A DNA stretch of 64,000 bases, taken from Rhizobium sp. C1. Its GTDB lineage: Bacteria; Pseudomonadota; Alphaproteobacteria; Rhizobiales; Rhizobiaceae. Position numbers and translations under genes: made by a program. Under the pieces are notes generated by a model. It saw only the letters and a list, made by a program, of their open reading frames with translations. It ran no database searches and was not told the origin of the DNA. This document shows, in pieces, positions 1 to 64,000 of this stretch (position 1 is the first letter of the stretch; each line of letters begins with the position of its first letter). The stretch covers positions 62,001-126,000 of the forward strand of contig NZ_JAJNCY010000010.1 of the NCBI RefSeq assembly GCF_021026335.1. The letters are read 5' to 3'.

Positions 1-18
1 TGAAGGTCCGGGACCAAC

Positions 19-1098
19 ATGGAGCCCGACCGCTTGAACACACACGAAATGGTGCCGCAATCTTCGCGTCAATCCCGCTCGTCCGTCACGGATGCCAATC
101 ATTTCGTGCTCACGTTTGAAAACAACCGATACGCCAGCGAACTGTTTGGCCAGTTCGATGAGCATCTGAAGCTCATCGAGGAGCGGTTGAAGGTCGATGC
201 CCGCGCCCGGGGCAATTCGGTTGCCATCACCGGTGAAATTCAGGCAACCAACCAGGCGCGCCGGGCGCTTGATTATCTTTACGACCGTCTGCAGAAGGGC
301 GCTTCGGTCGAAACGTCCGATGTTGAAGGTGCGATCCGCATGGCGGTCGCCGCCGACGACCAGTTGACTTTGCCGACGCTCGAGCGCAAGGCCAAGCTGA
401 CCATGGCGCAGATTTCCACCCGTAAGAAGACGATTGTCGCCCGCACCCCCACGCAGGATGCCTATATCCGCGCGCTGGAACGGTCCGAACTCGTCTTCGG
501 CACCGGCCCCGCCGGTACGGGCAAGACCTATCTCGCGGTGGCGCATGCTGCCCAGCTTCTGGAGCGCGGCGCGGTCGACAAGATCATTCTCTCGCGCCCG
601 GCCGTCGAAGCCGGCGAACGCCTCGGCTTCCTGCCCGGCGATATGAAGGAAAAGGTCGATCCCTATCTGCGGCCTCTCTATGACGCGCTCTATGACATGA
701 TGCCGGGCGACAAGGTCGAACGCGCCATTACCGCCGGCGTCATCGAAATCGCCCCGCTCGCCTTCATGCGCGGCCGCACGCTGTCCAATGCCGCCGTGAT
801 CCTCGACGAGGCGCAGAACACGACATCCATGCAGATGAAGATGTTCCTGACCCGTCTCGGCGAAAATGCCCGCATGATCGTGACCGGCGACCCGAGCCAG
901 ATCGACCTGCCGCGCGGCGTCAAGTCCGGTCTGGTCGAGGCCCTGCGCATCCTGAAAGAGGTCGAAGGCGTGTCGATCATTCGCTTCCGCGATATCGATG
1001 TCGTGCGCCACCCCCTTGTCGGGCGCATCGTCAAGGCTTACGACGCCGAATACGAAAAGCCGGAGCCCGCTGCGGATGCGGCGGGGAGTACAAACTGA
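19..1098 (+). CDS. phoH: PhoH family ATPase
   Basis: A cytoplasmic PhoH-type P-loop ATPase of 359 residues, the usual length for the proteobacterial PhoH/YbeZ class. The Walker A motif GTGPAGTGKT lies at residues 161-170 and the Walker B/DEAQ motif VILDEAQN near 260-267; the stretch before them resembles the KH-like N-terminal part of the family. The family is linked to RNA metabolism and, through its YbeZ-YbeY association, to ribosome maturation; the precise reaction is not settled. It overlaps ybeY directly downstream, so the two are probably co-translated. The start is the first ATG in the window; a second in-frame ATG at codon 11 is also possible, and no strong ribosome binding site is visible in the 18 bases before it. 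Confidence 0.93.
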   Translation: MEPDRLNTHEMVPQSSRQSRSSVTDANHFVLTFENNRYASELFGQFDEHLKLIEERLKVDARARGNSVAITGEIQATNQARRALDYLYDRLQKGASVETSDVEGAIRMAVAADDQLTLPTLERKAKLTMAQISTRKKTIVARTPTQDAYIRALERSELVFGTGPAGTGKTYLAVAHAAQLLERGAVDKIILSRPAVEAGERLGFLPGDMKEKVDPYLRPLYDALYDMMPGDKVERAITAGVIEIAPLAFMRGRTLSNAAVILDEAQNTTSMQMKMFLTRLGENARMIVTGDPSQIDLPRGVKSGLVEALRILKEVEGVSIIRFRDIDVVRHPLVGRIVKAYDAEYEKPEPAADAAGSTN

Positions 1099-1604
1099 CC
1101 GACACGCTCGACATACAGATTTCTATTGAGGAAGGGGACTGGCCCGACGAGGCCGGTCTTCTTGCTTTATGCGCGCCGGTGCTGAAGGCGGCAGGCGATC
1201 ATCTGGCAAGGTTCGAGAAGCAGCCCTTCCCGAAACATCCAGTCGAGCTTTCGCTGCTCTTTACCGATGATGCTTCGATCCGCGAGATCAATGCGGAATG
1301 GCGCGACAAGGACAAGCCGACCAACGTTCTTTCCTTCCCGGCCTATCCGCTTGCTCCCGGTGGCATGCCGGGGCCGATGCTGGGCGACATCATTTTCGCC
1401 CATGAGACGGTCGCCCGCGAGGCGGCTGAACTGGAAAAGCCGTTCGAGGCGCATCTGAGCCATCTGCTAGTGCATGGTTTTCTGCATCTTTTCGGCTATG
1501 ATCACATGAACGACGGAGAAGCGACGATCATGGAAGGTCTCGAGACTCGCATTCTTTTAGGCCTCGGCCTATCTGATCCTTACGCGGGAACCGAGCTGAC
1601 ATGA
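1095..1604 (+). CDS. ybeY: Endoribonuclease YbeY (rRNA maturation factor), CTG start
   Basis: YbeY is a zinc-dependent endoribonuclease needed for 16S rRNA 3'-end maturation and 70S quality control. The histidine signature HLLVHGFLHLFGYDH is intact near the C-terminus. The first ATG/GTG/TTG in frame is GTG at 1179, which would delete the conserved N-terminus. Reading upstream in frame gives TDTLDIQISIEEGDW, which resembles the N-terminus I recall for rhizobial YbeY, and reaches CTG at 1095. That CTG overlaps the phoH stop as CTGA and yields 169 residues, the expected length. I infer a rare CTG start with translational coupling to phoH. Gene identity is certain; the start codon is likely but not proven. 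Confidence 0.9.
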   Translation: MTDTLDIQISIEEGDWPDEAGLLALCAPVLKAAGDHLARFEKQPFPKHPVELSLLFTDDASIREINAEWRDKDKPTNVLSFPAYPLAPGGMPGPMLGDIIFAHETVAREAAELEKPFEAHLSHLLVHGFLHLFGYDHMNDGEATIMEGLETRILLGLGLSDPYAGTELT

Positions 1605-1616
1605 TCCCTGGAGACA

Positions 1617-2768
1617 ATGAGCGACATATCTGACACGACACGAGCGGCGAGCGATGAAAATGGCTCGTCAGTTTCCGAGGAGGGCGGCAGTCCCTCCGGC
1701 GCGCTGAAGAACGGCAATCCGATCAGGAGCTGGGCCGCGCGCCTTTTCAAGCCGTCCAACGGATCGAGCCTGCGCGAGAACATTGCCGACGCGCTTCTGG
1801 CCGACCCGGACAGCAATGCGGCCTTTTCCCCCAGCGAAAGGGCCATGCTGCACAATATCCTGCGTTTCCGGGAGGTTCGAGTCGAGGATGTCATGGTGCC
1901 GCGCGTCGATATCGAGGCGGTGGACCAAAGCATTTCCGTTGGCGATCTGATGGTCCTCTTCGAGGAATCTGGCCGTTCGCGCATGCCGGTCTATTGCGAC
2001 AATCTGGACGACCCGCGCGGCATGATTCATATCCGCGATCTTCTGTCCTGGATCATGAAGCAGGCGCGCAACAAGCGCCGCACCTCGGCCCGCGCCGCGT
2101 CTGCCGCAAGGGCGGCAGCGGTGGCTGCCGAAGCGGAAGTAAAGCCGGCGTCCCGCGCGCCCAAGCCCGCATTCGACCTCGGCCGCATCGACATCAGCAA
2201 GCCGCTGTCAGAAACCGGCATCGTGCGTCAGGTACTGTTCGTCCCGCCCTCCATGCTTGCCTCGGATCTCATGGCGCGCATGCAAGCCTCGCGCATCCAG
2301 ATGGCCCTTGTCATCGACGAATATGGCGGCACCGACGGTCTCGTCTCGCTGGAGGATATCGTTGAAATGGTTGTCGGCGATATCGAGGACGAGCATGACG
2401 ACGACGAAGTCATGATCCGCAAGACCTCCGACGATGTCTTCATTGCGGACGCCCGCGCCGAACTCGAAGAGATCGCTGAACTCATCGGCCCGGATTTCGA
2501 CATTCGCGAACAGCTGGAAGATGTCGACACGATCGGTGGCCTGATCTTCTCTTCGCTCGGCCGCATTCCGGTGCGCGGCGAGGTGGTGCAGGCCCTTCCC
2601 GGCTTCGAATTTCATGTTCTCGAGGCCGATCCGCGCCGCATCAAGAAGGTCCGCATCACCCGCAAACGTGTCGCCCCGCGTCGCCGTGTGCAGGCCAAGG
2701 GCGAGCAGGAACTGGAGCCCATGGCGGTCCAGTCGGCAGGCCCGGGCAAGCCTCCCGCCCTAGATTGA
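1617..2768 (+). CDS. tlyC: TlyC/CorC-family CBS-domain protein (hemolysin-like)
   Basis: A 383-residue protein with a pair of CBS domains (about residues 93-150 and 205-265) separated by an Ala/Arg-rich linker (about 155-195), followed by a CorC_HlyC C-terminal domain (about 280-360) and a basic tail. Conserved CBS/CorC stretches such as VMVPRVDIE and VIDEYGGTDGLVSLED are visible. Unlike full-length HlyC/CorC proteins it has no DUF21 membrane domain, as in other short rhizobial TlyC proteins sitting between ybeY and lnt. The family is implicated in Mg2+/Co2+ homeostasis; the old haemolysin name rests on weak evidence. The ATG follows GGAGAC and lies 12 bases after ybeY, within the phoH-ybeY-tlyC-lnt operon. 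Confidence 0.9.
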   Translation: MSDISDTTRAASDENGSSVSEEGGSPSGALKNGNPIRSWAARLFKPSNGSSLRENIADALLADPDSNAAFSPSERAMLHNILRFREVRVEDVMVPRVDIEAVDQSISVGDLMVLFEESGRSRMPVYCDNLDDPRGMIHIRDLLSWIMKQARNKRRTSARAASAARAAAVAAEAEVKPASRAPKPAFDLGRIDISKPLSETGIVRQVLFVPPSMLASDLMARMQASRIQMALVIDEYGGTDGLVSLEDIVEMVVGDIEDEHDDDEVMIRKTSDDVFIADARAELEEIAELIGPDFDIREQLEDVDTIGGLIFSSLGRIPVRGEVVQALPGFEFHVLEADPRRIKKVRITRKRVAPRRRVQAKGEQELEPMAVQSAGPGKPPALD

Positions 2769-2844
2769 GCGCAATTTCGTGGCGGTTTCGGCCCTTTAGA
2801 CGGGGCCGGAACGGCGCGGTCTTGCACTAATTCGGGCGTGAAGC

Positions 2845-4425
2845 ATGGAAAGACTGGCAAACGGCGTCATCTTGAGCTGGGGGTGGAAGCGGGCGCTGAT
2901 TGCGCTTGCCGCAGGCGCCATCGGGGCGCTGGCGCTGCCGCCACTCAATGTTTTCGCCGCCATGTTCGTTGCTTTCACGCTGCTGGTCTGGCTCATCGAC
3001 GGTGCCGCCGGTTCACCCGAGAGCGGCTTCTTCGGGCGGATACTGCCCGCCTTCGGCATCGGCTGGCTTTTTGGCTTCGGCTATTTCGTCGCCGGGCTCT
3101 GGTGGCTGGCAAGCCCTCTGCTGGCCGACCCTGAGTTCAAATGGGCCGTACCGCTCGCTGTCGCCGGCCTGCCCGCCTTCCTCGCCATCTTCTATGGGCT
3201 TGCCGCTGCGCTGGCCCGTCAGCTCTGGCCGGACGGGCTCGGTCGGATCGCCATGCTGGCGGTCTCCTTCGCCATTCTGGAATGGCTCCGCAGTTTCGTG
3301 CTGACCGGCTTTCCCTGGAATGCCATCGGTTACACGGCCATGCCGGTGCCGATCATGATGCAGCCCGTGCGCCTCATCGGTGTCGAGGGCATGACGCTGC
3401 TGGCCGTCTTCGTCTATGCCGTGCCTGCCCTACTGGGCACGGGCAAGGGGGCGCGCATCGGCATTCTGGCGGCAGCCCTGCTTCTCGCAGCCGATTTCGG
3501 CTACGGCTACTACGCGATGCACCGTTTCGCCGCGCGCCCGGGCAAAAGCGAAATGAGCATCCGGCTTGTCCAGCCGGTGACCGGGCTCGATGAAGGCGAC
3601 ACGGATGAGAGCCGCAACGCCATTTTCGACAGACTGCTCAAGCTCAGCAAGCTGCCGACCGAAGGTGGCAAGAAGCCCGATCTTATCGTCTGGCCCGAAA
3701 CGGCCATCCCCTTCATCCTGACCGAAAAGCAGGAAGCCTTCACGCGCATCGCGGAAATGCTCGACGACAAGCAGACGCTGATTGCCGGCACGGTGCGCGC
3801 CGAAGACGGCGGCGCAGGCTCGCCGCGTCGCTATTACAACTCTGCCTATGTCTTCGACAGCGAGGGCCAGATCGTCTCCGCCGCCGACAAGGTGCATCTG
3901 GTGCCCTTTGGCGAGTACATGCCCTTTGCCAGTCTCCTGCGCTCCTGGGGCGTGGACACAATCGCCGCGCTTCCGGGCGGCTACAGCGCAGCCGTCAGCC
4001 CGAGCCTGCTGACGCTTCCAGGCGGCCGCCAGCTCTATCCTCTGATCTGCTACGAGGCGATTTTCCCGGATGAAATCGGCCCGGTCGCCGCCAAGGCCTC
4101 GGCCTTGATCAACTTGACAAATGACATATGGTTCGGTCGCACGCCGGGTCCATATCAGCACTTTCATCAAGCCCAGGTGACCGCCGTCGAGCTCGGTTTG
4201 CCCATGATACGCAGTGCAAACAGCGGTATTTCTGCAATTATTGCGGCTGACGGGCAAATAATTTCAGGGGCAAATATTTATACCTCTGGTGTAGTGGATA
4301 CAACCTTTACGTTAAAATCTGTCTCATCATTGAACAGTTCTGCGCGATCTACGAACTTTTGGTTGTTGACCGTGCTAATTTTCCTGATTGCGGCTTTTTC
4401 TCGCGTTAGTTTTATTTTCCGTTAG
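2845..4425 (+). CDS. lnt: Apolipoprotein N-acyltransferase
   Basis: Lnt N-acylates the N-terminal diacylglyceryl-cysteine of lipoproteins in the inner membrane. The 526-residue protein has several N-terminal membrane segments (about residues 15-220), a nitrilase-like periplasmic domain (about 235-490) and a final membrane segment. The expected catalytic triad is visible: E285 (WPETAIPF), K349 (DKVHLVPFGEYMP) and C402 (ICYEAIFPDE). From roughly nucleotide 4100 to the stop, composition and codon use become clearly AT-richer (ATA, TTA, AAA, TTT), and the C-terminal 70 residues are diverged; the reading frame stays intact. It is the last gene of the phoH operon. Confidence 0.95.
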   Translation: MERLANGVILSWGWKRALIALAAGAIGALALPPLNVFAAMFVAFTLLVWLIDGAAGSPESGFFGRILPAFGIGWLFGFGYFVAGLWWLASPLLADPEFKWAVPLAVAGLPAFLAIFYGLAAALARQLWPDGLGRIAMLAVSFAILEWLRSFVLTGFPWNAIGYTAMPVPIMMQPVRLIGVEGMTLLAVFVYAVPALLGTGKGARIGILAAALLLAADFGYGYYAMHRFAARPGKSEMSIRLVQPVTGLDEGDTDESRNAIFDRLLKLSKLPTEGGKKPDLIVWPETAIPFILTEKQEAFTRIAEMLDDKQTLIAGTVRAEDGGAGSPRRYYNSAYVFDSEGQIVSAADKVHLVPFGEYMPFASLLRSWGVDTIAALPGGYSAAVSPSLLTLPGGRQLYPLICYEAIFPDEIGPVAAKASALINLTNDIWFGRTPGPYQHFHQAQVTAVELGLPMIRSANSGISAIIAADGQIISGANIYTSGVVDTTFTLKSVSSLNSSARSTNFWLLTVLIFLIAAFSRVSFIFR

Positions 4426-4428
4426 AAT

Positions 4429-4457
4429 TGACCGGAAACCCCTTAAAATGCATAGTG
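4429..4457 (+). promoter_or_regulatory. Possible sigma-70 promoter upstream of XRE regulator
   Basis: TTGACC at 4429-4434 is followed after 17 bases by CATAGT at 4452-4457, inside the 160-base AT-richer gap between lnt and the XRE gene. The -35 is good and the -10 is poor, so this is only a candidate. Confidence 0.25.
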
Positions 4458-4585
4458 CGCCGCGATGGCAACGGGCTCGAGGTGCGCAAAGGTGGGGGCG
4501 TAACCAGCGGGCGAACTGTTGCCTCAAAGTTATGAAACTCTGCAGTCGGGGTTACTCCGAAGCTAAGTCAAGTCAGGGCAAATTA

Positions 4586-5005
4586 ATGGTCGTTAATAAG
4601 AAAAAACCCAACCCGATCGACATTCATGTCGGCAGCCGCATCCGCCTTCGCCGGACCATGCTGGGCATGAGTCAGGAGAAGCTGGGTGAGAGCCTCGGGA
4701 TCACCTTTCAGCAGATCCAGAAATACGAGAAGGGCACCAACCGCGTGGGCGCCAGCCGCCTCCAGAACATTTCCAACATTCTGAATGTTCCGGTCTCCTT
4801 CTTCTTCGAAGATGCGCCTGGCGATACGTCGTCCGGTCAGTCCGGCATGGCGGAAGCTTCCAGCTCCAATTATGTCGTCGATTTCCTTTCCTCGTCCGAA
4901 GGCCTGCAACTCAATCGTGCTTTCGTGAAGATCAGCGATGCCAAGGTTCGTCGCAAGATCGTCGAACTCGTCAAGGCGCTGGCCGCTGAAGCAGACGTAG
5001 ACTGA
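4586..5005 (+). CDS. XRE-family HTH transcriptional regulator
   Basis: A 139-residue DNA-binding protein with an N-terminal cro/C1-type helix-turn-helix (about residues 12-67; MLGMSQEKLGESLGITFQQ and QKYEKGTNRVGASRL) and a C-terminal helical region. The open frame extends back into lnt, but ATG 4586 follows CAGGG at good spacing and gives MVVNKKKPNPIDIHVGSRI, the start I recall for rhizobial orthologues. Similar small XRE proteins of this class are linked to stress or cell-cycle control in alphaproteobacteria; the targets cannot be read here. In many Rhizobiaceae, as I recall, metK follows; here a terminator and then pgi follow. Confidence 0.88.
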   Translation: MVVNKKKPNPIDIHVGSRIRLRRTMLGMSQEKLGESLGITFQQIQKYEKGTNRVGASRLQNISNILNVPVSFFFEDAPGDTSSGQSGMAEASSSNYVVDFLSSSEGLQLNRAFVKISDAKVRRKIVELVKALAAEADVD

Positions 5006-5031
5006 CGCTCCGGTTGTATTTTTGTGCATGA

Positions 5032-5069
5032 AAAAGCCCCGCCGCGCCGCGTCCGGGGCTTTTCTTTTT
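5032..5069 (+). terminator. Rho-independent terminator after XRE regulator
   Basis: AAAAGCCCCG at 5032-5041 pairs perfectly with CGGGGCTTTT at 5054-5063 around a 12-base loop and is followed by CTTTTT. It ends the phoH-XRE transcription unit. Confidence 0.85.
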
Positions 5070-5195
5070 GCCGTCCAAAAAGGCTGGCGGAATGCGTGAC
5101 CGCCTTTCTTTAAATCGATTGGTGGCTTAAGACTCTGCCCCGAAGGTCAAACGTCTGCGCCGGCATCGCTGGCTGCGGTCCGAGGAGAGGAAGTC

Positions 5196-6821
<1,626 letters not shown>

Positions 6822-6834
6822 GGCTCGCTCCCAC

Positions 6835-6868
6835 GTCAATCTCCCCCCTTGAAGCGGGGGAGATTGAC
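6835..6868. repeat. Intergenic palindrome between pgi and phaZ
   Basis: A perfect 13-base inverted repeat: GTCAATCTCCCCC at 6835-6847 and its complement at 6856-6868, with an 8-base loop. It lies between the convergent pgi and phaZ stops and could act as a bidirectional terminator, although no T-run follows. Its C-run/G-run core resembles the CTCCCCC-type palindromes at 51.7 kb in this window, so it is probably a member of a dispersed intergenic repeat family. Confidence 0.7.
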
Positions 6869-6875
6869 TGGAGCC

Positions 6876-8090
6876 TCACTCCATCATCAGAATATGGTTC
6901 CGCACGACCGGATAGATCTCGTTGTTCCAGTGCCGTCCGTTGAAGACGCCATAGTGGCCGACATTGGCCTGCAGATGATGCCGCTTCAGATGCGGGCGTA
7001 GCGAATTGCACAGATCATGCGCCGCCGCTGTCTGGCCGAGTGCGCAGATATCGTCGCGACCGCCCTCGACGGTCAGCAGCGCCGTCTTGCGGATCGCGCC
7101 CGGATTGACCGGCCGGCCCATATAGGTGAAGTCGCCGGTGGCGAGCTCCGCCTTCTGGAAGATGCGGTCGATGGTCTCGATGTAGAACTCTTCCGTGAGA
7201 TCCAGCACCGAGAAATACTCGTCGTAGAAGGTCTTGATCTTCTCGGCTTCCTTCACCTCGCCCTTGGCGAGGTGGTCATAGAGCTTGGCATGCGCCTTCT
7301 TGTGGCGCTCCATGTTCATCGACATGAAGGCAATCAGCTGCAGGAAGCCCGGATAGACGCGGCGTCCGCCGCCCGAATAGCGGAACGGGACGGTGGAGAT
7401 CATCGAATTCTCGAACCATTCCAGCGACTTCTTCACGGCCAGTTCGTTGACTTCGGTCGGGCTTTCGCGCGGATCGATCGGTCCGGCCATCAGCGTCATC
7501 GTCTTCGGCGTCGCCGGATGGTTTTCTTCCGACATGACCGAGACGGCGCAAAGCGCCTGCACGCAGGGCTGGCAGACGGCGAGAATATGCGCGCCCGGAC
7601 CAATCTCCTCCAGAAAGCGGATGAGGTAGGTGATATAGTCCTCGACGCCGAAATGGCCCTCGGTCAGCGGCACGTCGCGCGCATTGGCCCAGTCTGTGAT
7701 GTAGACGTCATGGTCCTGCAGCAGCGTCTTCACCGTGCCGGCGAGCAGCGTCGAGAAATGGCCGGAGAGAGGGGCAACGACCAGCACACGCGGCTGCAGC
7801 ACATCGATGTCCTTGACGAAATGTAGAAGCTTGCCAAAGGGCAGCTCCAGCGCCACCTCCTCGCGCACGGGCGCGACCTGATTGCCGGTCGAGACTTCGG
7901 TGATGCCGAAGTCGGGGCGCGTATGGGTCAGCTCGAAACGCGACACCATTTCGAGCGCTGCCAGGAACTGCTGGTTAGCCTCGCGCGTCAGCGGCCCGAA
8001 GCCCCAATTGCCCATGCGCATCCAGAATTTCGCCGCCTTGCGGAAGGGACCGATCAAATCGTCCTGAAACTGGTAGGCCTGATAAAGCAT
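6876..8090 (-). CDS. phaZ: Intracellular polyhydroxyalkanoate (PHB) depolymerase
   Basis: Hydrolyses stored polyhydroxybutyrate inside the cell. The 404-residue protein matches the intracellular PhaZ family: an N-terminal MLYQAYQFQDDL start, an alpha/beta-hydrolase core, and the C-terminal PHB_depo_C region ending with GHYGVFNGRHWNNEIYP. The nucleophile position is cysteine (AVCQPC, C173), replacing the usual lipase-box serine, as known for the Ralstonia-type intracellular enzymes. The start follows AAGGAG (reading the minus strand). It is divergent from the GST-like gene and convergent with pgi. Confidence 0.93.
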   Translation of the reverse strand: MLYQAYQFQDDLIGPFRKAAKFWMRMGNWGFGPLTREANQQFLAALEMVSRFELTHTRPDFGITEVSTGNQVAPVREEVALELPFGKLLHFVKDIDVLQPRVLVVAPLSGHFSTLLAGTVKTLLQDHDVYITDWANARDVPLTEGHFGVEDYITYLIRFLEEIGPGAHILAVCQPCVQALCAVSVMSEENHPATPKTMTLMAGPIDPRESPTEVNELAVKKSLEWFENSMISTVPFRYSGGGRRVYPGFLQLIAFMSMNMERHKKAHAKLYDHLAKGEVKEAEKIKTFYDEYFSVLDLTEEFYIETIDRIFQKAELATGDFTYMGRPVNPGAIRKTALLTVEGGRDDICALGQTAAAHDLCNSLRPHLKRHHLQANVGHYGVFNGRHWNNEIYPVVRNHILMME

Positions 8091-8186
8091 AAGCGGGCAA
8101 TCTCCTTCTTGTGCAATGCAAAAAGCTAGTGCATTTTTGAGCCTGTTGCCAGAAGATATTGCTATGTGTCTCGTGGGGTGGAAATC

Positions 8187-8840
8187 ATGCTCTCAGCCGA
8201 ATTGACCATTTCGTCCAAGAACTACTCTTCGTGGTCGCTGCGCGGCTGGCTGCTCTGCAAGATGGCGGGTCTGGAATTTAACGAGGTCATGGCGCCCCCA
8301 GATGAAAAGAACCGCAAGGAATTGCTTCTCCTCTCTCCCTCGGTTCTCGTGCCGCGCCTGACCCATGGCGTTGTCACGGTCTGGGATACGCTGGCGATTG
8401 CCGAGTACATGCACGAGTGGAACCCGCAGGCGGGGCTCTTGCCTTACGATCAGGCTGCGCGCGCCATCTGCCGCGCGGTCTCCGGGGAAATGCATTCCGG
8501 CTTCCAGAACATGCGCTCGGCGCTCCCGATGAACATCCGCACGCGCTACCAGAGCTTCAAGATTTTCTCCGGCGCACGCCCCGATGTCGAGCGCGTCAAG
8601 GAAATCTGGACAGAGTGCCTCGACACCTATGGCGGCCCCTGGCTCTTTGGCCAGACGCCCACCATCGCGGACGCCATGTTCGCCCCCGTCTGCTCCCGCT
8701 TCGTCACCTACGCCGTTGAACTCGATCCGAAGCTCAAGGCCTATTGCGACCACATCTTCGCATGGCCGCTGATGCAGGAATGGATCGCCGGCGCCGAAGC
8801 CGAACCGGCAGAGATGGTCGAACTCGAGGTCGAGTTCTGA
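8187..8840 (+). CDS. Glutathione S-transferase family protein
   Basis: A 217-residue protein with an N-terminal thioredoxin-fold domain (SSKNYSSWSLRGWLLCKMAG, about residues 6-27; SPSVLVPRL about 50-58) and an all-helical C-terminal domain with the N-capping stretch TIADAMFAPVCSRF. Such proteins conjugate glutathione to electrophiles or serve reductive roles; the substrate cannot be predicted. The frame opens at GTG 8166, but ATG 8187, following GTGGGGTGGAA, gives the usual GST N-terminus, so I chose it. The gene is divergent from phaZ and lies 41 bases upstream of mntA. Confidence 0.85.
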   Translation: MLSAELTISSKNYSSWSLRGWLLCKMAGLEFNEVMAPPDEKNRKELLLLSPSVLVPRLTHGVVTVWDTLAIAEYMHEWNPQAGLLPYDQAARAICRAVSGEMHSGFQNMRSALPMNIRTRYQSFKIFSGARPDVERVKEIWTECLDTYGGPWLFGQTPTIADAMFAPVCSRFVTYAVELDPKLKAYCDHIFAWPLMQEWIAGAEAEPAEMVELEVEF

Positions 8841-8881
8841 TATAAGGGGACATCCGGAATTTCATCCTGGGAGATGAAGAG

Positions 8882-9172
8882 ATGAAGCCTTCAGAAGCCT
8901 TGGAATCCAACCGTGCCGCGATCAGGCGGGTGGTCGAAGCACATCGCGCTTGCAATGCGCGCGTGTTCGGATCCGTTTTGCGGGGTCGGGATACGGATGG
9001 CAGCGATCTCGACATTCTCGTGGACCCGACGCCGGAAACCACACTTATGGATGTCGCCGCCATCCAGGTTGAACTGCAGGACCTTCTAGGCGTAACGGTC
9101 GATGTACTCACACCTCGCGCTCTGCCGGAAGCGTTCCGGAGCCGGGTTCTGGAAGAAGCCGAGCCGGTATGA
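8882..9172 (+). CDS. mntA: MntA-type minimal nucleotidyltransferase (antitoxin)
   Basis: A 96-residue minimal nucleotidyltransferase. The GS-x2-R motif (GSVLRG, residues 30-35) and the catalytic carboxylates D42 and D44 (SDLDILVD) with a likely third at D74 are visible. In the characterised MntA-HepT systems this enzyme neutralises the HepT HEPN ribonuclease by adding AMP units to its tyrosine. It has a good GGAG ribosome binding site and overlaps hepT by 4 bases (ATGA), the standard coupling of this toxin-antitoxin family. The antitoxin role is inferred from family and gene pair. Confidence 0.88.
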   Translation: MKPSEALESNRAAIRRVVEAHRACNARVFGSVLRGRDTDGSDLDILVDPTPETTLMDVAAIQVELQDLLGVTVDVLTPRALPEAFRSRVLEEAEPV

Positions 9173-9534
9173 CCAAAGCGCTGCGCGTTTTGGAATATCT
9201 GGATCATATTCTGAACGCCATTCAGCGGATCAACCGCTACACGAATAAACTCGATGAGACTTCATTCCTGAAAAGCGAACTGGTGCAGGACGCGGTGATC
9301 CGCAATATCGAGATCATCGGCGAAGCCTCGAACAACATCCTGCGCAACGCTCCGGAATTTGCAGCGCAACACAGTGATATCCGTTGGCTGGTTCTCTACA
9401 CCATGCGAAATCGTGTGGCACATGGCTATGACAAGGTAGACCTGCAAATCGTCTGGAAGACGATCAAGGATGACTTGCCAGATCTTCATGAGCAGGTCTC
9501 GCGCGCAAAAGTAAATCTTCTGCGCTCTGAGTAA
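9169..9534 (+). CDS. hepT: HepT-type HEPN ribonuclease toxin
   Basis: A 121-residue HEPN-domain protein (DUF86/HepT). The R-x4-H-x-Y active-site motif is intact as RNRVAHGY (R80, H85, Y87); Y87 is the residue that MntA modifies in studied systems. It should act as an RNase toxin unless AMPylated. It starts in the ATGA overlap with mntA and ends 6 bases before the convergent sugar kinase stop. No mobility genes or repeats flank the pair, so this looks like an embedded solitary toxin-antitoxin module between housekeeping genes. Confidence 0.88.
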   Translation: MTKALRVLEYLDHILNAIQRINRYTNKLDETSFLKSELVQDAVIRNIEIIGEASNNILRNAPEFAAQHSDIRWLVLYTMRNRVAHGYDKVDLQIVWKTIKDDLPDLHEQVSRAKVNLLRSE

Positions 9535-9540
9535 CCGCGC

Positions 9541-10467
9541 CTAAAGCCCGACTTCCTTCGCCCATGGCGGGTTTGCGCCTGCACGCGAAACCGTCACCGC
9601 AGCCACCTTCGCCGCGAGCGCCAGCGCGTCATGCACATCGCCTTGGCCGAGCGCGGCAACATCCGCCTTGGTCAGCAGGCCCTTCATCTTCAACGAGGCG
9701 AGAACGCCGGCGTCGAACGTGTCGCCCGCACCGACCGTGTCGACGACAGTGACCTTTTCGCTTGGCACGGTGACCTTGAAATTCTGCGTATAGCCATCCG
9801 CGCCATCGGCACCGCGCGTGATGATCACCAGTTTGGCGCCGTGGTTCAGCCAATGGGCGGCGAGGCTCGCATGGTCATGGCCCATGCCGAACCATTCCAG
9901 ATCCTCGTCGGAGAATTTTACGATGTCGGATAGCGCCGCCATGCGCTTGATCCGCGCCATATGCGCAGGCTTGTCCTTGATGAAGCCGGGGCGGATGTTG
10001 GGGTCGAGAGAGATAACGCGCCTGTTCGCTTCGCGCGTCAGCAGCGCCTCGTAGGCGTCGCCGCACGGATCGGGGATGAGGCTGATCGCGCCGAAATGCA
10101 TCGCCTCGCAATCGTCGCCGAGCGTCGGCAGATCGGCGCGCGTGATCATGCGGCCGGCCGTGTTCTCGTCATAGAAGGCATAGGTCGCTGACCCGTTGAC
10201 CAGCTTGACGAAGGCGACCGTGGTCGGACGAGACGAGATCGCGGCGGGCGAATAGTCGACGCCGGAGGCAGTCAGCGTCTCGCGCAGCACATCGCCCAGC
10301 ACGTCGTCCGAAAGACCGGTAAAGAAGGCCGTCGGCACACCGAGACGGCCGAGCGCAATGGCCGTGTTGAAGATCGCGCCGCCTGCGTAAGGGGCATAGG
10401 CATTCTCACCGAGCGTCGTCGTGCGCGGCAGCATGTCGATCAGCGCTTCGCCACAGCAAAGGATCAT
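9541..10467 (-). CDS. frk: PfkB-family sugar kinase, probable fructokinase
   Basis: A 308-residue ribokinase/PfkB-family kinase. It has the N-terminal CGEALIDM stretch, the GG-A-N substrate-binding motif (GGAIFNTAIALGRLG), and the C-terminal PfkB signature DTVGAGDTFDAG containing the catalytic aspartate. It most likely phosphorylates fructose to fructose-6-phosphate, which Pgi could interconvert. The fructose specificity is inferred from resemblance to rhizobial Frk proteins and cannot be fixed from sequence alone. It stands alone; pyrE lies upstream on the same strand, 83 bases away. Confidence 0.82.
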   Translation of the reverse strand: MILCCGEALIDMLPRTTTLGENAYAPYAGGAIFNTAIALGRLGVPTAFFTGLSDDVLGDVLRETLTASGVDYSPAAISSRPTTVAFVKLVNGSATYAFYDENTAGRMITRADLPTLGDDCEAMHFGAISLIPDPCGDAYEALLTREANRRVISLDPNIRPGFIKDKPAHMARIKRMAALSDIVKFSDEDLEWFGMGHDHASLAAHWLNHGAKLVIITRGADGADGYTQNFKVTVPSEKVTVVDTVGAGDTFDAGVLASLKMKGLLTKADVAALGQGDVHDALALAAKVAAVTVSRAGANPPWAKEVGL

Positions 10468-10550
10468 GTATCTCTCCCGATATGTTCTTTAATCGATTTA
10501 ATGCAGGGTCGGTCGGAAGCCAAGACCTGCAACATTAAATCCGGATGAAA

Positions 10551-11249
10551 TCAGGCGGTTGGCAGTTCCGAAACGCCGCCATGCGCCGCCGACCACTTGA
10601 CCGGCGCGTTGAGGAATTCCTCGACCGAGGCCAGTTTCTCGTCATCGAACAGCTTCTGCTCGCGCGCGATCTTCAGCACGTTCCGCCAGGTGGCGATGTG
10701 GTGCATCTGGATCTTGCCGTTGACGAAGCGGGCTTCGGCTTCCGGGAAAATGCCATAGAAGAACAGCGCCATGCCGTGATCGACCACCCCACCGGCAGCG
10801 CGCACGGCATTGATGAAGGTGAAGATCGAGGTCCCGGCCGAGGTCAGGTCTTCGATGACCAGCACGCGCGCACCTTCCGGCATCACGCCCTCGATCTGAG
10901 CGCCGCGGCCATGACCTTTCGGCTGCTTGCGCACATAGATCATCGGCAGCGCCAACCGGTCGGCCAGAAGTGCGGCAAAGGGAATGCCCGCCGTCTCGCC
11001 CCCGGCGATGCAGTCAAACTGCTCGAAGCCAACTTCGGAAAGCAGGGTGGCAGCGGCAAAATCCATGATGGCCGAACGGATGCGCGGATAGGAGAGCAGC
11101 TTGCGGCAATCGATATAGACCGGGCTGTGCAGGCCGGACGCCAGCTTGTAGGGCTGTTCGGGGCGGAAATGCACGGCCTTGCACTCCCACAGCATTTTCG
11201 CCATGAGATCGGCCATAACGGTCTTGTCGGGGAAGGTGTTCTGGAACAT
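10551..11249 (-). CDS. pyrE: Orotate phosphoribosyltransferase
   Basis: Makes orotidine-5'-phosphate from orotate and PRPP in pyrimidine synthesis. The PRPP-binding motif [11 protein letters not shown] is clear, and the N-terminal segment [12 protein letters not shown] contains conserved family residues. The frame extends further upstream, but ATG 11249 follows AGGAGAGCG on the minus strand and gives the rhizobial-type start MFQNTFPDK, 232 residues. It is divergent from the P1 peptidase gene with a gap of 132 bases. Confidence 0.95.
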
Positions 11250-11381
11250 CGTGCGCTCTCCTGCCTGAACTTTGACGCGCATAGCAGGCAAGCCGGGCGA
11301 TTTCCAGTCCGATGCCACCGTTTTCGCCCTTTCGAACCGGCTTTGGTCGTGATCTTATTCGGCCCAAATCAGGAGGCCGCC

Positions 11382-12368
11382 ATGCTCAATCTCATCACCG
11401 ACATCGCCGGAATTTCCATCGGCCACGCGACCGATCTCGAACTTGGCTCAGGCGTGACGGCGATCGTCTTCGACAAGCCGGCCACCGCCTCGGGCACGGT
11501 CCTCGGCGGCGCACCGGGGGGACGAGACACCGCGCTGCTCGATCCGTCGATGATGGTCGAGCAGGTGGATGCCTTCGTGCTCTCCGGCGGCTCGGCCTTC
11601 GGGCTCGATGCAGCGGGCGGCGTGCAGGCCGGGCTTCGCGCCGACGGGCGCGGCTTCGAGGTGGGCAATGTCCGTGTGCCCATCGTTCCGCAGGCGATCC
11701 TCATGGACCTGCTCAACGGCGGCAACAAGGACTGGGGCCTGCAATCGCCCTATCGCGACATGGGTTATGATGCCTACAAGGCAGCCAGATCGGGCAGTTT
11801 CGATCTCGGCACGGTCGGCGCGGGTACGGGCGCGACGACGGGTACCTTGAAAGGCGGCCTCGGGTCGGCGTCTGCCACGACGAAGAGCGGGCTGACGATC
11901 GGCGCGATCGTCGCTGTCAACGCGCTGGGCTCGGCGGTTGTGGGCGAGGGGCCGCATTTCTGGGCGGCACCCTTCGAGAGTGAGCAGGAATTCGGCGGCC
12001 TCGGCCTGCCGGCGAGCTTCTCCGAAAGCGATTATGCCATGCGCATCAAGGGGCTGAACCTTACCTCCACGACCATCGGCCTGGTGGCGACCAATGCCCA
12101 ACTCACCAAGGCGCAGACCCATCGTCTCTCCATCATGGCGCATGACGGGCTCGCCCGCGCCATTCTGCCGGCCCATTTGCCTGCCGATGGCGATACGGTC
12201 TTCTCGGCGGCAACCGGCGAAAAGCAGATGGCGAGCGCCGGCGATTATTTCGAGCTTTGCCATCTGGCGACCCTCGTCATGGCCCGTGCCGTCGCGCGCG
12301 GCGTCCACGCGGCAACCGCGCTTCCGCAGGCTGGAACCCAGCCGGCTTGGCGGGATCGCTTCGGGTGA
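11382..12368 (+). CDS. P1 family (S58, DmpA-like) peptidase
   Basis: A 328-residue Ntn-type peptidase of the P1/DmpA family, which self-cleaves to give an N-terminal nucleophile serine; members are aminopeptidases or beta-peptidases, and some are called endo-type 6-aminohexanoate hydrolases. Visible family stretches are LSGGSAFGLDAAGGV, GVIVAVNALGS-type residues (IVAVNALGSAVV) and TKAQTHRLSIMAHDGLARAI. The open frame runs far back across pyrE antisense, but ATG 11382 follows a textbook AGGAGG at 11371-11376. The cellular substrate is unknown. Confidence 0.87.
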   Translation: MLNLITDIAGISIGHATDLELGSGVTAIVFDKPATASGTVLGGAPGGRDTALLDPSMMVEQVDAFVLSGGSAFGLDAAGGVQAGLRADGRGFEVGNVRVPIVPQAILMDLLNGGNKDWGLQSPYRDMGYDAYKAARSGSFDLGTVGAGTGATTGTLKGGLGSASATTKSGLTIGAIVAVNALGSAVVGEGPHFWAAPFESEQEFGGLGLPASFSESDYAMRIKGLNLTSTTIGLVATNAQLTKAQTHRLSIMAHDGLARAILPAHLPADGDTVFSAATGEKQMASAGDYFELCHLATLVMARAVARGVHAATALPQAGTQPAWRDRFG

Positions 12369-12459
12369 TGCGGGCATTCACCCCAATGTGATTTTGCGTT
12401 GAAAGGCGGCTGATGGCATAAGGTGTCTGGGCGACAGAACGTGCCCCGAGAGCCTTTTG

Positions 12460-13197
12460 ATGAACCGGTTTGCCCTGCTGATCGCTGCCTTGCTTGTTTC
12501 GCTCGCCCCTGCGCGGGCGGAAGAGCCCGCTGCACCCAGGGGTGTGGTCGAGCTCTTCACTTCGCAAGGCTGCAGTTCCTGCCCGCCGGCGGATGCGGTT
12601 CTGGGGCAACTGGTTCGCCGCGGCGATCTGCTGGCGCTCTCCTATCACGTCGATTACTGGAATTATCTCGGCTGGGCAGACACGCTCGCCTCCAAGCAGA
12701 ATACCGGCCGCCAGTATGGTTATGCCGCCACCATGACACGGTCGAATGTCTACACGCCGCAGGCCGTGCTCAACGGTCGGACCGACGTCAACGGCGCGGA
12801 CCAGAATGCCATCGAAAACGGGCTGAAGAAGCTGGAAGGGCTCGGTCAGGGCCTTTCCATTCCTGTTCGGGCTTCCGTCAACGGCAAGGAAATGGATATT
12901 TCGGTCGGCGCGGGCAAAGGGTCCGGCGATGTCGTGATTGCCTATTTCAAGCGCAGCCAGACCGTGCCGATCACGCGCGGCGAAAATAGCGGCAAGACGA
13001 TCACCTACATCAACAGCGTCACCGACGTCGAAACGGTCGGCATGTGGAAGGGCGAGGCGCTGCAGCTGAAGCTGCCCATGTCGGTGATGGATGTCCGCGA
13101 ATATGACGGTTGCGCCGTCTTGCTCCAACAGACCGGCCCCAATGGCGAGCCGGGCCCGATCCTTGGTGCCGCCGGCGTCATGGCCTGGACGCAATAA
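12460..13197 (+). CDS. DUF1223 thioredoxin-like secreted protein
   Basis: A 245-residue protein with a cleavable signal peptide (residues 1-20, ending ALVSLAPARA-like) and a thioredoxin-fold DUF1223 domain. A CxxC pair (C38-S-S-C41 in SQGCSSCPPAD) resembles a redox-active site, so a periplasmic disulfide or redox role is plausible but unproven. A TTG lies one codon upstream; ATG 12460 is the better start. The gene follows the P1 peptidase on the same strand and precedes the DUF2794 gene. Confidence 0.85.
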   Translation: MNRFALLIAALLVSLAPARAEEPAAPRGVVELFTSQGCSSCPPADAVLGQLVRRGDLLALSYHVDYWNYLGWADTLASKQNTGRQYGYAATMTRSNVYTPQAVLNGRTDVNGADQNAIENGLKKLEGLGQGLSIPVRASVNGKEMDISVGAGKGSGDVVIAYFKRSQTVPITRGENSGKTITYINSVTDVETVGMWKGEALQLKLPMSVMDVREYDGCAVLLQQTGPNGEPGPILGAAGVMAWTQ

Positions 13198-13256
13198 GGG
13201 CCCATCCTTCGCGCTTGCATTTTGATGCAAGTCAGGCAAACTGACATGGAAATGTC

Positions 13257-13670
13257 ATGATGCGGAGCGCGCCCTTGGACGATCAACCCGATTTGCAGCG
13301 GGACCGAGCAAGGCCAACGAATTCGGCCGACGTGATTGACCTTCGTGAATATAAATTCGCGAAGGACCCGCTTCCCGTTACCTTTCATCGCCGTGAACTT
13401 GACATGATCCTCTGGATCTACGGCCGTATGGTCGGCGAGGGCGAGTGGAAGGATTACGCGCTGGATCACATGCGCGACGTGGCGGTCTTCTCCGTCTTCA
13501 AGCGCTCGGGCGAACTGCCGCTCTATCAGATTATCAAGGATCCCCGGCTTGCCAACAAGCAGGGCGCCTTCAGTGTGGTAAACACCGCCGGCAAGGTGCT
13601 GAAGCGCGGTCAGGACCTGAAGCAGGTGCTGAAGGTCTTCGACAAGGTTTTGAAGCTGGTCGAGACCTAA
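13257..13670 (+). CDS. DUF2794 protein
   Basis: A 137-residue cytoplasmic protein of the alphaproteobacterial DUF2794 family, recognised by VIDLREYKFAKDPLPVTFHRREL and LPLYQIIKDP-type stretches. The function is unknown. Two tandem ATGs (13257 and 13260) are possible starts. A 7-base inverted repeat (CTTGCAT at 13214-13220, ATGCAAG at 13225-13231) sits about 26 bases upstream and could be a small operator or hairpin. It converges on the GNAT gene with 8 bases between stops. Confidence 0.82.
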   Translation: MMRSAPLDDQPDLQRDRARPTNSADVIDLREYKFAKDPLPVTFHRRELDMILWIYGRMVGEGEWKDYALDHMRDVAVFSVFKRSGELPLYQIIKDPRLANKQGAFSVVNTAGKVLKRGQDLKQVLKVFDKVLKLVET

Positions 13671-13678
13671 GCGCCTCC

Positions 13679-14230
13679 CTACTTCAACGTCCCCGGATAC
13701 GCTGCCACATCCGGAGGTGTCTCGGCGCCTTCCCCAAGCGCAATCTGCATGAACACGGTGTCGAGCCATTGGCCCAGCTTGAAGCCGGTCGCATTCAGCG
13801 TGCCGCACATTTCGAAACCAGCGGCGCGGTGAACGCCGATCGAAGCCGGGCTTGAGCCGCCGATCACGGCGACCATCTGGCGGAAGCCGAGCGCCGTGCA
13901 GCGGGTCACGAGTTCGTCGACCAATGCCCTGCCGATACCCTGCCCGCGGGCGGCTGGAGCCAGATAGATCGAGTCTTCGACCAGCCAGTTATAGGCAGGG
14001 CGGGTGCGGAAGGCGGAGGCATAGGCATAGCCTAGAATGGCCCCATCTTCGCCGACCGCAACGACGTAAGGATAGCCCCGCCCGGTGATCGTCTCGAAGC
14101 GCGTCGTCATTTCGGCCTGATCCGGTGGATCGAGCTCATAGGTCGCCGTGCCGTTGAGGACGGACTCGCGATAAATCTCTGTAATGGCGGGAAGATCGCG
14201 CGCCTCGGCGTCACGGATTTGGAAGGGCAT
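13679..14230 (-). CDS. GNAT acetyltransferase, phosphinothricin-acetyltransferase-like
   Basis: A 183-residue GNAT acyltransferase close to the Pat/Bar (L-amino acid N-acetyltransferase, MnaT-like) group. The acetyl-CoA-binding motif A is RGQGIGRALVDEL, and the N-terminus IRDAEARDLPAITEIYRES and the central YASAFRTRPAYNW match this group. Such enzymes acetylate the amine of methionine sulfoximine/sulfone or phosphinothricin-like compounds; actual specificity is not readable. It is followed by a short AT-poor gap containing a rhizobial-type repeat fragment and then the yccA-like terminator. Confidence 0.85.
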   Translation of the reverse strand: MPFQIRDAEARDLPAITEIYRESVLNGTATYELDPPDQAEMTTRFETITGRGYPYVVAVGEDGAILGYAYASAFRTRPAYNWLVEDSIYLAPAARGQGIGRALVDELVTRCTALGFRQMVAVIGGSSPASIGVHRAAGFEMCGTLNATGFKLGQWLDTVFMQIALGEGAETPPDVAAYPGTLK

Positions 14231-14303
14231 TCAAGGCAACTCCAGCGAAAAGTGAGAACCGGTTTCGCGTCCGGTGTGGCGCGGAAAAGGAAACACACGG
14301 CAA

Positions 14304-14334
14304 CAAAAAAAAAGGCGGTCCGGAGACCGCCTTT
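14304..14334 (-). terminator. Rho-independent terminator of the BI-1/YbhL gene
   Basis: AAAGGCGGTC at 14311-14320 pairs perfectly with GACCGCCTTT at 14325-14334 around CGGA. Read on the minus strand, the stem is followed by a run of nine T (A-run at 14305-14313 on the plus strand), so it ends the minus-strand BI-1 transcript. Confidence 0.88.
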
Positions 14335-14359
14335 CGTTATAGCTCAAGTCCGCTCGCGA

Positions 14360-15127
14360 TCAATTGCGGTTGTTGCCGAGGAAGCGCAGCAGGAACAGGA
14401 ACAGGTTGATGAAGTCGAGATAGAGCGTCAGCGCGCCCATCACAGCCTTGCGGCCATACGTCACTTCATCGTCCGCATCGAAATACATTTCCTTGATCTT
14501 CTGCGTATCCCAGGCGGTCAGGCCGGCAAAGACCAGAACGCCGATGATCGAGATCGCGAATTCAAGGCCCGACGACTTCAGGAAGATGTTGACGATCGAG
14601 GCGAGGATGATGCCGAAGAGGCCCATCACCAGGAACGAGCCCATGCCCGACAGGTCACGCTTCGTCGTGTAGCCGTAGAGCGAAAGCGCGCCGAAGGAAG
14701 CCGCGGTCACGAAGAAGGTCTGCGTGATGCTGGCTGCCGTGTAGACGAGCAGGATCGACGACAGCGAGACGCCGAGAAGGGCGGCATAGGCCCAGAACGT
14801 GCCCTGTGCAGCCGAAACACTCATCTTGTGAATGCGGAAGCTCAGGAAGAAGACGAGCGCCAGCGGAGCCAGCATGACGACCCACTGCAGGGGCGATGTG
14901 TAGAGCGCCACGCCAAGCTGCGTCAGCATTACACCGCCGCGCATCGTCGCAGCGGCCTGCGACGGATCGTTCGTCGTGGTCAGGAGCGTGGTCACGTAGG
15001 CGGCGACGCCCGTGATGCCGACGCCGAACATCATGAGATTGTAGACCTTCAGCATGTAGCTGCGAAGGCCCTGATCAACCATCACGCCGGACTGTGTGCC
15101 GGTCTGGAAGTTGCGAAGTTCAGCCAT
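14360..15127 (-). CDS. Bax inhibitor-1/YccA family membrane protein (YbhL)
   Basis: A 255-residue integral membrane protein with about seven hydrophobic segments, typical of the BI-1/TMBIM family (bacterial YccA/YbhL). The family signature near FAGLTAWDTQKIKEMY and the C-terminal LTLYLDFINLFLFLLRFLG are well conserved. Eukaryotic and Bacillus members act as pH-sensitive calcium leak channels and YccA modulates FtsH; the function here is not established. Start MAELRNFQTG follows GAGAGGAAAC. It is monocistronic, has its own terminator, and its 5' region may hold the alphaproteobacterial ybhL leader RNA. Confidence 0.9.
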   Translation of the reverse strand: MAELRNFQTGTQSGVMVDQGLRSYMLKVYNLMMFGVGITGVAAYVTTLLTTTNDPSQAAATMRGGVMLTQLGVALYTSPLQWVVMLAPLALVFFLSFRIHKMSVSAAQGTFWAYAALLGVSLSSILLVYTAASITQTFFVTAASFGALSLYGYTTKRDLSGMGSFLVMGLFGIILASIVNIFLKSSGLEFAISIIGVLVFAGLTAWDTQKIKEMYFDADDEVTYGRKAVMGALTLYLDFINLFLFLLRFLGNNRN

Positions 15128-15388
15128 TGTTTCCTCTCAAAGGGGGCGTAGTGCCCGATTTGCATGTCGGAAAGAGCATTTTGAGGCGCAATCCCGCCAT
15201 GTTGATTTAGAGCGCGGTGCATCCGAAGGATGCGCAAAGGACGCCCTAATTCTCCAATCTGCGCATCGTATGTATGAAAATCTCAAACGATCCTCACACC
15301 GATGCGCTGAATATGAGGTGCAAGCTCAAGTTCCGCAAGACTTAAGAATCTAAAATTCCTGTTACTTTTGTAGACTTAGCAATATTTA
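15128..15388 (-). promoter_or_regulatory. Candidate ybhL-type leader region upstream of BI-1 gene
   Basis: The 261-base gap upstream of the BI-1/YbhL gene contains no gene. It holds an 8-base stem-loop (15217-15224 with 15228-15235, including GCATCC/GGATGC around GAA) and, on the minus strand, a possible promoter TTGCGG-N17-CATATT. A conserved structured RNA (ybhL leader, Rfam RF00520) was described upstream of this gene family in alphaproteobacteria; whether this sequence matches that model could not be tested, so the label is inferred from position and the hairpin. Confidence 0.4.
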
Positions 15389-17932
15389 CTATAATTCTCT
15401 CAAGATTGGTGCGGCCTTCTGTCCCAGGACGCGCCAGGTCCCGATGAGCCCCACGCCGACGGTGACGACAAGCGAGAGAACGGCGGTCAGCACGGCCGTC
15501 ATCGGGTCGAAACGCCACGGCAGCGTCATGATCAGATGCACGACGCCATAGGAGGCTGCGGCACCGACGATCAAAGCAAAGAGCGCCGTCGCAAGGCCGA
15601 GAAGCGCATATTCGAGCCCGAAGGCGGCGATCAGCGTCCGCCGCGTCGCCCCCAGCGTCTTGAGAACAACCGCGTCATGGATTCTGGCGCGGTTTCCGGC
15701 AGCCAGTGCGCCGGCGAGAACCAGTACGGAGGAGATCAGCGCGACGCTCGCCGCGACGCGAATGGCCAGCGCGATCTGCCCGGTCAGCTTCGTGACGGTG
15801 TCGATGGCATCCTTGATGTTGATCGTCGTCACGCCCGGATAGGCGTTCGTCACGGCATGAACGACCGAGTTTTCCGCCTTCCGGTCGGCCTCGGATCCGG
15901 TCAAGGTCGCCAGCCAGGCATGCGGCGCGCCCTTGACGGTCGAGGGCGTGAAGACCATCACGAAATTGATCCCCATCGAGCGCCAGTCGACCTTGCGCAT
16001 GTTGGCGATCTTGGCCGTGATCTGACGACCGAGCACATTGACGGTGACGGTATCTCCGACCTTGAGGCCCAGTTCCTTGCCTTCCTCCTCGGAGAAGGAG
16101 ACGAGCGGCTCGCCGGTATAATCCTTTGGCCACCAGGCGCCTTGGGTCACAGTCGCGTTTTCCGGCACACTATCGGAATAGGTGATGCCGCGATCGCCGT
16201 TCAGCACCCAGCGCACGCTTTCCGCCGCCTTGATCTGCGAAACATCGGTGCCGTTGAGCGCCGTCAACCGCCCGCGCAGCATCGGCGCCTCGACCAGTTT
16301 GGCATTGGGAGCGCTCTTCTTCACCACATCCTCGAAGCCGGCGAGATCGCGGCTCTGGATGTCGATGAAGAAGTAATCCGGCGCGCGCACCGCCATGCTG
16401 CCCTGCAGTTCGCGGCGCATGTTGCCATCGATCAGCGCCAGCGTGACCAGCAGCATCAGGCCAAGACCGAGCGAGAGAACGACAGGACCGGTCAGTGCGC
16501 CGGGACGATGGATATTGCCCAGCGCCAACCGCACCACCGGCGAACGGAAAGACGGACTGCGGCGGGCAAGTGCTGCAATGCCGACGCCGACCAGCCGGAG
16601 GACGACAAAGGCGACGATGATCGCGCCAAGGAAATAGAGCGCGATGCGCCGGTCCTGCGCGGTGAAGACGGCGAGACCCGCAATCGCAAGGAAGACGACG
16701 CCCGCCGCAATCGCAAACGGCCGCGCCGGCCAGCGCGTCGGCTCGAAACCCTGTTCGCGGAAAAGCGCGGTCGCCGGCACCTCGCGGGCGCGGCCGAGTG
16801 GCAAAATGGCAAAGCCCGCTGCCGTCAGCAGGCCGAAGAGGGCGGCGATCAGCAGCGCGCCCGGAAACAGCGTCGGCGTCGGATCGACGGGGAGATATTC
16901 GGCAAGGAAGCGATTAGCGATCATCGGCGCAACCGCCCCCAGAACCAGACCGGCGAGAATGCCCACCGCCGCGATCATCAGTATCTGCAGCATATAGATC
17001 AGCGTCACCGTCGATGCCGGCGCGCCAAGGCACTTGAACGTGGCAATGACACCGCGCTTGGAATCGAGATAGGCGCGCACGGCATTGGCCACGCCCGAGC
17101 CGCCGACAATGAGCGCGGTGAGACCGACCAGCGTCAGGAATTCGGTGAACCTGCTGATCGTGTCATTGAGCGCGGGTGCGGCATTCTTGCTGGTCGCGAT
17201 GCGAATGCCGGAATTGGGGAAGGCGGCATCCGTCTTCTTCTTCAGGTCCGCCGGCATCGGTGTGCCGGCCGGCAGTTTCACCCGGAAGACATGTTCGATC
17301 AGGCTCCCGGTCTGCACCAGACCCGCGGCAGCAAGCGCGTCGCGGCTGACGATCAGGCGCGGGGCGAAGGCGAAACCTTCCGAAAGCGCGTCTGGCTCCT
17401 TGACGAGCGAACCGGTGATCCGAAGCTTTGCATTGCCCGCCAGCAACTCGTCTCCGACCTTCAGCTTCAGCCGATCGAGAAGATCGGGCGCGGCAATCGC
17501 GCCGTAAGCGCCATTCGTCTGCGCCAGGGCATCGGCCGGGCTCGTCTGCGGCTCGAACTGCAGCGTGCCGTAAAGCGGATAGGCGCCATCGACCGCCTTC
17601 ACTTCCGAAAGCGTCTGGTCGCTGCCATCGGCTTTGCGGGCCATGGAGCGGATGGTATCAGAGCGCGAGACCTCCCCGAAGCTTTTGAAATAGGCCTCTT
17701 CTTCAGGCGTTACGTCGCGATTGTTGATCTGGAAGCGGATATCGCCGGCAAGAATGGTCTGTCCCTGCTCGGCCATCGCTCCGGTCACCGAACCCGCCAC
17801 CGAATTGACGGCGGCAATCGCACCGGTCCCTAGCGCAATACAGGCGAGGAAGATGTAGAAGCCGCTCAAGCCGCCGCGCATTTCGCGCAAGGCCAGCCTC
17901 AGAGACAGGCGGAAGCGCGCAACGGCGCTCAT
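15389..17932 (-). CDS. ABC transporter permease, YbbP/FtsX family
   Basis: An 847-residue inner-membrane protein with an N-terminal membrane anchor (GFYIFLACIALGTGAIA), a large periplasmic domain, and repeated FtsX-type membrane blocks (around residues 260-380, 415-510 and 720-847). This is the ten-helix YbbP-type permease. It pairs with the ATPase gene immediately upstream, overlapping it by ATGA (17929-17932). YbbA-YbbP with a TesA-like esterase is a recurrent neighbourhood; the esterase gene here lies just beyond, divergently. Transported substrate unknown, perhaps lipid-like or peptide molecules extracted from the membrane. Confidence 0.9.
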   Translation of the reverse strand: MSAVARFRLSLRLALREMRGGLSGFYIFLACIALGTGAIAAVNSVAGSVTGAMAEQGQTILAGDIRFQINNRDVTPEEEAYFKSFGEVSRSDTIRSMARKADGSDQTLSEVKAVDGAYPLYGTLQFEPQTSPADALAQTNGAYGAIAAPDLLDRLKLKVGDELLAGNAKLRITGSLVKEPDALSEGFAFAPRLIVSRDALAAAGLVQTGSLIEHVFRVKLPAGTPMPADLKKKTDAAFPNSGIRIATSKNAAPALNDTISRFTEFLTLVGLTALIVGGSGVANAVRAYLDSKRGVIATFKCLGAPASTVTLIYMLQILMIAAVGILAGLVLGAVAPMIANRFLAEYLPVDPTPTLFPGALLIAALFGLLTAAGFAILPLGRAREVPATALFREQGFEPTRWPARPFAIAAGVVFLAIAGLAVFTAQDRRIALYFLGAIIVAFVVLRLVGVGIAALARRSPSFRSPVVRLALGNIHRPGALTGPVVLSLGLGLMLLVTLALIDGNMRRELQGSMAVRAPDYFFIDIQSRDLAGFEDVVKKSAPNAKLVEAPMLRGRLTALNGTDVSQIKAAESVRWVLNGDRGITYSDSVPENATVTQGAWWPKDYTGEPLVSFSEEEGKELGLKVGDTVTVNVLGRQITAKIANMRKVDWRSMGINFVMVFTPSTVKGAPHAWLATLTGSEADRKAENSVVHAVTNAYPGVTTINIKDAIDTVTKLTGQIALAIRVAASVALISSVLVLAGALAAGNRARIHDAVVLKTLGATRRTLIAAFGLEYALLGLATALFALIVGAAASYGVVHLIMTLPWRFDPMTAVLTAVLSLVVTVGVGLIGTWRVLGQKAAPILREL

Positions 17933-18633
17933 GCCTGCACCGTTTCGCGGGGCGCTGCGACAGCACCCTCGATCTTGCCGGAGCGCATGCGCACCTGCTC
18001 GGTGCAGCGCGCGGCCAGCGACGGATCGTGCGTGACGAGCAGCATCGTCATGCCGCGTTCGGCCTGTTTCGCGAAGAGCAGATCGGCGATCTGCCGTCCG
18101 GTCTCGCCATCGAGATTGCCCGTCGGCTCGTCGGCGATGAGAAGCGCGGGCGAGGGGGCGAGCGCGCGGGCAATCGCCACGCGCTGCTGCTCGCCGCCGG
18201 ACAACTGGCCCGGATAATGTGCCATGCGGGCGCCAAGGCCCACGGCATCAAGCTCCTTGCGGGCAATGTCGAAGGCCTGTGCCTCGCCGGCCAGCTCCAG
18301 CGGCACGGCGACATTTTCCAGCGCCGTCATGTTGGGGATCAGGTGGAAGGACTGGAACACGATGCCGATATTGCGGCCCCGAAACGCTGCCGTCTGGTCC
18401 TCGCTCATCTGGTGGAACGGAGCACCATCAATCACCACCTCGCCGCTGTCCACCCGCTCCAGCCCCGCCATCACCATGAGCAGCGTCGACTTGCCGGACC
18501 CCGAAGGCCCAACAATGCCGACCGAGCGGCCGCGGGCGATCTCAAGGTCGACGTCCTTCAGCACATGGACCGAAGCGGCCGAGAGCCCGAGTGTCAGGTC
18601 GGCCTTTTTCAGGCGGATAATGGTTTCGGTCAC
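17929..18633 (-). CDS. ABC transporter ATP-binding protein, YbbA family
   Basis: A 234-residue MacB/LolD-type ATPase with Walker [10 protein letters not shown], signature LSGGEQQR, Walker [11 protein letters not shown] and the H-loop [10 protein letters not shown]. The open frame continues 71 codons upstream, but those residues are not family-like; GTG at 18633 follows GGGCAG and gives the start [17 protein letters not shown], so I chose it. It energises the overlapping YbbP-like permease. Upstream it is divergent from the TesA-like esterase, sharing a promoter region of about 90 bases. Confidence 0.9.
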
Positions 18634-18726
18634 GAAAATCTGCCCTATATCAATGCGACGTAGTCTTGCGGAAACGGGTCGGCATGCTGCCGGTCGGAAA
18701 GCAATACGCAATTTAGGGTGACAGGG

Positions 18727-19359
18727 ATGCGTTTTAAAGCGTCGATGGGAATATTGCTCGCAGCCTCGCTGCTCTGGGCCTCTGAGGCGGCAGCAAAGAC
18801 CGTCCAGCTCGTTGCCTTCGGCGACAGCCTGATGGCCGGCTATCAATTGCCGGCGTCGGACGCCTTTCCGGCCAAGCTGGAAGCCGCGTTGAAGGCCAAG
18901 GGTTATGATGTCGCCATCGCCAACGCCTCAGTCTCCGGCGACACGACCGGCGACGGCCTTGCCCGTGCCGACTGGTCGATCCCCGACGGAACCGATGGCG
19001 TCATCCTGGAGCTCGGCGCAAACGACGCGCTGCGTGGCCTTGCCCCGGAAGACACGAGGAAAAATCTCGATGCCATCCTTGCCCGGCTGAAGGAGCGCAA
19101 GATCCCCGTTCTCGTCGCCGGCATTCAAGCCCCGCCGAATCTCGGGCCGGATTATGCCGCCCGCTTCAACCCGATCTTCCCCGATCTTGCCAAGGCTTAT
19201 GACGCGCCGCTCTACCCCCTGTTCGTCGAGGCTTACGTGCTCAAACCCGAACTGAAACTGGATGACGGCATGCATCCGAATGCCAAGGGTGTGGATGCCG
19301 CAGTTGCAGCATTCTTGCCCGCTGCGGAGGCCTTTCTGAAGTCGATTTCGGCTAAGTAA
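18727..19359 (+). CDS. tesA: SGNH/GDSL esterase, TesA-like arylesterase
   Basis: A 210-residue periplasmic SGNH hydrolase with a signal peptide (residues about 1-23). The family blocks are present: GDSLMAGY (catalytic Ser), GAND (block III) and DGMHPNAKG (catalytic Asp and His). It resembles E. coli TesA, a thioesterase I/lysophospholipase L1/arylesterase, and its position divergent from the ybbAP-like pair repeats the E. coli tesA-ybbA-ybbP arrangement. A GTG lies three codons upstream; ATG 18727 after GGTGACAGGG is preferred. Confidence 0.9.
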   Translation: MRFKASMGILLAASLLWASEAAAKTVQLVAFGDSLMAGYQLPASDAFPAKLEAALKAKGYDVAIANASVSGDTTGDGLARADWSIPDGTDGVILELGANDALRGLAPEDTRKNLDAILARLKERKIPVLVAGIQAPPNLGPDYAARFNPIFPDLAKAYDAPLYPLFVEAYVLKPELKLDDGMHPNAKGVDAAVAAFLPAAEAFLKSISAK

Positions 19360-19479
19360 GTCAAATATGTCGCTTGCGTGAAACTATTCGTTCCACAGAG
19401 CATTTCCCTTTTGTCTTGCGCATTTCGCAATTGCGTGATTCGCTAGGATTGTTCGAGTAATAGATTCGGGGAGCTCGTC

Positions 19480-20073
19480 ATGCCCAGACTGTTTACCGCC
19501 CTCGAAATTCCGCGCAATGCGGCCATGAGCCTCTCATTGTTGCGCGGTGGTCTCCCCGGAGCCAGATGGATAGACGTCGAGAACTATCACATCACCTTAC
19601 GCTTCATCGGGGATGTCGATAACCGCACTGCAGATGAAATCGTCGATCGCCTCGACCGCATCGACCGCCCCGAATTCTCCCTCCAGCTGTCCGGCATAGG
19701 TTCCTTCGGATCGAAGAAGCCGCATTCCGTCTATGCAGGCGTTTCTCCCAACGAGGAGATGACGGCTCTGCAAGGCGAAATCGAGCGGATCTGCCAGCGC
19801 ATCGGTCTTCCGCCGGACCCGCGCAAGTTCACGCCGCATGTGACATTGGCGAGGCTTCGCTCGTCACGGGTCGATGATGTCGTACACTATCTGTCAGGGC
19901 GCGGGAACTTCTACACCGCGCCCTTTATCGTTCCACGCTTCGTGCTGCTTTCGTCGCGCGATTCCGTGGGCGGCGGTCCTTACCTGACCGAGGAAGTGTT
20001 CCCGCTGGCCGACATGTCGGACGATTACAGCCTTTCGGCGAAGGACATGCAGCCTTCCGAGATCATGTGGTAG
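19480..20073 (+). CDS. thpR: RNA 2',3'-cyclic phosphodiesterase
   Basis: A 197-residue protein of the 2H phosphoesterase (LigT/ThpR) family. Both HxTx motifs are intact: HITL at residues 37-40 and HVTL at 120-123. The enzyme opens 2',3'-cyclic phosphates on RNA and was first described as a 2'-5' RNA ligase. ATG 19480 follows GGGGAG. Its last 49 bases overlap the convergent phosphatase gene, so the C-terminus of one is antisense to that of the other. Confidence 0.9.
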   Translation: MPRLFTALEIPRNAAMSLSLLRGGLPGARWIDVENYHITLRFIGDVDNRTADEIVDRLDRIDRPEFSLQLSGIGSFGSKKPHSVYAGVSPNEEMTALQGEIERICQRIGLPPDPRKFTPHVTLARLRSSRVDDVVHYLSGRGNFYTAPFIVPRFVLLSSRDSVGGGPYLTEEVFPLADMSDDYSLSAKDMQPSEIMW

Positions 20074-20486
20074 ACACGCTCGAAATCCGAGGCGTCGCCA
20101 TAATAGGGGTCCGGCACATCCCAGGTTTCTCCAAGCGTGAGCGCGGAGAAGAGATGAACACGCTCGTGCGCCTCTTGCGGCGCGACACGGCGGATATTGG
20201 TGACGTTCGAGGCATCCATGCCGACGATGAGATCGAAGGTTGAGAAGTCGCGCTTGTTGATCTGGCGCGCCTTCAACGTCGTAAGGTCGATGCCGTAGCG
20301 GGCCGCGACCGCGATGGAACGCCGGTCGGGCGCTTCTCCCGTGTGCCAGCCGCCAGTGCCCGCCGAATCCGTCGTGACGCGGGCGCCGAGGCCCTTCTGC
20401 TCGACGATGTGGCGGAAGACCCCCTCGGCCAGCGGGGACCGGCAGATATTGCCGAGACACACAAAAAGAACCGAAACATCGTTCAT
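20025..20486 (-). CDS. Low-molecular-weight protein tyrosine phosphatase
   Basis: A 153-residue LMW-PTP. The P-loop CLGNICRS (C10, R16) follows the N-terminus directly, and the general-acid DPYYGD motif lies near residue 125. The frame extends 36 codons upstream, but those residues would precede the P-loop unnaturally; ATG 20486 gives MNDVSVLFVC, a normal start. Such enzymes dephosphorylate tyrosine on proteins such as BY-kinases or small acyl phosphates; no kinase is nearby. The 3' end overlaps thpR by 49 bases. It is divergent from the pterin dehydratase gene. Confidence 0.9.
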   Translation of the reverse strand: MNDVSVLFVCLGNICRSPLAEGVFRHIVEQKGLGARVTTDSAGTGGWHTGEAPDRRSIAVAARYGIDLTTLKARQINKRDFSTFDLIVGMDASNVTNIRRVAPQEAHERVHLFSALTLGETWDVPDPYYGDASDFERVYHMISEGCMSFAERL

Positions 20487-20525
20487 GCCGTTATCCCCGA
20501 AATCAGTGAAAGCCAGGAGCCAAAG

Positions 20526-20834
20526 ATGGTAGATCGCGTTAAGCTCAACGAGAGCGAGTTGCAAGAGAAGCTGAAATCCCATGGTGGATGGCATCTGGAG
20601 GAGGGCGGCAAGGCCATCTCCAAGACCTTCGGTTTCTCAAGCTTCCGCGAGGCCTTCGCCTTCATGACGGAATGTGCGCTCGTCGCCGAAAAGCTCGATC
20701 ATCATCCGGACTGGAAGAATTCCTACGCAACCGTAGAGGTATCAATCTCCACCCATTCCGCCGGCGGCCTCACGGAACTGGATTTCCAGCTCGCGCTGGA
20801 GATGGACCGCGCGGAGTCGCACTATCGGATTTGA
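20526..20834 (+). CDS. phhB: Pterin-4a-carbinolamine dehydratase
   Basis: A 102-residue PCD/DCoH protein that dehydrates 4a-hydroxytetrahydropterin, recycling the pterin cofactor of aromatic amino acid hydroxylases. The signature with adjacent histidines, EKLDHHPDWKNSYATVEV, and the STHSAGGLTELDF segment are intact. ATG 20526 follows AGGAGCCAAAG; the upstream open frame is antisense to the phosphatase and was discarded. No phenylalanine hydroxylase is in the window. Confidence 0.9.
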   Translation: MVDRVKLNESELQEKLKSHGGWHLEEGGKAISKTFGFSSFREAFAFMTECALVAEKLDHHPDWKNSYATVEVSISTHSAGGLTELDFQLALEMDRAESHYRI

Positions 20835-20897
20835 AACCGCGCCCGACGATCATTACATTCTGGATGCCCGCGCTTTGCGGGCGGCAAGAGGCTTCGC

Positions 20898-21275
20898 ATG
20901 GACGACATCAAATATGGTGAAATCCTGATGCCGGGCGATCCGGACACGCAGGAAAAGCAGTCGGAAAAGGTCCGTAAGGGCTTCTGGCCGGTGTTCAAGC
21001 GCGCCGTGCGCGTCCTGCCCTTCGGCGAAGACGTGGTGGCGGCCTATTATTGCGTCCTCGATCCCGAGACGCCGACGCGCGTTCGCGGCATTCTGCTGGC
21101 CGCGCTCGCCTATTTTGTCTCGCCGATCGATCTCGTGCCGGATTTCATTGCCGTCATCGGCTTCTCCGATGACCTTGCGGTCCTGACCATGGCGATCAGT
21201 TCGGTCCGGGCACATATGAAGCCCGAACATTACGACAAGGCACGCGACGCGCTGGAAGACAGCAAGAAAAGCTAG
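20898..21275 (+). CDS. YkvA/DUF1232 family membrane protein
   Basis: A 125-residue protein with the DUF1232 (YkvA) core: ILLAALAYFVSPIDLVPDFI, about residues 65-85, containing the conserved SPIDLVPD-type motif and a hydrophobic hairpin. Function unknown; members are small membrane proteins. The ATG follows GAGGCTTCGC. It lies 63 bases after phhB in the same direction and is followed by a palindromic repeat. Confidence 0.85.
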   Translation: MDDIKYGEILMPGDPDTQEKQSEKVRKGFWPVFKRAVRVLPFGEDVVAAYYCVLDPETPTRVRGILLAALAYFVSPIDLVPDFIAVIGFSDDLAVLTMAISSVRAHMKPEHYDKARDALEDSKKS

Positions 21276-21345
21276 AACATGTCGCGCAAAAAGGGTGCAG
21301 CGCTTTTGCGACAGCGGCCTGACCTGAGCCGTGGCGCAATTCGCG
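21276..21345. repeat. Rhizobial-type intergenic palindromic repeat
   Basis: AACATGTCGCGCAAAAAGGG (21276 onwards) and the inverted partner CGCTTTTGCGAC at 21301-21312 form an imperfect hairpin around TGCAG. The wording (ACATGTCGCGCAAAA ... TTTTGCGAC) is that of the intergenic mosaic/palindromic repeats scattered in Rhizobium genomes, recognised from memory rather than by search. It could form a transcript-ending hairpin for the YkvA-like gene. Confidence 0.55.
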
Positions 21346-21491
21346 CTTCGCGAATTGACGTTTGCTGCCACTGGCGAAAGACTTCCGTCGCTTCATTCAT
21401 GTCCGTTTGAGGGATAACCGCAGTTCGACGATGACTGTGGTCAACGCAGATTGGCTGCGGCTCGATCCACGCTCACAAACGGACCATCGTC

Positions 21492-21992
21492 ATGGAATAT
21501 GCTACTCAATATGCCCTCGGCATTGTCACCCACACGCCCCTCTGGGTCTGGCTCATTCTCGCCGGCCTTGTCTATCTCGGCCTGCAGCGCACCAACACCC
21601 GCGAGCTTTCAGCATCCCGCATCGTCATTCCCGCAGCCCTGTTCGGCCTCGTCGCGATCTCGCGCCTCGCCCTCGGGCGCTTCGCCGAACCGGCTCTTCT
21701 CGGCACCTCTGCCGGCCTCGTTGTGGCCTTCGGTCTGCTGATGCTCGTCAAGCCCGGCCGCCGCGCCCGCCGCACGGATGCCGGTACTGTGGTGATCGAG
21801 GGCGAATGGTTCTCGCTCGGCCTGATCCTGGCAATCTTCAGCGTCAACTACGGCATCGCCGTCGTCTCCGCGATCAACCCCGATCTCGCGAGTAGCGACA
21901 ACCTGCGCTTCCTCTATGGCTTCGTGAATGCCACCTCCGCCGGCTTCATGATCGGCCGCGCCTATGCCTATCTCAATGCGAAGGCGGCTTGA
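21492..21992 (+). CDS. Hypothetical membrane protein (four to five TM segments)
   Basis: A 166-residue hydrophobic protein with predicted membrane segments near residues 15-30, 43-60, 70-88, 107-127 and 140-160 and a basic cytoplasmic loop KPGRRARR near residue 90. I do not recognise a characterised family; DUF6622-like proteins look similar. It ends 3 bases before the alpha/beta hydrolase start and is probably co-transcribed with it. Confidence 0.7.
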   Translation: MEYATQYALGIVTHTPLWVWLILAGLVYLGLQRTNTRELSASRIVIPAALFGLVAISRLALGRFAEPALLGTSAGLVVAFGLLMLVKPGRRARRTDAGTVVIEGEWFSLGLILAIFSVNYGIAVVSAINPDLASSDNLRFLYGFVNATSAGFMIGRAYAYLNAKAA

Positions 21993-21995
21993 GCG

Positions 21996-23000
21996 ATGAA
22001 GCTCACCATCCGTCTTCTCGCCCTCGCGTTCGCCGTCCTGGCTGCGATCCCGCTTGCTGCGCTGGCGCTTGTTTGCAGCCAGTCTCCCTCCGCTGACGCC
22101 AGCGACAACGGCAAGACGCTCACCTTCTCCTCCGTCCTGCCCCCGGAGACGGTCGAGCTTCCGTTGATCGCCTATATGTCGGACGACGGGGCGAGGCTCG
22201 GCTATCGCTACATCCCGGCCAAATCGAAGACTGCCCCGCTCGTCATTCTCGTCCACGGCTCGGGCTGGCATGGCGGCAGCTATCAGTGGCTCGCCCGGCA
22301 GATTGCCGGAAACGGCGATATTGCGGTGGCCATTCCCGATCTGCGCGGCCACGGGCCGTCGCCCGAACGGCGCGGCGATGTCGACTATATCGGTCAATTG
22401 GAAGACGATGTCGCGGCGCTGGCCAGGCAGCTCCTGAAGCCCGGCCAGAAGCTGATCCTCGCCGGCCATTCCAGCGGAGGCGGCTTCGTCATCCGCTTTG
22501 CCGGCGGCAAGTACGGCAATATGCTGAGCGGTGCCGTCCTTCTGTCGCCCTATCTCCGCTACGACGCGCCCACCATGCGCGATAATGCCGGGGGCTGGTC
22601 TGAAGCTCTGGTTCGCCGCGCCATCGGCCTTTCCATTCTCAACGGCCTCGGTATTCATGCGCTGGATGGGCTGCCCATCGTCAGTTTCCATTTCCCGCGC
22701 GCCGTTCTGGAAAGCCCTCAAGGCAAAACTGCGACGACTGTCTATTCCTGGCGGCTGAACCTCTCCTATGCGCCACGCCGCGACTATCTCGGCGACGTCG
22801 CAAAGCTCCCGCCCTTTCTGCTGGTGGCCGGAAAGCAGGATGAAGCCTTCCGCGCCGACCAGTTCCAGCCCGTTCTGTCCATGGCGAATCCGAAGGGCGA
22901 ATATCATATTCTCGACGGCGTCGACCATCTGGGCCTGGTCAACACGCAGGCCACGGCAGACCTTGTCCGAGGCTATGTCCTCCGGCAGATCGTGCGGTAA
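21996..23000 (+). CDS. Alpha/beta hydrolase, lysophospholipase-like, membrane anchored
   Basis: A 334-residue alpha/beta-hydrolase with an N-terminal signal or anchor segment (residues 5-24). The oxyanion region HGSGWHGGSYQWLAR, the nucleophile elbow GHSSGG (serine in G-H-S-S-G), a DEAF segment near residue 285 (acid) and GVDHLGL near 310 (histidine) make a complete triad plausible. It resembles monoglyceride lipases/lysophospholipases; the substrate is unknown. Coupled tightly to the preceding membrane protein. Confidence 0.8.
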   Translation: MKLTIRLLALAFAVLAAIPLAALALVCSQSPSADASDNGKTLTFSSVLPPETVELPLIAYMSDDGARLGYRYIPAKSKTAPLVILVHGSGWHGGSYQWLARQIAGNGDIAVAIPDLRGHGPSPERRGDVDYIGQLEDDVAALARQLLKPGQKLILAGHSSGGGFVIRFAGGKYGNMLSGAVLLSPYLRYDAPTMRDNAGGWSEALVRRAIGLSILNGLGIHALDGLPIVSFHFPRAVLESPQGKTATTVYSWRLNLSYAPRRDYLGDVAKLPPFLLVAGKQDEAFRADQFQPVLSMANPKGEYHILDGVDHLGLVNTQATADLVRGYVLRQIVR

Positions 23001-23284
23001 AGGCGGAAGGCCGGTGAGGGCCATTTTCTCGCAAAACAGACAGGGGCTGAGAGACCGCCCCAATGTCGCCCGATTTCAAAGGCCATTCATCAGCGCAAGG
23101 GAAGCGCTTCGCGCCATTCCGGCAGGATCAGACGTGTGGAATAGCCGCTCTCGACCGTTTTGCCGCAAAGCAGTCCCTTGTTGACGGTTTGGTAACCCGA
23201 ATTAAGCTAAATTAATTCAAATCGTCATAAACGGCCGGCTTTGTTCGGCTTTTTCGCATGGACGGAAACAATCGGTAGGAAGTT

Positions 23285-23875
23285 ATGTTCTCAGGCAAAA
23301 CAGCACTCGCTCTTTCCATCATCCTGGCATCCGCATCGGCCGTCACGCTTTTTGCGACCTCGGTAGAGGCAAAGTCCAAGGAGACTGAAAAGCACGCCAA
23401 GGCCAAGACCACCGAAAAGAAGGAAGCCGCAGCTCCGTCCGGTCCGACCCGGATCCAGCAGTTCAACGCCTGGGGCGCCTATTCCTATACATCCGGCGGC
23501 AACAAGGTCTGCTACGTGCTCTCCGTTCCGGCTGAAAAGTCGCCGGCCAAGCTCGACCATGGCGACAATTTCTTCCTGGTGACGCAGCGCCCGGGCCAGA
23601 ACATTTCCTATGAGCCTCAGGTCATGGTCGGCTATGCGCTGAAGGCCGGCTCCAAGGTCAAGGTCACGGTCGATACCAAGTCCTACACGATGTTCATCAA
23701 GGACAAGTCCGCCTGGCTTGAAAACGCCGCTGAAGAACCGGCGCTGGTCGCTGCGCTCAAGTCCGGCCACAGCCTCAAGGTCGATGCCGTCTCCGCGCGC
23801 GGCACGCCGACCTCCTACACCTATTCGCTTTCCGGCATTTCGGCAGCGCTGAAGCAGATCGAAACCTGCAAGTAA
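23285..23875 (+). CDS. Invasion-associated locus B (IalB) family secreted protein
   Basis: A 196-residue exported protein with a signal peptide (about residues 1-29), a Lys/Glu/Ala-rich linker (30-52) and an IalB-family domain with C-terminal cysteine. Conserved cues are FNAWGAYSYTSGG, CYVLSVP and the FFLVTQRPGQ region. In Bartonella, IalB supports erythrocyte invasion; in free-living Rhizobiales the role is unknown, and the name should not be read as virulence. It has a strong AGGAAG ribosome binding site and its own terminator. The 284-base gap upstream holds no gene I can support. Confidence 0.85.
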   Translation: MFSGKTALALSIILASASAVTLFATSVEAKSKETEKHAKAKTTEKKEAAAPSGPTRIQQFNAWGAYSYTSGGNKVCYVLSVPAEKSPAKLDHGDNFFLVTQRPGQNISYEPQVMVGYALKAGSKVKVTVDTKSYTMFIKDKSAWLENAAEEPALVAALKSGHSLKVDAVSARGTPTSYTYSLSGISAALKQIETCK

Positions 23876-23899
23876 GCCTCGTCTTCGGATCCATGCTTT

Positions 23900-23929
23900 C
23901 AAAGCCGGCCTTCGCGCCGGCTTTGTCGT
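23900..23929 (+). terminator. Rho-independent terminator after IalB-family gene
   Basis: CAAAGCCGGC at 23900-23909 pairs perfectly with GCCGGCTTTG at 23916-23925 around CTTCGC, followed by TCGTTTT. It lies 24 bases after the stop. Confidence 0.85.
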
Positions 23930-24048
23930 TTTCAGCGCCCCTGCCGTTTTAGCCTGGAGGGGCTGACGTGGCGGCAAAATGATGATAGAGAGCCGCACAA
24001 ATGACGCGCAGGCCTCCTCGTCGTGCCGCGCCCAAGGAAAAGTCTCTT

Positions 24049-25275
24049 ATGGTCAGTCTCGATCTTGCCGCGCCGGCAGCCCCGGCGAAGCCCGTTTTTG
24101 AATTGTCCGAAAAGCCCTCGCTGATCGGCCTGTCGCGCGAAGAGCTCGCCGCCGCCCTTATCGAAAAGGGCGTGGCCGAGCGTCAGGTCAAGATGCGTGT
24201 CAGCCAGATCTGGCACTGGCTCTACATTCGCGGCATTTCCGATTTCGACGATATGACGAATGTCGCGAAGGATCTGCGCGCGTTGCTGAAGCAGCATTTC
24301 ACCATCCAGCGCCCGGAAATCGCTGAAGAGCAGATTTCCAACGACGGCACCCGCAAGTGGCTGCTGCGCTTCCCGGCGCGCGGCGCGGGCCGCCCGGTCG
24401 AGGTGGAAACGGTCTATATTCCGGAAGAAGGCCGCGGCACGCTCTGCATCTCCTCGCAGGTCGGCTGCACGCTCACCTGCTCCTTCTGCCACACCGGCAC
24501 GCAGCGCCTCGTGCGCAACCTGACGGCGGAAGAAATTCTCTCCCAGCTTCTGCTCGCCCGCGATCGCCTCGGCGATTTCCCGGACCGCGAAACGCCGCAG
24601 GGTGGCATCCTGCCGTCGTCCGATCGCAAGATCACCAATATCGTCATGATGGGCATGGGCGAGCCGCTCTACAATTTCGATGAGGTGAAAAAGGCGCTGC
24701 TGATCGCCACCGATGGCGATGGCCTGTCGCTGTCGCGCCGCCGTGTCACGCTGTCCACCTCCGGTGTCGTGCCGGAAATCTACCGCACGGGCGAGGAAAT
24801 CGGCGTCATGCTGGCGATTTCGCTGCATGCCACCAACGATACGCTGCGCGACGAACTCGTGCCGATCAACAAGAAATACCCGCTGAAGGAACTGATGGCG
24901 GCCTGCCGCGCCTATCCTGGCCTGTCGAATGCCCGCCGCATCACCTTCGAATATGTGATGCTGAAGGGCGTCAACGACAGTCTGGAAGACGCCCGCGACC
25001 TGGTGAAGCTTCTGAAAGGCGTCCCCGCCAAGATCAACCTTATCCCGTTCAATCCCTGGCCGGGCACAAAATACGACTGTTCCGACTGGGAAACGATCGA
25101 GGCCTTTGCCGATTTCGTCAACGCCGCCGGCTATGCCTCCCCCATCCGCACGCCGCGCGGCCGCGACATCCTCGCCGCCTGCGGCCAGCTGAAGTCGGAA
25201 TCGGAGCGCATGCGCAAGACGGAACGGCTTGCCCTGCAGGCCATGATGATCGCCAATCACGGCGAGGATGATTGA
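24049..25275 (+). CDS. rlmN: Dual-specificity RNA methyltransferase RlmN (23S rRNA/tRNA m2A)
   Basis: A radical-SAM enzyme that methylates C2 of A2503 in 23S rRNA and A37 in some tRNAs. The 4Fe-4S motif [10 protein letters not shown] (C140, C144, C147) is present, with the [15 protein letters not shown]-binding block and a C-terminal catalytic cysteine in AACGQL. Two starts are possible: ATG 24001 (424 residues) and ATG 24049 (408 residues). I prefer 24049, which follows AAGGAAAAG and gives the usual family length. Downstream lies a composite inverted repeat before the convergent ubiB. Confidence 0.93.
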
Positions 25276-25320
25276 GGTTCGTCCTCTCCCCTTGCGGCAG
25301 AGGAAGGCCACTTTCTCTCC

Positions 25321-25460
25321 CGTCATCCCGGACTTGATCCGGGATCCAGCCAGCCCGCGTCCGCGGGCTGAGAGGACTCTTCAATCAAAAGAACGGTCAC
25401 AATGATTCTTTCGCGCGATGGACATCGCGCACTGGATCCCGGATCAAGTCCGGGATGACG
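25321..25460. repeat. Composite 29-bp inverted-repeat element with two internal hairpins
   Basis: Perfect 29-base inverted repeats at 25321-25349 and 25432-25460 (core CCCGGACTTGATCCGGG, itself near-palindromic) bound an 82-base centre. The centre holds two further perfect hairpins: CAGCCCGCG/CGCGGGCTG (25351-25359/25362-25370) and GCGCGATG/CATCGCGC (25413-25420/25423-25430). It lies between convergent rlmN and ubiB. The 29-mer resembles a repeat widespread in alphaproteobacterial intergenic regions; the nested arrangement looks like a miniature non-coding element or a strong bidirectional terminator. Confidence 0.85.
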
Positions 25461-25507
25461 GAGGAATTAGTGACGCTCGCGACCAACCCCGCCTAGCGGT
25501 TAGGGGC

Positions 25508-27082
25508 TTACGAAACCTTCCACGCAATATAAACGCTCGCAGCGGCAATCACCCATAGCGCCACACGGCCCCAGCGTGAATGTTTCGCCTCGGACTTGCC
25601 GATCTCTTCCGCCGTGCTCTTGTCGAACCGCAAGCCGTTCTCGGTCATGTGCATGACCTCGGCGTGGAACTTCTCCGTCTTGGCGGCAATCTCCGGCAGC
25701 GCCTCGGCCAGGCGGATCGCGGCGCCAACCGCTTCCTTGACGTCGCCAACGATGCGCTTCGGCCCGAGATTGTCGCGGATCCAGCCGCCGACAACCTCTT
25801 CCGAAGCCTTCCACATGTTGAAGCGCGGGTTCAGCGTGCGGGCGACGCCTTCGACCACGACCATGGTCTTCTGCAGCATCAGCAGTTCCGGCCGCGTTTC
25901 CATGTCGAAAAGTTCGGTGACTTCGAAGAGCAGCGTCAGCAGCTTGGCCATCGAAATCGTCTCGGCCGATTGGCCGTGGATTGGCTCGCCGATGGCGCGG
26001 ATCGCCTGGGCAAAGCTCGCATGGTCGTGATGCGAGGGTACATAGCCCGCCTCGAAATGCACGTCGGCGACGCGCATGTAATCGCGGGTGATGAAGCCAT
26101 AAAGGATTTCGGCGAGGAAACGACGTTCCTTCCGCCCCAGACGGCCCGTGATGCCGAAATCGACGGCGACGATGGTCCCGTCGGCTTCGACGAAGAGATT
26201 GCCCTGGTGCATGTCGGCATGGAAGAAGCCGTCGCGCAGCGTGTGGCGCAGGAACGACTGGATCAGCGTGTCGGCCAGCTTTTCGAGATCGTGGCCGGCG
26301 GCGCGCAGGCCCGCGACGTCGGACATCTTGACACCGTCGATCCATTCCATGGTGACGACATCGCGCCCCGTGCGCTCCCAGTCGACCGCAGGCACGCGAA
26401 ATCCCGGATCACCCTTGGTATTCTCCGCAATCTCGGACAGGGCTGCCGCTTCGAGCCGCAGATCCATCTCGATCCGCGTCGTCTGTTCGAGCGTCCGGGT
26501 GACCTCGACGGGGCGCAACCGCTTCGATTTCGGCAGAAACCGCTCCTGCATCTCGGCCACGAGATACATCGCCTCCAGATCGGCCGCGAAGCGCTGGCGA
26601 ACGCCGGGGCGGATAACCTTGACCGCGACCTTGCGCTCGACACCGTCGACGACGATTTCGGCCGGATGGACTTGCGCCACGGATGCGGCGGCCACCGGAT
26701 TATAGAGATGCGCGAAGAGATCGTCCGCCGTGCGGCCGAGCGAGCCCTCGATCTGCGCGACCGACTGCTCCATCGGGAAGGTCGCCATGCGGTCCTGCAG
26801 GAGCGCGAGATCGGCGGCAAATTCCTGCCCGATCACGTCCGGACGGGTGGCCAGAAACTGCCCCATTTTCACATAGGACGGGCCCAGCCGCTCGACGGCG
26901 CGGGCGAGATTGTCGGAACGGGCGCTGCCGCGGGCGCGGTTACGCGCAAAAAGCTCCAGAAACGCCTTCGCCGTGCGAACCGGCGCGGGCAGGCCTTCCG
27001 ACGGAAACGCGCCGACGACGCCTTCGCGAACCAGAACCCAGCCGACCCGGGCCAGCCGGCCATAAGCTGTCAAACCGGCCAT
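25508..27082 (-). CDS. ubiB: Ubiquinone biosynthesis accessory kinase-like protein UbiB
   Basis: A 524-residue ABC1/ADCK/UbiB atypical-kinase protein needed for ubiquinone synthesis in the inner membrane. Typical features are the KxGQ motif (VKMGQFLATRPD), the Ala-rich AAASVAQVHPAEI loop, GFFHADMHQGNLFVE (catalytic) and VDFGITGRLG (metal binding), with a C-terminal hydrophobic tail (ALWVIAAASVYIAWKV). The start ATG 27082, four bases after the ubiE stop, gives MAGLTAYGRLARVGWVL; a longer frame overlaps ubiE. ubiE-ubiB form an operon. Confidence 0.95.
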   Translation of the reverse strand: MAGLTAYGRLARVGWVLVREGVVGAFPSEGLPAPVRTAKAFLELFARNRARGSARSDNLARAVERLGPSYVKMGQFLATRPDVIGQEFAADLALLQDRMATFPMEQSVAQIEGSLGRTADDLFAHLYNPVAAASVAQVHPAEIVVDGVERKVAVKVIRPGVRQRFAADLEAMYLVAEMQERFLPKSKRLRPVEVTRTLEQTTRIEMDLRLEAAALSEIAENTKGDPGFRVPAVDWERTGRDVVTMEWIDGVKMSDVAGLRAAGHDLEKLADTLIQSFLRHTLRDGFFHADMHQGNLFVEADGTIVAVDFGITGRLGRKERRFLAEILYGFITRDYMRVADVHFEAGYVPSHHDHASFAQAIRAIGEPIHGQSAETISMAKLLTLLFEVTELFDMETRPELLMLQKTMVVVEGVARTLNPRFNMWKASEEVVGGWIRDNLGPKRIVGDVKEAVGAAIRLAEALPEIAAKTEKFHAEVMHMTENGLRFDKSTAEEIGKSEAKHSRWGRVALWVIAAASVYIAWKVS

Positions 27083-27086
27083 GCGA

Positions 27087-27863
27087 TCAGAGCTTCCAGC
27101 CGGAATGAAGAGCGGCAATGCCGCCCGTGTAATTGGTGAAATTCACTCGGCTGAAACCGGCCTGAGAGATCATCGTGGCGAAGTCGCGCTGGTTGGGGAA
27201 CTTGCGGATCGATTCCACCAGATAACGGTAAGGCTCGGCGTCGCCGGTGATCATCTTGCCGAATTGCGGGATCGCCTTGAACGACCACTGATCGTAGAAC
27301 GTATCAAGCAACGGCATCTCGACTTCGGAAAATTCCAGCACGAGCAGGCGCCCGCCACGCTTCAGCACGCGATAGGCTTCTTTCAGCGCCACATCGATAT
27401 GCGGCACGTTGCGGATGCCGAAGGCGATCGTGTAGGCGTCGAAGGAATTGGCCTCAAACGGCAGGCTTTCTGCATTGGCCTCGACGAAATCGAGATTGGA
27501 CGTCAGCCCCTTCTTCTCGGCGCGTTCTGCACCGACACCCAGCATCGAGCCGTTGATGTCGAGAACGGTGACATGCGCTTGGCGGCCCGAGGCTTCCACA
27601 ATGCGAAACGCGATGTCGCCTGTGCCGCCGGCCACGTCCAGCGAGCGATAGGTCGGATCGCGGCGCGGATTGAGAGCTGCCACCATGGCTTCCTTCCAGG
27701 CGCGGTGCAGGCCTGCCGACATGACGTCGTTCATGATGTCATAGCGCTTGGCCACCTTGTGGAACACGTCGTTGACGAGGCCCTGCTTTTCGCCGTCTGC
27801 GACCTCACGAAAACCATAGGACGTTTCCATGCCACCATTGGCAGAGGTGCGGCTCTCGTTCAT
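27087..27863 (-). CDS. ubiE: Demethylmenaquinone/2-methoxy-benzoquinol methyltransferase UbiE
   Basis: A 258-residue SAM-dependent C-methyltransferase of ubiquinone synthesis. UbiE signatures are [17 protein letters not shown] near the N-terminus, motif [13 protein letters not shown], and [20 protein letters not shown] 27863 gives [21 protein letters not shown]; an ATG nine codons upstream is possible but the nearer start has GGAG at good spacing. It is the first gene of ubiE-ubiB and is divergent from mutM. Confidence 0.95.
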
Positions 27864-28036
27864 GGGTTCGGGCTCCGGTTTTTGGTTCAAGGCGAAAGCT
27901 CTGGCGCAACGGCCTCTTGGGCGCTATTCGCTGGCACACCTATATATGGACATGCGGGTTTTGCACCGCAACGTGATGCGGCGTCTATAGACCAGATTGC
28001 CGCGCCAAGAAACAGAATTGAACGAAAGAGGTTACC

Positions 28037-28927
28037 GTGCCCGAACTGCCCGAAGTGGAAACCGTGCGGCGCGGCCTTGCGCCGACGATGGAAGGCGCGC
28101 GGCTCACGCGGCTGGAGCTGCGCCGGCCTGACCTGCGCTTTCCCTTCACGCCGGGTATGGCGGATGCACTCGCCGGCCGGCAGATCGAAAGCCTGAGCCG
28201 CAGGGCAAAATACCTGCTGATCCATTTCGAGGGCGGGCTCACCGCAATTGCCCATCTCGGCATGTCCGGATCGTTCCGGATCGAAGCGGGCGGAGAACCT
28301 GCCACGCCCGGAGACTTCCATTACGCCCGCTCGAAGGACGAGAAGCACGATCACGTCGTCTTCCGCCTCATGCGCGCCGGCGAAGCGTCCCGCGTGATCT
28401 ATAACGATCCGCGCCGCTTCGGCTTCCTTCTGCTGGAAGAGACGGCCCGGCTGTCCGATAATCCATTTCTCGCAAGCCTCGGCCCCGAGCCCACCGGCAA
28501 CAGCCTGAGTGCCGAGGTTCTGGCCGCAGCCTTCGCGGAGAAGAAGGCGCCGCTCAAGGCAGCGCTGCTCGACCAGACGATCATCGCCGGCCTCGGCAAT
28601 ATCTATGTCTGCGAGGCGCTTCACCGCTCGGGTCTCTCGCCGAAACGGGCGGCGGGAACGCTGGTTGATAAGAAGGGCAGGGCAAAGCCGCAGCTTGGGC
28701 TTCTCGCCGAATGTGTCCGCGATGTCATTGCCGAAGCCATCGTCGCCGGCGGCTCGTCGCTGCGCGACCACATCCAGACGGATGGCTCGCTGGGCTATTT
28801 CCAGCACAAGTTCCGTGTCTATGACCGCGAAGGCGAGGCTTGCCCCAATCCCGGCTGCGGGCGGCCGGTCGAGCGCATCGTGCAGTCGGGCCGCTCGACA
28901 TTCTTCTGCGCCGCTTGCCAGAAATAG
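28037..28927 (+). CDS. mutM: Formamidopyrimidine-DNA glycosylase
   Basis: Base-excision-repair enzyme that removes 8-oxoG and Fapy lesions. The 296-residue protein begins [13 protein letters not shown] after the initiator, exposing the catalytic proline, and ends with the zinc finger C-x4-C ... C-x2-C (CPNPGC and FFCAAC). The H2TH region [18 protein letters not shown] is intact. The start is GTG at 28037, after GAAAGAGG. Divergent from ubiE. Confidence 0.96.
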
Positions 28928-28949
28928 GCGCAGCTTCGCATTTTGCGCG

Positions 28950-28978
28950 TTGACGGATGGCCGCTTTCCCGTTATATG
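28950..28978 (+). promoter_or_regulatory. Sigma-70 promoter for rpsT
   Basis: TTGACG at 28950-28955 and TATATG at 28973-28978 are separated by exactly 17 bases. This near-consensus housekeeping promoter lies between mutM and rpsT, predicting a leader of roughly 120 bases for the S20 mRNA. Confidence 0.72.
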
Positions 28979-29107
28979 CCCGCCAACCGTTTGGAAAGCC
29001 GCCGTTCTGGTGCTTTCCGTCAAACGCTTCCACTTGAGTTCTGACGAATGGTCTGGCGACCGAGCGCGGCAGGGTGGCAGCATATCGAGTTCGTAAGAGA
29101 GGCACAT

Positions 29108-29374
29108 ATGGCCAATACAGCTTCGGCGAAGAAGGCGACCCGCAAGATTGCTCGCCGTACCGACGTCAACAAGGCTCGTCGTTCGCGCGTCCGTTCCTTC
29201 CTCCGCAAGGTTGAAGAAGCAATCGCTTCCGGCGATGCAAAGCTCGCTCAGGAAGCGCTCCGCGCTGCACAGCCTGAGCTGATGCGCGCTGCCGGTCGCG
29301 GCGTGGTTCATGCCAACACGGCATCGCGCAAGGTCTCGCGTCTGGCGAGCCGCGTGAAGGCACTTTCTGCCTGA
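29108..29374 (+). CDS. rpsT: 30S ribosomal protein S20
   Basis: An 88-residue basic protein matching bS20: [18 protein letters not shown] at the N-terminus, followed by two long helices with [12 protein letters not shown] and the C-terminal [12 protein letters not shown]. The frame opens 20 codons earlier, but ATG 29108 after AGAGAGGCACAT is the canonical start. Own promoter and terminator; monocistronic. Confidence 0.97.
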
Positions 29375-29398
29375 TCATCTGATCGAATTTCGTGTTTT

Positions 29399-29432
29399 AA
29401 AAAGCCTGGTCGTTTGACCGGGCTTTTTGTCG
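29399..29432 (+). terminator. Rho-independent terminator of rpsT
   Basis: AAAAAGCCTGGTC at 29399-29411 pairs with GACCGGGCTTTTT at 29416-29428 (one G-T pair) around GTTT, ending in a T-run. Confidence 0.88.
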
Positions 29433-29587
29433 TTTCTGCTGCCTCGTCATCATTCCGCCATCTCCCTGTCATGGTGCTTGTATCTTCATGACGGGACGCT
29501 GACAGGAAAAGTTTTTATTTTTCAAGCATTTGGGGAAGGTGGTCGTGGCGCTTGCAACCTCACTTTACGGGAGGTTGGGCGGCTTCT

Positions 29588-29714
29588 GAGTCAAGGAAAA
29601 AAATAATTTTTTTGCATTTTGAGGCCCGCCAGACCCCTTCAAAACGAATCTCCTTGATTCAAAAGCGATTCTTTTTTCAGGGCTTTGCGGGGACAGAAAA
29701 TCGGTCTTGGAGTC
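29588..29714. promoter_or_regulatory. GANTC (CcrM methylation) cluster upstream of dnaA
   Basis: Five GANTC sites lie within 127 bases: GAGTC 29588-29592, GAATC 29646-29650, GATTC 29656-29660, GATTC 29667-29671 and GAGTC 29710-29714. About one per 256 bases would be expected in random sequence. CcrM methylates these sites, and methylation state controls dnaA transcription in Caulobacter. Confidence 0.65.
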
Positions 29715-29726
29715 AATGGTCGCGGG

Positions 29727-29741
29727 TTAAAATTGCGTAAA
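29727..29741 (+). promoter_or_regulatory. CtrA-like motif upstream of dnaA
   Basis: TTAA at 29727-29730, seven bases, then TAAA at 29738-29741: seven of eight positions of the TTAA-N7-TTAA CtrA site. A match this short in AT-rich DNA can occur by chance. Confidence 0.3.
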
Positions 29742-29831
29742 AAACGCGATTGATCTTTGGAAACGATCCTGCGTAAATGCGTCCAACAGAGGGCGGACAA
29801 CGCCGGACAAAATGATCGCTGCGTATGGGGA

Positions 29832-29995
29832 CTTCCTGCTTACGAAACGGTTGAGTGCTCTGTAGCGGACCCTTTTGGGTTCCGCGTTTTCACGGTTGGT
29901 CGCGCATGGAAACCTGGCCCATGGTTTCGGGCCTGCTCTCTACGTGTGTCCAGCGCAGACTGGCGCATGAGGGGGCGCCGGTGACGTGAAGGAAG
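29832..29995 (+). ncRNA. Candidate structured RNA or leader element upstream of dnaA
   Basis: CTTCCT-GC-TTACG at 29832-29844 can pair with CGTGAAGGAAG at 29985-29995 (eleven pairs, one G-T, a two-base bulge), closing a domain of about 164 nt. Inside are strong hairpins: GCGGACCC/GGGTTCCGC near 29865-29885, GAAACC/GGTTTC near 29908-29927 and CCAG/CTGG near 29950-29962. The size and closing helix recall 6S-like RNAs, but I cannot assign a family. It may equally be part of the dnaA 5' leader. Confidence 0.35.
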
Positions 29996-30200
29996 ACGAG
30001 GCGGGTTGCCTGACCCGGCCTTGGCGAAAGCGCAAGCCTTCTTGCTGCCGGAATAGGCGGCGAAACTTGTGCGAAGCTGGGCTGAAACCCGAAAGGGTAG
30101 GTGCGTAACGAGTGAAATGCGTAGTCGGTCTGTTCGGGGCGGAGCGGATCGATTTTTTGGAATGACAGCCCGGCCAAGAGAGATACGAGGCTCTGGTCGG

Positions 30201-30209
30201 TGTGGATAA
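30201..30209 (-). promoter_or_regulatory. Consensus DnaA box just before dnaA
   Basis: TGTGGATAA at 30201-30209 is the exact complement of the DnaA box TTATCCACA. It lies 21 bases upstream of the dnaA start codon, where bound DnaA could repress its own synthesis. Confidence 0.75.
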
Positions 30210-30230
30210 GAGAAGTTAGAGAGGCGGCTC

Positions 30231-31775
30231 ATGACGATGGCACAAGCATCGGTGCGCGCACGCGAAAGCGGCGCAGCGCCAGTGATCGGTTCGTCCGAAA
30301 TTCAAGCGGCGGGGAACAATCAGACAATGGGAAATAACGCTTTGTTCGAGCGTTTCAGCGCCCGGCTCAAAGCCAAGGTTGGTGCTGACGTCTATGCAAG
30401 CTGGTTTGGCAGACTGAAGCTGCATTCCGTTTCGAAGAGCGTTGTCAGACTGACCGTTCCGACGACATTCCTGAAGTCCTGGATCAACAATCGCTATCTC
30501 GATCTGATTACGGCGCTCTTCAAGGAAGAGGATGCCGAAATCATGAAGGTTGAAATCCTGGTTCGTACGGCGGCCCGTGCGTCCAAGGTCACAGCCGACG
30601 ACGACGTCGCAGATGCCCCGCCCGCTCAGGCGGCTCAGCCGCAGAGCGCTCGCCGGATGTCCGCGCAGCCGATCGCGCAGATCGCATCCTCCGTTGCGCC
30701 GTCGTCCTGGCAGGCCAGCGCCGCGACGCCGCTTTTCGGCTCGCCGCTCGATGCGCGCTATACCTTTGCATCCTTTGTCGAGGGCAGTTCCAACCGCGTG
30801 GCGCTTGCCGCCGCCAAGACGATTGCCGAAGCCGGTGCCGGCGCCGTGCGCTTCAACCCGCTCTTCGTTCATTCGAGCGTGGGCCTCGGGAAGACGCATC
30901 TTCTGCAGGCCATTGCCGCTGCCGCGATCAACAGCCCGCGCAATCCGCGTGTTGTCTATCTGACCGCTGAATATTTCATGTGGCGCTTTGCTGCCGCCAT
31001 CCGCGACAACGATGCGCTGTCGCTGAAGGAATCGCTGCGCAATATCGACCTTCTGATCATTGATGACATGCAGTTCCTGCAGGGCAAGTCGATCCAGAAC
31101 GAGTTCTGCCATCTCCTCAATACGCTGCTCGACAGCGCCCGTCAGGTCGTCGTTGCTGCCGACCGTGCGCCGTGGGAACTGGAATCGCTCGATCCGCGCG
31201 TCCGTTCGCGCCTCCAGGGTGGCGTTGCCATCGAAATGGAAGCGCCGGACTATGAAATGCGCCTCGAAATCCTCAAGCGCCGCCTCGAGGTCGCGCGTGC
31301 CGACGATCCGTCGCTCGATATTGCCGAAGGCGTTCTCGACCACGTCGCCCGTCGCGTCACGGCCAGCGGCCGCGAACTGGAAGGCGCGTTCAACCAGCTT
31401 CTGTTCCGCCGCTCCTTCGAGCCGGATCTGTCGATGGAACGCGTGGATGAACTCCTGGCCCATCTGGTCGGCGCCGGCGAACCCCGCCGCGTCCGCATCG
31501 AGGACATCCAGCGCGTCGTCGCCCGTCACTATAACGTGTCGCGCCAGGAGCTCGTCTCCAACCGTCGCACCCGCGTGATCGTCAAGCCGCGCCAGATCGC
31601 CATGTATCTGTCGAAGACGCTGACGCCGCGCTCCTTCCCGGAAATCGGACGCCGTTTCGGCGGGCGCGATCACACCACGGTTCTGCATGCCGTGCGCAAG
31701 ATCGAGGAACTGATCGCCGGTGATACGAAGCTCAACCACGAAATCGAGCTGCTGAAGCGCCTGATCAACGAATAG
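30231..31775 (+). CDS. dnaA: Chromosomal replication initiator DnaA
   Basis: The 514-residue initiator ATPase. Domain I spans about residues 36-105 ([26 protein letters not shown]), a Pro/Ala-rich linker follows (120-160), then the AAA+ domain with Walker A SVGLGKTH (K221) and Walker [10 protein letters not shown] (about 274-282), and the C-terminal DNA-binding domain with the DnaA signature [15 protein letters not shown]. The N-terminus carries about 30 extra residues before domain I; an alternative ATG is at codon 33. The promoter region carries GANTC sites and a DnaA box. Own terminator downstream. Confidence 0.97.
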
Positions 31776-31794
31776 TCGGTTAGGCTATCTATTT

Positions 31795-31825
31795 AAAAAG
31801 GCCGGTAGCGATGCCGGCCTTTTTT
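31795..31825 (+). terminator. Rho-independent terminator of dnaA
   Basis: AAAAAGGCCGG at 31795-31805 pairs perfectly with CCGGCCTTTTT starting at 31814, followed by T; eight-base loop. Confidence 0.9.
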
Positions 31826-31882
31826 CGTTTGTTTGGGCCTCATCCCGCGCTATATTCCGTTTGATATAACGCTGGAGGGGGT

Positions 31883-32407
31883 ATGGTCCGCGAAAACGAA
31901 ATCCGTGAGAACGAAGTCTCCGTCAACCCGCCTGCCGCGCAGGATGCGGGCTTGGAATTCATCGGCCGCATCTCGACGCCCTGGACGTCGCGCATGGAAA
32001 CGCCGCGCCAAGGGCGTCATGATGGCCCGGTTTGCGTAATCGAGGTCTTTGCGCCATGGGATCGGGCGCTTGAAGGTGTTGCCAAGTTCGAGCGGTTGGA
32101 AGTGCTCTATTGGCTTGATCGCTCCCGCCGCGATCTCGTGCTGCAAAGCCCGGCCTCCAATGGCACGGTGCATGGCACCTTTTCGCTGCGCACACCCGTG
32201 CGGCCTAACCCGATCGGAACGTCCATCGTGGTGCTGGAAAAGATCGAAGGCAGCCGTCTCTTCGTCCGCGGCCTCGATTGCCTCGACGGCACGCCGCTTC
32301 TCGATCTGAAACCGGATCGCACGCTCTTCAAGCCCATCGCACCGCCGCAACCGGGCGATTTCCAGACGGGTGAGGCTGGGGGCGTGCATTATTGCCAGAA
32401 GGCGTGA
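31883..32407 (+). CDS. trmO: tRNA (N6-threonylcarbamoyladenosine37-N6)-methyltransferase TrmO
   Basis: A 174-residue TsaA/TrmO-fold protein. The signature region SPASNGTVHGTFSLRTPVRP followed by NPIG is intact, as is the GLDCLDGTPLLDLKP segment. TrmO methylates t6A37 to m6t6A37 in threonine tRNAs using SAM. The start ATG 31883 follows GGAGGGGGT. The N-terminal 24 residues (Glu/Asn-rich) are longer than in E. coli. It converges on hemW with 9 bases between stops. Confidence 0.87.
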   Translation: MVRENEIRENEVSVNPPAAQDAGLEFIGRISTPWTSRMETPRQGRHDGPVCVIEVFAPWDRALEGVAKFERLEVLYWLDRSRRDLVLQSPASNGTVHGTFSLRTPVRPNPIGTSIVVLEKIEGSRLFVRGLDCLDGTPLLDLKPDRTLFKPIAPPQPGDFQTGEAGGVHYCQKA

Positions 32408-32416
32408 GACAAGGTC

Positions 32417-33601
32417 TCAGCAGGCGAGATCAGCCACCACGCTGTCGAGGATCAGCATGCCCGAGGGCGTGCAGCGCAGGCGCGAATTGCCGAGCCGCTC
32501 GATGAAGCCATGGTCGAGCAGCAACTGCTCACGCTTCGGATCGGGGTCGCGGCCGGAAAGCGCCTGCCAGCGGGCAAGGTCGACACCTTCGCGCAGGCGC
32601 AGGCCCATCAGCAGCAGTTCATCGGCCTGTTCTTCCGAATCCAGCAGCTCATGATCAATCATGCCGTGGCCGCGGGCTTCTACGAGCGAAAGCCAGGCCT
32701 CCGGGTTCCGCTCCGTGGCGGTCGCAATTTTCTGTCGGCCCCGCGAAATACGGCCATGTGCGCCGGGACCGATGCCGGCATAATCGCCATAGCGCCAATA
32801 GGTGAGATTGTGCCGGCTTTCGGAGCCCGGAACGGCGTGGTTCGACACCTCATAGGCCGGCATGCCGTGGCGCGCGGTGATCTCCTGCGTTGCCTCGTAG
32901 AGAGCCGCCGATTGATCGCCATCGGGCACGGTAAACTTGCCCGCCTTGTGCAGCCCGAAGAAGGGGGTCCCTTCCTCGATCGTCAGTTGATAGAGCGAGA
33001 GGTGATCGACGGCCAGATTGATCGCCTCGACCAGTTCCTTGTTCCACGCTTCGACCGTCTGACCGGGCCGGGCATAGATCAGGTCGAAGGACATGCGCGG
33101 GAAGATCTCGCGCGCCAGCCTGATGGCGGTCAGCGCCTCTTCGACATTATGGAGGCGGCCGAGGAACTTCAGATCCCGATCGTTCAGCGCCTGCACGCCC
33201 ATCGAGACGCGGTTGACACCGGCGGCGCGATAACCACGGAAACGCTCGGCCTCGACGCTCGATGGGTTGGCTTCCAAGGTGATCTCGATGCCCGCCGGCA
33301 CATGCCACGTATTGGCAACGCCGTTCAGGATCGCCTCGACGGTCGCCGGCTGCATCAGCGAGGGCGTGCCGCCGCCGATGAAGATGGAGGTGACGGTGCG
33401 TGGGCCGGAGAGCTCGCGCGCGGCGGCCATCTCTTTCAGGAAAGCCTCGACAAAGCGCGGTTGGTCGACCGGCTGATGGCGCACATGGCTGTTGAAGTCG
33501 CAATAGGGGCATTTGGCCGCGCAGAAGGGCCAATGCAGATAGACGCCGAAGCCGGGATCGCCCGTATCGGGGAGAATTTGGCCGTCCGCGTGTAGCATCA
33601 T
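32417..33601 (-). CDS. hemW: Radical SAM heme chaperone HemW
   Basis: A 394-residue radical-SAM protein related to coproporphyrinogen dehydrogenase but of the HemW heme-chaperone group (often misannotated HemN). The cluster motif is CAAKCPYC (C27, C31, C34), with the N-terminal GVYLHWPFC and the IFIGGGTPSLM motif. The true HemN N-terminal extension and extra cysteine are absent. The region starts GTG-ATG-ATG (33604, 33601, 33598), overlapping the rdgB stop; ATG 33601 was chosen. It belongs to rph-VOC-rdgB-hemW. Confidence 0.92.
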   Translation of the reverse strand: MMLHADGQILPDTGDPGFGVYLHWPFCAAKCPYCDFNSHVRHQPVDQPRFVEAFLKEMAAARELSGPRTVTSIFIGGGTPSLMQPATVEAILNGVANTWHVPAGIEITLEANPSSVEAERFRGYRAAGVNRVSMGVQALNDRDLKFLGRLHNVEEALTAIRLAREIFPRMSFDLIYARPGQTVEAWNKELVEAINLAVDHLSLYQLTIEEGTPFFGLHKAGKFTVPDGDQSAALYEATQEITARHGMPAYEVSNHAVPGSESRHNLTYWRYGDYAGIGPGAHGRISRGRQKIATATERNPEAWLSLVEARGHGMIDHELLDSEEQADELLLMGLRLREGVDLARWQALSGRDPDPKREQLLLDHGFIERLGNSRLRCTPSGMLILDSVVADLAC

Positions 33602-34245
33602 CACGCCTCAAGGCAGGTTTCGACGAAAAGCTTGAACGCGCGGGCGCGATGCGAAAGGGCTGCTGCGTCACCCGGCTTCCAGCCATGCTTTTCTTCCGCC
33701 GACATTTCGCCGAACGTCACGCCATAGCCTTCCGGCTTGAAGATCGGATCGTAGCCGAAGCCTGCCGTGCCGCGCGGCGGCCAGACGAACGTGCCTTCCA
33801 CCTCGCCACGGAACATTTCCGTATGGCCGTCTGGCCAGGCTAGGCACAGCACCGACACGAAGCGGCAGGTCCGCTTTTCCGGGATCGTCGCACCCTTTTC
33901 CTGCAAAGCGGTCTCGACCTTCTGCATCGCCATCTGGAAATCGCGCGTGCCGTCGCCCGTCTCCGCCCAGTCGGCCGTATAGACGCCCGGCGCGCCATCG
34001 AGCGCATCGACGACAAGCCCGGAATCGTCGGACAGGGCGGGGATGCCCGCAGCCTTGGCAGAGGCGAGCGCCTTGATCGCGGCGTTTTCTTCAAACGTCG
34101 TGCCGGTCTCGTCAGGAACGGCGAAGTTCAGTTCGGCCGCAGATGTGGCAGTAAAGCCCATAGGGCCGATCAGGTCGTTGATCTCACGAATCTTGCCGGC
34201 ATTGTGGCTGGCGACGACGATCTTTCGGGTCTCGAGCTTGCGCAT
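33601..34245 (-). CDS. rdgB: XTP/dITP pyrophosphatase RdgB
   Basis: House-cleaning nucleotide pyrophosphatase that removes dITP/XTP. The 214-residue Ham1-family protein starts [19 protein letters not shown]; the SHNxGK motif, the [13 protein letters not shown] metal-binding segment and GFGYDPIF are intact. ATG 34245 was chosen over an upstream TTG-type extension. It overlaps hemW and lies 2 bases after the VOC gene stop. Confidence 0.95.
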
Positions 34246-34247
34246 AA

Positions 34248-34667
34248 TCAAAGGTTCCAGAGTTTGGCTTCGGCGCATTCCAGGCTGTTGCCGGCCGGAT
34301 CACGAAAATAGAGGGACCGCGCGCCGTTCGGCCAGCGGAAATCCGCTTCGATTGCCACGCCTTCCGCCTCGAGACGGACGCACATGGCACCCATCTCTTC
34401 GCCTGCAACGCGGAAACAGGCGTGGCCGGCTCCGCGCGCGCCATGCGGCGGCACCGGCATGTCGGGATTATGCGGCGGCAGTTCCGTCGCATCCGGATTG
34501 AAGATCAGCAGAACGCCCTGGCCGCAACGGAAGAAGATATGCCGCCCCTCGACATGAGTGATTTCGGCAAGGCCAAGAACCCGGCCATAGAAATCCGCCG
34601 CAGCATGAAGGTCAGCGGCGTAAAGCGCCGTTTCCAGGACCCCTTCGATGCGTGCGGCGCCGGCCAT
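34248..34667 (-). CDS. VOC (glyoxalase/bleomycin-resistance) family protein
   Basis: A 139-residue vicinal-oxygen-chelate fold protein with two beta-alpha-beta-beta-beta units: [18 protein letters not shown] in the first and [12 protein letters not shown] ... [14 protein letters not shown] in the second. Potential metal ligands include H89-type histidine and the final glutamate. The substrate is unknown; members range from glyoxalases to dioxygenases. ATG 34667 follows GAGGGAG, 9 bases inside the gap after rph. Co-transcribed with rph and rdgB. Confidence 0.85.
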
Positions 34668-34675
34668 GCTCTCCC

Positions 34676-35395
34676 TCAAGCCGAGACGGCTTCCTTCTGC
34701 AGGGTTACGAGATCGGCGATGCCGGCCTTGGCCAGACCCATCAGCGTGGCAAACTCCTCTTCCGAGAAAGGCTTGCCTTCAGCCGTGCCCTGGATTTCGA
34801 CAATGCCACCGGCACCCGTCATCACGAAATTGGCGTCGGTTTCGGCGGAGGAATCTTCGAGATAGTCGAGGTCGATGACCGGCTGGTTCGCAAAGATGCC
34901 GCAGGAAATGGCTGCAACGTGATCCTTGAGTACACGGTCCATCTTGATCATGCCGCGCGTTTCCATCCATTTCAGGCAGTCGCGCAATGCAATCCAACCG
35001 CCGGTGATCGAGGCCGTGCGTGTGCCGCCATCGGCCTGGATGACATCGCAGTCGACGGTGATCTGGCGTTCGCCCAGCGCTTCGAGGTCGACCACAGCCC
35101 GCAAGGAACGCCCGATGAGGCGCTGGATTTCCAGCGTGCGGCCGCCCTGCTTGCCGCTCGCGGCTTCGCGCTTCATGCGGTCGCCCGTGGCGCGGGGCAG
35201 CATGCCGTATTCGGCCGTCACCCAGCCCTTGCCGGAATTGCGCAGCCACGGCGGCGTCTTGTCTTCAAGGCTTGCCGTGCACAGTACATGCGTGTCGCCG
35301 AACTTGACGAGGCAGGAGCCTTCCGCGTGCTTGGACACGCCGCGCTCGAACGTCACCTTGCGCATCTGGTCGGTCTTGCGTCCCGAAGGCCTCAT
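34676..35395 (-). CDS. rph: Ribonuclease PH
   Basis: A 239-residue phosphorolytic 3'-5' exoribonuclease that trims tRNA 3' ends. The N-terminus [17 protein letters not shown] and motifs [25 protein letters not shown] and [16 protein letters not shown] (phosphate binding) match the family at full length. It is the first gene of the minus-strand rph-VOC-rdgB-hemW operon and is divergent from hrcA. Confidence 0.96.
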
Positions 35396-35485
35396 CGATC
35401 TCTCCTTGTTTGTTTTGCGCTCTTCTAAGACCCGCTACCGCCTTTTGCAAAGAAAAACGGAACTCTGGTTTTCAAATCCTGTTTG

Positions 35486-35510
35486 CTTGACCGGCGTCCA
35501 TGTCTATATT
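35486..35510 (+). promoter_or_regulatory. Possible heat-shock-type promoter for hrcA
   Basis: CTTGACC near 35486-35492 and CTATATTT from 35504 lie upstream of hrcA. The wording resembles alphaproteobacterial sigma-32 promoters, but the 12-14 base spacing is shorter than usual. No CIRCE element is present in this gap. Confidence 0.25.
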
Positions 35511-35545
35511 TCAGGGAGAATGATGATGGAGAGCATGCAGGGCAC

Positions 35546-36640
35546 ATGATCGGTTGGGATAGACGGATCGGTCAAACGCTGGATACGGGCCGCACGCTGG
35601 ATGAGCGCTCGGGCGAGATTTTCCGGCGCATCGTGGAAACCTATCTGCAGAATGGCGAGCCGCTGGGCTCGCGCAATCTCTCGCGTCTTCTGCCCATGTC
35701 GCTGTCGCCCGCCTCCGTGCGCAACGTGATGAGCGATCTTGAGGAATTGGGCCTCATCTATTCGCCTCATATCAGCGCAGGCCGTCTTCCGACGCAGCTG
35801 GGCCTGCGCTTCTTCGTCGATGCCTTCATGCAGGTGGGCGATCTGTCGCCGGAAGAGCGGACCTCGATCGAGGCGCAGATGCGCTCCGCCGAGCGCGGTC
35901 AGCAAACGGATAATCTGCTCAGCGAGGCGAGCCGCATGCTCTCCGGCATGTCGCGCGGCGCGGGCCTTGTCGTGACGACCAAGAACGATCCGGTCCTCCG
36001 TCACGTCGAATTTGTCCGGCTCGGTCCGACCAAGGCGCTGGCCGTTTTGGTAGGCGAGCATGACGAGGTCGAAAACCGGATCATCGAATTGCCGGCGGGG
36101 ACCACGAGTTCGCAGCTCACGGAAGCTGCCAATTTCCTCAACGCTCATCTCTCCGGCCATACGCTGGCGGAAATCCGCAATCAGACGGAAGTCATTCGCC
36201 GGACGATCAAGGCTGAGCTGGACACACTGTCGCAGGATCTGGTTGAGCGCGGGCTGGCCGTCTGGTCGGGCACAAGCGAGTTGGAGCAGACATCGCAGCT
36301 CATCGTGCGCGGCCAGTCCAACCTCATCGAAGGGCTGGACGATCAGGCCGATATCGACCGGCTGCGCATGCTCTTTGACGATCTGGAGCGGAAGGAAAGC
36401 CTGATCGATCTGCTGAACCTCGCCGAAACGGGGCCGGGGGTTCGCATCTTCATCGGCTCGGAAAACAAGCTCTTCTCGCTCTCCGGCTCCTCGCTGATCG
36501 TCGCGCCCTATCGCGACAGCGAGCAGAAGATCGTCGGCGCCGTCGGCGTCATCGGCCCGACACGGCTCAACTATGCGCGCATCGTACCGATGGTGGACTA
36601 CACCGCGCAGCTCATATCAAAGCTGAGTTCTCCCGGCTGA
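35546..36640 (+). CDS. hrcA: Heat-inducible transcription repressor HrcA
   Basis: A 364-residue HrcA repressor of class I heat-shock genes, which binds CIRCE operators and is tuned by GroEL. The winged-helix region [17 protein letters not shown] ... [15 protein letters not shown]-type residues ([20 protein letters not shown]) and the domain [17 protein letters not shown] are intact. The frame extends upstream; ATG 35546 is the most plausible start although its ribosome binding site (CAGGG) is modest. Followed by grpE 111 bases later. Confidence 0.94.
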
Positions 36641-36751
36641 CAGCGAACAAACGCCCGGATTGTCAACAACTGGGCTTTCAAGCCTTGATTTTTCAAGCTC
36701 GAACATCGATATCGGGCGCAACCCCTCAAGAACCACAATCTGGAGACCGTC

Positions 36752-37381
36752 ATGACCGACGACACGAAGAAGAACGGACCTGACGAAGCGGCAAATGACC
36801 TCGGTGCAGCCGCCGAAGCCGTGAATGCCGAAGCCGCTGAAGCCGGTGCGCAGACTGCGGAACAGGAACCGGATCCGATAGACGTCTTGAAGACCGAGAA
36901 TGCCGACCTGCGCGACCGCTATCTGCGCCTCGCCGCCGAAATGGACAATCTGCGCCGCCGCACCGAACGCGACGTGAAGGACGCCAAGTCCTATGCGATC
37001 GCCGGTTTCGCCCGCGACATGCTCGGCGTTTCCGACAATCTGCGCCGCGCGCTGGATGCCATCCCGGCTGAAGCAAAGGAAGCAGGCGAAGCAGGCCTCA
37101 TGGCGCTGATTGAAGGCGTGGAACTCACCGAACGCTCGATGCTCGCCGCCATGGAACGCCACGGCGTGAAGAAGCTGGAGCCGGAAGGCCAGAAGTTCGA
37201 CCCGAACTTCCATCAGGCCATGTTCGAAATTCCCAACACCGAAGTCCCGAACAACACGGTTCTCCAGGTCGTCCAGGCCGGCTACGTCATCGGTGAACGC
37301 ATGCTGCGTCCGGCCATGGTGGGCGTCTCGAAGGGCGGTCCGAAGGTGGTGGCGCCTGAAACGGCTGATGAAGCGAAATAA
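36752..37381 (+). CDS. grpE: Nucleotide exchange factor GrpE
   Basis: A 209-residue GrpE protein, the ADP-exchange factor of DnaK. It has an acidic disordered N-terminus (1-50), a long coiled coil (about 52-95; [25 protein letters not shown]), and the C-terminal beta domain with [20 protein letters not shown] and [21 protein letters not shown] follows CTGGAGACC. Downstream of hrcA, likely in the same heat-shock unit; dnaK is not in the window. Confidence 0.96.
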
Positions 37382-37404
37382 TCCTTCGCATTCGATCGGA
37401 AGTG

Positions 37405-37430
37405 ACGGGCGGCCTGGCCGCCCGTTTTTC
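37405..37430 (+). terminator. Rho-independent terminator of grpE
   Basis: ACGGGCGGC at 37405-37413 pairs with GCCGCCCGT at 37417-37425 around a CTG loop, followed by TTTTC. Confidence 0.87.
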
Positions 37431-37443
37431 TTTGGAGCCTCGG

Positions 37444-38433
37444 TCAGCGGTCGATGAGCAAAACCTTGCCGCATGCTGAAAGCGTTTCCGCATCCGCAAG
37501 TGCTGCCGAAATGTTCGCAAGGCCATGGCGGCTCCGCACGGCCGTGGTCAACCGCCCCGAAGCGATCAAACTTGTCACCTCGGCATAGGCGGCGTGGAGA
37601 CGTTCGCGCGGTGCCGTATGCACCCATTGCCGCAGATGAAAAAGATGGAAGCGCATATCGGGGTGATCGTTCCAGGCCTCTGCCGGGATTGGCTGGCCTG
37701 AGAGCAGGCCGTAGTGGATGAACTGTCCGGCGGGCTTCAGGCATGCGGCGAGCGCTTGCGCTTCCGGTCCGCCCACGCAGTCGAAGATCGTGTTGAGGCT
37801 CTTCGGGCCTGAATGCTCCAGGAGCATCATCGCCGCAGACCGATCATGTTGCCCGCGAAGCACGACAGCGTCCAGCCCGGAAAGACCCGCCTCGGCCTCT
37901 GAACTGCGAACCAGTGCGAAGGGCCGAATTCCTCTTGCATTTGCTATGGCGACCAGCATCCGCCCGATGGCGGAACCCGCGGCCGTGATCGCAATCCGGT
38001 CACCGGGCTTGAGCCCCGCCACCTCAGTCATCATCAGCCATGCCGTCATGGGATTCACATAGCTGCACGCCGCCTGTTCGTCGGATAGCGCATCTGGCAG
38101 GGGAAGGCACCAGTCCGGCGTGGTGTCTTTGAAGTCTTGCCAGCCGCCAGCGGTGCCAACGGGCAAAACCCGCATTCCGCACTTGATGTTCCGGACGGCG
38201 GCGCCGATGTCCTCAACGATCCCGGCCGCCTCGAAACCCGGCACGAAGGGCAGAGATGTGCGCGACGGATAGGCGCCGGATATCGTGATCAGATCGGAAG
38301 GATTGATGGAGCGCGCCGTCAGGCGAATGCGCACCTTGTCGTCATCCAGCGGCGGAAGGCTGACGGTTTCCATTTTGACAACGCCGGATGCGCGCCCGAA
38401 TTCGCGGACGATGGCGCGCCTCGCGTCAACCAT
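37444..38433 (-). CDS. Zinc-independent MDR oxidoreductase (quinone/enoyl reductase-like)
   Basis: A 329-residue medium-chain dehydrogenase/reductase. It has the GroES-like N-terminal domain (NPSDLITISGAYP, VPGFEAAGIVEDIG) and a Rossmann domain with AAGSAIGRMLVAIANARG. The zinc-ligand pattern of alcohol dehydrogenases is absent, as in the quinone-oxidoreductase and mitochondrial 2-enoyl-thioester-reductase group; this is my best placement. NAD(P)H-dependent; substrate unknown. ATG 38433 overlaps the ptsN stop (TGATG), so it appears as the last gene of the lpt-rpoN-ptsN operon. Confidence 0.82.
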   Translation of the reverse strand: MVDARRAIVREFGRASGVVKMETVSLPPLDDDKVRIRLTARSINPSDLITISGAYPSRTSLPFVPGFEAAGIVEDIGAAVRNIKCGMRVLPVGTAGGWQDFKDTTPDWCLPLPDALSDEQAACSYVNPMTAWLMMTEVAGLKPGDRIAITAAGSAIGRMLVAIANARGIRPFALVRSSEAEAGLSGLDAVVLRGQHDRSAAMMLLEHSGPKSLNTIFDCVGGPEAQALAACLKPAGQFIHYGLLSGQPIPAEAWNDHPDMRFHLFHLRQWVHTAPRERLHAAYAEVTSLIASGRLTTAVRSRHGLANISAALADAETLSACGKVLLIDR

Positions 38434-38897
38434 CAAGCTGCGTTCGTTCCCGCGTCCTGATTGAGGCAGGCGAAGATGGCGGGCGCGGTGTCGCAGGCGC
38501 GCAGCCGTGCTGTCAGGTCCTGGTCGCGCAGAACGCGGGCGACGCGCGACAGCGCCTTGAGGTGATCGGCGCCGGCACCTTCCGGTGCCAGAAGCAGGAA
38601 GACGAGATCGACAGGCTGGTCGTCCAGCGCCTCAAAGGCCACGGGCGTGTCCAGACGCGCAAAGACGCCGGCGATCTTCTTGATGGAATTGAGTTTGCCG
38701 TGGGGAATGGCGATGCCGTTGCCGACGCCGGTCGAGCCGAGACGCTCGCGCTGCAGGATGACATCGAAAATTTCTCGCTCCGGCAGCCCGGTCACGGCTG
38801 CTGCCTTTTCCGCGAGTTCCTGAAGCAACTGCTTTTTGGAATTGGCCTTCAGAGCCGGAATAATCGCATCCTGTTGCAGCAGATCTGCCAATGCCAT
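38433..38897 (-). CDS. ptsN: PTS IIA-like nitrogen regulatory protein PtsN
   Basis: A 154-residue EIIA-Ntr protein, the terminal phosphoacceptor of the nitrogen PTS, which links nitrogen and carbon status to potassium transport and PHB metabolism. The phosphorylated histidine is H66 in GNGIAIPHGKL. The frame extends 43 codons upstream, but ATG 38897 (MALADLLQQDAIIPALK) is the standard start. It lies 67 bases after hpf, in the conserved rpoN-hpf-ptsN order. Confidence 0.95.
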   Translation of the reverse strand: MALADLLQQDAIIPALKANSKKQLLQELAEKAAAVTGLPEREIFDVILQRERLGSTGVGNGIAIPHGKLNSIKKIAGVFARLDTPVAFEALDDQPVDLVFLLLAPEGAGADHLKALSRVARVLRDQDLTARLRACDTAPAIFACLNQDAGTNAA

Positions 38898-38964
38898 TCG
38901 ATGTTCCCCGTTCTGAAGCTGAAAGAAAGGCGGGCGCGCGGCTTTGGCGCGCCCGCCCGCTTTA

Positions 38965-39537
38965 TCAGCCCTTGACACCGGCCGGATCGATCCAGCCGAT
39001 GTTGCCGTCGTGGCGGCGATACACAATGTTCAGTTGTTCGTTACCCGCATTGCGGAACACGAAAACCGGTTCGTCGGTCATGTCGAGCGCCATTACGGCG
39101 CCGGCGACAGTCATGGTTCTGAGCCGTTTCGTGCTCTCTGCGATGATGGCCGGTGCATAGTCTTCCGGCACTTCCTCGACCTCTTCCGAGATCGAATCGA
39201 TGACGGAATAGGGCATTTCGGTGTGTTGCCCATTTCCGGCATGGTGGTCGCGCAGGCGGCGCTTGTAGCGCCGAAGTCGCTTCTCGATCCGCTCGGCTGC
39301 CGCATCATAGGCCGCCTGGGGATCGTTCGCCTCGCCGGCCGCGTGAAACACGACGCCCGTATCGAGGTGAATCTTGCAATCCGCCGCATAACGCGACGAA
39401 CCCGACTTTTCCACCGTCACCTGGCCGGAATAGCCTCCATCGAAATATTTCCCCACCGCGTCTCCGACATGGCTCTCGATCCGCTGGCGGAACGTTTCAC
39501 CGACTTCCATATGTTTTCCGGAAACTCGCACACTCAT
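38965..39537 (-). CDS. hpf: Ribosome hibernation promoting factor, long form
   Basis: A 190-residue long-form HPF that dimerises 70S ribosomes into inactive 100S particles. The N-terminal domain (1-105; MSVRVSGKHMEVGETFRQRI, and the basic KRLRRYKRRLRDHH) binds the decoding region, and the C-terminal dimerisation domain contains DEPVFVFRNAGNEQLNIVYRRHDGNIG. Located between rpoN and ptsN; in this context it has also been described as the sigma-54 modulation protein. Confidence 0.95.
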   Translation of the reverse strand: MSVRVSGKHMEVGETFRQRIESHVGDAVGKYFDGGYSGQVTVEKSGSSRYAADCKIHLDTGVVFHAAGEANDPQAAYDAAAERIEKRLRRYKRRLRDHHAGNGQHTEMPYSVIDSISEEVEEVPEDYAPAIIAESTKRLRTMTVAGAVMALDMTDEPVFVFRNAGNEQLNIVYRRHDGNIGWIDPAGVKG

Positions 39538-39736
39538 GGTTTTACCCTTCTTGTGTATTGATTTGCGAGAAACAGTCTATTCCAAGCTGCCTTCGCATCC
39601 AAGCGATTCCGACAATACTTTCGGCCTTCCATGGGGTGCGGCGCGCTTCTACTCCGGGGCTCGGAGCAAGTCAACACGCGGAACGGGTGGCCGACAGTTC
39701 CCCACGGATTGTTAGGCAAGAATTTCAGGCCTGGTG

Positions 39737-41275
39737 TCAGGAGGCGATGCGGGCCATCGCCTTCTTCTCCCGCCGGCGCTGGACGGAGGAGGGAATGTTC
39801 ATCGCGTCGCGATATTTGGCGACCGTCCGCCGCGCAAGATCGATACCGGCCGCCTTGAGGATATCGACAATGTCGTCGTCAGAAAGCACGGTATCGGCGG
39901 TTTCTTCGTTGATCATCGCGCGGATCCGATTGCGCACCGCTTCGGCTGAATGACCGTCGCCGCCTTCGGCAGAAGAGATCGAAACGGTGAAGAAATATTT
40001 CAGTTCGTAGACGCCGCGGGGCGTCATCATGAACTTGTTCGAGGTCACGCGGCTGACGGTCGATTCATGCATCTTGATGGCATCGGCCACCGTCTTCAGG
40101 TTGAGCGGCTTCAGCCCGTCGACGCCCCTGCGCAGAAATCCGTCCTGCCGGCGCACGATTTCGCTCGCCACTTTCAGGATCGTGCGCGCCCGTTGGTCAA
40201 GGCTGCGCGTCAGCCAGTTGGCGTTCTGCATGCATTCGCTGAGGAAAGCCTGATCCGCGCTGTCCCGCGGCGCATGCCGGGAGACTTCCGCATAATAGGA
40301 CTGATTGACGAGCACACGCGGCAGCGTGTCCGGGTTCAGTTCCACGTTCCAGCCGCCATCGGCCGCCGGGTTCACGACGATATCGGGAACGATGGTTTCG
40401 GATGCCGAGCGCGTGAAGGCGCTCCCGGGCTTCGGATCGAGCCGGCGGATTTCGGCGAGCATGTCGAGAAGGTCGTCCTCGTCGACCCCGCACAGCTTTT
40501 TCAGCGACTGGAAATCGCGCCGTGCCAGCAGTTCGAGATGGCTGACAAAAGCCGACATGGCCGGATCGAGCCGGTTCTTCTGACGCAGCTGGATGGCCAG
40601 GCATTCGCTCAAGGAGCGGGCGAAGATGCCTGCCGGTTCCAGCGTCTGCAGGATCGACAGGACGCGTTCCACATCGCCGACAGGCCGGCCGATGCGTTCC
40701 GCCACGCTTTCCAGTTCCGGCAGGATATAGCCGCTGTCGTCCAGAAGATCGACCAGATGCTGGGCAATCAGGCGATCGGCCGCGCCCGAGACGGCAAAGG
40801 GGATCTGCTGGTTGACGAATTCGCGGAGCGACAGGCCGGCGGCAGCGAAATCGTCCATGTCGAAATCATTGCCGTCGTCGCCCTGTCCGCCCGGCATCGA
40901 CTTCCATTGGCCGACAAGTTCGGGCGAATCCGGCCTGCGTTCAGCCTGATCGGTGTCGAAATCCGGCTCGAAATTGGCATCAAGCTCCTTGGTCAGCCGC
41001 TCGGCCTGGCCGGTATTGGCGGTCTCGAACCAGTCGCTGTCGCTGCGCGGCGCCATGGCAGCGTCGGACGACATGTCCGGCCCGTCGTCGCTCACGGGGG
41101 CTGGTGCACCATCGGATGGTGAAATTTCCAGGAGCGGGTTCTTCTGGACTTCCTGTTCGATGAATTGGGTTAGCTCGAAATGCGTCATCTGCAAAAGCTG
41201 GATCGACTGCATGAGCTGCGGCGTCATCACGAGCGATTGCGATTGCTTCAAGTGAAGGCTGGCTGACATGGCCAT
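39737..41275 (-). CDS. rpoN: RNA polymerase sigma-54 factor
   Basis: A 512-residue sigma-54. Region I (QSQSLVMTPQLMQSIQLLQM, Gln-rich, activator-contacting), a short acidic region II, the core-binding region III and the C-terminal RpoN box ARRTVAKYRDAMNIPSS are all present, along with the helix-turn-helix LKTVADAIKMHESTVSRV. The frame extends 37 codons upstream; ATG 41275 following GGGAG gives the rhizobial start MAMSASLHLKQSQ. In rhizobia it drives nitrogen-regulated genes, including nif/fix where present. Confidence 0.96.
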   Translation of the reverse strand: MAMSASLHLKQSQSLVMTPQLMQSIQLLQMTHFELTQFIEQEVQKNPLLEISPSDGAPAPVSDDGPDMSSDAAMAPRSDSDWFETANTGQAERLTKELDANFEPDFDTDQAERRPDSPELVGQWKSMPGGQGDDGNDFDMDDFAAAGLSLREFVNQQIPFAVSGAADRLIAQHLVDLLDDSGYILPELESVAERIGRPVGDVERVLSILQTLEPAGIFARSLSECLAIQLRQKNRLDPAMSAFVSHLELLARRDFQSLKKLCGVDEDDLLDMLAEIRRLDPKPGSAFTRSASETIVPDIVVNPAADGGWNVELNPDTLPRVLVNQSYYAEVSRHAPRDSADQAFLSECMQNANWLTRSLDQRARTILKVASEIVRRQDGFLRRGVDGLKPLNLKTVADAIKMHESTVSRVTSNKFMMTPRGVYELKYFFTVSISSAEGGDGHSAEAVRNRIRAMINEETADTVLSDDDIVDILKAAGIDLARRTVAKYRDAMNIPSSVQRRREKKAMARIAS

Positions 41276-41442
41276 GATGAACGCAGAACTCCCGACTTTG
41301 CATTCGACAGGATCTGCGCTCTCCCGGCGGGCAGTATCTGTCTGGCCCGAAAATTGCTTGGTTTCCCTTTCGCGGTCAAGAGCCAAACACGGATTCGGTT
41401 AAAATCAGGATCAGTTGTGCGACCCGAGGCTGAAAAATCGCC

Positions 41443-42252
41443 TCAGAGGCTGAAATTGTCGCCGAGATAGAGCCGGCGCACATCGGCATTGTTGACGATA
41501 TCGTCCGCGCGACCATGGGTCAGCACTTCCCCGGCATGGATGATATAGGCCCGGTCGATGAGGCCGAGCGTCTCGCGCACATTGTGGTCAGTGATGAGAA
41601 CGCCGATGCCGCGGCGGGTCAGGTGCCGCACCAGATTCTGGATTTCAGACACAGAGATCGGGTCGACGCCGGCAAAGGGCTCGTCGAGCAGCATGAATGC
41701 GGGCTCGGTGGCCAGCGCGCGGGCAATTTCGAGACGCCGCCGTTCGCCACCCGAAAGCGCGACCGCCGGCGACTTGCGCAGATGCTCGATGGAGAATTCC
41801 TCCAGAAGCTCGGTGATCTTGCTCTCGCGCTTGGCTTTGTTCTTCTCGCGCACCTCGAGAACGGCCCGGATGTTTTCCTCGACCGTCAGCCCGCGGAAGA
41901 TCGAGGCTTCCTGCGGCAGATAACCGACGCCGAGACGCGCGCGGCGGTACATCGGCATGGAGGTGACGTCATGGCCATCAAGCTCGATCGTGCCCGAATC
42001 GACAGGAACAAGCCCGGTGATCATGTAGAAACAGGTCGTCTTGCCGGCCCCGTTCGGCCCGAGAAGGCCGACGGCCTCGCCGCGCTTCAGGATCAGTGAA
42101 ACGCCGTTGACGACGCGCCGCGAGCTATAGGTCTTAGTCAGCTCGCGCGCGACCAGCGTGCCTTCGTAGCGTGTGGCATGGCTGTCGCTCTCATGCTCGC
42201 CGGCACCTTTCGCCGGACCCGTCTGGGCGTTCCTGTTCAGCAAGGAGATCAC
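41443..42252 (-). CDS. lptB: LPS export ABC transporter ATP-binding protein LptB
   Basis: A 269-residue ATPase powering LPS extraction by LptB2FG. Walker A LGPNGAGKTTCF, signature LSGGERRRLEIARAL and Walker B FMLLDEPFAGVDP are present, along with the typical DHNVRETL switch. A rhizobial-type N-terminal extension of about 30 residues (MISLLNRNAQTG...) precedes the core. The start is GTG at 42252, 3 bases after lptA. The gap to rpoN is 167 bases, enough for an internal promoter. Confidence 0.95.
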   Translation of the reverse strand: MISLLNRNAQTGPAKGAGEHESDSHATRYEGTLVARELTKTYSSRRVVNGVSLILKRGEAVGLLGPNGAGKTTCFYMITGLVPVDSGTIELDGHDVTSMPMYRRARLGVGYLPQEASIFRGLTVEENIRAVLEVREKNKAKRESKITELLEEFSIEHLRKSPAVALSGGERRRLEIARALATEPAFMLLDEPFAGVDPISVSEIQNLVRHLTRRGIGVLITDHNVRETLGLIDRAYIIHAGEVLTHGRADDIVNNADVRRLYLGDNFSL

Positions 42253-42255
42253 CGT

Positions 42256-42822
42256 TTATTTGCTGCGCGATTTGGGGTCGAGCTGAATCTGGACGCGGCC
42301 GCCGCAGCTGTCGAGCTGGGCCTGTCCCGTATCCATGTGCACGGTCAGCCGGCAGCCCGTGAAAACGTTGTTGCCGTCGGAGAGCACCACCTGCTTGCCC
42401 TCTAGCACGATCAGCTGCTTGGCCATTTCGAAATGGCCGCTGTCGGCGGTTGCGGTCTGCTTGTCGGAATTCAGAACCACGCCGCCATTGACGAGAATGC
42501 GGTCGATGTCGCCATTACCGGCATTGGTCATCGCCCCGCCGGCCGCAGGCGCGCCATCCTTGCTCGAAGACTTGTAATAGACCGTCATCGTCTTCGACTT
42601 CAGCATCGTCGTGCCCTGAGTGGCGACCACGTTGCCGGTAAAATCGGCCCGGTTTTCCTTGTCCTTGATCTCCAGCTTGTCGCTTTCGATATGGATCGGC
42701 TTGTCGTTGGACAGCGCAATCCCGTCCATCTTGCTGGCTGTCGCCTGGGAATAGGCGTTGGCGGGCGCAATGGCGAGCGCAGCAATCACCAGGCAAAACG
42801 TGAGATTGGCTTTGGCGGGCAT
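42256..42822 (-). CDS. lptA: LPS transport periplasmic protein LptA
   Basis: A 188-residue OstA/LptA-domain protein with a signal peptide (about residues 1-23). The beta-jellyroll pattern DKLEIKDKENRADFTGNVVATQG and QLIVLEGKQVVLSDGNNVFTG is clear. It forms the periplasmic bridge for LPS between LptC and LptDE. Two cysteines near the C-terminus (GCRLTV, DSCGGRV) could form a disulfide. Three bases separate lptC and lptA. Confidence 0.92.
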   Translation of the reverse strand: MPAKANLTFCLVIAALAIAPANAYSQATASKMDGIALSNDKPIHIESDKLEIKDKENRADFTGNVVATQGTTMLKSKTMTVYYKSSSKDGAPAAGGAMTNAGNGDIDRILVNGGVVLNSDKQTATADSGHFEMAKQLIVLEGKQVVLSDGNNVFTGCRLTVHMDTGQAQLDSCGGRVQIQLDPKSRSK

Positions 42823-42825
42823 GAA

Positions 42826-43491
42826 TTAATTGCCTTTTTCATGAATGACGTCGGCATGCATGTTCACCTGCACCCCGCCATCGAAGACGATCGTCTGGCC
42901 CTTATCTTCGATATTGATGCTTTGCGCAACTACGGTTGCCTTGGGCGCCGTGATGGACACGGTGTCTTTCGAAGTCATCGTGCCGTTCTTGACGTCGAGC
43001 TTGGCGGAGCGGAAGTTGGCGATCAGCCCGCTCGAAAGGTGCAGCGAGAAGGGTTGCGTCATGTCGAGCGTGTTTGCGCTGCGATCATAGATGCCGCCCT
43101 TCGCATTCACCTTGGCAATGATCTGGTCATTGACCGGCATCTGGGCCGCAATGTTTTCCAGTGTCATGATATTGGGCGATGCGATGCTCTGCAGGGCGCG
43201 CGCGGCGGTCATCGAATAGAAGATGCCATCGGCATTGCGCCCGGAAATCGCAGGTTTTTCCATCACGATCTGGCCGTTCTCGATCGTTGCGCCCTTCACC
43301 TCGATATTTTCGGGCAACAGGCTTCTAACGATCGATACCGCGACAAAGATCAGCGAAATCGCGACGGCCGAAGCCGGCAGCAGAATCTTCAGCCGCCGTA
43401 CGCGCTGGGAATGGCGCACAGCCTGAGAATAGGCCGCACGGCGGGCATCAAGCTCGCTGCCTCCCATGCTGTTCATCTCCAAGCTCGCCAT
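42826..43491 (-). CDS. lptC: LPS export bitopic membrane protein LptC
   Basis: A 221-residue protein with a basic cytoplasmic N-terminus (RRAAYSQAVRHSQRVRRLK), one membrane segment (about 36-56; LLPASAVAISLIFVAVSIV), and a periplasmic LptC beta-jellyroll. LptC docks LptB2FG to LptA. It is first in the minus-strand lptC-lptA-lptB-rpoN-hpf-ptsN unit. The 283-base gap to sppA is a divergent promoter region; no gene is visible in it. Confidence 0.9.
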   Translation of the reverse strand: MASLEMNSMGGSELDARRAAYSQAVRHSQRVRRLKILLPASAVAISLIFVAVSIVRSLLPENIEVKGATIENGQIVMEKPAISGRNADGIFYSMTAARALQSIASPNIMTLENIAAQMPVNDQIIAKVNAKGGIYDRSANTLDMTQPFSLHLSSGLIANFRSAKLDVKNGTMTSKDTVSITAPKATVVAQSINIEDKGQTIVFDGGVQVNMHADVIHEKGN

Positions 43492-43774
43492 CTCGTCCCT
43501 GTGTTGAAGTGGATGTCACAATAGCCGAAGCGCTAGACGCGGAATATGGTTATTTTCGCGCCGTAAACAATCGCGAGAGTGCCAAAAAACATCGGCTGCC
43601 TTATAATTTTGTCCGGGACGCATGATCTGACCGGCTCTTGAGGCAGTTTTACGGCATCTGGCGGCTTCCGGATTTGCCGCGAAGCCTTTATGGCTATGCC
43701 AATCGCTCTTGTCCGGAACGAAAGCGGCCATCGGGCCGGTCGCCACCGGGCCCGTTTCGTGAAGGAAATGCCGC

Positions 43775-44725
43775 ATGGACAATGGAATTGCCGATCGCCG
43801 CGCGCTTCGCCGCAAGGTCACCTTCTGGCGCAGCCTTGCCATCGTCGTTCTGGTCGTGGTGCTGGCGGCCGTCTGGTTCCGTTGGCCCGGCGTCGACAGT
43901 CCGGCGGTGAACCAGATCGCCCGCATCTCGATCACCGGCCTCATTCAGGACGATCAGGATCTGACGGCCCGGCTGGACCGCATCGCCAGGGCCGACAATG
44001 TCAAGGCGCTGATCGTCGACATTTCCTCCCCCGGCGGCACGACCTTTGGCGGCGAAACCATCTACAAGGCGCTGCGCCGCGTGGCTGAAAAGAAGCCTGT
44101 CGTGTCCGACATCCGGACGCTGGCGGCCTCGGCCGGCTACATGATCGCGCTGGCGGGCGACCGGATCGTTGCCGGCGACATGTCGATCACCGGCTCGATC
44201 GGTGTGCTCTTCCAGTATCCGCAGGCCAAGGAATTGCTCGACAAGATCGGCGTCTCGCTGGAATCGATCAAGTCGGCGCCGATGAAGGCCGAGCCGTCGC
44301 CCTTCAATCCGCCGAGCGATCAGACCAAGGCGATGATCAATGCCATGGTCCAGGACAGTTTCCAGTGGTTCGTGGATCTGGTGGCCGAGCGTCGCAAGAT
44401 GACGCATGATCAGGCCATGGCCGTCTCCGACGGCGCGATCTTCACCGGACGGCAGGCCCTGAAGAACGGGCTGGTCGACGAGCTTGGCGGCATGCCGGAG
44501 ATCAAGGCCTATCTGAAGACCCGCTCCGTCGATCCCAACCTGCCGGTCATCGACTGGAAGCCGGTTCCGCAAGGCTGGGCGGCGATGTTGCCCGGAGCCC
44601 TGATGCAGGCCGCCGAACGCTCCGGTCTCACTGCCGATTTTCCGGCAAGCGCATTGAAAATGCTAGGTATACAGCACTTGTTCCTTGACGGCCTTGTTTC
44701 CGTTTGGCAGGTTGATCGCGACTAA
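43775..44725 (+). CDS. sppA: Signal peptide peptidase SppA (S49 family)
   Basis: A 316-residue membrane-anchored serine protease that degrades cleaved signal peptides. One N-terminal membrane segment lies at about 20-36. The catalytic serine is S119 in LAASAGYM, with the lysine base in the SIKSAPMK segment (K166 or K171). The half-length, single-domain form is typical of Rhizobiales. Located upstream of ihfB, 123 bases before its start. Confidence 0.92.
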   Translation: MDNGIADRRALRRKVTFWRSLAIVVLVVVLAAVWFRWPGVDSPAVNQIARISITGLIQDDQDLTARLDRIARADNVKALIVDISSPGGTTFGGETIYKALRRVAEKKPVVSDIRTLAASAGYMIALAGDRIVAGDMSITGSIGVLFQYPQAKELLDKIGVSLESIKSAPMKAEPSPFNPPSDQTKAMINAMVQDSFQWFVDLVAERRKMTHDQAMAVSDGAIFTGRQALKNGLVDELGGMPEIKAYLKTRSVDPNLPVIDWKPVPQGWAAMLPGALMQAAERSGLTADFPASALKMLGIQHLFLDGLVSVWQVDRD

Positions 44726-44848
44726 AGACCCGAGGCGCCATGCGCCTTGGCAAAAACAGAGTGCAAAGATTTCGCTCCGGCGTACCGGCTTCGGCAATGT
44801 TCGAATGCCGGCGTCAGCCGGAAAACGGAAATGATCGAGGGGGAAGAC

Positions 44849-45148
44849 GTGATAAAGTCCGAATTGGTGCAGATCGTTGCTGCGCGCAATCCACATCTCT
44901 ATCACCGCGATGTGGAAAACATCGTCAATGCCGTACTCGATGAGATCACGGATGCGCTGGCTGGCGGCAATCGCGTCGAGCTTCGCGGCTTCGGCGCCTT
45001 TTCGGTTAAGAATCGCCCCTCCCGCTCCGGCCGCAATCCGCGCACGGGCGACGCGGTTTTCGTCGAGGAGAAGTGGGTTCCCTTCTTCAAGACCGGCAAG
45101 GAACTTCGCGAGCGTCTGAACCCGGGTCAGGCCGACGAGGACGATTGA
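44849..45148 (+). CDS. ihfB: Integration host factor subunit beta
   Basis: A 99-residue HU/IHF-family DNA-bending protein. Residues such as [22 protein letters not shown] and [20 protein letters not shown] are characteristic of IHF-beta. The open frame begins 34 codons earlier, but the GTG at 44849 following GAGGGGGAAGAC gives the canonical IKSELVQ N-terminus. IHF pairs with IhfA and assists sigma-54 promoters, recombination and replication. Confidence 0.94.
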
Positions 45149-45257
45149 GCCTTTCGGCTGCCGTGCCGGCTTGAAAGCGCCGCATATCCCTTTATCTTAG
45201 GAGACGGATCGGAAGATATCTTCCGGTGTGTCAAATTGTGCCTGCTGGAGCCTGCGC

Positions 45258-45605
45258 ATGACGAAGAAGCTGATCAATCTGGTGATCCTCCTGCCGATCG
45301 CCATCATCCTCATCGTGCTGTCGGTCGCCAATCGTCACGCGGTCACGCTGTCGCTCAACCCGTTCGAGCCATCTGACCCGGTCCTGTCGCTGACTGCGCC
45401 GTTTTTCGTCTATCTCTTTCTGGCCGTTATTCTTGGCGCGCTGATCGGTTCTAGCCTCACGTGGTTCTCGCAGGGCAAGCACCGCAAGCAGGCTCGCCGG
45501 CAGACGCAGGAAGCCGCCCGCTGGCAGGGCGAGGCTCGGCGCAATCAGAAGCGCGCCGAAGAACTCGCCCAGCAGGTTCTCCTGCCGGTCTCGGCTTCGA
45601 AGTAA
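45258..45605 (+). CDS. lapA: LapA family (DUF1049) membrane protein
   Basis: A 115-residue protein with two membrane segments (about 6-24 and 45-66) and a basic cytoplasmic coiled tail. The pattern LSVANRHAVTLSLNPF is typical of LapA/DUF1049. E. coli LapA joins LapB in controlling LpxC levels and LPS assembly; the role here is inferred. ATG 45258 is preferred over an upstream start. Converges with the CoxG-like gene. Confidence 0.82.
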   Translation: MTKKLINLVILLPIAIILIVLSVANRHAVTLSLNPFEPSDPVLSLTAPFFVYLFLAVILGALIGSSLTWFSQGKHRKQARRQTQEAARWQGEARRNQKRAEELAQQVLLPVSASK

Positions 45606-45618
45606 ACCGGGAATCAGA

Positions 45619-46062
45619 TCAGCTTCCGCTGACCGCCTTGTTGAAGTCCGCAAAGAACTGGCCGGCCAGCTTCTTGGCGGAGGAATCGATCAGGCGCGAG
45701 CCGAGCTGAGCCAGCTTGCCGCCGATCTGCGCGTCCACCGTATAGGCGAGGATCGTCTCGTCGCCGTCTTCCGTCAGCGTCACTTCCGCGCCGCCCTTGG
45801 CAAAGCCCGCAATGCCGCCCTTGCCTTCACCGGAAATCTTGTAGCCGGCCGGCGGGTTGAGGTCGGAGAGCGTGACCTCGCCCGAAAAGGTTGCGGAAAC
45901 CGGCCCGATCTTGATCTTGACGGTGGCCGACATTTCGGTTGGTGAGGCCATCTCCAGGCTCTGACAGCCCGGAATGCAGGCCTTCAGGATTTCGGGATTG
46001 TTCAGCGCCGCCCAGACGACTTCGCGTTTGGCTGCAATGCGCTCTTCGCCGCTCATATCCAT
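45619..46062 (-). CDS. CoxG-like SRPBCC-domain protein (CO dehydrogenase subunit G family)
   Basis: A 147-residue START/SRPBCC protein related to CoxG, which anchors CO dehydrogenase to the membrane. The family start MDMSGEERIAAKREVVWAAL and GCQSLE, GPVSATFSG and YTVDAQIGGKLAQLGSRL are conserved. No coxMSL genes are in the window, so the real partner is unknown. ATG 46062 follows GGGAGGAGCG. Confidence 0.83.
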   Translation of the reverse strand: MDMSGEERIAAKREVVWAALNNPEILKACIPGCQSLEMASPTEMSATVKIKIGPVSATFSGEVTLSDLNPPAGYKISGEGKGGIAGFAKGGAEVTLTEDGDETILAYTVDAQIGGKLAQLGSRLIDSSAKKLAGQFFADFNKAVSGS

Positions 46063-46321
46063 CGTGATCGCTCCTCCCAAATGCGTGGCTCGAATGCGAG
46101 CCGTTCTTGATGAATGCTATAATATCACTTGAGGGATAAGTCTTTGCCAAGAGAGCACTTAATGTTATTTCGTGCCGATAGAGCCGAATTTGCGACAGTC
46201 GCGATTTTTGGCCCCAGGTTTGTCAGGGAAAAGCGGAGCTCTGTTTTCCCGGAAGGACAAACGGAAACAAAAGAAGCTAGATTTCGGCCCGATCCGGTTG
46301 GAAGCTAGGAAAGTGTGAATT

Positions 46322-47443
46322 TTGACGAAGACGACAAAGATGCGACGCGGCGGCCCTCCGGGTTCTGGTCCGGCATCCGGCCGGGTGGAAAAGCGCGAGC
46401 GTCCGCGCCAGGCGCCTGTGCCGGCCAAGGATGCGCGACCCAAGGCAGTGGCCGAGAGGAATGCCCCGCTGAAGCAGGAGCGCGCAGCGCCTGCCGCGCC
46501 CGAGCGCCCATTGATGACCCGCACCGGCGACACGCCCGCCGAGCGCATACCGGTCATTCTCGAAAATCAGTCCTCCGCCGGCTTCCGGCTGATCGACAGC
46601 GGTGCCGGCGAGAAGCTCGAGCAATATGGCGATTATCGTGTCGTCCGCCCTGAAGCCCAGGCGCTCTGGCAGCGTTCGCTTCCAGCCAGACACTGGGAGC
46701 ATGTCGACGCCGTCTTCACCGGCGACACCGACGAGGACGGCATGGGTCGCTGGCGCTTCCCAAAGGGCGCGCTGGGCGAAACCTGGCCTATGCAGCTTCT
46801 CGACGTCGATTTCCACGGCCGCTTTACGAGCTTCCGCCATGTCGGCGTCTTCCCGGAACAGCAGGTTCACTGGGACTGGATGCGACAGGAGATCGAAAAG
46901 GCCAAGCGCCCGGTCAAGGTGCTGAACCTCTTCGGCTATACCGGCGTCGCATCCCTGATTGCCGCCGCCGCCGGTGCTGAAGTGACCCATGTCGATGCGT
47001 CCAAGAAGGCCATCGGCTGGGGCCGCGAGAACCAGGCGCTCGCCCGTCTTGACAAGGCCCCGATCCGCTGGATCTGCGATGATGCGATGAAATTCATCGC
47101 GCGCGAAGAGCGCCGCGGCAATCGTTACGACATCATCCTCACCGACCCGCCGAAATTCGGCCGTGGTCCGAATGGCGAAGTCTGGCACCTCTTCGACCAT
47201 CTGCCGCTGATGCTCGACATCGGCCGGGAACTCCTGAGTGACAAGGCGCTCGGCTTCGTCCTGACCGCCTATTCGATCCGCGCCAGCTTCTATTCGATCC
47301 ATGAGTTGATGCGCGAGACGATGCGCGGCGCCGGCGGCGTCGTCGAATCCGGCGAACTCATCATCCGTGAAAGCGGTCTCGATGGCTCTGAAAAGGGCAG
47401 GGCGCTTTCCACTTCCCTCTTTTCGCGTTGGGTGCCCGCATGA
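46322..47443 (+). CDS. Class I SAM-dependent rRNA methyltransferase
   Basis: A 373-residue methyltransferase with a basic, Pro-rich N-terminal 60 residues and a C-terminal Rossmann domain: motif I LNLFGYTGVASLIAAAAG, the acidic VTHVDASKKA, and the DPPKFGRGPNGEVW active-site motif. It resembles the RlmI/YccW-type 23S rRNA m5C methyltransferase core without a PUA domain. The start is TTG 46322 after AGGAAAG or ATG 46340; I list the former with uncertainty. It overlaps the next RNA methyltransferase (ATGA). Confidence 0.82.
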   Translation: MTKTTKMRRGGPPGSGPASGRVEKRERPRQAPVPAKDARPKAVAERNAPLKQERAAPAAPERPLMTRTGDTPAERIPVILENQSSAGFRLIDSGAGEKLEQYGDYRVVRPEAQALWQRSLPARHWEHVDAVFTGDTDEDGMGRWRFPKGALGETWPMQLLDVDFHGRFTSFRHVGVFPEQQVHWDWMRQEIEKAKRPVKVLNLFGYTGVASLIAAAAGAEVTHVDASKKAIGWGRENQALARLDKAPIRWICDDAMKFIAREERRGNRYDIILTDPPKFGRGPNGEVWHLFDHLPLMLDIGRELLSDKALGFVLTAYSIRASFYSIHELMRETMRGAGGVVESGELIIRESGLDGSEKGRALSTSLFSRWVPA

Positions 47444-48294
47444 GCGACGCCACGAAGGGCGGCCCCGGCCGCGTCGGACAGGTCAAGGAAGTGACAAGCC
47501 TTGCCAATCCGATCATCAAGGATATCAAGGCGCTCTCCCAGAAGAAGGGCCGCGAGGAAACCGGAACCTTCATGGCCGAAGGCCTGAAGCTCGTCATCGA
47601 CGCGCTGGAACTGGGCTGGGCGATCAATACGCTGATCTATGCCAAGAACGCCAAGGACAAGCCGCTCGTCACCAAGGTTGCCGCCCGCACGGTGGCCGCC
47701 GGCGGTCTCGTGCTGGAGGTGAGTGAGAAGGTTCTCTCCGCCATCACCCGCCGCGACAATCCGCAGATGGTGGTGGGCGTCTTCAAGACGAAGTGGCGCT
47801 CGCTCTCTGATATCCGTCCCTCCGCCAACGAGACCTATATCGCGCTCGACCGCGTGCGTGATCCCGGCAATCTCGGCACGATCATTCGAACTGCCGATGC
47901 GGCGGGCGCCTCGGGTGTGATCCTCGTCGGCGAATGCACCGATCCTTTCTCGCTGGAAACCGTGCGCGCCACCATGGGCTCGGTCTTCGCGCTGCCCGTG
48001 ACCCGCGCCACGCCGGAAGAATTCCTCGCCTGGAAAAAGGGAGCGGGCGTCTCTGTCGTCGCCACGCATCTCGCCGGCGCAGTCGATTACCGCACCGTGG
48101 ATTACAAGAAGAAACCGGTCGTCGTCCTCATGGGCAACGAGCAGCAGGGGCTGCCGGATCAGCTGGCCAAAGAGGCCGATCAGCTGGCGCGCATTCCGCA
48201 GGCGGGTCTTGCCGATTCGCTCAATCTGGCTGTCGCCACCGCCGTGATGCTTTTCGAGGCGCGACGGCATCTGCTGACGTTGGAGCCGCGGTGA
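47440..48294 (+). CDS. TrmH family RNA 2'-O-methyltransferase
   Basis: A 284-residue SpoU/TrmH methyltransferase. The N-terminal substrate-binding region (about 20-100) is followed by the knotted domain with LDRVRDPGNLGTIIRTADAAG (motif 1), VLMGNEQQGLP (motif 2) and SLNLAVATAVMLFEA (motif 3). It most likely methylates a ribose in rRNA or tRNA. ATG 47440 overlaps the preceding stop as ATGA; it shares one base with the lspA start (TGATG). Confidence 0.9.
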   Translation: MSDATKGGPGRVGQVKEVTSLANPIIKDIKALSQKKGREETGTFMAEGLKLVIDALELGWAINTLIYAKNAKDKPLVTKVAARTVAAGGLVLEVSEKVLSAITRRDNPQMVVGVFKTKWRSLSDIRPSANETYIALDRVRDPGNLGTIIRTADAAGASGVILVGECTDPFSLETVRATMGSVFALPVTRATPEEFLAWKKGAGVSVVATHLAGAVDYRTVDYKKKPVVVLMGNEQQGLPDQLAKEADQLARIPQAGLADSLNLAVATAVMLFEARRHLLTLEPR

Positions 48295-48785
48295 TGGAAA
48301 AGGTCTCGCTTTTTTCCCGCGCCGTGCCGGCAGTCCTGTTCATCGTCGCGCTGCTGATCGTCGATCAGATCACAAAAATCGCGGTGGATCATTATCTGCC
48401 GCTGCAGGAGCCGGTTCATCTTCTGCCGGTTCTTGCGCTTTACCGGACCTACAATACCGGCGTCGCCTTCTCGATGTTCGATGAGATGCCGGGCTATCTG
48501 ATTGTCGGTCTGCGCCTTGCCATCGTCGCCTTCGTCACCTGGCTCTGGCTGAAGACCCCGACCTCGCGCTGGATCGCCCATCTCGGCTTCGCTCTGGTCA
48601 TTGCGGGCGCCTTCGGCAATCTCATCGACCGGTTTCTCTACGGCCATGTCATCGATTTCGTGCTCTTCCACATCGGCACATCGTGGTCCTTCGCCGTCTT
48701 CAATCTCGCCGACAGCTTCATCACCGTGGGGGCCGTTTTGATCGGTTTTGATGAAATCTTCGGAAGCACCGAAAAATCGCAATGA
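48294..48785 (+). CDS. lspA: Lipoprotein signal peptidase
   Basis: A 163-residue type II signal peptidase with four membrane segments that cleaves prolipoprotein signals. Catalytic aspartates are D121 (GHVIDF) and D140 (FNLAD), next to the conserved GNLIDRF. The open frame runs upstream through the methyltransferase gene, but ATG 48294 (TGATG overlap) is the family start. Together with lnt, this window supplies two of the three lipoprotein-maturation steps. Confidence 0.95.
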   Translation: MEKVSLFSRAVPAVLFIVALLIVDQITKIAVDHYLPLQEPVHLLPVLALYRTYNTGVAFSMFDEMPGYLIVGLRLAIVAFVTWLWLKTPTSRWIAHLGFALVIAGAFGNLIDRFLYGHVIDFVLFHIGTSWSFAVFNLADSFITVGAVLIGFDEIFGSTEKSQ

Positions 48786-48840
48786 AGGATTAACGAAGCC
48801 CGGAAACACTTCTGAAGCTTTCGCATGTTAGCACTTCCAT

Positions 48841-50556
48841 ATGCGAGATTTTGACGAACCGGACTTCCATATCGAACAGTCTCCTGTTGCCCGGCGCGGC
48901 GCGAAGCCGCTTGCCGCATGGTTTCGTCGGCTGTTTTCAACAACACGGCCACAGCAACAGGATCATGTTGCCGGGCTGAACCTCACCCGTGAGGCGCTGG
49001 CCCGCGCCGAGCGCGAAAGCGCGATGAAAAGCCGGATTCTGGCCACCGTCAGCCACGATATCCGCACCCCGCTTTCCGGCATTGCCGGCATGAGCCATCT
49101 GCTCGGCCAGACGCGGCTGACGCCCGAACAGGCGAATTATCTCTCCGGCATCGGCCAGTCGGTCCGCGCGCTTTCGCAACTGGTCGACGACCTCCTGGAC
49201 TTCTCGGCCATCGAGGCCGGCCGCTTCCATCTTCATCTGCGCGATGACGATCTGCGTCAGTTGATCGAAAGCGTCGTCGAAATGCTGGCCCATCGCGCCC
49301 ACGAAAAGGGCATCGAGATTGCCAGCTTTGTCGCCGCCGATGTGCCGGGCCTGCTCTCTTTCGATCCGGAGCGGCTGCGTCAGGTTCTTTTCAATCTCGT
49401 CGGCAATGCAGTGAAATTCACCAGCGAAGGGGGCGTTCTTGTCTCGGCCTGTATGGTTGAGGGCGAGCTGGAAATCCGCGTCCGCGACACCGGCCCCGGT
49501 ATGACGGCGCGCGAGCAGGAGAAACTCTTCCGCGAATTCGAGCAGGTGGGCGAGGAGAAAAACAAGGTCGGCGGCTCTGGCCTCGGCCTTGCCATTTCCC
49601 GCCGCATTCTGCTCGAGGCAGGCGGCAGCGTTGATGTTGAAAGCCGGCTCGGGATCGGCAGCACATTCATCCTGCGCATGCCGGTGGGACAGCCATCCGA
49701 TATCCGTCTGCGCCAGGCGCGCGCCACCATGCTGTCGAGCACGCATATGCTCGTCATCGCCCCCGATGGCGCCTGCCGCGAGGCGCTGGCCGCCACCGTC
49801 ACGAGCCTGGGCGGCAGGGTCATGCTGGCCGCTACGCCCGCCGAGGTCGCGGCAAGTCTCGATGCCGTTTCCGCCGATGCCCTGACCGACATCGTGGTCG
49901 ACCGTCGGCTGGCTGATCTTCTGTCGGACGATCTGCGCAGGCACCCCGTCTTTCGCAATCCGGCCACCCGCCGCATCCTTCTCATCGATCCGGAAAGCAG
50001 AAGCGGTTCCCGCTTCTTTGGCGCAGGCTATGATTCCTGGCTGGTGCGCCCGCTTCGCGAGCGCTCGCTGATCGGCGTCCTGCAGGGCCGCATGAAGGGC
50101 ATCGAGCTGCGTGACCCGATCAATGACAACGGCAACAATTCGCGCTGGACGCATGCCGAAGGCAGCGGGCTGGATGTGCTGCTGGCCGAAGACGATCCCG
50201 TCAACCGGCTGCTTTTGAAGACGGTGCTCAAGAAGAGCGGCCACCGCGTGACCGAGGTCGAGACCTTCCGCGATCTCATCGCTGCGGCGGCGCGGTCGTC
50301 CGGCCGGCCGGGCGCAGTCGTGACGGATCTTTCCATGCCGGGCGGTAATGGGCTCGATGCACTCGCCGCCATCCGCGATTTCGAGCGCGCCAATCGCCTG
50401 GCTGAAATTCCGCTCATCGTTGTCACCGGTTCTGCCGGCGCCGATACGAGGAAGGCCGCCATTGACGCCGGGGCGACGGAGCTTTTCGTCAAGCCAGCCG
50501 ATCCGGCGACGCTGGCCGATCTCCTCGCCTCTTATGCCGCGCGCCGCGCCGGCTGA
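48841..50556 (+). CDS. Soluble hybrid histidine kinase with pseudo-receiver and receiver
   Basis: A 571-residue hybrid kinase without any membrane segment or sensor domain. Domains: short basic N-terminus (1-55), HisKA with SHDIRTPLSGI (H72), HATPase with N-box (FNLVGNAVKFT), G1 RDTGPGM and G2 GGSGLGLAISRR (to about 285), a degenerate receiver (303-418) lacking the acidic pair and with arginine at the conserved lysine position, then a true receiver (about 447-571) with EDDPVNR and D496 in VTDLSMP and VKPAD. Output is probably phosphotransfer to an unseen Hpt protein. No good ribosome binding site precedes ATG 48841. Confidence 0.88.
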   Translation: MRDFDEPDFHIEQSPVARRGAKPLAAWFRRLFSTTRPQQQDHVAGLNLTREALARAERESAMKSRILATVSHDIRTPLSGIAGMSHLLGQTRLTPEQANYLSGIGQSVRALSQLVDDLLDFSAIEAGRFHLHLRDDDLRQLIESVVEMLAHRAHEKGIEIASFVAADVPGLLSFDPERLRQVLFNLVGNAVKFTSEGGVLVSACMVEGELEIRVRDTGPGMTAREQEKLFREFEQVGEEKNKVGGSGLGLAISRRILLEAGGSVDVESRLGIGSTFILRMPVGQPSDIRLRQARATMLSSTHMLVIAPDGACREALAATVTSLGGRVMLAATPAEVAASLDAVSADALTDIVVDRRLADLLSDDLRRHPVFRNPATRRILLIDPESRSGSRFFGAGYDSWLVRPLRERSLIGVLQGRMKGIELRDPINDNGNNSRWTHAEGSGLDVLLAEDDPVNRLLLKTVLKKSGHRVTEVETFRDLIAAAARSSGRPGAVVTDLSMPGGNGLDALAAIRDFERANRLAEIPLIVVTGSAGADTRKAAIDAGATELFVKPADPATLADLLASYAARRAG

Positions 50557-50570
50557 TATGTGCTTCCTCC

Positions 50571-50588
50571 GTCCGGAATATTCCGGAC
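50571..50588. repeat. Perfect 18-bp palindrome after hybrid kinase
   Basis: GTCCGGAATATTCCGGAC at 50571-50588 is a perfect palindrome 14 bases after the kinase stop. It could form an 8-base hairpin or be a binding site for a dimeric regulator of the downstream acyltransferase gene; no T-run follows. Confidence 0.6.
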
Positions 50589-50772
50589 GCAAAGGGAAAA
50601 CGGAACTGTCTGCAACGCAAGAAACGTGAATACTGCAGGCGATTATATTTACCCAGGCTCGTGGATAATCCTGCTAAAGTAAGTGCAGGGACACGTTTCT
50701 GTCCTATTAATGTCACCGCTATGTCGTATAAGCGTGGTTAATCGCCCTCAACTGAAAGAGGCATGAATCGCG

Positions 50773-51648
50773 ATGACGACAGAAACGCTCAACCCGGATA
50801 TCCTTGCCGGACAGGACGCGACGCTGGCACGCCTGACCGCCGACAATAGCGGCGTTCTCGGCCGCATCGGCACTCTGGAAACCCGCATTGCCCGCACCGC
50901 CTCGGAAATCGATGCCGCGCAGGCGATCCGCTATCGCGTTTTCGTTGAGGAAATGCATGCGCAGGTGCCGCCGGAATCGGCGCGCAAACGTCGAGACATC
51001 GACGCCTGGGATGCTATCTGCGATCATCTTCTCGTTCTCGATACGGCCATCGAAGGCGATGCCGAAGACCAGATCGTCGGCACCTATCGCCTGTTGCGTC
51101 AGGACGTGGCCATGACCAATGGCGGCTTCTATTCCTCCTCCGAGTTTGAGGTGGCCGATCTCGTCGCCCGCCATCCGGACAAGCGCTTCATGGAACTTGG
51201 CCGCTCTTGCGTACTGCCGCAATATCGCACCAAGCGCACGGTGGAGCTTCTCTGGCAGGGTAACTGGGCTTACGCGCTCAAGCATCGCATCGATGTGATG
51301 TTCGGCTGCGCCTCCTTCGCCGGGGCTGTTCCGGAAGAGCATGCATTGGCTCTGTCCTATCTGCACCACAACGCGCTCGCAAAGGGACGCTGGCGGGTCG
51401 AGGCGCTGCCGGAACTCGAACATTCCATGGACCTGATGCCGGCCGAAGCGATCAATCCGCGCAAGGCGCTCGCCGCTCTGCCGCCGCTCATCAAGGGCTA
51501 TCTGCGCCTCGGCGCGATGGTCGGCGAGGGCGCTGTCGTCGACCGCGCCTTCCGCACCACCGATGTTCTGATCGTGTTGCCGATCCACACGATTTCCGAG
51601 CGTTACCGGAATTATTACGGCAACGACGCCGGACGATTTGCCGGCTGA
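50773..51648 (+). CDS. olsB: L-ornithine N(alpha)-acyltransferase OlsB-like
   Basis: A 291-residue GNAT-like acyltransferase matching the OlsB family, which transfers a 3-hydroxyacyl chain from acyl-ACP to ornithine in the first step of ornithine-lipid synthesis. Family cues are VLGRIGTLETRIARTASEIDAAQ, IRYRVFVEEM, DAWDAICDHLLVLD, ELGRSCVLPQYR and the C-terminal KGYLRLGAMVGEGAVVDRAF. OlsA is not adjacent. The start ATG 50773 follows AAAGAGGC. Ornithine lipids matter under phosphate limitation, fitting the PhoB system nearby, although no PHO box was seen. Confidence 0.88.
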   Translation: MTTETLNPDILAGQDATLARLTADNSGVLGRIGTLETRIARTASEIDAAQAIRYRVFVEEMHAQVPPESARKRRDIDAWDAICDHLLVLDTAIEGDAEDQIVGTYRLLRQDVAMTNGGFYSSSEFEVADLVARHPDKRFMELGRSCVLPQYRTKRTVELLWQGNWAYALKHRIDVMFGCASFAGAVPEEHALALSYLHHNALAKGRWRVEALPELEHSMDLMPAEAINPRKALAALPPLIKGYLRLGAMVGEGAVVDRAFRTTDVLIVLPIHTISERYRNYYGNDAGRFAG

Positions 51649-51689
51649 GTCGCGGTTCTTATTGGACCGTTGGCCGCAGCGATGCGGCC

Positions 51690-51812
51690 ACATCCGTCTC
51701 CCCCCTTGTGGGGGAGATGGCGGCAGCCAGAGGGGGCTTGGCCGCAAACGTTGTTCAAGCGAATAGAAAGAGCCCTCCCCAACACTCCCCACAAGGGGGA
51801 GGGAGAGGAGTG
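51690..51812. repeat. Inverted pair of C-run/G-run palindromes (rhizobial intergenic repeat)
   Basis: A hairpin unit CTCCCCCCTTGTGGGGGAG around 51698-51716 and an oppositely oriented variant CTCCCCACAAGGGGGAG around 51785-51801 bound about 70 bases. It sits between convergent olsB and the aminopeptidase gene and probably folds in both transcripts. Related to the palindrome at 6835-6868. Confidence 0.7.
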
Positions 51813-51822
51813 GCCGCTTCCC

Positions 51823-53067
51823 TTAAGCCCACTCACCCTTCCGGAATACCGGCACCTTGGAACCATCCGCCGCGATGCCGTCGATGTCGATCTCGCCGGA
51901 GCCGATCATCCAGTCGATATGGATGAGCGAGGAGTTGCCGCCCTGCGCCTTGATCTGGTCCGGCGTGAGGTTCGCGCCGTCGACGAAGCACTTCGAATAG
52001 CACTGGCCGAGCGCGATATGGCAGGCGGCGTTTTCGTCGAACAGCGTGTTGTAGAAGAGCAGGCCCGACGCCGAGATCGGCGAGGAATGCGGCACCAGCG
52101 CCACTTCGCCAATGCGCCGCGCGCCCTCGTCGGTGTCGAGCACTTTGAGAAGCACAGCCTCGCCCTTCGTCGCCTTCGCCTCTACGATGCGGCCCTGTTC
52201 GAAACGAACCTCGATATTGTCGATCAGCGTGCCCTGATGGCTGAGCGGCTTGGTCGAGCGGACGTAACCGTCCACCTTGCGCGCATGCGGCGTGGTGAAC
52301 ACCTCTTCCGTCGGGATATTCGGATTGCAGGTCACGCCATTCTTGGCGGTCGATGCGCCGCCATGCCATTCATGGCCGTCGGCAAGCCCCACCGTCAGGT
52401 CGGTGCCCGGCCCGGTGAAGTGCAGCGCCGAGAAGCGCATGTCATTCAGCCACTTCGAGCGTTTGGCGAGGTTCGCGTTATGCTCCTTCCAGGCCGCGAC
52501 CGGATCGTCGCGATCGACGCGCGAGGCGGCAAAGATCGCGTCCGCCAGCTTCTTCACGGCTTCGTCTTCCGGCAGACCGGGAAACATCTGCTTGGCCCAG
52601 GACGGGTTCGGATAGGAGACGATGTTCCAGTTGATGTCGAAGTTGGAGATCTTCTCCAGCGCCGGCTTGTAGGCAACCGACATGGCGCGGTTGGCGCGTG
52701 CGACCTTGGCCGTATCCTCGTTGGCCAGTAGCATCGGGTTGTCGCCCGAAATGGCAAGTCGGGCAGTCCCTGCCTCATAGGCCTTGGCCATGCCCTCGTA
52801 GAGCCAGGTCGCCGCCTTGTCGAAATTCTTGTCACTGCCGTAGCGATAGCGCGCCAGCGTTGCCTCCTCGTCATTATAGAAGGCCGAAACGAGCCCGCCG
52901 CCGACCAGATAGGCATGCTTGATAATGAGGCGAACCAGCGGTGCTGCCGCAAACGGCGCGGTGATAACCAGATCCTGGTTCTCCTGCAGTTGCAGGCCGA
53001 CCTTCACGGCGACTTCAGCCAGCTTTTCCAGTTTGATCGGGTCGATGGGCGTCTCAGTCATGGTCAT
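51823..53067 (-). CDS. M29 family aminopeptidase
   Basis: A 414-residue thermophilic-aminopeptidase (M29, AmpS/PepS) family metalloenzyme. Visible segments are LHFTGPGTDLTVGLADGHEW, NIPTEEVFTTPHARKVDGYV (metal-binding Glu), VALVPHSSPIS, and LLFYNTLFDENAACHIALGQ with the IHIDWMIGS ending, which supply the Glu/His/Asp ligands of the dinuclear metal site. It removes N-terminal residues from peptides in the cytoplasm. Tandem ATGs at 53067 and 53061; the first is used. It lies 58 bases after ybaK on the same strand. Confidence 0.92.
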   Translation of the reverse strand: MTMTETPIDPIKLEKLAEVAVKVGLQLQENQDLVITAPFAAAPLVRLIIKHAYLVGGGLVSAFYNDEEATLARYRYGSDKNFDKAATWLYEGMAKAYEAGTARLAISGDNPMLLANEDTAKVARANRAMSVAYKPALEKISNFDINWNIVSYPNPSWAKQMFPGLPEDEAVKKLADAIFAASRVDRDDPVAAWKEHNANLAKRSKWLNDMRFSALHFTGPGTDLTVGLADGHEWHGGASTAKNGVTCNPNIPTEEVFTTPHARKVDGYVRSTKPLSHQGTLIDNIEVRFEQGRIVEAKATKGEAVLLKVLDTDEGARRIGEVALVPHSSPISASGLLFYNTLFDENAACHIALGQCYSKCFVDGANLTPDQIKAQGGNSSLIHIDWMIGSGEIDIDGIAADGSKVPVFRKGEWA

Positions 53068-53125
53068 GTCTTTCGATGTTGCACTTCATTGGGTTGCGCC
53101 GGCCGGCAACGGCGGCTTGAAAATG

Positions 53126-53599
53126 TCAGGCGATGACGGGCGCGGCCTTTGCTCCGATGGCCGTCAACGCATCTGCGGGGGCGAGCCTCACCTGAAGCCC
53201 CCTCTGTCCGCCATTCATGAACACATAAGGCTCCGCCATCGCGCTTTCTTCGATCACAGTCGGCACGGCCTTGCGCTGGCCGAAGGGCGAAATGCCGCCG
53301 ACCACGTAGCCGGTATGCTTTTCCGCCGCCGTCGGCTTCATCATGTTGGCCGACTTGCCGCCAAAGGCCGCCGCCAGCTTCTTCATGGAAACCTCGTGGT
53401 TGGAGGGAAGCACGACGCAGACCGCCTTGCCGTCCACCTCCGCCATCAGCGTCTTGAGCACCCGCGAGGGCGGTTCGCCGATCGCCTCCGCTGCCGCCAT
53501 GCCGATGCGGTCGGCGTCCGGATCGTAATCGTAGGAGACCACCTCATAGGCGACCTTCGCCCTGTCGAGCGCCTGTGTGGCTCGCGTCGTCTTCGCCAT
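53126..53599 (-). CDS. ybaK: Cys-tRNA(Pro) deacylase YbaK/EbsC family
   Basis: A 157-residue YbaK-type editing domain that hydrolyses mischarged Cys-tRNA(Pro). Conserved elements are the VLKTLMAEVDGK lysine-containing strand, VLPSNHEVSMKKLAAAFG and GYVVGGISPFGQRK. Three bases separate it from the ArsC/Spx-like gene upstream, so the two are one transcript with the aminopeptidase gene following. Confidence 0.92.
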   Translation of the reverse strand: MAKTTRATQALDRAKVAYEVVSYDYDPDADRIGMAAAEAIGEPPSRVLKTLMAEVDGKAVCVVLPSNHEVSMKKLAAAFGGKSANMMKPTAAEKHTGYVVGGISPFGQRKAVPTVIEESAMAEPYVFMNGGQRGLQVRLAPADALTAIGAKAAPVIA

Positions 53600-53602
53600 C
53601 CG

Positions 53603-53953
53603 TCAGGCTCCGAAGAAATCCGAATAATGTTCCGGCTTGAAGCCGAGCATCAGCTTGCCGTCCTGGTCAAGAACCGGCCGCTTGATCATCGAAGGCTGCG
53701 AAAGCATGAGTCGGATCGCCTTGGCCTCGTCCAGATCTGCTTTCTCGGCCTCGTCAAGCTTCTTGAACGTGGTGCCGGCGCGGTTCAACACCTTGTCCCA
53801 GCCAAGCGCCGAACACCAGGTTTTCAGCGAGGCTTCATCGATGCCGGATGTCTTGTAGTCATGGAAATCATACGCCACGCCATGCGCCTTCAGCCAGTCG
53901 AAGGCCTTCTTCATGGTGTCGCAATTCTTGATGCCGTAAATGATGGTTGTCAT
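53603..53953 (-). CDS. ArsC/Spx/YffB family thioredoxin-fold protein
   Basis: A 116-residue ArsC-like reductase-fold protein with the N-terminal YGIKNCDTMKKAFDWL motif (single active-site cysteine, C11) and C-terminal PSMIKRPVL and GFKPEHYSDFF, typical of the YffB subgroup. The arginine triad of true arsenate reductases is not evident, so arsenate reduction is doubtful; a glutathione-linked thiol role is more likely. First gene of the ybaK-aminopeptidase cluster. Confidence 0.88.
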   Translation of the reverse strand: MTTIIYGIKNCDTMKKAFDWLKAHGVAYDFHDYKTSGIDEASLKTWCSALGWDKVLNRAGTTFKKLDEAEKADLDEAKAIRLMLSQPSMIKRPVLDQDGKLMLGFKPEHYSDFFGA

Positions 53954-54124
53954 GCTGTCCGCTCCGGGATGGGACCGTATAAGTCGGCCATCTGCCGCAC
54001 AGCGTCAAGGGCGAAACATGCCGCTCCGGACCGGCTCAAAGGCAGCGCATGTCCCGGTAGCACAATCAAAAATAACACTATTTTTAGAAATCACTGTTAA
54101 ATAAGCCACAATGGGTTTTGCGGG

Positions 54125-54688
54125 ATGTTATCCGCAGTTCGGTCTTCGCGCATGATGAGCGTTTCGAAATACGACAGTATTGTTTCCCGCTTTCGCCGTC
54201 AGCGGGCAGGGGCCGCGGCCGTGGAGTTCGCGGTCGTTTTTCCGTTGATGCTGGTGATTTTTGCCGCCACGGTTGACCTCGGTTTTGCCTATTATCAGAA
54301 ATCGCGCATCGGCTCGGCCATTTCGGCGGCGGCCTATTACGCCGTGCGAAACGGCAGCAGCCTCAACAGCGGCACTGCCGACGCCATGCGCACGACGCTG
54401 CAAGGTATCATTCGCAGCACGCTCGGACTGTCGACCGACATTACCGTCACGGTTCTCATCAACAATTCCACCAACGCTGCCGACGCCTCGAACTATTTCT
54501 GCGTCACCGGCTATCCGCCCGCTTATTCCAGCACGGGAACAAGCCAGAGCGGCTGCTCGGGAAATCTGACCTCTGGCAAGTTCGTCACCATCCGGGTCAC
54601 CGAACAGCTGAAGCCGCTGATCCTTCCGCCGGGCTTTCTGGCCAGCGTCTACGGGCTGGACCGTTCCGTCATCGCGAGGGTCATCTGA
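54125..54688 (+). CDS. TadE-like pilus assembly protein
   Basis: A 187-residue pseudopilin-like protein. The N-terminal segment AGAAAVEFAVVFPLMLVIFAATVD (about 28-51) has the TadE signature of an Ala/Glu-containing hydrophobic helix, followed by a periplasmic domain with two cysteines (YFCVTG, QSGCSGN). Minor components of Flp/Tad pili have this design. Starts at ATG 54125 or one of two tandem ATGs at 54152-54157. The stop overlaps the next TadE-like gene (TGATG). No Tad ATPase or secretin genes are in the window. Confidence 0.85.
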   Translation: MLSAVRSSRMMSVSKYDSIVSRFRRQRAGAAAVEFAVVFPLMLVIFAATVDLGFAYYQKSRIGSAISAAAYYAVRNGSSLNSGTADAMRTTLQGIIRSTLGLSTDITVTVLINNSTNAADASNYFCVTGYPPAYSSTGTSQSGCSGNLTSGKFVTIRVTEQLKPLILPPGFLASVYGLDRSVIARVI

Positions 54689-55110
54689 TGCACCCGCGCC
54701 GGAGCATCAAGGCATTCCTGAAGAGGCGGGACGGTGCCGCCGCCGTCGAATTCGCCGTCGTTTTCCCGCTGTTTGCGCTTGTCCTTTTCGGCGGTCTTGG
54801 CTTCGGCATGGCGATGCTCGATCTGAATGCACTTCAGGCCGTGGCAACGCAGGCCGCGCGCTGCCTCGCCATTTCCGGCGCACCCTGCACGACGCCGATC
54901 CCCAATTGTTCGGACACGACAGCGCAATGTTATATAGAGCAGCTCGCCGCCAAGCAGGGCCTGTCCGGCGTCAAGGCCAGCCAGTTGACGATCAATGCCA
55001 ATTATCTCGTCGGGACGGCAGGCTTCACCCGCGTCCAGATCACCTATCCCATGAGCCTTGCCGGCTACAGTTTCTCCCTCAGCGCCACCGCGCAATTTCC
55101 GAACGGGTAA
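54688..55110 (+). CDS. Second TadE-like pilus assembly protein
   Basis: A 140-residue TadE-family protein with DGAAAVEFAVVFPLFALVLFGGL (about 15-37) as membrane/processing helix and a short periplasmic domain with paired cysteines (ARCLAISGAPC, NCSDTTAQC). Its N-terminal helix is almost the same as the preceding protein, suggesting tandem duplication and divergence. It starts within the stop of the first and ends 4 bases before the TadG-like gene. Confidence 0.85.
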   Translation: MHPRRSIKAFLKRRDGAAAVEFAVVFPLFALVLFGGLGFGMAMLDLNALQAVATQAARCLAISGAPCTTPIPNCSDTTAQCYIEQLAAKQGLSGVKASQLTINANYLVGTAGFTRVQITYPMSLAGYSFSLSATAQFPNG

Positions 55111-55114
55111 CGTC

Positions 55115-57076
55115 ATGATCAGAGCAGGCAGGCTGGCTAGGCTGACCGCGAGATTGTCGCAGGAACTCGCCCGGCTGGCCGAAGCGCGTGAGGGCGCGAT
55201 GGGAATTCTCGGCGCCTTCTCGATCGTCATCCTGATCGCCATGTCGGGGCTGGCGCTCGAAGCCTCGCTTCTTTACGTCAAGAAGGGCGACATGCAGCGC
55301 ATTGCCGACCTCGCCAACCTGGCCGCCGCGGACACGAACGGCGCGATCGTGAATGGCGGACCCAGCGCCCAGGCGGTCGCCACCGCCCAGCAGGTCGCGG
55401 CGATCAACGGCTACCCCGCCAATATCCTCACCACCACTGTCACGACATCGGCGAACCAGGGACAATTGCTCACCACGACCGTCGTCGACCCCGTTTCGCT
55501 CACGCTCGGACAGATCTTCACCAAGACAGGCTCGGTTGCCGTCAGCGCGCTTTCCAGCGCCTCCGTCGTCTCTGGCGCAACCAGCGGCGACTGTCTGCGC
55601 ACACTGGCCGGCGCGCTGAACATCTTCAGCAGCGCCTCCGTGTCCGGAACCGGCTGCACGGCGGCCGCCGCGACCTATCTCTATTACTGCAGCAATGCCG
55701 CCAGCACGGTGTCGTCGGTCGAGGTCGGTTATCCGCAGTCGCTCGAACAGTTCAGCATCTGCTACAACGCCCCGCTGAAGCCGAGCCTCAGCAGCTTCAC
55801 CTTCAACAAGACCAGCGTCGACCCGCTCCTCTCGGACAGCCGGATCGCGGCCATGAAGAAGCGGCTTCAGGCCATGTCAAACTGGCCCTATGGCAGCTCG
55901 TTCAAGTCGCCCCTGACGACTGCGATCGTCTTCGGGGGATCGAACCTGAATTATTCCAACACGACCGTCACCGTCTCCGGGACGAAATTCGCCTCGCTGA
56001 CCGCCCAGAACTCGACGGTTACCTTCACCGGCACCGGCGTCGCCGACCCCACCTGCGCCAATCCCGTGACGATCACCGGCGGCGTCACCCTTTCCGGCAA
56101 CACGACCATCCTTCTTGGCAGCGGCTGTTATGCAATCCGCGGCGTGTTCTCCGTCTCCAACGGCGCCACCGTCAGCATCCGGGGCGCGAGCGGCGCTAAT
56201 GTGACGCTGGCCCTGCAGCAATATCTTTATAACGGCACCGGCACGATCACTTTCGGCGACATGCTGTTCTCCGCCGTGGGCATCGTCAACAATGGCAATG
56301 GCGGCAACGTCAGCTTCGGCAATGGCCCGTTCTATCTCGGCGGCGGCGTCTACAACACGACCGGCAATGTCACCTTCGGCAACGGGCCTTTCTATTTCAA
56401 TACCGGTTCGGTCAACAACGGCTCGACCGGCACGATCACCTTCGGCAACGGCCCCTTCTACTTCTATTACTGCTCGCTCCTGAATTCGAATGGCGTCGTG
56501 ACGCTGGGAACCGGCGATTTCGAGTTTTACGGAACCAGCCTGTCGACGTTCAACAGCTCGAAAACCACCTTCGGCAAGGGCAATATGGACCTGTATTCGA
56601 CGCCGCTCTATCTCAGCGGCGCCGAGTTCACGCTCGGCGGCAGCGGCGATGCGGTCAACGGCGCAAGCTCCATGTTCTTCTACTGGTCGGGCCTCCAGAT
56701 CGCCTCGGGCAAGTTCACCGCCAACGGCGTGTCCCTCGGTTTCTGGTATGGCAGCTTCACGCTTTCAAGCTCCAGCACCGCCACGATCACTGCGCCGACC
56801 ACGCCCAGTCCCACCTACGGCTATCAGAACGTGATGGCTTATGTTTACGGCTCGAGCTTCAACATCTATCAGGGCAACGCCACCGACAGCCTCTCCGGCC
56901 TCGTCTATAATCCCGGCAATGACGTGAACCTGTTCGGCCAGCAGACAAGCACCATCCCGCAAGGCGGCTGCTTCGCCATCATCGCCGCCTATATCAGCAT
57001 CTACAACAGCTCAAACGCGGCCCTGAGAGCCTGCGGCTCCGGCGCGGTGAACACACAAGCCGTGATGGCGAATTAA
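55115..57076 (+). CDS. TadG-like protein with beta-helix-type repeat region
   Basis: A 653-residue protein. Residues about 28-50 (MGILGAFSIVILIAMSGLAL) and the following YVKKGDMQRIADLANLAAA match the N-terminus of TadG/Flp-associated proteins. The rest is Ser/Thr/Asn/Gly-rich and exported. Instead of the von Willebrand A domain of classical TadG it carries at least six tandem units of 20-22 residues (residues about 377-525) with the core TFGNGPFYF: TITFGDMLF, NVSFGNGPFYL, NVTFGNGPFYF, TITFGNGPFYF, VVTLGTGDFEF and KTTFGKGNMDL. This spacing suits a right-handed parallel beta-helix. ATG 55115 is preferred; ribosome binding site weak. Confidence 0.8.
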   Translation: MIRAGRLARLTARLSQELARLAEAREGAMGILGAFSIVILIAMSGLALEASLLYVKKGDMQRIADLANLAAADTNGAIVNGGPSAQAVATAQQVAAINGYPANILTTTVTTSANQGQLLTTTVVDPVSLTLGQIFTKTGSVAVSALSSASVVSGATSGDCLRTLAGALNIFSSASVSGTGCTAAAATYLYYCSNAASTVSSVEVGYPQSLEQFSICYNAPLKPSLSSFTFNKTSVDPLLSDSRIAAMKKRLQAMSNWPYGSSFKSPLTTAIVFGGSNLNYSNTTVTVSGTKFASLTAQNSTVTFTGTGVADPTCANPVTITGGVTLSGNTTILLGSGCYAIRGVFSVSNGATVSIRGASGANVTLALQQYLYNGTGTITFGDMLFSAVGIVNNGNGGNVSFGNGPFYLGGGVYNTTGNVTFGNGPFYFNTGSVNNGSTGTITFGNGPFYFYYCSLLNSNGVVTLGTGDFEFYGTSLSTFNSSKTTFGKGNMDLYSTPLYLSGAEFTLGGSGDAVNGASSMFFYWSGLQIASGKFTANGVSLGFWYGSFTLSSSSTATITAPTTPSPTYGYQNVMAYVYGSSFNIYQGNATDSLSGLVYNPGNDVNLFGQQTSTIPQGGCFAIIAAYISIYNSSNAALRACGSGAVNTQAVMAN

Positions 57077-57123
57077 GCGCGCGCCAAAGCTTCGTATCAA
57101 AGGTGAACTGGAGTCTCGGAGAA

Positions 57124-57199
57124 TGGTGCCGCTTACGTGACTCGAACACGTGACCCCATCATTACGAATGATGTGCTCTACCGACTGAGCTAAAGCGGC
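57124..57199 (-). tRNA. tRNA-Thr (anticodon CGU)
   Basis: On the minus strand the 76-base sequence folds as a full cloverleaf: acceptor GCCGCTT/AAGCGGC, D-arm GCTC...GAGC, anticodon stem CATCA/TGATG with loop TTCGTAA (anticodon CGT), T-loop TTCGAGT and encoded CCA. It reads ACG threonine codons. It lies 47 bases beyond the TadG-like gene on the opposite strand; no integrase or duplicated 3' end was seen. Confidence 0.95.
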
Positions 57200-57393
57200 A
57201 TTCCAGGCCGGGAAGGCAGGTCGCTTCCGGCGTTTCGTGACGCGCTGATACAGGCAACGCCTTGCAATTTCAAGCCGGTTTTTGGGCCGCGGCGAGAAAA
57301 TTCGTGCAGGTGGGAAAAAGGGTGGGAGCTGGCGCTGCCGCGAAAGCAGGGATGCCGGGTCCGTCGGGCGGCAGGAGCCGGCCTTTCAGGCGG

Positions 57394-58494
57394 TCAGCGC
57401 GGAGGCTTGGCTTTCTGTCCGACAGGCCAGGTCTGCGGCCAGCTTTCAGGCCCGTTTCCATACTTGCCGTTGCAGTCGCCCTTGTCGGTTTCCTGCATGA
57501 GGACCAGCGCGCGGCCCGATCCGCCCTCGGAGATCTTCCATTTGTAGAAGGAGCCGCAGTCGCCGAGCCCGCGCCCCTTGAAGAACGAGGTCATCGTGTC
57601 GCTCTTTTCGTCATAGTCGAGATTGTAGCCGGTTGTGGAGACGCTCGGGCCCTCCTTCGCCATGACGGGAAACTGCACCTGTTCCCACATCGTTTCCAGC
57701 CGGTAATAGATGACGAAGGGCACATTGTACGCGCCGGGGCTGCCGCAGGGCACGACGTAAAGCGCTTCCTTGTCGGTATAACGGCGCACGAAACCGCCGA
57801 GTCCGGCAAGTGTGTCTTCTTCCACGCCGCCGCAGGTCGCGTTGTCGTCGGTGAAATTGCTGCGGATCGCCTCGGGCAGGTCGGCGAAACTCCGGATGTC
57901 GGTCATTGCCGGCAGCGGGCTCGGCGGCTTGTCGCCCTTCGACACCAGCGCATCGATGTGACCGACGCGGTTCTGCGTGTCGTCGAGGAAGAGCAGGCTC
58001 GCGGCCATGCCTTCGAGCGGGATGCTCGCCTTCACGGTCTGGCCATCGGCGCTGGCCGTCAGCGCGATCACCTTGCCCTTGCGCAGCGTATCCAGAAGTC
58101 CGCTCGCCGCTAGATCGGACGTGATTCTCCAGGCGGCGTCGGTGTCGTCATAGGAGAGCTTGTCCCGCCCGAATGTCTGCTCCGCCCCGCCATCGACGGA
58201 GATGGCAAGCGTCAGATCCTTCGCCTCCTCGCCGAAAACATCACCCGGAATGGTGAATTGCAGGAAAGCCGGGGTCGAGGGCCCTGCATCGCGCACCACG
58301 AAGGCATTCGCGCCCGCCTTGTTGTCACGGTCGAAGAAACGAAGCTCGCAATTGCGCCCGTTGGTGCAGGACACCTCCCATTTGCCGAAGCTTTTGTAGG
58401 CTCCGGCAAGGGCGGTTGAAAAAGGGGCGGCAACAAGCGCAGCGCCCAGCAGGATACCGGCTGCCGAAAGAGCCGCCGAAGTGCAATACCGCAT
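57394..58494 (-). CDS. DUF1176 secreted protein
   Basis: A 366-residue exported protein with a signal peptide (about 1-29; GILLGAALVAAPFSTALA). The DUF1176 pattern includes the N-terminal KSFGKWEVSCTNGRNCELRFF and repeated cysteines (GDCGSFYKW, GDCNGKYGNGPESWP). Function unknown; members are periplasmic proteins of Proteobacteria. ATG 58494 was chosen because it starts the signal peptide. It has no close partner; the nitronate monooxygenase gene lies 41 bases upstream on the same strand. Confidence 0.85.
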   Translation of the reverse strand: MRYCTSAALSAAGILLGAALVAAPFSTALAGAYKSFGKWEVSCTNGRNCELRFFDRDNKAGANAFVVRDAGPSTPAFLQFTIPGDVFGEEAKDLTLAISVDGGAEQTFGRDKLSYDDTDAAWRITSDLAASGLLDTLRKGKVIALTASADGQTVKASIPLEGMAASLLFLDDTQNRVGHIDALVSKGDKPPSPLPAMTDIRSFADLPEAIRSNFTDDNATCGGVEEDTLAGLGGFVRRYTDKEALYVVPCGSPGAYNVPFVIYYRLETMWEQVQFPVMAKEGPSVSTTGYNLDYDEKSDTMTSFFKGRGLGDCGSFYKWKISEGGSGRALVLMQETDKGDCNGKYGNGPESWPQTWPVGQKAKPPR

Positions 58495-58535
58495 GGTCTT
58501 CTCCCGTTTCGGGCGGCAGCATAGCAGGCGTAGCC

Positions 58536-59498
58536 TCAGCCGCAAATGGACTTCCGGGCTGCGATATACTCGCGTTCCAGCCGATTGACGAGGCCGGCGG
58601 TGGACGTGATTTCCTTGACCGCGCCAATGCCCTGGCCGCAGCCCCAGATGTCCTTCCACGCCTTCGCGCCGCCGGTTGCAGCCTGGCTGAAATCCATCTT
58701 CGACGGATCGGCCTCCGGCAGGTGATCCGGATCCATGCCCGCTGCCACGATGGAAGGCTTCAGGTAGTTGCCGTGTACGCCGGTGAAATAGTTGGAATAG
58801 ACAATGTCGTCGGCATTCGAGGCGACGATCATTTCCTTGTAGGCGTCGATCGCGCGCGCCTCATGGGTGGCGATGAAGGGCGAGCCGATATAGGCCATGT
58901 CTGCGCCCATTGCCTGGGCGGCCAGGATCGCGCCGCCATTGGCGATCGCGCCGGAAAGCAGCAGCGGCCCATCGAACCATTGACGGATTTCCTGGATCAG
59001 CGCGAAGGGCGAAAGCTTGCCGGCATGGCCGCCGGCGCCCGTCGCCACGGCAATGAGGCCGTTTGCGCCCTTTCGGATGGCGGAATTGGCATGCCGGTTG
59101 TTGATCACGTCGTGCAGCACGATGCCGCCATAGGACTGAATCGCCTGGTTGACCTCCGGCACGGCGCCGAGCGAGGAGATGACGATCGGCACCTTGTATT
59201 TGACGCACATCATCAGATCGTGCTCGAGACGCTTGTTCGAGGTGTGGACGATCTGGTTGACGGCAAAGGGCGCGGCCGGACGCTCAGGGTTTTTCGCGTT
59301 GTAATCGGCCAGTTCCTCGGTGATCTTGGCCAGCCATTCGTCAAGCTGGGCCTCCGGACGCGCGTTCAGCGCCGGAAACGAACCGACCACGCCGGCCTTG
59401 CATTGGGCGAGCGTCAGATCGGGATGCGAAATGATGAAAAGCGGCGATGCGACCACCGGCAGGCGCAGGTTGTCTTTCAAGATCGGCGGCAGAGCCAT
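58536..59498 (-). CDS. Nitronate monooxygenase (2-nitropropane dioxygenase family)
   Basis: A 320-residue FMN-dependent TIM-barrel enzyme. Family elements are PVVASPLFIISHPDLTLAQ at the N-terminus, the GAGGHAG phosphate-binding loop, LSGAIANGGAILAAQAMGAD and GSPFIATHEA. It oxidises alkyl nitronates such as propionate-3-nitronate; physiological substrate unknown. ATG 59498 follows GGGAGGAACC. Divergent from the coiled-coil protein gene. Confidence 0.9.
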   Translation of the reverse strand: MALPPILKDNLRLPVVASPLFIISHPDLTLAQCKAGVVGSFPALNARPEAQLDEWLAKITEELADYNAKNPERPAAPFAVNQIVHTSNKRLEHDLMMCVKYKVPIVISSLGAVPEVNQAIQSYGGIVLHDVINNRHANSAIRKGANGLIAVATGAGGHAGKLSPFALIQEIRQWFDGPLLLSGAIANGGAILAAQAMGADMAYIGSPFIATHEARAIDAYKEMIVASNADDIVYSNYFTGVHGNYLKPSIVAAGMDPDHLPEADPSKMDFSQAATGGAKAWKDIWGCGQGIGAVKEITSTAGLVNRLEREYIAARKSICG

Positions 59499-59884
59499 GG
59501 TTCCTCCCGGCTTGTGCAATTGTGACGTTTACGCAAACGTCAATTGCTTAACAGCTTTCAGGCCGGATGAAAATTGAAATATGCGACCCTGTCGAGGCTT
59601 CGCCAGCGCTGCGGTAGTGGATAAGATGTCACTTGCTATTTTCGCCGCGGGGCGTTGTTTAGTAGAGCTTCCGGATTGGAGCAGCCTTCGGCATGCGCTC
59701 GAGGCTGTGTCAACGGGAAGGCGGTTGGATCAGGACTGCATTCTCCGCTATGGATTTTTCGGGCGGGCGGGGGCTGCCTCTCATCTCATGCGGGCTTTGC
59801 TGAAATTTTCGGCAAGGCATGCGCAAAACAAGTGAAGCGTGAAACGGTCCGTATGGATTGGGATGCGCTCAGGAGCAGAAGCAT
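59499..59884. other. Intergenic region between nitronate monooxygenase and coiled-coil protein genes
   Basis: 386 bases between divergent genes. Short open frames exist (for example 59581-59835, 84 codons) but lack ribosome binding sites and recognisable features. I see no RNA gene or repeat; the stretch must contain the promoters of both neighbours. Confidence 0.4.
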
Positions 59885-61735
59885 TTGAGTCTGGAAACGG
59901 CCATCAGAAAGGCTCTCGAGCGGGTAGGCCCCGGCGCGGACCCTGAACAACGCGCCCGCGTTTACCAGTCCGCCCGCATGGCGCTGGAAAACGGGCTGCG
60001 GCAGCAGAACGTCACCGATGTCGCGACCGCCACCGAGCAGCGCCGGCAGCTGGAAGCCGCCATCAACCGCGTCGAGCGCGACGCCAAGCTCGATTACATG
60101 GAGCACGAGGCCAAGCAGCGCGCCGCGCGCGAGGAGGCCGAGCGCGAGCAGCGCCGCAAGATGGAGATCGAGCGGGCGGAGCAGGCCAGGGTTCAGGCCG
60201 AGCAGGCGCGCGAACAGGTCGAGCGCGACGCCGAAATGCGCCGCCGCCGCGAGGAGATCGACCGTGAGCGCATCGCCCGCGAACTGGAATACGAGGCAGC
60301 GCAAAGGGCGCTGCGCGACCGCATAGCGGCCCGCGAACAGGCGGCCCGCGAGCGCGCCCTGCAGGAGCGCGAGCAGATGCTGGCTGCCGAACGTCAGGAA
60401 GACGAAGCGCGCCGCCAGGCCGAAGAGGCCCGCCGGCAGGCGCAGGAGCAGGCCGCGCGCGAGGCGGAAGCCCGCCGCCGTGCGCTTGAAGAGCAGGCCG
60501 AGCGCGAAGAGGCGGTGCGCCAGCAGGCGGAACGTGAGCGTCTCGCCCGCGAGCAAGCGGCCCGCGAACTGGCTGAACGCCAGGCCGCCGAGCGCGAACG
60601 TCAGGCACAGGAGCGCGAGCGGCTTGCCCGCGAGGAAGAGGAACGCCTCGCCGCTGAAGAGCGCGCGGCCGAAGAAGAGCGCGCACGTCAGGCCGAAGCG
60701 CGCGCCGCCGAAGAGGCAACACAGCGCGCGGCTGAGGCCGAACGCCTGCGTCAAGCAGAGGCGCGGGCGGCTGAGGAGGCGCGCCGTCGCGAGGTCGCCA
60801 TTGCCGCTTCCGCCATTGGCGGCATGGTGCGCCACGAGGATGCCCCTGCCGGGGACAAGGCCCCCTCCATCGACGACATGCTGTCGAGCGAGCCGGAGCA
60901 TGGCCCTCGGGAGCCTGTTTTCGATATCGTGCCGGAGGTCGCCCATCGTGAAGAGCGGCGTGCCCCGGCCTTTGACATCGAAGCGCCGGAGCCTGCGCAT
61001 TCGGCCGCCTATGCGGATGAGCCGGAGCCGCAGCCGGCGGTTATCCATCTTCCGCCCGAGCGCGCCATCAAGCCGCGCCGCAAGAGCCGCTGGAAAGCCC
61101 GCGCCTTCGCGCTGGTCACGCTGGCCGCCTTTGGTGCTGCCGGATGGTGGTGGGTGGAAAGCACGGGCCTCAGCCTGCCGAAGGCCGTGCGCGATGGGAG
61201 TGTCCCCAATCCGCCACCGACCGTCAAGGAAGACGATTTCGACGGTGCCAAGCAGCTGAAGTCGCTGTCGCGTCAGGGCGGCTATGGCGACGAGTGGACG
61301 AAGCTCTTCGAGGCTGGCAAGACCAAGACGGCAACGGCCGGGGCGCAGGCGACCGCCAAGGTCGAACAAAGCGGTTCGGGCCCCTATCTGGCCGTCACCT
61401 CGAATGCGCCGGGCATTGATGGCTCCGTCGCGATCGAATTGCCGCAATCCGTCATTGCATCGCTGCAGGGAAAGACCTCCAACATCTCGCTGATGCTGGA
61501 AGGCGCCGACAGCAAGCCGGTTCAGGTCACTGTGGAATGCGAATTCGGCGGGCTGGGCAATTGCGGCCGGCACCGCTTCCTGCTGACGCAGAACAAGAGT
61601 GATCTGATGTTCGACGTGACTGTGAAGGATGGTACGCCCCCCGATGGGCCGGGCCGGCTCATCATCAATGCCGACGCCGGCGGTGAGGGAAACAGCGTCA
61701 AGCTCTTCTCGATCCACGTGCTGCCGGGCGGTTGA
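59885..61735 (+). CDS. Membrane-anchored coiled-coil protein of unknown function
   Basis: A 616-residue protein I do not recognise. Residues 1-44 form a small helical N-terminal segment (LETAIRKALERVG). Residues about 45-298 are an extremely Glu/Arg/Ala/Gln-rich coiled coil. A disordered Pro/Glu/Asp region follows (300-390), then a basic patch PRRKSRWK and one membrane segment (about 404-425), and a C-terminal, probably periplasmic, domain with C552 and C560 (a possible disulfide). The start is TTG 59885 with AGGAG nine bases upstream; an earlier TTG lacks one. Topology suggests a cytoplasmic rod tethered to the inner membrane. Own terminator; upstream of gcrA. Confidence 0.85.
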   Translation: MSLETAIRKALERVGPGADPEQRARVYQSARMALENGLRQQNVTDVATATEQRRQLEAAINRVERDAKLDYMEHEAKQRAAREEAEREQRRKMEIERAEQARVQAEQAREQVERDAEMRRRREEIDRERIARELEYEAAQRALRDRIAAREQAARERALQEREQMLAAERQEDEARRQAEEARRQAQEQAAREAEARRRALEEQAEREEAVRQQAERERLAREQAARELAERQAAERERQAQERERLAREEEERLAAEERAAEEERARQAEARAAEEATQRAAEAERLRQAEARAAEEARRREVAIAASAIGGMVRHEDAPAGDKAPSIDDMLSSEPEHGPREPVFDIVPEVAHREERRAPAFDIEAPEPAHSAAYADEPEPQPAVIHLPPERAIKPRRKSRWKARAFALVTLAAFGAAGWWWVESTGLSLPKAVRDGSVPNPPPTVKEDDFDGAKQLKSLSRQGGYGDEWTKLFEAGKTKTATAGAQATAKVEQSGSGPYLAVTSNAPGIDGSVAIELPQSVIASLQGKTSNISLMLEGADSKPVQVTVECEFGGLGNCGRHRFLLTQNKSDLMFDVTVKDGTPPDGPGRLIINADAGGEGNSVKLFSIHVLPGG

Positions 61736-61763
61736 TCGACCGCTGATTGCGCATCGAATTTCG

Positions 61764-61792
61764 AAAATCCCGCTTGACGGCGGGATTTTTTT
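61764..61792 (+). terminator. Rho-independent terminator after coiled-coil protein gene
   Basis: AAAATCCCGC at 61764-61773 pairs perfectly with GCGGGATTTT at 61780-61789 around TTGACG, followed by TTT. Confidence 0.88.
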
Positions 61793-61820
61793 GTTTCGGC
61801 GCCCAGATTTTTTTCCGTCT

Positions 61821-62139
61821 GACTCAGCGTCATTTGCCTTCCGTAAGGGCAGGTTGATCCGTCGGAAAGTCAACCGAAATATTTAAATATATCATTTTTT
61901 ATCAAATAGTTGAAAAATAGACAGCCGACTGTGCATCAGACGGGAGTGTTGCCAAAATCCCATCAAGTTGGGGAAAAGCATAGAAAGTGATTCTCGCGGA
62001 TTCCGCCGACTCTTGCCACAGAGTCACCCACCCTTTAGGTTAACAAATAATTACTAGATCGCATGCGGCGGAACTAGTCACCACACTGTAAGCGCGTATC
62101 CCGGCAGCGGACCCCGTCCGCGGCCTCGGTGGTGGATTC
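61821..62139. promoter_or_regulatory. GANTC-rich promoter region of gcrA
   Basis: Six GANTC sites: GACTC 61821-61825, GATTC 61989-61993, GATTC 61999-62003, GACTC 62008-62012, GAGTC 62021-62025 and GATTC 62135-62139. The middle four lie within 37 bases. The stretch 61860-61920 is strongly AT-rich. Expected density is about one per 256 bases. CcrM-methylated GANTC sites and GcrA act together at alphaproteobacterial cell-cycle promoters. Confidence 0.65.
62040..62054 (+). promoter_or_regulatory. CtrA-like binding site upstream of gcrA
   Basis: TTAA at 62040-62043 and TTAC at 62051-62054, seven bases apart, match seven of eight positions of the CtrA consensus TTAA-N7-TTAA. It directly follows the GANTC cluster. 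CtrA represses gcrA in Caulobacter. Confidence 0.45.
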
Positions 62140-62166
62140 TGTAAGGCACAAGGAGCGAATTTGACG

Positions 62167-62700
62167 ATGACGATGGGCTGGACAGACGAGCGCGTCGAAA
62201 GACTGAAGAAATTGTGGTCCGAAGGCTTGAGCGCCAGCCAGATTGCCGCGCAGCTTGGTGGCGTCAGCCGCAACGCTGTGATCGGCAAGGTTCATCGCCT
62301 GTGCCTTCCGGGTCGCGCCAAGGCGGGCGGTGCAGCCACTGCGCGTCCGGCCAAGCGCCAGGCTGCCGCTGCAGCGCCGCGTTCTCAGTCTTTCATGCCG
62401 CGCACGGTCACGCGGACCGTAACCCGCGCCCAGGGCGCGACGATGCTGAAGGAAGAGGTTGAGACGGAAGTCTATTACGAAACGGAGGTGCAGCCCGCAT
62501 CCAACGTGGTCGTGCCGATTTCGCGTCGCCTCACGCTGACGGAACTGACGGAGCGCACCTGCAAGTGGCCGGTCGGCGATCCGATGAAGGACGACTTCCA
62601 CTTCTGCGGCAATGACAGCGCGGATGGCTCGCCCTATTGCACCTATCACGCACGGCTCGCCTATCAGCCATCTGCCGAGCGCCGACGCGCCGGCCGCTGA
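62167..62700 (+). CDS. gcrA: Cell-cycle regulator GcrA
   Basis: A 177-residue GcrA protein, the sigma-70-associated, methylation-sensing activator of S-phase genes in alphaproteobacteria. The N-terminal DNA-binding domain WTDERVERLKKLWSEG followed by SASQIAAQLGGVSRNAVIGK is almost canonical; the C-terminal domain with CKWPVGDP, FHFCGN and YCTYH contacts RNA polymerase. Possible starts are TTG 62161, ATG 62167 and ATG 62173; I chose 62167, eleven bases after AGGAG. The promoter carries GANTC sites and a CtrA-like motif. Confidence 0.95.
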   Translation: MTMGWTDERVERLKKLWSEGLSASQIAAQLGGVSRNAVIGKVHRLCLPGRAKAGGAATARPAKRQAAAAAPRSQSFMPRTVTRTVTRAQGATMLKEEVETEVYYETEVQPASNVVVPISRRLTLTELTERTCKWPVGDPMKDDFHFCGNDSADGSPYCTYHARLAYQPSAERRRAGR

Positions 62701-62726
62701 TCTCGAAGACAGATAGCATGAAATGA

Positions 62727-62757
62727 AACGGGCCCCGAAAGGGGCCCGTTGCGTTTT
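62727..62757 (+). terminator. Rho-independent terminator of gcrA
   Basis: AACGGGCCCC at 62727-62736 pairs perfectly with GGGGCCCGTT at 62741-62750 around a GAAA tetraloop, then GCGTTTT. Confidence 0.87.
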
Positions 62758-62801
62758 GGGGAGGGATGGGAACGGGATGTTTCTCGATCGGACGCGAGCG
62801 A

Positions 62802-62993
62802 TCAGAGACGATCGGTCACGCTCTTGACGGCGTCCTTGGCATTGCCCTTGGCGGTCTGGACCTTGCCCTTGACCTCCTGAGCGGCGCCCTTGGCGCGCAG
62901 TGCGTCGTCGCCGGTCGCCTTGCCGACAGCCTGTTTGGCCTTGCCGGCGAGTTCGTTGGCCTTGCCCGAAATCTTGTCAGTCGTGCTGCTCAT
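62802..62993 (-). CDS. CsbD family stress-response protein
   Basis: A 63-residue hydrophilic protein with the CsbD pattern [24 protein letters not shown] and [16 protein letters not shown]. Members are general-stress-induced and of unknown mechanism. ATG 62993 follows GGAGAAACG; the ten codons upstream are discarded. Converges with gcrA. Confidence 0.87.
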
Positions 62994-63107
62994 GAGCGTT
63001 TCTCCTTTTTCCGGAACAAACACATTCCGTTTGCCCCCAAGGAACGCTCCAGTGCCGATCGGGTTCCCGCTATATCCAGAAATAGCGATATGAGATCGTG
63101 GAAACGC

Positions 63108-63147
63108 AAAGCGCGACCGCGCCCTTTTCAGGGCGCGGTCGCGCTTT
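63108..63147 (-). terminator. Long 17-bp stem-loop after phoB
   Basis: AAAGCGCGACCGCGCCC at 63108-63124 pairs perfectly with its complement at 63131-63147 around TTTTCA, 12 bases after the phoB stop. Very stable, though the T-run on the minus strand is short; probable terminator of the pho operon. Confidence 0.75.
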
Positions 63148-63158
63148 GATTTCAGGTC

Positions 63159-63842
63159 TCAGCCTTCCATCGAATAGCCCGCGCCGCGAACGGTGCGGAT
63201 GACATCCGGCATGTTGGAGAAGTTCAGCGCCTTGCGCAGCCGGCCGATGTGAACATCGACCGTGCGCTCATCCACATAGATATCGTGGCCCCAGACGCCG
63301 TCGAGAAGCTGCGAGCGCGAGAAGACGCGGCCGGGCGATGACATGAAGAATTCCAGCAGGCGGAATTCCGTCGGCCCGAGACGCACTTCGCGAGAGCGTC
63401 GATGAACGCGATGGCTGTCCCGATCGAGTTCGATATCCCCGCATTTCAGCTGCGAAGATACCACTTCCGGCTTGGCGCGGCGAAGCATGGCTTTCACGCG
63501 CGCCATCAGTTCCGGTGTCGAGAAGGGCTTCACGACATAGTCGTCCGCGCCGGTCGAAAGACCGCGAATGCGCTCGCTTTCCTCGCCGCGGGCCGTCAGC
63601 ATGATGATCGGCAGTCGCTCCGTTGTCGGGCGCGCCCGCAGGCGGCGGCACAATTCGATGCCCGGAACGCCTGGCAGCATCCAGTCGAGGATCACGAGAT
63701 CCGGAACATGCTCCTGCAGGCGGATATCCGCCTCGTCGCCACGCAGGATCGTTTCGACCTCGTAGCCTTCCGCTTCGAGATTGTATCGGAGGAGAACGCT
63801 CAGCGCCTCCTCGTCTTCGACCACCGTAATCTTAGGCTGCAT
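63159..63842 (-). CDS. phoB: Phosphate regulon response regulator PhoB
   Basis: A 227-residue OmpR-type response regulator of phosphate starvation. Receiver residues are E9/D10, D53 (ILDWMLP), T83 and K105; the winged-helix effector domain (about 130-227) ends RTVRGAGYSMEG. It should bind PHO boxes upstream of phosphate-uptake genes. It follows phoU by 15 bases, as in the rhizobial pstSCAB-phoU-phoB operon whose start lies outside the window. Confidence 0.96.
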   Translation of the reverse strand: MQPKITVVEDEEALSVLLRYNLEAEGYEVETILRGDEADIRLQEHVPDLVILDWMLPGVPGIELCRRLRARPTTERLPIIMLTARGEESERIRGLSTGADDYVVKPFSTPELMARVKAMLRRAKPEVVSSQLKCGDIELDRDSHRVHRRSREVRLGPTEFRLLEFFMSSPGRVFSRSQLLDGVWGHDIYVDERTVDVHIGRLRKALNFSNMPDVIRTVRGAGYSMEG

Positions 63843-63857
63843 GACGTTCTACTGCCT

Positions 63858-64000
63858 TCAGCCCTGAACCGTCATCGTGGCGGTGTTGTCGTCCTTCGGG
63901 CGCTCGCCGTCAGGCTGCGTACCGGTCGTCATGTAGTAGATCGTCTCGGCAATGTTGGTGGCGTGGTCGCCGATGCGCTCGATGTTCTTGGCGCAGAACA
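63858..64000 (-). CDS. phoU: Phosphate transport system regulator PhoU, C-terminal end (partial)
   Basis: The last 46 codons of a minus-strand gene cut by the window edge. The translation includes CAKNIERIGDHATNIAETIYYM, the conserved PhoU metal-binding helix (E/D-x3-D motif), and a hydrophilic tail ending TMTVQG. PhoU restrains PhoR-PhoB signalling through the Pst transporter. Located 15 bases upstream of phoB. Confidence 0.9.
   Translation of the reverse strand, partial: FCAKNIERIGDHATNIAETIYYMTTGTQPDGERPKDDNTATMTVQG

Follow-up and report, generated by a model that had tools for sequence, protein, structure and literature searches.

Clustered GANTC sites on the predicted gcrA promoter of a Rhizobium genome: a conserved layout that may place the gene under CcrM methylation control

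What do the GANTC sites crowded in front of gcrA do to the transcription of the gene? We addressed this question in a stretch of 64,000 nucleotides from Rhizobium sp. C1, referred to below as the window. The genome that contains it is alphaproteobacterial, measures 4.53 Mb in 22 contigs, and has Rhizobium and Ciceribacter strains as its nearest named GcrA relatives on the tree described below (best 80 of 582 named loci). The gene product matches the Pfam GcrA family (PF07750) with an E value of 9e-64; its sole NCBIfam match is the GcrA equivalog model, at 161.8 bits, which is below the model cut-off of 280. The features of the locus are collected in Table 1.

Table 1. Features of the gcrA locus, in window coordinates.
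Feature	Position	Strand	Basis or remark
Conserved upstream element CAAGTTGGGGAAAA	61964..61977	+	About 75-80 bp before predicted start; reverse strand TTTTCCCCA
GANTC site 1, GATTC	61989..61993	.	Context TGATTCT fits YGAKTCK
GANTC site 2, GATTC, clade-specific	61999..62003	.	32 of 104 family upstream regions
GANTC site 3, GACTC, adjoining predicted -35 hexamer	62008..62012	.	80 of 104 family upstream regions
Predicted -35, TTGCCA	62013..62018	+	Family alignment and core columns; family consensus TTGTCA
GANTC site 4, GAGTC, in predicted -35/-10 interval	62021..62025	.	86 of 104 family upstream regions
Predicted -10, TAGGTT, weak match	62036..62041	+	Suggested by conservation; 17 bp from -35
CtrA-like palindrome	62039..62054	.	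Overlaps predicted -10 and predicted +1 (about 62048)
Conserved leader block GCGGCGGAACTAGTCACC	62065..62082	+	Family alignment; between predicted start and leader GANTC
GANTC site 5, GATTC, in leader	62135..62139	.	Leader site common to 82 of 104 family upstream regions
AAGGAG, likely ribosome-binding site	62150..62155	+	Sequence
gcrA	62173..62700	+	Start ATG 62173, from N-termini of relatives; TTG 62161 and ATG 62167 possible alternative starts

The four upstream sites that the first-pass annotation had listed, at 61989, 61999, 62008 and 62021, are all present, with spacings of 10, 9 and 13 bp. Two more GANTC sites lie within the span it covered and were unlisted there, one at 61821, which has counterparts at -352/-353 in four of five other genus members, and one in the leader at 62135. 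The cluster stands out against a sparse background, as the window holds 71 GANTC sites and the shuffle mean is 350. Its rarity was assessed in the window together with 70 segments of 20 kb each from the same genome, a sample of 1,464,000 bp (32% of the assembly) with a total of 1756 GANTC sites. In that sample the region upstream of gcrA is the sole place where four sites fall within 40 bp, and also the sole place where four fall within 60 bp; if the same sites were placed uniformly, 0.019 clusters of four in 40 bp would be expected. The core promoter of gcrA carries GANTC beyond chance, as would be looked for in a promoter under CcrM control.

The cluster coincides with a predicted promoter. 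The TTG of its core is present in 99-100% of the 93 family upstream regions with a core score of at least 11, and conservation in the family extends to the entire 18-mer around the -35. In relatives the predicted -10 is kept as TAG(G/T)TT, 17 or 18 bp from the -35. A TTAA-N7-TTAC site had been claimed at 62040, and the sequence bears it out: TTAACAAATAATTAC spans 62040-62054 on the plus strand and matches 7 of 8 positions. The minus strand from 62053 to 62039 reads TAATTATTTGTTAAC, a complete TAA-N7-TTAAC and the stronger CtrA motif. The gcrA promoter has the TTAA-N7-TTAA-type motif expected of a CtrA-bound promoter, and the motif is nearly restricted to one clade. In Sinorhizobium (S.) meliloti a CtrA motif is predicted over the mapped start of gcrA; the strong version lies on the opposite strand, with a weaker TAA-N7-TTACT on the same strand (PMC3616915). 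Because the arrangement in the window is the same, we predict the start of transcription near 62048. NtrX binding has been shown for the S. meliloti promoter (PMC9223101), and the gcrA passages of the two S. meliloti reports make no mention of GANTC sites (PMC3616915, PMC9223101).

To follow this layout among relatives, we used three sets of upstream regions. The family set consists of 104 gcrA upstream regions, from 100 of 101 family genomes and four more genus members; a genome in which the gene is split over contigs (G090) and weaker second GcrA-like copies (for example, L007) were left out. The named set comprises the best 80 of 582 named loci and overlaps partly with the family set, as some loci lie on the same contigs. 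The order and class set holds 54 loci (25 and 29) among the best 30 matches per search, where the numbers of genomes with matches were 120 and 96; it was made from 58 new loci minus four of the same family, two of which were repeats. Two of the 29 class loci (L150 and L172) belong to the same order as the window, which leaves 27 loci outside the order. For the site counts, each upstream region was anchored where it best fits the conserved core GACTCTTGTCACGGAGTC, and counts that require an anchored core use 84 of the 104 family loci and 78 of the 80 named loci. All counts of sites and clades refer to related genomes, not to independent events.

Alignment of the upstream regions across the family had been proposed as a check on the cluster, with lack of conservation as grounds for giving it up, and the alignment shows that the cluster is kept. 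At least three of the four sites occur in 73 of the 104 family upstream regions, and all four in 29. Fewer than three were found in 31 (none in the stretch examined in 13), and 19 of these 31 match the core poorly, so that the anchor is perhaps misplaced. Sites 3 and 4 occur together in 77 family upstream regions. Site 1 is present in 84, at a distance before site 3 of 18 bp in 45, 19 bp in 36, and 17 or 20 bp in 3; site 2, where present, is invariably 9 bp before site 3. Among the best 80 of 582 named loci, 48 have four sites, 19 three, 11 two, 1 one and 1 none. The string GANTC-TTG-N5-GANTC, which requires no anchor, was found in 77/104 family loci and in 75 of the best 80 of 582 named loci.

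The variable base differs between sites. In the 84 family upstream regions with site 1 it is T in 65, A in 18 and G in 1, and so is less fixed than the G, A, T and C; an A-rich stretch before this site is kept, and the bases after it are variable. At site 3 it is C in 79 of 80 family instances, and at site 4 it is G in 84 of 86. The gcrA leader is also part of the layout: a GANTC lies between -60 and -22 of the start in 82 family upstream regions (83 with a slightly wider window) and in 78 of the best 80 of 582 named loci, about 38 bp before the start codon. Doublets of leader sites 6-8 bp apart were seen as 17 family pairs and 4 named pairs.

Beyond the family, among the matches listed, the two sites that bracket the predicted -35 (GANTC-TTG-N5-GANTC) occur in 13 of 25 order loci from other families, representing 7 of 15 families. 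The string is present in 1 of the 29 class-set loci listed, that one being of the same order, and in 0 of the 27 listed loci outside the order. Present in other families of the order and in none of the listed loci outside it, the predicted -35 bracket thus characterises the order rather than the class.

The first-pass annotation had also placed the methylated bases on one face of the DNA. This is partly right for the window, where sites 1 to 4 fall at 0, -17, -69 and +17 degrees if 10.5 bp per turn are assumed. The three-site layout common elsewhere (spacings of 18 and 13) gives 0, -103 and -17 degrees on the same assumption. The helical face was rejected as a conserved feature: the 13-bp spacing around the -35 is kept and the phase is not.

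Work on a close relative supplies a function for such a layout. The gcrA promoter of Agrobacterium (A.) tumefaciens has six GANTC sites in 250 bp and is repressed by CcrM methylation, gcrA mRNA falls when CcrM is overexpressed, and active CcrM lowers the activity of the promoter in E. coli too, where, as the authors point out, alphaproteobacterial regulators are absent (PMC11514494). They propose that gcrA is activated on hemimethylation after passage of the fork (PMC11514494). In Agrobacterium larrymoorei (L280) we found GANTC at -218, -179, -169, -160, -147 and -32, that is, six sites within 250 bp, four of which are spaced 10, 9 and 13 as in the window. Because of the A. tumefaciens result, and because A. 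larrymoorei has the layout of the window, we take the promoter in the window as another instance. The genome of the window encodes one RAMA-domain match over the cut-off, in a frame of 387 aa; judged by domain and size, this protein fits CcrM, and the genome probably encodes the enzyme.

The core of the phenomenon is already published for A. tumefaciens. The likeness between the two promoters lies in the gene, in the several GANTC sites just upstream, and in the CcrM dependence reported for A. tumefaciens (PMC11514494). The differences are that the species is another one and that the cited account of the A. tumefaciens promoter resolves neither the -35 and -10 nor the roles of single sites (PMC11514494); for the window we describe the conserved -35 bracket, the leader site and a site 2 that arose once. 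The Caulobacter ctrA P1 promoter is a second point of comparison. It likewise belongs to a master regulator of the cell cycle, and its activation is described as following replication and hemimethylation of the locus, but it is activated by GcrA (PMC4287350), whereas the methylation repression seen in A. tumefaciens and E. coli needs no GcrA.

Methylation control of gcrA is very likely because the cluster is real, conserved and situated on the predicted promoter. The data are best read as a promoter repressed by methylation and released by hemimethylation, rather than as an obligatory switch by which GcrA regulates itself, and we consider it likely that the layout of the gcrA promoter lets CcrM lower its activity through adenine methylation and lets hemimethylation open it. 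Before the fork arrives the sites would be methylated on both strands, and sigma-70 polymerase would use the promoter poorly. Two of the sites adjoin or follow the predicted -35, with one or two others upstream and another in the leader; sites 3 and 4 presumably exert the methylation effect through the -35. Passage of the fork would leave the sites hemimethylated, which, by analogy with A. tumefaciens, would be the active state, so that the promoter would open and give a burst of GcrA. Late in the cycle CcrM would re-methylate the sites and the burst would end. In consequence gcrA is probably switched on briefly just after its own replication, and in the clade of the window CtrA may additionally block the start site. 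Against this reading stand the weak match of the predicted -10 and the result of a generic sigma-70 scan, which called no plus-strand promoter upstream of gcrA. The near-fixed N at sites 3 and 4 also stands against it, as their conservation may stem partly from the -35 sequence. The 31 of 104 family upstream regions that carry fewer than three sites, and the lack of the bracket in the 27 listed loci outside the order, count against it as well.

The finding in the window is real, conserved and functionally plausible. A -35 bracketed by two methylatable sites is kept across most of the family and in half of the other order loci listed, and with this the published A. tumefaciens result becomes general and mechanistically testable. 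With a few point mutations one could learn how adenine methylation, with no dedicated reader protein, silences a sigma-70 promoter.

The cluster had initially been interpreted as a compact autoregulatory switch, in which GcrA would bind the methylated promoter of its own gene as an activator or a repressor, creating a feedback switch. We regard this as unlikely, and as stated it is not supported, since the CcrM effect on the A. tumefaciens promoter is also seen in E. coli, which lacks GcrA (PMC11514494). The case for it begins with the observations that GcrA binding depends on GANTC methylation and that GcrA from S. meliloti and from B. abortus can stand in for its Caulobacter counterpart (PMC3667746). 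Site 4 lies between the predicted -10 and -35, where in Caulobacter a site has been linked to activation at 40-60 min (PMC4287350). YGAKTCK is reported as the preferred context of Caulobacter GcrA, a preference that was not found for Brevundimonas GcrA (PMC7987155). Site 1 fits this motif in 49/76 family instances and in 42/67 instances among the best 80 of 582 named loci, but the motif is found at 0/77 site-3 and 1/83 site-4 instances in the family; in the same named loci the corresponding values are 0/75 and 1/77. Site 2 fits it in 4/30 family and 10/48 named instances (best 80 of 582). In the passages of the GcrA literature examined, we found no account of GcrA acting on its own promoter. 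A division of labour is possible, with site 1 serving GcrA and sites 3 and 4 serving direct repression.

Blocking of the start site by CtrA, and by NtrX, could instead be the main control, with methylation secondary; this we consider quite improbable. It draws on the near-perfect CtrA palindrome over the -10 and the predicted +1, on the CtrA motif predicted on the S. meliloti gcrA start (PMC3616915), and on the reported binding of NtrX to the gcrA promoter of S. meliloti, where it represses the gene (PMC9223101). The palindrome, however, is tied to one part of the tree. CtrA-like sites matching at least 7 of 8 positions accompany site 2 in 20/30 family loci and in 35/48 of the named loci (best 80 of 582), but loci without site 2 have them in only 1/54 and 0/30 cases, respectively. 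In its main text, the ChIP-seq report on CtrA of S. meliloti does not name gcrA as a target; the word occurs there only twice, once in a figure legend about the ctrA promoter and once among the references. In the predictions of Brilli et al., gcrA of Rhizobiales is not controlled by CtrA (PMC2877005).

That sites 3 and 4 read GANTC only as a side effect of strongly conserved promoter sequence, with little methylation effect and no switch, is very unlikely: the N is almost fixed at both sites and the 18-mer around the -35 is kept, but the leader site and sites 1 and 2 are kept at set positions outside the -35, GANTC is strongly depleted elsewhere, and CcrM alters the activity of the homologous A. 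tumefaciens promoter (PMC11514494).

We traced the history of the layout on a tree of GcrA proteins from the best 80 of 582 named loci and the window, rooted against two outgroup rows. One change suffices for site 2 on this tree, on a branch that has 51 rows on one side and support of 99/92. The CtrA-like site requires 7 changes on the tree without outgroups, and since this compares with one for site 2, it is the less stable of the two.

A different, putative element takes up this part of the promoter in more distant relatives. Among the matches listed, many gcrA loci outside the family carry a palindrome such as ACACGACATCTCGTGT just after the -10, which resembles the NrdR box. We built an NrdR matrix from 13 boxes at ribonucleotide reductase genes, picked with the box consensus in a search of 11 genomes. 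NrdR-like boxes scoring at least 8 in the 300 bp upstream of gcrA were found in 43 of the 54 order and class loci listed; the training boxes score 13.8 to 24.2, so that many of the gcrA boxes are weaker. The listed matches include 19/25 order loci (10/15 families; dinucleotide-shuffle mean 0.65) and 24/29 class-set loci (17/20 families; dinucleotide-shuffle mean 1.05). With the two same-order loci removed, the boxes are present in 24 of the 27 listed loci outside the order. Hit density is 3.64 per kb upstream of gcrA and 0.058 per kb in the flanks, and in a control the matrix found boxes in 1/27 dnaA upstream regions. Positions relative to the gcrA start are, for example, -127 (L131), -113 (L163) and -193/-131 (L156).

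The spacing and the bases of these boxes can be compared with those of known NrdR sites. At a threshold of 4, 20 of the 54 loci listed have a pair spaced by 31 bp, and the next commonest distance, 32 bp, occurs in 4; C at position 4 and G at position 13 are kept in 54 of 59 hits. In published work the two NrdR boxes are separated by about three turns of the helix, and a distance of exactly 31 positions leads from the conserved G-C pairs in box 1 to those in box 2 (PMC9110341); NrdR binding has been found with spacers of 14-17 or 24-27 bp (PMC12051234). The genome of the window encodes nrdR, and the sole NrdR-like pair at 31/32 bp (both boxes scoring at least 6) in its 1.464 Mb sample is at a ribonucleotide reductase gene. 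NrdR was rejected as a regulator of gcrA in the window, where no 16-mer in the 300 bp upstream reaches a score of 1 and tandem boxes are missing.

The presence of NrdR-like boxes varies with that of site 2. At a threshold of 5, they are found in 37/54 family loci without site 2 versus 2/30 with it, and in 23/30 versus 9/48 of the named loci (best 80 of 582). The NrdR-like label requires 10 changes on the tree, and for this reason a single loss of the boxes is too simple an account. We offer tentatively, from the sequence comparison, the possibility that the ancestral alphaproteobacterial gcrA promoter was an NrdR target with tandem boxes 31 bp apart over the -10 and start, at which dATP/ATP status would directly gate gcrA. 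The clade of the window would then have weakened or lost the boxes and gained, once, the fourth GANTC and, in most members examined, the CtrA palindrome at the same spot, swapping a nucleotide-pool input for a methylation and CtrA input. The layout shifts on the tree, with a single gain of site 2 and turnover of CtrA-like and NrdR-like sites, are a natural series for the rewiring of a core cell-cycle input.

In the relatives that carry them, the putative NrdR boxes suggest nucleotide-pool control of gcrA. If they work, they would link nucleotide pools to cell-cycle entry, a connection whose mechanism is described as undefined in Caulobacter (PMC12186491), and this side result may matter more than the GANTC cluster. 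The nrdR deletion also gives a hyper-spreading phenotype in Caulobacter (PMC12186491). Simple repression of gcrA by NrdR is disfavoured, because it would not predict hyper-spreading of the deletion. Titles and abstract openings retrieved in a literature search for NrdR and gcrA describe no link between the two.

Further conserved elements flank the promoter. TGGGGAWAA is present in 87 of the 104 family upstream regions, 38-39 bp before the core in 85 of those. The full element in the window, CAAGTTGGGGAAAA, has a single exact copy in the whole genome; with two mismatches it matches 11 places including the exact copy, versus 26 for the reversed control pattern, so that nothing beyond the exact copy stands out. 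A degenerate DnaA box is a candidate identity for the element, which we treat as a lead only. Among the matches listed, canonical DnaA boxes occur upstream of gcrA in 9/27 loci outside the order and in 2/25 order loci, and they occur in 2/104 family loci; the class-set flanks contain none. CAAGTTGGGG was tried as an NtrX site and discarded, as the spacer in the conserved element is one versus the published CAAN2-5TTG, the form of the S. meliloti NtrX sites, of which the gcrA probe carries CAAACCTTG (PMC9223101). RNA structure of the leader was likewise rejected as an explanation of site 5, with a z of +1.36 and 183 of 200 shuffles folding as well as the leader of the window, the only one folded.

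The runner-up GANTC cluster in the 1.464 Mb sample lies at 29588-29714 of the window, in the long gap upstream of dnaA, a gene whose product has DnaA domains. It has 3 sites in 40 bp and 5 in 130 bp, at 29588, 29646, 29656, 29667 and 29710, the middle spacings being 10 and 11. In the dnaA upstream regions of 27 of 30 loci (3 at contig edges were left out) and of the window itself, GANTC is frequent and no fixed spacing was seen by eye.

Upstream of gcrA, at 59858-61735, is a frame of 625 aa with no Pfam or NCBIfam match at 0.001; by eye it is rich in charged repeats and has one membrane-like stretch. More than one GcrA-family match was listed for 25 of the 101 family genomes. In two of these (G029 and G090) the matches are pieces of one split gene, and most of the others are divergent second copies with E values of about 1e-4 to 1e-37, of which L007 (G005:C28) is an example.
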